A DNA stretch of 21,480 nt from a virus: positions 1 through 21,480 of IMG/VR virus record IMGVR_UViG_3300044638_005192, one strand, 5' to 3'. This document shows positions 1 through 21,480 of the stretch, in pieces. The position numbers and the translations under genes are program-made. Position 1 is the first letter of the stretch. Each line of letters starts with the position of its first letter. The notes beneath the pieces were generated by a model. That model did not search any database, was not told where the DNA came from, and saw nothing but the letters and a program-made list of their open reading frames with translations.

Positions 1-158
1 CTCCACTGTTAACGGCCTTAGACGTACAGTATCAACGCGCTCAAGAAGATGGCAGAGATACCACCATTATCATCTCAGAGAAACAAAGACTGCGTGACGT
101 TACTAAACTAGCAGATAAGGCTACAACGCTGGATGAACTCAAGGCGTTATCAGCATGA
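1..158 (+). CDS. C-terminal end of a phage tail (assembly) protein, partial
   Basis: The window opens inside a plus-strand reading frame (codons in phase with base 3) that stays open to a TGA at 156-158. The visible end reads roughly PLLTALDVQYQRAQEDG ... SEKQRLRDVT ... TTLDELKAL. Charged, helical C-termini with a 'QRLRDVT' and 'LDELKAL' pattern are common at the ends of phage tail-fibre assembly or tail-associated proteins, so a tail-module protein is inferred from family resemblance and from its place just before the lysis cassette. The N-terminus and real length lie outside the window. The stop overlaps the next start as ATGA (155-158), which suggests translational coupling. Confidence 0.55.
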   Translation, partial: PLLTALDVQYQRAQEDGRDTTIIISEKQRLRDVTKLADKATTLDELKALSA

Positions 159-313
159 TTAAAGACAAAGCTAAGAAGGTAGTGGGCAAGATTGATGAGG
201 AGATCATTAAGGTTGACTCCACCGTAGACCATGCACTTGACCTTATCAAGTCCTCAAAGAGAACTGTTCTCATTATTATCTTAATCGTTGGTCTAATTAT
301 TTGGATGGTGTAA
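155..313 (+). CDS. 52-aa single-span membrane protein in lysis cassette
   Basis: ATG at 155 overlaps the previous stop and TAA is at 311-313, giving 52 residues. The first 36 are charged and Lys-rich (MIKDKAKKVVGKIDEEI...). The last 15 or so are almost purely hydrophobic (TVLIIILIVGLIIWMV) and would form one C-terminal transmembrane helix, so this is a tail-anchored topology. It abuts the next start (314) without a gap. Its position between a tail gene and the holin/endolysin genes suggests a lysis or membrane accessory role, but no family is recognised. It is shorter than most gene callers report. Confidence 0.6.
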   Translation: MIKDKAKKVVGKIDEEIIKVDSTVDHALDLIKSSKRTVLIIILIVGLIIWMV

Positions 314-568
314 ATGGACGGTCAGATGATAATCAATTTACTGGCTGGGTCAGCGCTGGCTGTAATAGGTTGGTTCGCTCGGCAACTCTGGGATGCTGTT
401 GAGAGATTAAAGTCTGATGTTAAGGATATCGAGATCTGTCTCCCATCGAACTATGTTCGGAAGAAGGATATGTCCGATCTTAAACATGACATGGAAGCAA
501 GGTTTGATAAGATTGATAATACGCTAGAGAAGCTGTTTGAGAAACTCGACACCAAAGCAGATAAGTGA
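314..568 (+). CDS. 84-aa membrane-anchored coiled-coil protein of lysis cassette
   Basis: 84 residues. An N-terminal hydrophobic stretch (about residues 5-22, IINLLAGSALAVIGWFARQL) is followed by a long charged helical region with heptad-like spacing (LKSDVKDIE ... LKHDMEARFDKIDNTLEKLFEKLD). This TM-plus-coiled-coil layout is typical of small phage proteins encoded just before holins and resembles the haemolysin XhlA type, although specific membership cannot be shown by eye. It starts immediately after the preceding stop, and its TGA overlaps the GTG of the next gene, so it is probably co-translated with the lysis genes. Confidence 0.65.
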   Translation: MDGQMIINLLAGSALAVIGWFARQLWDAVERLKSDVKDIEICLPSNYVRKKDMSDLKHDMEARFDKIDNTLEKLFEKLDTKADK

Positions 569-753
569 AACAGAAGCGCAAGTCTAAGACGCTCTGGTGG
601 AACGGGATATTAGTCTTAATACTGGCAATAATTGAACTTGCTGCACAAACATTCTCCATGTTTATCCCACCGATAGCGTATGCCGTTATGGTCTTTATTA
701 GTAGTGCAGGCAACATGATTCTTAGGTTTTACACCTCTGAGGGCATAAAATGA
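565..753 (+). CDS. Holin-like small membrane protein
   Basis: 62 residues from a GTG start (565) that overlaps the upstream TGA. A Lys/Arg-rich N-terminus (MKQKRKSKTLWWNG) is followed by two hydrophobic segments, about residues 15-33 and 35-54, with a short polar end. The ending NMILRFYTSEGIK resembles the 'N-x-x-LRF-x-T' ending seen in many small phage holin-like proteins. Two TM segments, a basic N-terminus and location directly before an endolysin (ATGA overlap at 750-753) support a holin, which would permeabilise the inner membrane at the end of infection. Experimental function is not implied, and one of the two upstream membrane proteins could be the actual holin or antiholin. Confidence 0.6.
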   Translation: MKQKRKSKTLWWNGILVLILAIIELAAQTFSMFIPPIAYAVMVFISSAGNMILRFYTSEGIK

Positions 754-1160
754 TTACCTTGCAAGACTACTTTGGTGATAAGCCTCACCCTAATGAATAC
801 AATCTAAACGCTTTAACTTTACTATACAGGGTGAATAACTTACTAGCTGCGTATACAACTGACACTGGTAAATTGCCGGAGATTAATAAGGTTACAGGTA
901 CGTTAGTCTCAGGCTCTAAGGGTGGTGATGGCGGCTTTAGGCTTCCTACATCTACCACAGGATCATCAAAGTCAGCACATAAGCTTGGGATGGCTATAGA
1001 CATAGTGGATCATGACCAGTGCCTAGATAAGTGGCTTGATGCAAAGCCAGACGCACTAATTAAGTATGATTTGTATAGAGAAGAGCCAGCATCAACTGTA
1101 AATTGGCTTCATCTTTCCTCGCGTAAGCCTTTGTCTGGTAAAAGAACATTCAAACCATGA
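750..1160 (+). CDS. Endolysin, peptidase M15 (D-Ala-D-Ala carboxypeptidase-like)
   Basis: 136 residues. The zinc-peptidase signature of family M15 is visible: SAHKLGMAIDIVD at about residues 75-87 supplies H77 and D84, and NWLHLS at about 118-123 supplies H121. These form the expected His-Asp-His zinc site. The length fits single-domain phage M15 endolysins. It would cleave peptide cross-links of peptidoglycan after holin action. No signal peptide is seen, so export would depend on the holin. The ATG overlaps the upstream stop and its own TGA overlaps the next ATG (1157), placing it in a tightly coupled holin-endolysin-spanin cassette. Confidence 0.88.
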   Translation: MITLQDYFGDKPHPNEYNLNALTLLYRVNNLLAAYTTDTGKLPEINKVTGTLVSGSKGGDGGFRLPTSTTGSSKSAHKLGMAIDIVDHDQCLDKWLDAKPDALIKYDLYREEPASTVNWLHLSSRKPLSGKRTFKP

Positions 1161-1645
1161 TATGGGCTGGATTACAGGCACTATCTCTAAGTAGTAAAAT
1201 TGCTATCTGTACAACGCTCGCTGCTGCGTTATTTTCTGCTGGTCTACACGTTGGTAACCGTTTAGGAGTATCGTCTTGCTATGAGGCTCAAATCGAGGCG
1301 CAAGCCCACTCTATTGAGACAGGGATCAAACAGGCAGTGGTTTCAGATCAAACGGTCACAAGGTATGTGGACAGAGTACAGGATTTGCAAAAAACAAGCA
1401 GGGCGATAATTAAAGAGGTGATTCATGTACAAGATACTTGCACTTTGTCTGCTGATTGGAGGTTGTGGCACGACAGCGCCATCTACAATGAACTTCCCGA
1501 CCCCACCAGAGATTCTGATGAGGCCACCGTTACCGCTACAGACGCTCTCGAAACAGTCATCAGGAATTACGGTATCTGCCACGAAAACTCTACCACTCTC
1601 ACAGCCCTCCAGTCTTGGGTCAGAGAGCAGTCGCTAATTAAGTAG
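1157..1645 (+). CDS. Inner-membrane spanin subunit (Rz-like)
   Basis: 162 residues. One hydrophobic segment near the N-terminus (about residues 14-34, KIAICTTLAAALFSAGLHVG) acts as an uncleaved signal anchor. A long polar, largely helical periplasmic region follows, ending NYGICHENSTTLTALQSWVREQ. That C-terminal pattern of a Cys-containing motif then 'LxALQxWV' is typical of Rz-like i-spanins. Its role is to link inner and outer membranes with the lipoprotein partner and disrupt the outer membrane at lysis. It carries the o-spanin gene entirely inside it in the +1 frame (1425-1637). The start overlaps the endolysin stop (ATGA). Confidence 0.8.
   Translation: MIWAGLQALSLSSKIAICTTLAAALFSAGLHVGNRLGVSSCYEAQIEAQAHSIETGIKQAVVSDQTVTRYVDRVQDLQKTSRAIIKEVIHVQDTCTLSADWRLWHDSAIYNELPDPTRDSDEATVTATDALETVIRNYGICHENSTTLTALQSWVREQSLIK
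1425..1637 (+). CDS. Outer-membrane spanin lipoprotein (Rz1-like), nested in i-spanin gene
   Basis: 70 residues read in the +1 frame within the i-spanin gene and fully contained by it. The N-terminus MYKILALCLLIGGCG is a lipoprotein signal with a lipobox (IGG-C14), so the mature protein would begin at Cys14 and be lipidated. The mature part is short and proline-rich (NFPTPPEILMRPPLPLQ), as is usual for Rz1. A good ribosome site, GAGGT, lies 6-7 nt upstream of the ATG. A complete embedded arrangement is known for lambda Rz/Rz1. The lipobox, proline content and location make an accidental overlapping frame unlikely. Confidence 0.82.
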   Translation: MYKILALCLLIGGCGTTAPSTMNFPTPPEILMRPPLPLQTLSKQSSGITVSATKTLPLSQPSSLGSESSR

Positions 1646-1677
1646 TTATACTCGTTTTAGTATATAAATTGATATAA

Positions 1678-1845
1678 TTACTTCTTGTACACGCCCGTAG
1701 AGTCAAACTTCTTCCTACCAGCAGCACAGGCAGGGCAAATCCTTCTAGTTACCTTACCCAGCTTGTTGTAGATAGGCTTCCATGCGCTCAGGTCTTTGTC
1801 TATGACATAGACGGGCTTATTGCACTGCATACAAAATTTGGTCAT
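1678..1845 (-). CDS. 55-aa zinc-ribbon protein
   Basis: A 55-residue minus-strand gene with ATG at 1845 and TAA at 1678. It contains two CxxC knuckles, CMQC near the N-terminus (residues 5-8) and CPAC at about residues 37-40, a spacing typical of a small zinc ribbon. The C-terminus is basic (GRKKFDSTGVYKK). Its ATG overlaps the stop of the SleB-like gene (ATGA), so it is the last gene of that short leftward operon. It could bind nucleic acid or a protein partner. No specific family is recognised. It converges with the spanin gene, whose stop is 32 bp away. Confidence 0.7.
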   Translation of the reverse strand: MTKFCMQCNKPVYVIDKDLSAWKPIYNKLGKVTRRICPACAAGRKKFDSTGVYKK

Positions 1846-2207
1846 AGATAGAAGTGGTGGCCGCCACAGGTCTTATAGAACGGCCTACCCCATTTAGGAT
1901 TGACTGTTACAGCGTGAAAATGAGTGGCTAAAAATGTACCGTCTGAGTATATCGCAGTCCTAGCAGACTCTTCTGCTCTCTTCCATGCTACTGACTCAAC
2001 ATTAGGTCTGTGTTCTGGCTTTAGTACACCATTATTTAGCTTCTCAGACACCCATGAGAACTGTGCAGGAGCTAAGATAACCTTCTTAATGTCTCCATCT
2101 GTCATCCGATTTAAGGCTACGCTGGCAATAGCTTGCTGACAAATACTAGGCTCTCCGCGACCTTCAAAGTAGACCGTCATGGTCAACCACATTAGCATTT
2201 CAGCCAT
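1842..2207 (-). CDS. Cell wall hydrolase, SleB-like
   Basis: 121 residues from the ATG at 2207, chosen over a longer upstream frame because a full AGGAGGT ribosome site (2211-2217 complement) sits 3 nt before it. The N-terminal TVYFEGRGEP (residues 11-20) matches the conserved catalytic-Glu region of SleB-type hydrolases (E15). QQAIASVALNR follows, then APAQFSW, and the C-terminal ATHFHAVTVNPKW...GGHHFY is also typical of the family. The predicted activity is peptidoglycan cleavage (lytic transglycosylase or amidase-like). No signal peptide is seen. It is unusual that this gene lies in the leftward operon and not with the M15 endolysin; it may be a second lysis enzyme or serve another stage of infection. 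Confidence 0.82.
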   Translation of the reverse strand: MAEMLMWLTMTVYFEGRGEPSICQQAIASVALNRMTDGDIKKVILAPAQFSWVSEKLNNGVLKPEHRPNVESVAWKRAEESARTAIYSDGTFLATHFHAVTVNPKWGRPFYKTCGGHHFYL

Positions 2208-2215
2208 TTGACCTC

Positions 2216-2320
2216 CTATAGCATCAGTCCTATGAGATACCCAATTATGACTAGAATCACTACTATCGGAGTAACAGCTATGCCGATCATCAACCACTCG
2301 TGGTAGCTAAAACGTCTCAT
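2216..2320 (-). CDS. 34-aa membrane peptide
   Basis: ATG at 2320 and TAG at 2216-2218 give 34 residues. A short basic/aromatic head (MRRFSYHEW) is followed by one long hydrophobic helix (LMIGIAVTPIVVILVIIGYL). It lies between the winged-helix-like gene (stop 5 nt upstream) and the SleB-like gene, whose ribosome site overlaps its stop. The spacing and single-helix character support a real tiny gene. Its own ribosome site is weak (A-rich), so translation may be coupled to the upstream gene. A membrane partner for the neighbouring hydrolase is possible but unproven. Confidence 0.5.
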   Translation of the reverse strand: MRRFSYHEWLMIGIAVTPIVVILVIIGYLIGLML

Positions 2321-2324
2321 AAAT

Positions 2325-2741
2325 TTATTTTTTATCATCTGTGACACCTGTTACAAAGAACCTGCGGTTATGGGTAAAGCCGTTGGTTTTAAGCATCCCA
2401 CGCTGGACGAGGGCGGCTAGACTAGCCCCAAGACTAGATGGAGAGATTGTATCGCCTCCCAGCGGCTTATTGAGCAGGTCACTGCGCCTAGTGCCGGGCC
2501 ATTTTTTGATATATTTGATGATGTCCAGCATCGCCATCGTCATACGCTTGATGGGCTTGGCACGGCTCTCGCGCTTGTAATCGCGCATCTCGACCGTTCT
2601 CATTGTCCTTGCTATAGCCTCACGATCCTTTCTCTCTCTATGATTCTTACTGATGTTGAGGATGTCATCGGCTATGCCTGCCAGTGAGCCTTTGCCAGTC
2701 AGCTTGCAATACTGTCCACCTACCGGGTAATAGTGTTCCAT
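2325..2741 (-). CDS. Predicted winged-helix-like protein, unknown function
   Basis: 138 residues, ATG at 2741 with an AGGAG ribosome site 8-9 nt upstream (2748-2753 complement). The N-terminal half is charged and helical (KNHRERKDREAIARTMRTVE). The C-terminal part, about residues 70-133, reads like a helix-turn-helix with a wing: LDIIKYIKKW, GTRRSDLLNKP, SLGASLAALVQRGML, then a Thr/Phe-rich strand region HNRRFFVTG. This suggests a DNA-binding regulator that could control the short leftward operon it heads, but no named family is recognised. An extended -10 promoter-like element lies about 100 nt upstream. Confidence 0.6.
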   Translation of the reverse strand: MEHYYPVGGQYCKLTGKGSLAGIADDILNISKNHRERKDREAIARTMRTVEMRDYKRESRAKPIKRMTMAMLDIIKYIKKWPGTRRSDLLNKPLGGDTISPSSLGASLAALVQRGMLKTNGFTHNRRFFVTGVTDDKK

Positions 2742-2845
2742 TTTAATCTCCTAAAAAATATAGCTTGTTTCAATTAAGCATCAAAACTTTTGTCAGCACT
2801 AGGCTATTTCGCGCACGATACATTCACCTGGAGATGAATAATTGC

Positions 2846-2854
2846 ACTATAGCA
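2846..2854 (-). promoter_or_regulatory. Extended -10 promoter-like element for the 2741-1678 operon
   Basis: On the minus strand the 139-bp gap between the helicase stop and the winged-helix gene contains TATGCTATAGT, an extended -10 (TGc then TATAGT). The same 11-mer occurs on both arms of the palindrome at 8287-8362. No good -35 hexamer is seen 16-18 bp upstream, but extended -10 promoters can do without one. A perfect 7-bp stem (2864-2870 with 2874-2880) lies just upstream. Confidence 0.4.
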
Positions 2855-2880
2855 TAGGATGGTCTTTAGCTTTGCTAAAG

Positions 2881-4215
2881 TCAAACACTTTTTAATGCTT
2901 TGAGTAAATTAGTCTGAACTGCGTCTTTTTGTCTCAGCACATCCATTACCCGTTCGTCAATCGTACCCGTAGCAATCAAGTGAATTATGCGAACAGGTCG
3001 GCCTTGACCCTGCCTGTGAAGCCTAGCGTTGAACTGCTGGTAGTTGCCCAGCGACCAGCACATCCCAAACCAGACTGAAATACACCCACCAGCCTGCAAG
3101 TTCAGACCATGCCCAGCAGACTGAGGATGAGCAAACATTAGCTGTATTTCGCCCCGCTGCCAGCGGCTAACGGTCTCTGGGTTCTTGTCGAGAACTACCC
3201 CCTGCGGGAAGTGCTTTTGCAGTCGCTCTAGGTCGCTCTTAAAGTTGTAGGCGACAAGGATGTTCTCCCCCTCGTTCGCCTCAAGAATCTCAGCTAGTGC
3301 CTCGATCTTGGTGTCGTGAACCAGTGACCAGTTGCGATGCTCGTCTGTGTAGACCGCGCCGTTGGCGTACTGCAACAACTTACCTGCAAGAACCGCTGCG
3401 TTCACCGCCTCAACCTCCTCCCCATCGGGCAAGGTTGAGAGCAGGGTCTTTTCAAAGTCCTGATACGCCAGCAGCGACTTTTCTGATAGATCAACTCTCT
3501 GCACTAGGTCTATCCTGTCGGGGAGCTGTAGATAGTCAGCGGACTGCATAGATAACACCTTGTCGGCAAGCAGTTCATAGATTTTGGCAGCAGACCCCTC
3601 ACGAATTGACCATGTATGCCCAAAGTAATCCTGCTCAAAAAAGCGTTGTCTGAATGCTGTTACTGTACGCCCAAGCCGCTGCCCGAAGTCGATTAGGTAG
3701 AGCTGCGCCCAGAGGTCAGCCAAGCCGCTAGGTGATGGCGTACCGCTGAGAAGGATCATGTGGGTGGTATCGGGTATGACCTTACGCAATGCCTTAAAAC
3801 GCTTACTTGACGAGTTCTTGAACGAGTCGCTCTCATCAATAACCACGCAGTCAAAGTCCCAAGACCTTATTCGTACCAACCATTCCACGTTCTCACGATT
3901 AATAACATATATGTCAGCCGTTTGCATCAATGCACTAAGTCTCTCTCGCTCACTGCCAGTGCAGATACTCACCTTCAGGTGTGAGGTATGCTCCCAGCTT
4001 ACCGCCTCCTGCTTCCAGATTGAGTTCGATACTCGCAAGGGTGCGATGACCAGCACCCTGTGTATAGTGAAGGAGTCAAGCAGGTCAGAGATGGCGGTCA
4101 ATGTCGATACCGTCTTACCCAGACCCATCTCAATCGCCAGCAAGCACCGCTTCTCACGCTTTATGAAGGAGATGGCGTTCTGCTGAAACTCGTGGAGGTC
4201 AGTTCGGGAAAGCAT
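2881..4215 (-). CDS. SNF2-family DNA helicase/translocase
   Basis: 444 residues from the ATG at 4215, which has GAAGG about 5 nt upstream; a TTG at 4236 would add 7 residues. Superfamily 2 motifs appear in order: Q-motif region LHEFQQNAI (7-15), Walker A EMGLGKT (29-35), DESD (127-130, motif II), SGTP (157-160, motif III), a C-terminal helicase lobe with NILVAYNFKSDLERL, AHPQSAGHGLNLQ, and motif VI RLHRQGQ (about 398-404). It should hydrolyse ATP to move along dsDNA and remodel replication or recombination intermediates. Stand-alone SNF2 helicases next to a VRR-NUC protein and DNA polymerase are a frequent phage replication arrangement. Its start overlaps the end of the VRR-NUC gene, suggesting coupled translation. 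It is the last gene of the large leftward operon. Confidence 0.92.
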   Translation of the reverse strand: MLSRTDLHEFQQNAISFIKREKRCLLAIEMGLGKTVSTLTAISDLLDSFTIHRVLVIAPLRVSNSIWKQEAVSWEHTSHLKVSICTGSERERLSALMQTADIYVINRENVEWLVRIRSWDFDCVVIDESDSFKNSSSKRFKALRKVIPDTTHMILLSGTPSPSGLADLWAQLYLIDFGQRLGRTVTAFRQRFFEQDYFGHTWSIREGSAAKIYELLADKVLSMQSADYLQLPDRIDLVQRVDLSEKSLLAYQDFEKTLLSTLPDGEEVEAVNAAVLAGKLLQYANGAVYTDEHRNWSLVHDTKIEALAEILEANEGENILVAYNFKSDLERLQKHFPQGVVLDKNPETVSRWQRGEIQLMFAHPQSAGHGLNLQAGGCISVWFGMCWSLGNYQQFNARLHRQGQGRPVRIIHLIATGTIDERVMDVLRQKDAVQTNLLKALKSV

Positions 4216-4465
4216 TGCAACCTTCGATACTATCAATCACCCGCACATCACAGCCAAGACCTCGGCGTATATCATGGTCACGCTGTTGCAGCGGTTTTGG
4301 TAGTTTGCCGGGTGCTTTTAGCTCTACGAAAATGATAACGCCGAGGGGTAACGTCACTATTCTGTCAGGCACACTTCGCTTGTTCGGGCTGGTGAACTTC
4401 TCAGCCATACCGCCCAGTGCCTTCACGCGCTTGATTAAGGCAGCTTCAATTGTCTTTTCTAACAT
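4199..4465 (-). CDS. VRR-NUC domain nuclease
   Basis: 88 residues, about the usual size for a stand-alone phage VRR-NUC domain. The N-terminus is MLEKTIEAALIKRVKALGG, with an acidic residue (E3 or E7) in the first helix. The PD-(D/E)XK core is SVPDRIVTLPLGVIIFVELKAPG, with PD at about residues 32-33 and E-L-K at about 48-50. Members act as Holliday-junction or branched-DNA endonucleases. An AGGAGA ribosome site precedes the ATG at 4465. The gene overlaps the polymerase stop upstream and the SNF2 start downstream, so the three are probably one functional unit for replication fork or recombination intermediate processing. Confidence 0.88.
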   Translation of the reverse strand: MLEKTIEAALIKRVKALGGMAEKFTSPNKRSVPDRIVTLPLGVIIFVELKAPGKLPKPLQQRDHDIRRGLGCDVRVIDSIEGCNAFPN

Positions 4466-6228
4466 CCGATCTCTCCTAGTAAGTTTTTAGCTTCTGCTAT
4501 GTAATAGGCGTGGTGAACATCGCTTGGGAACTCAGCGGGTAGCTGCATCAATGGTCGTGTACCAGCACTGTTAGGCACTCGGTTAGAGTTAGTGGCGTAG
4601 TGGATGTACTGATCGGCGTGTACCGCGTTGCTGTGGTAGAACCGTACAGCCTTACCCAACTTCTCATCACGCCAGATCGCACCACCCTGCACCCTGCGGA
4701 TAGTCACAAACTGCGTAATGTCTTTGCAGTCCTTTATGGTTTGCTCAATGGGTGTACCCTTCGCCAATAACTGTGCAACTGCTGTAGCCACGATCTGCCG
4801 ATCAGGGTTCTTGGCAAGGCTCGCTGGTGCAAACACACCCTTGCCTTTGGTCTTGCCATCCTGCTTTACAGCCACATAGTTATTAACGTCACGGATTCCA
4901 ATCGCCTTGTAGTCGGTACGCTCTAAGGTGAACGAGGTATCTAGCTCCCAGTCGAACGCGACCTCCTTGCACTTATGCTCAAGACCCCTGCGGCAGTAGA
5001 TCACCACCCCATCAGTGTTGGCGCTTACAACCCTAGCTCCGACCTCCTCGAGGCGCTCAATCAGCATCAGCAGGCATAGCTGCCCCGTGATCGTGGTCTG
5101 GATCAATAGCTCAGGGGCAAACAGGGCCGAATACTTACTGCCCAGCTTGCCGAAACTTCCGTTGACTGCAATCTTGAGTACGTCGGCAGTGACGGTATCG
5201 CCAGCCTTCTTGGCGGCAAGCCTACTGGTAACGATGCGCTGATAGACTGCGAGGAACGGCGCACCCATGCTTTTAGGCGCAAGCCGCTGCTGTAGTATTA
5301 TGCTGGGGTAGTACGAAGAAACGTCCAGATCAAATAACACATAATCTTTGTCTGAACAAAAATACTTAGACTTCTCACAGGAGTGCAGGCCACCTATCCC
5401 CATTTGATACTCGGTATCTCCAATTCTGATCTTGGTATCACGCAACCAGCCGGGCATGGTAACTGCTCCATTCCCACCAAGCGTGAACGGATGCTCTAAA
5501 ATCCTAACGAAAATCTCATTTAACTGCCCCCGCTTAAAAGTCACCATCTGAGGATCAAGGTACTTGAAGGTAGCAGTGTCAGAGTAGACAGTCTTGCTGT
5601 ATTGCGTACCCGTCACCCTGCTGACTTCATCCAGTATGATCTTCTCGGCAATCTGGGCATCACTCTTAGAGCGCAAGTCCATGCCGTACTTGTCAGACAT
5701 CTTTGCTCTCAGGTCAATTTGAGGCCGTAGCTCGTTAAACAGCAGGGATGTGGTGTGGAGGTCGTTCTCACAATACTCTCGCAGCAGGGAGCGATCTGAT
5801 GCCGCTATCGAGGCTGATGGTTCAATGGGTAGGTCTTGCATCTTGGCGGCGTGTAATCTACCACCGTATATCTTTAGGCTGGACTGCCCGATGGCTACAT
5901 CGAACAAGTCAATGTGATCTAGTTTTAGTAGTGCGAATTTATGATTCTTGAGGATCGACCAGCTTGGGAGTTTTGAGCCGATAATGCTATCGCTCAAGGC
6001 TTTTAGCTGTGCGTTGTCGTAGCCTGCCATTGCCGCACTCAGCAGGGGGAGGTCGTAGTTGTTGCCATTGAAGGTAACGATTGTGTCGGACTTCAAAAAT
6101 CCGATAATTAGCTTGGTGTCGAGCTTTGAACTGTCGTGAAGTTCAAAGTGACGGATTTTGCCAGTCTCTAGTTTAAGCATTGAGACAAGCCAATAGTCCG
6201 AGAAGCACTCGGTATCGAGGATAAACAT
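4459..6228 (-). CDS. Family B DNA polymerase with 3'-5' exonuclease
   Basis: 589 residues. The exonuclease domain shows Exo I DTE (5-7), Exo II NGNNYD (54-59) and Exo III YCEND (152-156). The polymerase domain shows motif A DLDVSSYYPSI (300-310), motif B KIAVNGSFG (352-360) and motif C SANTDGVVI (402-410). Motif C is unusual: the canonical D-T-D is N-T-D, so the first acidic residue is replaced, while D300/D302 in motif A and D406 remain. Only about 40 residues separate motifs A and B, so the TPR2 insertion of protein-primed phi29-type enzymes is absent; a conventional primer is expected, consistent with the primase gene at 8591. A strong terminator hairpin lies between this gene and the upstream DUF2815 gene. 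Confidence 0.9.
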   Translation of the reverse strand: MFILDTECFSDYWLVSMLKLETGKIRHFELHDSSKLDTKLIIGFLKSDTIVTFNGNNYDLPLLSAAMAGYDNAQLKALSDSIIGSKLPSWSILKNHKFALLKLDHIDLFDVAIGQSSLKIYGGRLHAAKMQDLPIEPSASIAASDRSLLREYCENDLHTTSLLFNELRPQIDLRAKMSDKYGMDLRSKSDAQIAEKIILDEVSRVTGTQYSKTVYSDTATFKYLDPQMVTFKRGQLNEIFVRILEHPFTLGGNGAVTMPGWLRDTKIRIGDTEYQMGIGGLHSCEKSKYFCSDKDYVLFDLDVSSYYPSIILQQRLAPKSMGAPFLAVYQRIVTSRLAAKKAGDTVTADVLKIAVNGSFGKLGSKYSALFAPELLIQTTITGQLCLLMLIERLEEVGARVVSANTDGVVIYCRRGLEHKCKEVAFDWELDTSFTLERTDYKAIGIRDVNNYVAVKQDGKTKGKGVFAPASLAKNPDRQIVATAVAQLLAKGTPIEQTIKDCKDITQFVTIRRVQGGAIWRDEKLGKAVRFYHSNAVHADQYIHYATNSNRVPNSAGTRPLMQLPAEFPSDVHHAYYIAEAKNLLGEIGC

Positions 6229-6245
6229 AGGGGTGTCCTATAAGT

Positions 6246-6270
6246 TAAAAACCCCACCCCGAAGGGTGGG
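6246..6270 (-). terminator. Intrinsic terminator (UUCG loop) between DUF2815 gene and DNA polymerase gene
   Basis: On the minus strand a 7-bp all-paired stem CCCACCC/GGGTGGG (6264-6270 with 6253-6259) closes a TTCG loop (C-UUCG-G, an extra-stable tetraloop) and is followed by GTTTTT. This has all parts of a rho-independent terminator. It lies 9 nt after the DUF2815 stop and 18 nt before the polymerase ATG, inside what otherwise looks like one operon. Confidence 0.85.
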
Positions 6271-6279
6271 AGGTATTAA

Positions 6280-6792
6280 TTAAAACTCGTCATTCTCATC
6301 AATAACGTCAAAATCACTTACACTTACTTTAGCGCCACCGTCACCGAACGGTTGACCATCACCCCTAAACTGAACGCCCTCAAGACTGGCATTGATGCGC
6401 TTGCCAAAGCCGTTGTCCTGAAACCAGAGAGTAATTATCGCATCAACGTAGCAGCCACTGTAGATAACATTGTCATCTTCAGCCAGTGGTGACTTGTCCT
6501 TGCCGATAACGAGGGGGCGATTCTTGTTGCTTGCCTTCAGAGTCATCGTGCCAGCATAACCCTCGTACTCGACATCATCACCGTCCTTCAGGCAAATCTT
6601 GTCGGGAGAGAGCTTGGTCTTATGCTCTTTAAGCATCTCAGCAATAGCCTTGCTTATCTCATCAATCGCTGCACGATGCTCGGTCTTATCCAGCAAGAAA
6701 GTGCCTTCATACTTAGTCTCAACACCTTGAAACGAAGCCTTGCGGAATAACGATGGGAAGGAGAGACGTACATTTTTAATTTTAGTTGCCAT
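6280..6792 (-). CDS. DUF2815 ssDNA-binding protein (gp2.5-like)
   Basis: 170 residues from the ATG at 6792, chosen because AAGGAAAT lies 6-8 nt upstream; the frame extends further, but the extra residues fall on the promoter/leader. MATKIKNVRLSFPSLF at the start and TKYEGTFLLDKTEH (about 26-39) are hallmarks of DUF2815, whose members are OB-fold proteins related to T7 gp2.5-type ssDNA-binding proteins. The acidic, aromatic-ended C-terminus (DFDVIDENDEF) resembles the interaction tail of single-strand binding proteins. It should coat ssDNA and recruit the polymerase, nuclease and helicase encoded around it. It has its own sigma70-like promoter (6842-6870) and a terminator right after it, which would allow high independent expression. 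Confidence 0.88.
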   Translation of the reverse strand: MATKIKNVRLSFPSLFRKASFQGVETKYEGTFLLDKTEHRAAIDEISKAIAEMLKEHKTKLSPDKICLKDGDDVEYEGYAGTMTLKASNKNRPLVIGKDKSPLAEDDNVIYSGCYVDAIITLWFQDNGFGKRINASLEGVQFRGDGQPFGDGGAKVSVSDFDVIDENDEF

Positions 6793-6841
6793 TTTAATTT
6801 CCTTATTTTGGTTTTTATGTCGTTGTGAAACCGACAAGAGA

Positions 6842-6870
6842 AGTATAGCAGAACTAAATTATTATTTCAA
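6842..6870 (-). promoter_or_regulatory. Sigma70-like promoter for the DUF2815 gene
   Basis: On the minus strand TTGAAA (6865-6870) and TATACT (6842-6847) are 17 bp apart, with an extended TGc before the -10. Transcription would start near 6835, about 43 nt before the ATG at 6792. It overlaps the last codons of the upstream DUF2800 gene. Confidence 0.7.
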
Positions 6871-7981
6871 AGTCTTTTGCGGAAACGATACAGCTTGGTC
6901 GTTTATCGCTCTCCGGCACGAGCGTTGGCGTACCCTGCGGCTTGGTCGAGAGGCTGTCGATTATCTCCTTGTTACCCTTACCAACCGCCTTTTCCGCTTT
7001 GGCAACGCTGAGTAGCTTGTGTTCGAAGGCATCCAACCCCAGCAGATCACTCAGGGCTGATGCTGCACGATCATCATCTATCCATGCCCTGTTCGACCTA
7101 CCCTCGACCATCTTGAAGCCCTCGAAGGATTTGCCTGACTCTAGCCGCTCGGAGACTAGGCTCTCTACTGCGTCCAGCCAGCTCACGATCAACTTTTTGC
7201 TCTCGAGGGCTTTCCGTAGTTGCTGGTCGGTCAAGGTGTCAGGGTTGGCTGGTGACAGATCATCAAACTGACTCATCATTGCCTGCTCGGCGTAGACCTT
7301 TAGGGCCGGGCAGGTTGCCTTCGCCCTACACCACTGGCACTGCTTCTCGCCGGGGGTACGCGGTGCGTTAGGTTGCGCTGCCCGTTCAGCCGCTTGCGTA
7401 AGCCTCTCTGCCCAAGCGTTAACCTCATCAATGGTTAACTCCCACTCACTTATATGATCTAGGCGTGGCTGCACGATGGTAATTACAATGGTTTTGAAGG
7501 CCATCCAGCTATGATTGCTAATAGCACCAATGGCATAAAGCAATGCCTGTGTGTTATTCTCAGCATCAACTCGGACACCCTTCCCATATTTGAGATCGAT
7601 CACGTGCAGAGTGTCGTTACCCATCACGAGGGCATCGCACGTTCCAAAACCATCCGGCGCGACATGGCTGAAGTCTACGTACTGCTCAACCAGCACCATT
7701 CCTTTTTTAGATTTAACGTAGTCAACGTAGACTTGCACATAGTCGGCCATCTCCTGAGTGACAGTAACCGCATTGTTATCAATGAGTTGTTTATCCACCC
7801 ACTCAGACGCTCGCTCGCCCATTGTTAAGCATATCTCCGCTAACTCATGGGCGGCTGTACCCTCATCGGCGTAAATGCTGCTCTTGTTGGGTAAGCCCTG
7901 CTCGGCTTCGATTGATCCAGCGCACAGAAACCACTTGGCGCTTCCTGATGCTGAGAACCTAGCGTGTGCCTTAGTGTTCAC
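6854..7981 (-). CDS. DUF2800 Cas4/RecB-like PD-(D/E)XK nuclease
   Basis: 375 residues from a GTG at 7981, supported by GGAGG 6 nt upstream and an 11-nt overlap with the preceding gene. Nuclease features: HELAE (45-49), GFGTCDALV with D116, and HVIDLKYGKG with D129-x-K131. C20 near the N-terminus with C215, C218 and C224 (CQWC...C) forms the four-cysteine pattern typical of iron-sulphur-clamped Cas4/AddB-type nucleases; the cluster itself is inferred. DUF2800 proteins occur with DUF2815 SSB, polymerase and VRR-NUC genes in phages and are thought to act in DNA end processing or recombination. It follows the 97-aa gene from the palindrome promoter. Confidence 0.9.
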   Translation of the reverse strand: MNTKAHARFSASGSAKWFLCAGSIEAEQGLPNKSSIYADEGTAAHELAEICLTMGERASEWVDKQLIDNNAVTVTQEMADYVQVYVDYVKSKKGMVLVEQYVDFSHVAPDGFGTCDALVMGNDTLHVIDLKYGKGVRVDAENNTQALLYAIGAISNHSWMAFKTIVITIVQPRLDHISEWELTIDEVNAWAERLTQAAERAAQPNAPRTPGEKQCQWCRAKATCPALKVYAEQAMMSQFDDLSPANPDTLTDQQLRKALESKKLIVSWLDAVESLVSERLESGKSFEGFKMVEGRSNRAWIDDDRAASALSDLLGLDAFEHKLLSVAKAEKAVGKGNKEIIDSLSTKPQGTPTLVPESDKRPSCIVSAKDFEIII

Positions 7982-8264
7982 TGATCGCCTCCAGCTTTGC
8001 TTTGATCGCTGAGTAATGTTTGGCAGGGATGTCCGAAATTATCTTGGCGTTGTCATAGGCAGCTAGTGCCGCTACGATCTGCGGCTTCTTGGTGCGGTCA
8101 TTACGCACGATGGTTGTACACATGGCTTGCAAGTCCTCGGCGGTGACAGTTTTATCAAGTGCCGGAATAGAAGCAGGCAAAGGCGGTGCTTTTTGGGCGA
8201 TTATTGCTGCTGTATTGGCATCAACAGACGCGATTAGCGCGGTGAGTAGTTGTTCGATTGTCAT
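7971..8264 (-). CDS. 97-aa conserved phage protein, first gene of leftward operon
   Basis: 97 residues from the ATG at 8264, with AGGAAAC 6 nt upstream; a longer frame reaching 8315 runs into the promoter palindrome and is rejected. The protein has an Ala-rich N-terminal helix (MTIEQLLTALIASVDANTAAI), a Pro/Ala linker, then a C-terminal helical part, TVTAEDLQAMCTTIV ... KPQIVAALAAY ... ISDIPAKHYSAIKAKLEAI. This C-terminal layout occurs in small proteins next to phage recombination genes, but no function is known. It is the first gene transcribed leftwards from the palindrome and its stop overlaps the DUF2800 GTG, so it is likely an early protein linked to replication or recombination. Confidence 0.68.
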   Translation of the reverse strand: MTIEQLLTALIASVDANTAAIIAQKAPPLPASIPALDKTVTAEDLQAMCTTIVRNDRTKKPQIVAALAAYDNAKIISDIPAKHYSAIKAKLEAISEH

Positions 8265-8298
8265 TTTAGTTTCCTTTTGTTTGTGGTTTGGAAGTAGA

Positions 8299-8307
8299 AC
8301 TATAGCA
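8299..8307 (-). promoter_or_regulatory. Leftward extended -10 promoter
   Basis: The minus strand reads TGCTATAGT in the left palindrome arm. The expected start point near 8292 is 28 nt before the ATG at 8264. No clear -35 hexamer is seen in the AT-rich centre of the palindrome. Confidence 0.55.
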
Positions 8308-8341
8308 TAAGACAAATAATTTATATGTTTTATTTGTCTTA

Positions 8342-8350
8342 TGCTATAGT
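8342..8350 (+). promoter_or_regulatory. Rightward extended -10 promoter
   Basis: The mirror copy of the leftward element, TGCTATAGT, in the right palindrome arm. The start point near 8357 would be 25 nt before the ATG at 8382 of the Cro-like gene. No clear -35 is visible, so activity would rely on the extended -10. Confidence 0.55.
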
Positions 8351-8381
8351 TCTACTTCCAAAACAACTTATGGAGAACAAG

Positions 8382-8591
8382 ATGCAAAACATACTAATGA
8401 TGAAGATCATTAAACATTACGGCTCACAGCGGAAACTCGCAAAGGCTTTGGGTGTTACAGAGGGTTCCGTTTCGCACTGGGTAAAGGCGGGGTATTTCCC
8501 ACCAGCTCAGGCTATCAGGATTGAACGGGCGATGGGTAATAGTGCTTTTCGTGCAGTATATCTGGTTGCTCCTGATAAAGAAGGTGCGTGA
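8382..8591 (+). CDS. Cro/YdaS-like helix-turn-helix regulator
   Basis: 69 residues from the ATG at 8382, favoured because GGAG (8372-8375) lies 6 nt upstream; an ATG at 8370 would add four residues. The helix-turn-helix is clear: GSQRKLAKALGVTEGSVSHW at about residues 14-33, followed by PPAQAIRIERAMG, the pattern of small Cro-like/YdaS-type regulators. It should bind DNA as a dimer, and the 33-bp palindrome just upstream is the natural target, giving autoregulation and control of both divergent operons. Its TGA overlaps the primase-helicase start region. No opposing CI-like repressor is visible in this window. Confidence 0.82.
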   Translation: MQNILMMKIIKHYGSQRKLAKALGVTEGSVSHWVKAGYFPPAQAIRIERAMGNSAFRAVYLVAPDKEGA

Positions 8592-10891
8592 TGAAGATCG
8601 CCACTGGCGGTGAAAACAAGGGAAAAGTTAAAAATGTAGAGATCGCGTGGTCTGACCTATCTGCAAAGTTAACTACCCACGCGGTGGGTGACAAGGGTAA
8701 GAAGTTCTTTGTAGGTGGTCACTTCCAGCGTGATGTTAGAGAGGATTCTGAGCTAATAGCTCGAACGCTCTTGACGTTCGATGTCGATAACGCGGGTATG
8801 ACGCTGGACAACATCGAGTATCTTTTGACGATGAACCTCGACTGCGCTTTCGCTGCTTACTCCACGCATAGCCACACTGTGGCCTCCCCTCGACTGCGAA
8901 TAGTCATACCTCTCTCCCGTGAGGTCACAGGCGATGAGTACCGCGTACTTTCTCGCTCTGTGGGTGCTAGTCTTGGCATACCTCTGGATGAGTGCAGCTT
9001 CAAGCCTAATCAGCTTATGTACACTCCATCGATGGTTGCTGGTGCTGACGTATGGTCAATGCTGGGTGAGGGTGAGTTCTATCCCGTCCCTGACTTTATA
9101 GCTACACCAAAAGTTAAGGAGCTGGATGACCTCTCCGCGATGGTTGCAGCGTTACCCCTAGACATAACGGATGTAGAGGTAGATGCAACGCTGTCAGCAT
9201 ACCCCGCTACCGGGCTGGACTATGACGCATGGCTCAAGTGTGGCATGGCGCTCTACCATCAGTTCTTAGGCTCTAAGGTGGGCTTTGCTCGGTGGGTGGC
9301 GTGGTCTAAGCTCGATGCTGAACGCTTTGATGATGGCGAGATGAAGGCTAAGTGGAAGTCCTTTGGTGGTAGTGATAAGCCAGTCACGATGGCTAGTATT
9401 ATCTACCACGTTAAGCAGGCAGGGGGAGTTGTATCAACTGCAAAGGGTTGGCTTGAGCAAATTGATGCTTGTGAGGATAAACACGCGCTTGAGAAGCTGG
9501 TGCAGTTCAAAATATCTGCCGACAAGACCATAGGGGCGGTGGATCAGGCTGGGTTAGAGATAGCAGTAAAGACCAAATTCTCTGAGTTCGGCGTAGTTCT
9601 ACGCGCTGATCCATTGCGTAAGTTGTTCAAGCCAAAACACAAACGGGCATTGCCTGATATTAGTGGGAGTGAATTGCCGCTGGAAACCATAGGTAATCTC
9701 AGGGCCGTTGCTGATAACTGCAATGTTACGATCAGATACAACGTCATCAAGAAGGAAGATGAAATTCTAATACCTGACGCGGGTTGGTCAATTGACAATG
9801 GCAAGACTGCTTCAATAACGTGGCTACAGTCTGAGTGCCACAAGGTCGAGATGCGAACCGCCAATATAAAAAACTTTGTAACCCTGCTGGCTGATAGTAA
9901 CCAGTTCAATCCCGTGACCGAATGGATTAATTCAAAGCAGTGGGATGGTGTTTCAAGAATTGATGCTTTTTACGATACGGTTCAAGAGGATACCGATAAA
10001 TGCTCTGCCAAGATGAAACGTATCGTAATGTTGCGCTGGGCGGTGTCTGCTATTGCAGCGGCGTTTAGTCCTAATGGCATTATGGCTCGTGGTGTGTTGG
10101 TATTTCAAGGTGTGCAATACTCTGGCAAGACGCGGTGGATTGATGCGCTTGCACCAAAGGACATGGAATTAATTAAAACAGGTAGAGCATTGAATGTTCA
10201 CGATAAGGACTCGGTTAAGCAGATAGTTTCCTCTTGGATCAGTGAGTTAGGTGAATTAGATGCTACGTTCAAGAAGTCTGACATTGCCGCACTAAAGGCG
10301 TTCATCACATCGGACACGGACGAATTGCGTAGACCTTATGCCGCTGCCGAAAGCCGCTACGCTAGGCGTACAGTATTTGCGGCCTCTGTGAATGAGTCAA
10401 AGTTCTTGCAGGACGATACGGGTAATAGTAGGTTTTGGGTTATCCCAATTGTTTCAATTAATCACGCCCACGAGTTAGATATGCAGCAGGTGTGGGCTGA
10501 GTTTTATGTGTTGTGGAAGGGTGGCGAAAAGCACTATTTAACTAATTCAGAAATGGCAATGCTCAATGGACATAATGAAAGTTTTACCGCCCCTGAACCT
10601 ATTTTTGAGATGGTTTCCAGTCACCTTGACTGGGCTAATTTTGACCCTAACGACTGCCGATGGATGCAAACGAGTGATGTTTTGAGGTGGATAGGTAAGG
10701 AAAATCCGTCAAAATTTGAAACAATTGTGGGGGGTAGAGCAATTCAAAAAATGAACGGGGGTATGCAAAGAAAGAGTCATGGAAAGTTACTTTCGGCAGT
10801 TCCCAATGAAAAACTCTCAATTGAGGTTCATAATTTTGACAAACTTGGTAATACTTCCAGTGAGGGGGGATATGAATCTATCCCCTTTTAG
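8591..10891 (+). CDS. Primase-helicase: AEP-like primase, PriCT-2 and VapE-type helicase domains
   Basis: 766 residues from the ATG at 8591 (AAGAAGG 6 nt upstream; a GTG at 8588 is also possible). The N-terminal primase-like region has FDVD (63-66), YSTHSHTVASPRLRIVIPLS and FKPNQLMYTPS, matching catalytic and nucleotide-binding parts of archaeo-eukaryotic-type primases. A PriCT-2-like segment follows (YDAWLKCGMALYHQF ... KWKSFGG). The C-terminal virulence-associated E type superfamily 3-like ATPase has a Walker A region GVQYSGKT (507-514), SSWISELGELD as Walker B area, and FAASVNESKFLQDDTGNSRFW. It would synthesise primers and unwind the fork for the family B polymerase on the opposite operon. 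The last 100 or so codons are more AT-rich. Confidence 0.88.
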   Translation: MKIATGGENKGKVKNVEIAWSDLSAKLTTHAVGDKGKKFFVGGHFQRDVREDSELIARTLLTFDVDNAGMTLDNIEYLLTMNLDCAFAAYSTHSHTVASPRLRIVIPLSREVTGDEYRVLSRSVGASLGIPLDECSFKPNQLMYTPSMVAGADVWSMLGEGEFYPVPDFIATPKVKELDDLSAMVAALPLDITDVEVDATLSAYPATGLDYDAWLKCGMALYHQFLGSKVGFARWVAWSKLDAERFDDGEMKAKWKSFGGSDKPVTMASIIYHVKQAGGVVSTAKGWLEQIDACEDKHALEKLVQFKISADKTIGAVDQAGLEIAVKTKFSEFGVVLRADPLRKLFKPKHKRALPDISGSELPLETIGNLRAVADNCNVTIRYNVIKKEDEILIPDAGWSIDNGKTASITWLQSECHKVEMRTANIKNFVTLLADSNQFNPVTEWINSKQWDGVSRIDAFYDTVQEDTDKCSAKMKRIVMLRWAVSAIAAAFSPNGIMARGVLVFQGVQYSGKTRWIDALAPKDMELIKTGRALNVHDKDSVKQIVSSWISELGELDATFKKSDIAALKAFITSDTDELRRPYAAAESRYARRTVFAASVNESKFLQDDTGNSRFWVIPIVSINHAHELDMQQVWAEFYVLWKGGEKHYLTNSEMAMLNGHNESFTAPEPIFEMVSSHLDWANFDPNDCRWMQTSDVLRWIGKENPSKFETIVGGRAIQKMNGGMQRKSHGKLLSAVPNEKLSIEVHNFDKLGNTSSEGGYESIPF

Positions 10892-11094
10892 GGTCATTTA
10901 CCCCCGCATATACCCCACCCTTACCTCCAGTAGTGGTAAGGGTTTGGAGCATAGGGGGTAATAGGGGGTAATAGAAAGTTAGTATAAACTTATATAGGGA
11001 ATAGGAACTTGGGTATTGGTATATATACCTCTTCCTATAGGGAGTTTGAAAATGGGTACTACCCCCACCCCCACTACCCCCCGTGATAAAAAAC
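10892..11094. promoter_or_regulatory. Noncoding stretch with repeated TACCCCC/GGGGGTA runs
   Basis: No convincing gene between the primase-helicase stop and the next promoter. It contains TACCCC-type runs at 10899-10905, 10911-10916, 11060-11066 and 11075-11082, and the opposite orientation in two exact tandem 10-mers atagggggta (10951-10960, 10961-10970). A 9-bp perfect stem with a 9-nt loop lies at 10917-10943. It is not followed by a T-run, so it is not a typical terminator. AT-rich sequence follows (10971-11040). Candidate roles are a replication origin, or a folded RNA/DNA regulatory site; neither is shown. Confidence 0.45.
10917..10943 (+). repeat. 9-bp inverted repeat (hairpin)
   Basis: acccttacc (10917-10925) and ggtaagggt (10935-10943) are exact reverse complements around a 9-nt loop. 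It lies 26 nt after the primase-helicase stop, lacks a following T tract, and precedes the tandem atagggggta repeat. Confidence 0.6.
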
Positions 11095-11122
11095 TTGACA
11101 TATATTATAGAAGGATTAATAT
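11095..11122 (+). promoter_or_regulatory. Sigma70-like promoter for the small-gene/head operon
   Basis: A consensus TTGACA (11095-11100) is followed after 16 bp by TAATAT (11117-11122). The start point would be near 11129, 46 nt before the ATG at 11175. It is the best -35 box in the window and could drive the small genes and, by extension, the packaging and head genes. Confidence 0.65.
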
Positions 11123-11174
11123 CTTAGTTATCGAGGTCACTGGGACTGAGAGATCACAAATCTGGAGATGCAAA

Positions 11175-11300
11175 ATGAGCAAATATGACGAGTTCTTCCC
11201 GCGCCAAAAGCGACCACCATTCGAGCCTACACCTTGGCTCGTAATAATTATTGTGGTGATGGCGATTGCCTTCACTTCGTACCTCTCTCAATCTTGCTAG
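11175..11300 (+). CDS. 41-aa membrane protein
   Basis: 41 residues from the ATG at 11175, chosen because GGAG lies 7-8 nt upstream and because the longer frame starting at 11016 would read through the promoter and C-rich tract. A polar basic head (MSKYDEFFPRQKRPPFEPTP) is followed by one hydrophobic helix, WLVIIIVVMAIAFTSYL, and a short Cys-containing end. It is the first gene after the TTGACA promoter. Function unknown. Confidence 0.6.
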   Translation: MSKYDEFFPRQKRPPFEPTPWLVIIIVVMAIAFTSYLSQSC

Positions 11301-11309
11301 GAGCATAAA

Positions 11310-11561
11310 ATGGATTTTATCGAAATTACAGCGTTTCAAGTTGGAGCAGCTAGGTTGGTCATTAGCTTTTCCCGAGCAGACAATGAAACCAAAAGGAATC
11401 TGCTGGACTCCTACACGGCAATCGTCAGGGAGTATGAGGAAGCCTTGTACCACAGCCGAGAGCAAGAACAGAATCAGGGCTTGGACGAGGTGGAGTTGGA
11501 TCAGTATTTAGACGATCCGCGTCATGGACAGGCAGAACCATTAAACAGAGGTGACTTCTAA
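11310..11561 (+). CDS. 83-aa protein, unknown function
   Basis: 83 residues with a strong GGAG ribosome site about 6 nt before the ATG at 11310. The protein is helical and acidic: DFIEITAFQVGAARLVISFS, then DNETKRNLLDSYTAIVREYEEALYHSRE, and an Asp/Glu-rich end. No motif or family is recognised and there is no signal or membrane segment. Its TAA overlaps the next ATG as TAATG (11559-11563), so it is co-translated with the downstream membrane protein. It is probably an early or middle accessory protein. Confidence 0.6.
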   Translation: MDFIEITAFQVGAARLVISFSRADNETKRNLLDSYTAIVREYEEALYHSREQEQNQGLDEVELDQYLDDPRHGQAEPLNRGDF

Positions 11562-11791
11562 TGAACTCTAACTACGATACTAGCCCTAGAACGCTCAGAG
11601 AGGGCGTAGAACGCAATAAGTCTCACGATGGATACCTACCCTACCTAAATGCACCCCGAGGGCTTGTAGGAGGCTACAGGTCGTCTACATGGCAAGATGA
11701 CGATAGGGCTTTCCTTTTGTGGGTCAAGGTTGTGGTAGTTGCTACCGTTGGTGGGTTGGTTACTCTTATTGCGGTGGTGATACATGGCTAA
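11561..11791 (+). CDS. 76-aa tail-anchored membrane protein, unknown function
   Basis: 76 residues. A polar N-terminal 50 (NSNYDTSPRTLREGVERNK ... GGYRSSTWQDDDRA) is followed by a single hydrophobic segment, FLLWVKVVVVATVGGLVTLIAVVIHG, at the C-terminus, predicting a tail-anchored membrane protein. It starts within the stop of the preceding gene and overlaps the next gene by 8 nt. No family recognised. Together with the 41-aa gene it makes two small membrane proteins in this accessory block. Confidence 0.6.
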   Translation: MNSNYDTSPRTLREGVERNKSHDGYLPYLNAPRGLVGGYRSSTWQDDDRAFLLWVKVVVVATVGGLVTLIAVVIHG

Positions 11792-12002
11792 TGCAGTCAC
11801 CAAGACGCGGCTTCTAATCTCAAACACTCAAGGGCTTATCACCCTGTCGCAAATCAAAAAAATACTTGACTTAACCTCTGCGGAGATTAGCATGGCAGTT
11901 GCCTACCTATATCGGCAGGGTTCGGTAGATCGAATCAAGATAGACAATGAGGGTGCTGGGCCTAGCCAAGTCTGGGCCTATCAGCACAAGAGCAGATTAT
12001 GA
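11784..12002 (+). CDS. Small winged-helix DNA-binding protein
   Basis: 72 residues. The sequence has the order of a winged helix: LLISNTQGLITLSQIKKIL (helices 1-2), DLTSAEISMAVAYLYRQGSVD (recognition helix then turn), and a wing region RIKIDNEGAGPSQVWAYQ. The 'hydrophobic helix, LYRQGxVxR' shape is typical of MarR/ArsR-like small regulators. It may regulate the downstream packaging and structural genes. It overlaps both neighbours (8 nt upstream, ATGA downstream). Function is inferred from fold pattern only. Confidence 0.6.
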   Translation: MANAVTKTRLLISNTQGLITLSQIKKILDLTSAEISMAVAYLYRQGSVDRIKIDNEGAGPSQVWAYQHKSRL

Positions 12003-12196
12003 TTAGAATGGTGCGAACACACGCAGGCTACGCAATGCACGAGATTGTATGTGATTCCAATGGAGTGCCAGTCAGCAGCTTTCCAGCTACCATTCAAGGT
12101 ATGACAAGATTAGACGCTATAAAATACTTGGGCGATGTGATAGAAGCAGCTAAACTCCCAGCTATTAGACTCAATGAAATACGCACTGCACATTAA
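11999..12196 (+). CDS. 65-aa protein, unknown function
   Basis: 65 residues, ATG at 11999 overlapping the previous TGA. The sequence MHEIVCDSNGVPVSSFPATI followed by TRLDAIKYLGDVIEAAKLPAIRL suggests a small mixed beta-alpha protein. No motif is recognised. A second ATG at 12008 is also possible. Its 3' end overlaps the 41-aa zinc-ribbon gene by 23 nt. Confidence 0.5.
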   Translation: MIRMVRTHAGYAMHEIVCDSNGVPVSSFPATIQGMTRLDAIKYLGDVIEAAKLPAIRLNEIRTAH

Positions 12197-12299
12197 TCAT
12201 CCTGTAAAATCAGGAGATTGCGATCTTTGTGGTCGCTATAGTAGCAAGTTAATTCACGGTGTATGCTTGCCGTGTCGATTAAAATTTAAGCAAAAATAA
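12174..12299 (+). CDS. 41-aa zinc-ribbon/zinc-knuckle peptide
   Basis: ATG at 12174 and TAA at 12297-12299 give 41 residues. Two CxxC knuckles, CDLC (16-19) and CLPC (31-34), are 11 residues apart with a basic end (RLKFKQK), as in very small zinc-binding phage proteins. It overlaps the preceding gene by 23 nt and stops 9 nt before the small terminase gene, so the reading frame fills an otherwise empty gap. No clear ribosome site is visible; coupling to the upstream gene is likely. Confidence 0.6.
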   Translation: MKYALHINHPVKSGDCDLCGRYSSKLIHGVCLPCRLKFKQK

Positions 12300-12308
12300 G
12301 CGAGATAT

Positions 12309-12608
12309 ATGATGGTCATTAAAAAACCAAGTAAAACTGGTAGAAAGGCTGGCCCGGGTAGGCCAAAAGGATTGGTTAACAAGTCCACAGCCAACGCTAG
12401 AGAGGCTATTGCCCGGTTTGTTGATGGTAATGCTCATCGAGTGCAGGAATGGCTAGACCTGATCGCTGAGACCAAAGGCCCTCTGGTAGCATTCCAGTGT
12501 TACACCGACATGATCGAGTATCATGTACCAAAATTGAGCCGCACAGAACTCACTGGCAAGGATGAAGGGCCAGTTCAGATGGTGATTAAGTGGAAACCAA
12601 CGAAATAG
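12309..12608 (+). CDS. Terminase small subunit-like protein
   Basis: 99 residues. A basic N-terminus with GRKAGPGRPKGLVNKSTANA (an AT-hook-like GRPKG core) is followed by a helical region, AREAIARFVDGNAHRVQEWLDLIAETKGP, and FQCYTDMIEYHVPKLSRTELTGKDEGPV. This layout is common in short phage proteins encoded directly before large terminase and is usually annotated as the DNA-recognition subunit. It overlaps the large subunit by 19 nt. ATG codons at 12309 and 12312 are both possible starts. It should bind the packaging site and recruit the motor. Confidence 0.75.
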   Translation: MMVIKKPSKTGRKAGPGRPKGLVNKSTANAREAIARFVDGNAHRVQEWLDLIAETKGPLVAFQCYTDMIEYHVPKLSRTELTGKDEGPVQMVIKWKPTK

Positions 12609-13927
12609 AGCTTGATTACGAGCCAAGGCGGGCGTTCATGCCGTTCCATGAGAGGACGGAACGCTGGGCCTGCCTAGTGGCCCACAGGCGCGCAGGTAAG
12701 ACAGTCGCAGCTGTGAACGAGCTAATTCGTGCTGCCGCTGTCTGTGCGTCTGCTATGCCCCTATTCGCATACATAGCACCATACCGCAGTCAGGCCAAGT
12801 CCGTAGCGTGGGAATACCTCAAGCATTACGCACGACCAATACTTGCATCAGTCAATGAGTCCGACCTTTATGTAGACCTAGTCAATGGCGCTAGGATAAG
12901 GCTATTTGGGGCCGATAACGCTGATGCCATGAGAGGTTTGGGATTTGATGGGCTGTTCCTAGATGAGTACGCTGATTTCAAGCCTAGCGTCTGGGGATCA
13001 ATTCTGCGTCCAGCACTCAGTGACAAGCAAGGCTGGTGCGTCTTTAGCGGTACTCCGAAGGGTAAGAATCAGTTTTGGGACATCTACAGCACAGCTCAGA
13101 GAATACCTAGCGAGTGGTTCTGCTTGGAGCTACCTGCATCGGTCAGCAAGCTATTGCCAGAGGGTGAGCTGTCGGCTGCTAAAGCTCAACTATCACCTGA
13201 CCAGTATATGCAGGAGTACGAATGCTCATTCGAGGCCGCTATCCTTGGCGCGTACTACGGTACAGAGATGCGTGAGGCTACAGAGCAAGGGCGCGTCACC
13301 AAAGTCAATTACGACAATAACGTGCCTGTCCATACTGCATTCGATCTTGGTTATAGAGATGATACGGCAGTCTGGTTTTATCAAGTAATTCGCGATGAAG
13401 TACATATAATTGATTATTACGCCGTTTCTGGTGCTAATATTGATGAAATTGCTGCAAATATCCTGTCAAGGCCGTATAATTTCGGTAAGCACTATTTACC
13501 TCATGATGCTAGAGCTAAGACTCTGGCGGCTGCTGGTAAGTCAGTAATTGAGCAATTAGCGGTACATTTTGGCATCAATAGCCTAGCTATCGTGCCAGAT
13601 CTGTCAGTGCAAGACGGTATACAGGCTGTTCGTAAAGTCTTGCCGCAGTGCTGGTTTGATGCAGACAAGTGCAGTGAAGGTATCGAGGCTTTACGTCAGT
13701 ACCAACGAGAGTATGATGAGGACAAGAAGGCGTTTCGGCAGACACCAAGACATGACTGGTGTTCTCATCCGGCAGACGCTTTCCGAATGTTATCAATAGC
13801 ATGGCGGTCAGAGCCAAGAGTCAGACAACCTGATACGGCTAAACCGCTGATGGTAGGAGAGCAAAACACAGCAACTTTGAACGATGTGTGGGCGCAAGCA
13901 AATCAACCTAAGAGAGGCAGAATATGA
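12590..13927 (+). CDS. Terminase large subunit (packaging ATPase/nuclease)
   Basis: 445 residues from a GTG at 12590; starting at the next ATG (12638) would cut into the conserved PFHERTERWACLV region. ATPase motifs: Walker A HRRAGKT (32-38), Walker B GLFLDE (121-126), and coupling motif SGTP (153-156). The RNase H-like nuclease domain shows D252 in FDLGYRDD, D306 in LPHDAR, and D396 in HPADAFR. The protein pumps DNA into the prohead and cuts concatemers. It overlaps the small subunit upstream and the next gene downstream (ATGA). GC content drops from about 13320 onward compared with the ATPase half, which may reflect mosaic recombination between the domains. Confidence 0.93.
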   Translation: METNEIELDYEPRRAFMPFHERTERWACLVAHRRAGKTVAAVNELIRAAAVCASAMPLFAYIAPYRSQAKSVAWEYLKHYARPILASVNESDLYVDLVNGARIRLFGADNADAMRGLGFDGLFLDEYADFKPSVWGSILRPALSDKQGWCVFSGTPKGKNQFWDIYSTAQRIPSEWFCLELPASVSKLLPEGELSAAKAQLSPDQYMQEYECSFEAAILGAYYGTEMREATEQGRVTKVNYDNNVPVHTAFDLGYRDDTAVWFYQVIRDEVHIIDYYAVSGANIDEIAANILSRPYNFGKHYLPHDARAKTLAAAGKSVIEQLAVHFGINSLAIVPDLSVQDGIQAVRKVLPQCWFDADKCSEGIEALRQYQREYDEDKKAFRQTPRHDWCSHPADAFRMLSIAWRSEPRVRQPDTAKPLMVGEQNTATLNDVWAQANQPKRGRI

Positions 13928-14244
13928 GCATACAATCACCATTTAGATACCAATCCGAACACGTTGCAGCAAGTCAAACAGCACAAGTTCTAGGCGGCAC
14001 AGGCGCAATCGGTGACTACATCCACAGACTAATATGTACAGTCACCACCGCTGCTACAGGCAATGTAGTTCTGGTAGACGGAACAGGCGTAGGCATATTG
14101 ACCCATACAGTGCTACCTGCATCATGCGGCACAGGTATCAATGTCTACAATATCGAGATCAACGCTGCATCTACTACTGGTGCATGGAAAGTAACGACAG
14201 GAGCAGGTGTTGAGGTTATGGCTGTAGGCATATTCTCAGCATAA
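13924..14244 (+). CDS. 106-aa Gly/Thr/Ala-rich protein, possibly virion-associated
   Basis: 106 residues, starting in the terminase stop (ATGA) and ending one base into the next start. The composition is rich in Gly, Thr, Ala and Val with few charges: VLGGTGAIGDYIHRL, TVTTAATGNVVLVDGTGVG, INVYNIEINAASTTGAW, AGVEVMAVGIFSA. This alternation suggests an all-beta fold of the kind seen in small capsid decoration or fibre domains. No family is recognised by eye. Its position between terminase and portal supports a structural role, but this is an inference. Confidence 0.6.
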   Translation: MSIQSPFRYQSEHVAASQTAQVLGGTGAIGDYIHRLICTVTTAATGNVVLVDGTGVGILTHTVLPASCGTGINVYNIEINAASTTGAWKVTTGAGVEVMAVGIFSA

Positions 14245-14510
14245 TGCCTAGTCCTAAACAACTAGCTGCTGGACTACAGACCTATACGCCAAAGCGTACT
14301 TTGTTGAGTGAGACGGTCAATGGCGTTGAGATTACGCCACAGCAGTCTGCTGCTCTATCTGCAACTAACCCTGCATACCAAGCAATGGACGCATACGGTG
14401 AACAGGCTAAAGCTAGATTAATTGGCGCACCAGCAGTAGACCCGTCACTGGACACCTTCGCAGAACAAGCTAGAGCTAGAATGATGGCTAGAAAAAATGC
14501 CCTCCGCTAA
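14244..14510 (+). CDS. 88-aa protein with internal repeat, unknown function
   Basis: 88 residues. It starts MPSPKQLAAGL, close to the MPSAKELAKAL start of the next, much larger protein. The second half contains an imperfect repeat, YGEQAKARLIG and FAEQARARMMA, about 23 residues apart, predicted to be amphipathic helices. It overlaps the next gene by 14 nt. No family recognised. The shared N-terminus with the large downstream protein hints at a common signal such as virion packaging, but that is speculative. Confidence 0.6.
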   Translation: MPSPKQLAAGLQTYTPKRTLLSETVNGVEITPQQSAALSATNPAYQAMDAYGEQAKARLIGAPAVDPSLDTFAEQARARMMARKNALR

Positions 14511-16197
14511 AGAACTAGCCAAAGCCCTAGCGTATCGGGGCGAGATTAGGAACACGCCACAGAATAGTTTTCTAGGTGGTGTAGCTAACTTTCTTGCTCC
14601 AGTATCAGAGTTTCTTGATCGGGACAAGTTACCTGAGAGCATACCTTTTCTTGGAGGTATGAGTTTAGCTGACCTAGGGGTGAAGGGAACTGAAAGTCTT
14701 GTAAGGGACATGAGCTACGGCACACCGCCCATCAGAGGTGCATCACTACAGACCGCTAAGGTAGACCCCAGACTATTTGACCTTGCTAGTGTGTCTGGTG
14801 CAATGATGCCTGTCGGCAAGGCGTTAGGTAAGGCTGCTGCAATGAAAGCTGCTGAACATATACAAGACCGCACTGGATTTGCAAGGCTTATGCCTGATAC
14901 AAGAATGGGGGTAGTTCCAGAGGGCAAATCTTTCCCATCACAAATGTCAGAGTATGTGCCGGGCGTTAAATCTGGTGATGAAATGCTTGTAACTCATAAT
15001 CTAACCGCTGAAAAACTGTATGGCGCTGACAGATTAGGTGGTATGCCAGTTCCATCATTGGGAATAAGTAAATTATCTAGTCCATTAGAAGGATTTGGTG
15101 ATATTACTTTTGTTGGCGGCAGAGAAATGGCAGTGCCTTCTAAAGTAAATCCGGTGTACAAGTCAGACGCATACACAAAACGCAGGCCAGAAATACAGCG
15201 CGGTATGGATAATAAGTCTAGTGCAAACCTTACAAATATGTTTGGAGATTTGCCTAGACAGTTGCCTGTAAGGGGTGAGACTGAGTTAGAAAAGCTAATA
15301 GGTAATTTTGGCGATGCTCCAAACAACAAATTATTGCAAGCAAAGTTCTTGCAAGAAAAGGGTATTTTGCCAAACCCTGAAGATTATGCAGACAAATGGC
15401 AGTTTAATGAGCAGATATACAAACTACGTCAAGCTAATCAAAATGAGTATGACTCATGGGTTGATTCGTTTATGCAATCTTTGCCTGAAAGCGGTGTAAA
15501 GGTTAAAAATGAGATATTTAAGGGATATACACCTTCTGGAAACAGAAGATATGTTGAAGCTAATTTAGAAAACATAGTGAAAGATATGAAGGGTGGCCCT
15601 AACACTGAAGGTTGGAATTATGGTGTAGGCAATCTAAGGGCAGTAGCTACTCCTAAGTTTAAGAAGTTTGACGAGATTACTAAGGGCAGAGATAGGCTTA
15701 TATCAAATGATGAATTTACAAATATAAAACAACCGTCCGATGAAATGTATAGCTCCATATCAGGAAAGCTGCGTAACTTAGATAAAAACTATTCTCCTGA
15801 CGATGCTATGTTGGAGGTAGCGGAAACTGGAAACATCAATGCGCTAGACAGAATCTATAAAAATATACCTACTGAACTAAAAGCTGAATTATCTTCTTAT
15901 ATTGGTGGATTGAAGCAAATGCCAACTAATTACTTTGAAGTAAAGCCGCAAAGATCGGTAGGCATTGGCGAGTTTAAAGGAGCATTAGTTCCTAGTGACT
16001 TACCTAACAAAGCAAGGCAGATCATTGATAATGCTGGGATTAAGGATGTATACACTTATGCTAATGAAGCAGAGCGTAAAAATCTCCTTAAAAAGTTTGG
16101 CAAAGATATGTTCTCTGTTATGCCAGCCATTCCCGCTGGCTCAATGTTAGACCCTCAAGCAATAGCTGAAGCACTTAGACAACAGGACAGAAAATGA
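14497..16197 (+). CDS. Large polyvalent-protein-like phage protein
   Basis: 566 residues. N-terminal MPSAKELAKAL, then a Gly/Ala-rich, partly hydrophobic region (about 25-120), then a segment at about 160-230 reading EMLVTHNLTAEKLYGADRLG, PVPSLGISK, EGFGDITFVGG and DAYTKRRPE. This resembles domains found in phage large polyvalent proteins, multi-domain proteins thought to be injected with the DNA. The rest (about 240-566) is charged, helical and unrecognised. From about 14950 to 16130 the gene is visibly more AT-rich than the portal gene, suggesting separate ancestry. Its location between terminase and portal is uncommon. It could be an internal virion protein or host-takeover effector. Confidence 0.65.
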   Translation: MPSAKELAKALAYRGEIRNTPQNSFLGGVANFLAPVSEFLDRDKLPESIPFLGGMSLADLGVKGTESLVRDMSYGTPPIRGASLQTAKVDPRLFDLASVSGAMMPVGKALGKAAAMKAAEHIQDRTGFARLMPDTRMGVVPEGKSFPSQMSEYVPGVKSGDEMLVTHNLTAEKLYGADRLGGMPVPSLGISKLSSPLEGFGDITFVGGREMAVPSKVNPVYKSDAYTKRRPEIQRGMDNKSSANLTNMFGDLPRQLPVRGETELEKLIGNFGDAPNNKLLQAKFLQEKGILPNPEDYADKWQFNEQIYKLRQANQNEYDSWVDSFMQSLPESGVKVKNEIFKGYTPSGNRRYVEANLENIVKDMKGGPNTEGWNYGVGNLRAVATPKFKKFDEITKGRDRLISNDEFTNIKQPSDEMYSSISGKLRNLDKNYSPDDAMLEVAETGNINALDRIYKNIPTELKAELSSYIGGLKQMPTNYFEVKPQRSVGIGEFKGALVPSDLPNKARQIIDNAGIKDVYTYANEAERKNLLKKFGKDMFSVMPAIPAGSMLDPQAIAEALRQQDRK

Positions 16198-18284
16198 CCG
16201 AAACTCCAATTGAGAAATATCTGAACGTAATCGGTAGCTATGACAACGAGTTCAAGAAGTGGGAGGCTCGTTCTGCAAAGATCGTTAAACGCTACAGAGA
16301 TGACAACCGCAGCCAGAACAGTAACGAGACGGCAAAGTTTAATATTCTCTGGTCAAACGTACAGACTCTAGTCCCAGCAGTCTATTCTAAGCTGCCTATG
16401 GCTGACGTATCGAGAAGGTTTGGAGACAATGACCAAGTAGGCCGCGTAGCATCACAGATCATTCAGAGAGCGATTGACTACGAGATTGAGCATTATCCAG
16501 ACTTCCGGGCAACTATGAAGAATGCGGTGCAGGATCGCTTTCTTGGCGGTCGTGGTGTTGCATGGGTACGGTACGAGCCACATCTAATTGAGCGTGATAT
16601 GCCAGAAGATGGGCTACAGGTTACTGAGGACGCTGATGAAAAGGATGTAACGAAAGGTGACACCCCAGAAACCTATGAAGAGATCGAGTACGAGTGCGCT
16701 CCAACTGACTACGTTCACTGGAAGGACTTTGGTCACTCAGTAGCGAGGACATGGGAAGAGGTCACGGTAGTATGGCGCTGGGCTTACATGACGCGAGAGG
16801 CGCTTATAGAGCGTTTTGGTGAGGAGTCTGCAAAGAAGATACCTTTAGACAGCGGCCCACAGACACTAACTTCCTATGGTCAGTCTAGCAAAGAGCATAC
16901 TAGAGCAAAGATATGTGAGCTATGGGATAAGGAAAGCGGCAAGGTCTACTGGTTTAGTAAGACCAGCAACTACATCATAGACGAGCGTGATGACCCCATC
17001 GAGGTAGAAGGCTTTTTCCCTTGTGGCAAGCCTTTGTACGCTACTTTAACCTCTGACTCACTCGTTCCTGTACCTGATTTTGTGCTGTATCAGGATCAAG
17101 CTACAGAGCTGGACATTCTGAGCGACAGAATTGACGGTCTGGTCAAGGCTCTAAGAGTGCGGGGAGTATATGACGCAAGCCAGCCAACGCTACAACGTCT
17201 ACTGACAGAGGGAGACAATAATACGCTGATACCTGTCGATAAGTGGATGGCATTCAGTGAAAAGGGTGGGCTGAAGGGTAGTATCGACATCCTACCGCTA
17301 GATGTCATAGCTGCTACGCTCATCAACTGCTACCGGGCAAGAGAGGACATAAAGAGCCAGATTTACGAGATAACGGGCATATCTGACATTATCAGGGGTC
17401 AGACCAGTGCAAGTGAGACTGCAACTGCACAACAGATCAAGGGCCAGTATGCCGGGCTTAGACTAAGAGCAATGCAGGAAGAGGTAGCACTGTTTGCGTC
17501 TAGCCTGATTAAGCTCAAGGCGCAGATCATGTGTACCAAGTTCCAGCCGCAGACTCTATTGCAGTACGCTTCTGCACAGCAGATGTCTGATGCAGATCAG
17601 CAGTTGATACCACAGGCGATAGAGCTTCTTAAAGACTCGCCACTAGCTAACTTTAGAATAGATGTCGAGGCTGACAGTCTGGTGCAGTTGGATGAAGATC
17701 AGAACAAGCGTAATCGTATGGAGTTCCTACAGGCGTTCGGCGGCTTCTTAGGCCAAGCCTTACCTGTGGGCCGCGAGTCACCTGAGATGATACCAATGCT
17801 GGTAGAGGTGATGAAGTTCGGTATCGGAGCGTTTAAGCAAGCAGAGCCTATCGAGGGTACTCTGGATGCCGCACTGGAACAGATGAAGGCAGCATCACAG
17901 CAGCCTAAACAGCCGCAGCCTGACCCTGAGCAAATGAAGATGCAAGCGCAGCAACAGTCTGAACAGATGAAGATGCAAGCAGACGCACAGGCCGCTCAGA
18001 TGAAGGCTCAGATTGACGTACAGGCTCAACAGGCACGAGTACAGGCTGATATGCAGATCGAGCAGATGAAGCTACAGGCAGACGCACAGCTAGAGCAGAT
18101 GCGCCAGCAGATGAAGATGCAGGAGCTACAATACCTAGATCAGTTTAATCGCTACAAAGCACAACTAGACTCATCTACTCGCATCATGGTCGCAGAGATA
18201 GGCGCAAAGGCACAGGTAGACAAGGTGCGTGAGGCAGAAGAGGCCGCTAATACTGAAGTAGCTATTGTTCTGGGGCAAGCATGA
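16194..18284 (+). CDS. Portal protein
   Basis: 696 residues, ATG at 16194 overlapping the previous stop. The size and features match podovirus-type portals: an N-terminal helical region with NILWSNVQTLVPAVYSKLP (about 45-65), VQDRFLGGRGVAWVRYEP (about 110-127), a central core with DFVLYQDQATELDILSDRIDGL, and YEITGISDIIRGQTSASETATAQQIKG near 390-418. From about residue 560 to 645 it carries a Gln/Met-rich coiled coil with repeated EQMKMQA-like units, probably a barrel or crown extension. The ring serves as the DNA channel and motor docking site at one vertex. It is followed directly (ATGA) by a small conserved gene. Confidence 0.9.
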   Translation: MTETPIEKYLNVIGSYDNEFKKWEARSAKIVKRYRDDNRSQNSNETAKFNILWSNVQTLVPAVYSKLPMADVSRRFGDNDQVGRVASQIIQRAIDYEIEHYPDFRATMKNAVQDRFLGGRGVAWVRYEPHLIERDMPEDGLQVTEDADEKDVTKGDTPETYEEIEYECAPTDYVHWKDFGHSVARTWEEVTVVWRWAYMTREALIERFGEESAKKIPLDSGPQTLTSYGQSSKEHTRAKICELWDKESGKVYWFSKTSNYIIDERDDPIEVEGFFPCGKPLYATLTSDSLVPVPDFVLYQDQATELDILSDRIDGLVKALRVRGVYDASQPTLQRLLTEGDNNTLIPVDKWMAFSEKGGLKGSIDILPLDVIAATLINCYRAREDIKSQIYEITGISDIIRGQTSASETATAQQIKGQYAGLRLRAMQEEVALFASSLIKLKAQIMCTKFQPQTLLQYASAQQMSDADQQLIPQAIELLKDSPLANFRIDVEADSLVQLDEDQNKRNRMEFLQAFGGFLGQALPVGRESPEMIPMLVEVMKFGIGAFKQAEPIEGTLDAALEQMKAASQQPKQPQPDPEQMKMQAQQQSEQMKMQADAQAAQMKAQIDVQAQQARVQADMQIEQMKLQADAQLEQMRQQMKMQELQYLDQFNRYKAQLDSSTRIMVAEIGAKAQVDKVREAEEAANTEVAIVLGQA

Positions 18285-18622
18285 GACAGTCTTGGGTATA
18301 TATAGACGGGGAAGCTGTAGAGGTAGGCGCAGAGCAATATGATGCTAAGGTCTACATCATGCCTGACATAGCTCCTTACAAGTCTATGGCTGATGGCACA
18401 ATGATTACTGGCAGGGCTATGCACCGTGAGCATCTAAGGAAGCATAACTGCTTTGAAGTCGGTAACGAGACTATGACAAGCCGCGCACCTGTCGTAAAAG
18501 ATACACGCAGAGAAGTATTAAGCGCACAATTAGCAAATATGTCGCATTCCCAAGCTAACAAGCTAATGGATCGGATGCGAGATAACCAAAGGTTTACCAA
18601 TAACCCCCACAGGGAGAAATAA
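18281..18622 (+). CDS. Conserved small phage protein between portal and scaffold
   Basis: 113 residues, ATG overlapping the portal TGA. It reads WVYIDGEAVEV ... VYIMPDIAPYKSMADGTMITGRAMHREHLRKHNCFEVGNE, then a basic helical C-terminus (VLSAQLANMSHSQANKLMDRMRDNQRF). The 'MPDIxPYKSMxxGxxIxGRxxHREHLxxH' pattern recurs in short proteins encoded between portal and scaffold/capsid genes of podovirus-like phages. No function is established. The His residues might bind metal, though no full site is obvious. A head-assembly accessory role is inferred from position. Confidence 0.65.
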   Translation: MRQSWVYIDGEAVEVGAEQYDAKVYIMPDIAPYKSMADGTMITGRAMHREHLRKHNCFEVGNETMTSRAPVVKDTRREVLSAQLANMSHSQANKLMDRMRDNQRFTNNPHREK

Positions 18623-19588
18623 ATGGATATGCCAGAGTCAGTACCCGATACAAACGTAATAGACAGGAAAGAACTACTAGCACAACAGTTTGATGAATTA
18701 GAGACAGAGCCAAAGGCTGAGAGAGTACGCAGTGCTGATGGCAAGTACGCACCAACGATACCTGTAGAAGCTCCAGAAGTAGTAGAAGAGCCTCCAGTAT
18801 GGCAAAGGGCGCCAGCATCATGGAAGAAAGACTACCATGAGGAGTGGGCAGCAGCATCGCCAAAACTACAAGAATACGCATGGCAGCGTGAAGAGCAGAT
18901 GCGGGCTGGTGTCGAGCCGCTTATAAGTAAGGCTCAGTACGCTGATGAGATGGAACGGGTGGTACAGCCGTATCTCAATACGATAAACGGTCTAGGGATT
19001 AAGCCTAGTGAAGCCATTAGCGGTCTGCTACAGGCTGATAACATCTTACGCAACGGTTCACCACAGGAAAAGGAATACTACTTTGCTCAGTTGAGAGAGC
19101 AGTACGGCATGGGTGCTGCAAATCAGGATGGTGTGCAACAAGCGCCACAGCATGATATAGTATACGGACTACGCAACGAGTTAAACTCAGTGCGCGGCGA
19201 GATGCAGCAATGGAAGCAAGAGAAGGAAGCTGAATCTAGCAAGATTATGAACGGCGAAATAGACTCATTCTCACAAAAGAAAGAGTATTTCGAGGAGCTT
19301 CGACCAGCAATGATCCAACTGCTACAAGGCGGTATGGCTAATACGCTGGATGAGGCTTACGACAAGGCATTACGCCTAGACGCTGACTTATACGATAGAC
19401 AAACACAAGCCCAACAGGCTAGTGCAAACGTCCAGAAGATAGGTCTGGTAGACAAAGCGGCGAAAGCTGCTAAGGCGGCAGCGGTTAGCGTTAAAAGCTC
19501 CACACCCGGAGTAGCGACAACGACCAAAGCGCAAGATAGGCGCTCAATGTTAGTGGAACAATTCGCTAACCTAGATGAGCGTTTTTGA
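18623..19588 (+). CDS. Scaffolding-like head assembly protein
   Basis: 321 residues, with AGGGAG 7-8 nt before the ATG at 18623. The protein is acidic at the N-terminus, then predominantly helical and Gln/Glu-rich with coiled-coil character (LRNELNSVRGEMQQWKQEKE). It ends in an Ala/Lys-rich stretch (KAAKAAKAAAVSVKSS) and a basic/acidic tail (RRSMLVEQFANLDERF). This composition and the position immediately upstream of the major capsid gene are typical of scaffolding proteins that guide prohead assembly and then leave. No protease motif is seen. The motif QQFDEL near residue 25 is loosely mirrored by EQFANLDE at the C-terminus. Confidence 0.78.
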   Translation: MDMPESVPDTNVIDRKELLAQQFDELETEPKAERVRSADGKYAPTIPVEAPEVVEEPPVWQRAPASWKKDYHEEWAAASPKLQEYAWQREEQMRAGVEPLISKAQYADEMERVVQPYLNTINGLGIKPSEAISGLLQADNILRNGSPQEKEYYFAQLREQYGMGAANQDGVQQAPQHDIVYGLRNELNSVRGEMQQWKQEKEAESSKIMNGEIDSFSQKKEYFEELRPAMIQLLQGGMANTLDEAYDKALRLDADLYDRQTQAQQASANVQKIGLVDKAAKAAKAAAVSVKSSTPGVATTTKAQDRRSMLVEQFANLDERF

Positions 19589-19611
19589 TAACCTAAACTG
19601 AGGAGTAAATT

Positions 19612-19692
19612 ATGGCCTTCGCCAATAGTTCAGTTTCAGACATCATTGCGACTAACATTCAAAGTCGTACGGGTGAACTAGCTGACAACGTT
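19612..19692 (+). CDS. Major capsid protein, exon 1 (codons 1-27)
   Basis: ATG at 19612 follows AGGAG (19601-19605) at good spacing. It encodes 27 residues, MAFANSSVSDIIATNIQSRT then GELADNV. The frame then hits TAA at once (19693-19695). The N-terminus matches the known start of a capsid protein family in which LADNV is followed directly by TNNNALL. Here that continuation is found 700 nt downstream at 20393. The phase is clean: exon 1 ends on a complete GTT codon. Without splicing only this 27-residue peptide would be made. Confidence 0.88.
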
Positions 19693-20392
19693 TAACTTAT
19701 AGACGTTATAAAACTCCGTGAATTCGGTGAAAAGCTGAGATGCCAACACCGAGCCAAGACGCACAGGATACCCAATGGGTGCGTAAGGTGTAACGACTAG
19801 GACAAAGCGGAAGCAGAGTCCCACGAGCGCGGAGCGTAAGTATCAACCACAGAGGAGTATTCCAAATGGTGACAGTGTACGGTTTAGAGGATGCAAGCAC
19901 TGGGGCAGCGTATGTAGGCTGCACAGCGGGCAAGATAGGTAAGAGGATGCGAGAGCATAGGAGTCTACTAAAAGCCGGTAAGCATAGCTCTAAGAGGTTG
20001 CAAGAAGCGTGGAACGATCACGCTGGTGAGTTTCAGATGAAGGTACTTGAGACAATGCCAGCAGAAGTATCAGTGATTGAGAAGCGTGAGCGCGAGTTGT
20101 CTTGGATGAAGCACTATAGAGGTAGTAATTTGTTACTAAACGAGAATGAGTATTCGTTTAGACCGCCTCCAAACGCTCCTGCAATGGCAGCAAAGTCTAG
20201 GGTAGCTAATGGCTACAGACCGAGCGCAGAAAGCAACCTAAAGCGTAGATTGGCGCAGATTGGTAGGCCGAAAGGTCACGGTGCTAAGATTAGCGCTACC
20301 AAGAAAGCGATAAAACTTGCGATGAGATAGTCTGCTCTGCATATAAATGGAATATGCAGGTTCGGGATAAAGAGCCTGAACATAACACAAGG
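19693..20392 (+). ncRNA. Group I intron in the major capsid gene
   Basis: 700 nt. P1: exon end AACGTT (19687-19692) pairs with the guide GACGTT (19702-19707), giving five Watson-Crick pairs and the diagnostic U-G pair at the splice site. P3-like: ACACC (19746-19750) with GGTGT (19787-19791). Enclosed stem: CGCAC (19760-19764) with GTGCG (19779-19783). P7-like: GACT (19795-19798) with AGTC (19817-19820). The 3' end has two hairpins, 20337-20344/20352-20359 (8 bp) and 20360-20366/20375-20381 (7 bp with one G-U), and the last base is G. The homing endonuclease gene sits between core and 3' hairpins. A P10 pairing with exon 2 is not obvious. Precise subgroup cannot be assigned by eye. Confidence 0.88.
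19866..20330 (+). CDS. GIY-YIG homing endonuclease (intron-encoded)
   Basis: 154 residues, ATG at 19866 with GAGGAG (19852-19857) 8 nt upstream. The GIY-YIG module is visible: VYG (4-6) and AYVG (15-18) as the two signature strands, catalytic Arg27 in KRMREH with H31, and a metal-binding Glu in KRERELSWMKHY (probably E77). The C-terminal part (about 100-154) is highly basic (LKRRLAQIGRPKGHGAKI), as expected for a DNA-recognition region. The gene is free-standing and not in frame with exon 1. It should cut intronless capsid alleles near the V27/T28 codon junction and promote copying of the intron. All catalytic motif residues appear intact, so it may be active. Confidence 0.87.
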   Translation: MVTVYGLEDASTGAAYVGCTAGKIGKRMREHRSLLKAGKHSSKRLQEAWNDHAGEFQMKVLETMPAEVSVIEKRERELSWMKHYRGSNLLLNENEYSFRPPPNAPAMAAKSRVANGYRPSAESNLKRRLAQIGRPKGHGAKISATKKAIKLAMR

Positions 20393-21313
20393 ACAAACAA
20401 CAACGCACTACTGCGCCGCTTGAAAGATCGTGGCAATGTAAAAACCTTTTCTGGTGGGAATGTTATCCTTCAGGAAATCATGTATTCAGATTCGGCAACT
20501 AATAATACCAATAGCTATTCGGGCTATGAAGTGTTGAATGTTTCGCAAAACAGCCCGATCAGCGCCGCGCAATTCTCTATCACCCAATACGCTGCTGCTG
20601 TTTCAATCAGCGGTCTTGAGATGATTCAGAACAGCGGTAAAGAAGCAATCATTGACCTGCTTGATGGTCGTATGAATGTTGCTGAAGCTCAATTGGCTAA
20701 TCGTATCAGTGGTGACTTGTACCTCGATGGTACTGGTAACGCTGGTAAGAATTTGACCGGGCTAGGCGCTGCTGTACCTGATGCACCAAGCACTGGAACA
20801 TACGGCGGCATTAATCGTGCTACCTATAGCTTCTGGCGTTCAGTTAAGTTCAGTGGAGCTACCGATGGTGGATCGGCTACTTCAGCATCCAACATTCAAG
20901 GTTACATGGACTCACTAGCTGTTCAGTTGATTCGGGGTACGGACAAGCCTGATCTGATCGTTGCTGACAACATCTTCTATCGTATGTACCTGCAATCGCT
21001 GCAAAGCATTCAGCGTATTAGCGATGGTGGAAACAGCACTGCTGGAGCTGGTTTTGCTTCACTCAAATACTACGGCGCTGGTATGGCTTCTGATGTTGTT
21101 CTGGACGGTGGTATCGGTTCAAGCGCAACAGCAAGTCATATGTGGATGCTGAACACCAAGTATTTGATGTTCCGTCCTAACGTTAACCGCAACTTCGTAC
21201 CAATCGGTGGCGAACGCCAAGCAGTCAATCAAGATGCTATCGTTAAACTAATTGGCTTTGCTGGAAATTTAACTTCAAGCGGCCCGCAATTCTGCGGCGT
21301 TCTGCTGGCTTAA
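20393..21313 (+). CDS. Major capsid protein, exon 2 (codons 28-333)
   Basis: The coding sequence resumes after the intron's terminal G with ACA AAC AAC AAC (TNNN) and runs 306 residues to TAA at 21311-21313, so the spliced protein is 333 residues (join 19612..19692, 20393..21313). Recognisable coat-protein features: TNNNALLRRLKDRGNVKTFSG, then SYSGYEVLNVSQNSP, SISGLEMIQNSGKEAIIDLL, and ANRISGDLYLDGTG, near-universal in this phage coat family (HK97-like fold expected). The ATG at 20354, lying inside the last intron hairpins, is not the true start: the 13 codons before TNNN are intron. The protein forms the capsid shell with the scaffold encoded upstream. Confidence 0.9.
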   Translation, partial: TNNNALLRRLKDRGNVKTFSGGNVILQEIMYSDSATNNTNSYSGYEVLNVSQNSPISAAQFSITQYAAAVSISGLEMIQNSGKEAIIDLLDGRMNVAEAQLANRISGDLYLDGTGNAGKNLTGLGAAVPDAPSTGTYGGINRATYSFWRSVKFSGATDGGSATSASNIQGYMDSLAVQLIRGTDKPDLIVADNIFYRMYLQSLQSIQRISDGGNSTAGAGFASLKYYGAGMASDVVLDGGIGSSATASHMWMLNTKYLMFRPNVNRNFVPIGGERQAVNQDAIVKLIGFAGNLTSSGPQFCGVLLA

Positions 21314-21329
21314 CGAGGAGGATATAAAA

Positions 21330-21480
21330 ATGGCTAATTCTACTTTTGGCGTATTAAATTTTGTAACTCCAATGTTCGCACAGCGTGATGCGGATGCGGT
21401 TGTTGCTCTTGGAACGCCCCAAATTGGTGTTTTGAACGACACTTGGGTATATGTACAAGCATCTGAAGCAGTTGCAACTG
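21330..21480 (+). CDS. N-terminal part of a virion protein, cut by window end
   Basis: ATG at 21330 has GAGGAGGAT 7-9 nt upstream, 16 nt after the capsid stop. About 50 residues are visible: MANSTFGVLNFVTPMFAQRD then ADAVVALGTPQIGVLNDTWVY. The frame is open to the window edge. A gene directly after the major capsid gene is usually a head decoration, head completion or tail-joining protein. Nothing in the visible part identifies which. Confidence 0.7.
   Translation, partial: MANSTFGVLNFVTPMFAQRDADAVVALGTPQIGVLNDTWVYVQASEAVAT

Follow-up and report, generated by a model that had tools for sequence, protein, structure and literature searches.

What becomes of a phage major capsid gene whose reading frame stops after 27 codons and resumes only 700 nt further on? 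The DNA analyzed here (hereafter the window) comprises the 21,480 bases of IMG/VR virus record IMGVR_UViG_3300044638_005192, and such a split gene lies near its right end, after the terminase and portal block. We consider it very probable, close to certain, that the major capsid gene is interrupted between codons 27 and 28 by a mobile group I intron, with splicing and homing (features in Table 1). Re-reading of the sequence showed that the coordinates and exon limits of the initial annotation were correct: the TAA stop (19693-19695) directly follows exon 1, exon 2 begins TNNNALL... at 20393, right after G20392, and the predicted spliced product has 333 aa.

Table 1. Features of the split capsid gene and its intron, with positions in the window.
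Feature	Positions	Strand	Evidence
Exon 1, major capsid gene, 27 codons (...LADNV)	19612..19692	+	Empty alleles L001, L002: these 27 residues continuous with exon 2
Group I intron (possibly IA-like), 700 nt, first codon in-frame TAA, final G	19693..20392	+	P1, core covariation, covariance model
P1: exon AACGTT 19687-19692 with guide GACGTT 19702-19707, terminal U·G	19687..19707	+	6/6 pairs
P3: 19714-19718 with 19830-19834	19714..19834	+	100/100 cells paired; both-side changes at 4/5 pairs
P4: 19724-19729 with 19747-19752	19724..19752	+	116/120 cells paired; both-side changes at 2/6 pairs
P6a: 19759-19764 with 19779-19784	19759..19784	+	120/120 cells paired; both-side changes at 6/6 pairs
P7: 19795-19799 with 20328-20332, closes P3/P7 core	19795..20332	+	100/100 cells paired, invariant
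P8: 19835-19841 with 20315-20321; endonuclease gene in loop	19835..20321	+	Helix in 20/20 introns
Endonuclease Shine-Dalgarno in 3-bp hairpin (19854-19856 with 19861-19863)	19852..19863	+	Motif in 48/53 distinct introns
GIY-YIG homing endonuclease, 154 aa	19866..20330	+	PF01541, I-TevI chains, dN/dS
P9 hairpin: 20337-20344 with 20352-20359	20337..20359	+	Perfect in window; 104/160 cells (65%) paired
Exon 2, major capsid gene, 306 codons + stop	20393..21313	+	phrog_9953; Mx8, Mx9, BUCT555, ppBjS10J-1

By sequence similarity, exon 2 is a major head protein of the Mx8 type, which bears out the capsid identity first assigned to it. From residue 13 on, the open frame over exon 2 aligns with phrog_9953 (major head protein, E 1.5e-92), and it is 48-52% identical to the capsid proteins of phages ppBjS10J-1, BUCT555, Mx8 and Mx9. 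In four annotated records (L150-L153), one reading frame covers the whole capsid gene, starting 25 to 27 codons upstream of this match. In the window, the open frame through exon 2 starts at ATG 20354 and spans 319 aa, the first 13 of them encoded by the intron, so caution is needed in annotation: these leading residues are not capsid protein. Capsid relatives were also found in seven bacterial genome contigs, all metagenome bins from mixed phyla.

Elsewhere in the window, an inverted repeat with 36-nt arms (97% complementary, 10 nt apart) lies between divergent ORFs at 8284-8365; it is possibly an operator or terminator, and it matches several Rfam microRNA models, probably merely through its hairpin shape. 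The head block includes an ORF with a PBECR5 nuclease-like domain (14497-16197; PF18814, E 2e-17). A small ORF with a lipoprotein-like start (1425-1637) is nested, in another frame, within a membrane-protein-like ORF (1157-1645), possibly a pair resembling Rz/Rz1 spanins.

Among the best 80 of 597 capsid relatives retrieved from IMG/VR, 63 run uninterrupted from codon 27 to codon 28 and 17 carry an insert, so that the homologues have no natural break at this point, in agreement with the intron proposed at the outset. In two of the empty alleles (L001 and L002), the 27 N-terminal residues are fused to an exon-2 protein identical to that of the window, and exon 1 differs from the window's by a single base, the last of codon 27. 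The gene can thus do without the 700-nt insert, whose two ends are set by this comparison. The empty alleles likewise set the position of the intron-final G (G20392), which is present in the window; its occurrence in 53/53 distinct introns is built in, as the 3' site search demanded a G.

These introns at the codon-27 site were taken from 83 loci including the window, 53 of them distinct, with some loci representing one contig fetched twice; one locus (L126) was left out of the extraction when the exon-2 pattern missed it. Such recurrence speaks against an assembly artefact in which a foreign intron was joined into the capsid gene, a concern raised by the fact that the data are metagenome contigs, as does another IMG/VR contig (L003) whose intron, exon 2 and 800 upstream bases are identical to the window's; we regard this explanation as scarcely credible. 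A second alternative would be that the insert is an endonuclease gene that interrupts the capsid gene and is not spliced out, with exon 2 translated alone from ATG 20354 through the open frame with 13 foreign residues. A start codon in frame with exon 2 does exist in 42 of the 53 distinct introns (ATG 23, TTG 15, GTG 4), but at distances from exon 2 that range from 3 to 498 bases, and the other 11 lack all three of these codons in the stretch from the last in-frame stop to exon 2. Since the empty alleles fuse the N-terminal residues to exon 2, against a separate exon-2 protein, and since covarying ribozyme pairings speak against an unspliced broken gene, this alternative seems very improbable to us.

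The pairings of the proposed intron begin with P1, for which the U-G pair at the splice site, predicted in the initial annotation, was confirmed. All six P1 pairs form in 53/53 distinct introns through four different sequences (AACGTT/GACGTT in 48, GTGTCT/GGACAC in 2, GTCTCT/GGAGAC in 2 and CAGGTT/GACCTG in 1), the search having demanded the terminal U·G and left the other five pairs free. The introns with GTGTCT/GGACAC or GTCTCT/GGAGAC are inserted one codon further on.

For the remaining helices, paired cells (pairs x rows) were counted in a 20-row intron alignment from which the endonuclease had been taken out. P3 and P7 are there, as first noted, and so are the two 3' hairpins; P3, P4 and P6a change on both sides (Table 1). 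P7 is without covariation support in this alignment because it is invariant there; an apparent single P7 mismatch was read by eye in L140 and L276. In every row the two P8 stretches form a helix, 5-10 bp long and variable in sequence, and 32.5% of composition shuffles come up to the lowest value of the real introns. Subgroup IA is marked by additional stems, P7.1/P7.2, that lie between P7 and P3'; a candidate P7.1 (19800-19803 with 19818-19821) is paired in 63/80 cells (79%) and P9.1 in 70/80, slid versions of each being not much worse. The structure as a whole, counted with P8 one register off, is paired in 878/1040 cells, vs. at most 474/1012 when slid by 1-3 columns, and the paired fraction in a shuffled control has a mean of 0.736 and a maximum of 0.753 (500 shuffles). 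Taken together, P1, the core covariation and the empty alleles support the assignment of the insert as a group I intron.

Some introns at the same site (L136, L138, L144, L218, L240 and L276, read by eye) have a much longer P5 region. Three of them (L136, L138 and L144) carry a related endonuclease, so that a single endonuclease family may serve two types of ribozyme, one with the long P5 and one without.

We also searched with covariance models. A model of our own, built from only eight distant introns (with endonucleases 43-58% identical to the window's), gives the window intron a score of 129.3 bits (E 9.9e-38), the sole match in the 21,480 bases on both strands at E up to 10. Because this model was built independently and gives a single match of such strength, the structure is not a chance resemblance. 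No match up to E 0.1 was obtained with it in 11 intronless capsid loci (L001, L002, L007, L010, L018, L024, L077 and L150-L153), and it missed L269 and L278, both found by Rfam. The Rfam group I search suggested in the initial annotation was borne out in part. A gathering-threshold scan of the whole window returned no match, and permissive scans gave a weak one to RF00028 (29.9 bits, E 1.5e-5), below the curated cut-off of 50, which is a database threshold and not a biological criterion; the same-site relatives L218 (72.0 bits) and L240 (62.7 bits) pass that cut-off, however.

The intron also holds a GIY-YIG endonuclease gene, absent from the initial annotation. Its product matches PF01541 (26.8 bits, cut-off 22.6) and the I-TevI structure chains 1mk0 and 1ln0 (E about 6e-7, best 5.7e-7), with Arg27 and Glu77 aligned to I-TevI catalytic positions, which we take to be Arg27 and Glu75 of that enzyme. 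The endonuclease is under purifying selection: dN/dS is 0.06-0.10 in 9/10 pairwise comparisons, the tenth (with L125) being saturated at synonymous sites. The gene is interlaced with the ribozyme, its last codons forming the P8 3' strand and its stop codon overlapping the P7 3' strand. The outer pairs of the Shine-Dalgarno hairpin vary together (45 G-C and 3 U-A for one, 34 G-C and 14 A-U for the other), the middle pair being fixed by the search pattern; the five introns without the motif comprise three shorter than 300 nt (L157, L218 and L276) and two long ones (L133 and L144). Relatives of the endonuclease occur in 223 phage records, all below 60% identity, and the 20 listed are mostly homing endonucleases of T4-like and Bacillus phages. 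For two relatives with no capsid gene nearby (L147 and L148), the model search gave no intron match. The accessible part of one source names conserved Arg, Glu and Asn residues for GIY-YIG endonucleases (PMC2988022).

Comparison of sequences indicates that the intron moves horizontally. Between the window and L075, the intron is 97.0% identical, vs. 72.8% for exon 2 and 67.0% for the upstream region (779 aligned bases). On a quick capsid tree of 90 distinct exon-2 sequences (57 empty, 33 with intron) from 101 loci, which excluded L017, for its incomplete exon 2, and intron loci whose exon 2 is broken again, intron presence requires 11 state changes, gains and losses not being told apart; 10 of these are forced by starred branches, and shuffled labels average 27.0. 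When intron-region DNA was compared to 50,697 phage records, 15 gave short matches and none covered 80% of the query.

The codon-27 site is one of five supported group I intron sites in the capsid gene of these phages. Group I models match at about codon 65-67 (L269 and L278, 41.1 bits), about codon 72 (L107, L112, L140 and L165, with L133 placed roughly at 68-71), about codon 85 (L099, 64.2 bits) and about codon 109 (L140, 50.1 bits; L165, 118.5 bits with our own model). Splice points are clear for some of these introns and ambiguous for others, notably at codon 109 and in L133. Up to three introns occur per gene: L140 holds three model-supported introns, and L112 holds two, along with an insertion of 248 nt near codon 306. 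The insertions at about codon 306 (L112 and L115), without a model match, were not counted as group I introns, nor were those at about codon 67 (L129, best E 0.064) and about codon 152 (L110, 22.4 bits, E 0.19).

It is tempting to speculate, with a fair measure of doubt, that the capsid gene of the Mx8-like family has been a long battleground with at least five intron sites, in which empty alleles escape homing by a synonymous change at codon 27; we consider this unlikely as it stands. Of the intron alleles among the best 80 of 597 relatives, all 14 with a readable exon 1 have GTT at codon 27; the 63 empty alleles have GTA (41), GTC (19), GTG (2) or TTA (1). The GTT of the intron alleles is explained simply by co-conversion of the -1 base with the intron. 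Within the window's clade, the counts favor an avoidance of GTT by empty alleles: GTT is found at codon 27 in 0/57 distinct ones, and of 12 conserved Val columns codon 27 alone is free of T. On the other side, three more of these Val columns contain just 1-3 T, and 3/86 other conserved fourfold columns are T-free too. Empty alleles with GTT are common in distant clades. In the wider set, from which 18/185 loci without a usable codon 27 were dropped, GTT is found in 26/158 Val empties vs. 51.8 expected, a deficit mostly gone when counted by clusters (13/43 vs. 10.4 expected at 80% identity, 18/81 vs. 21.1 at 90%), so that a general avoidance of GTT by empty alleles finds no clear support. Because of this unclear pattern and the other T-free columns, we keep the escape reading only as a speculative one. 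If it holds, intron-free phages lacking a U just before the splice junction would resist homing.

Judging from its sequence, the capsid-gene intron is almost certainly self-splicing. In the mechanism that we propose, the ribozyme core would fold in the transcript, guanosine would attack after U19692, and exon 1 would be joined to exon 2 after G20392, yielding a normal 333-residue capsid protein. An I-TevI-like enzyme encoded in the P8 loop and made in a co-infected cell would cut, close to the junction of codons 27 and 28, capsid genes that lack the intron, an activity to which the horizontal transfer points indirectly; repair from the occupied copy would then spread the intron. In RNA left unspliced, ribosomes would halt at the TAA with which the intron begins, releasing a 27-residue peptide. 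Could the intron be kept because splicing times, or "gates", coat protein production, as first suggested? Since an in-frame stop opens the intron, unspliced RNA cannot yield the capsid protein by simple reading, and such a stop opens 53/53 distinct introns (TAA 45, TGA 8). This count is partly built in, however, as the 5' site search demanded T[AG]A, a step at which 0/84 candidates failed. That 63 of the 80 closest relatives (from the 597) do without the intron also speaks against gating, as does the flickering of intron presence on the tree, expected for a tolerated mobile element, which makes a timing role improbable in our view.

How does this mobile intron compare to known systems? One close parallel is the major capsid gene of mycobacteriophage LittleE, for which the accessible part of the report describes splicing demonstrated by RT-PCR and protein sequencing (PMC3706429). 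As in the window, that intron (~820 nt) contains an endonuclease frame, is preceded by U, ends in G and is absent from sister phages; in contrast, its endonuclease is read from the other strand (the text calls it LAGLIDADG-like, a legend HNH), the intron type is left open there ("most likely a group I"), and the phages and host are different (PMC3706429, same portion). The same text names a group I intron in a capsid subunit gene of lactococcal phage Tuc2009. In the sections available of another report, group I introns are described in the MCP gene of the Delta and Zeta groups of crAss-like phages, one Zeta gene being split into five fragments (PMC7886860); these are unrelated gut phages, and those sections do not deal with occupied vs. 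empty alleles at a single site. For a huge gut phage clade, the available text of a preprint gives a total of 2,513 group I introns (PMC12393476).

The T4 td/I-TevI system offers a parallel for the layout of the endonuclease gene. According to the available portion of PMC2988022, the 3' end of the GIY-YIG ORF there also runs into the ribozyme core and the ribosome-binding site of the endonuclease is also buried in RNA structure, and td intron homing proceeds by a double-strand break with co-conversion of flanking exon. In contrast, the td gene is not a virion gene, and I-TevI is a 28-kDa protein, vs. 154 residues in the window, where the hairpin has only 3 bp. A phage intron endonuclease can also serve as a weapon against a co-infecting phage, as stated in the accessible part of PMC11620839, and by analogy the window's endonuclease could have such a role. 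Our literature search, with subscription papers mostly outside it, found no report of an Mx8-like capsid intron; one paper combined Mx8, major capsid and intron, the last only within a reference. As capsid introns have been reported for LittleE, Tuc2009 and crAss-like phages, the intron in the window is a well-supported further case of a known type.

Overall, an essential and presumably highly expressed virion gene has been repeatedly invaded by mobile introns within one phage lineage. The dense set of related occupied and empty alleles makes homing, loss and possible synonymous resistance testable in a single gene.
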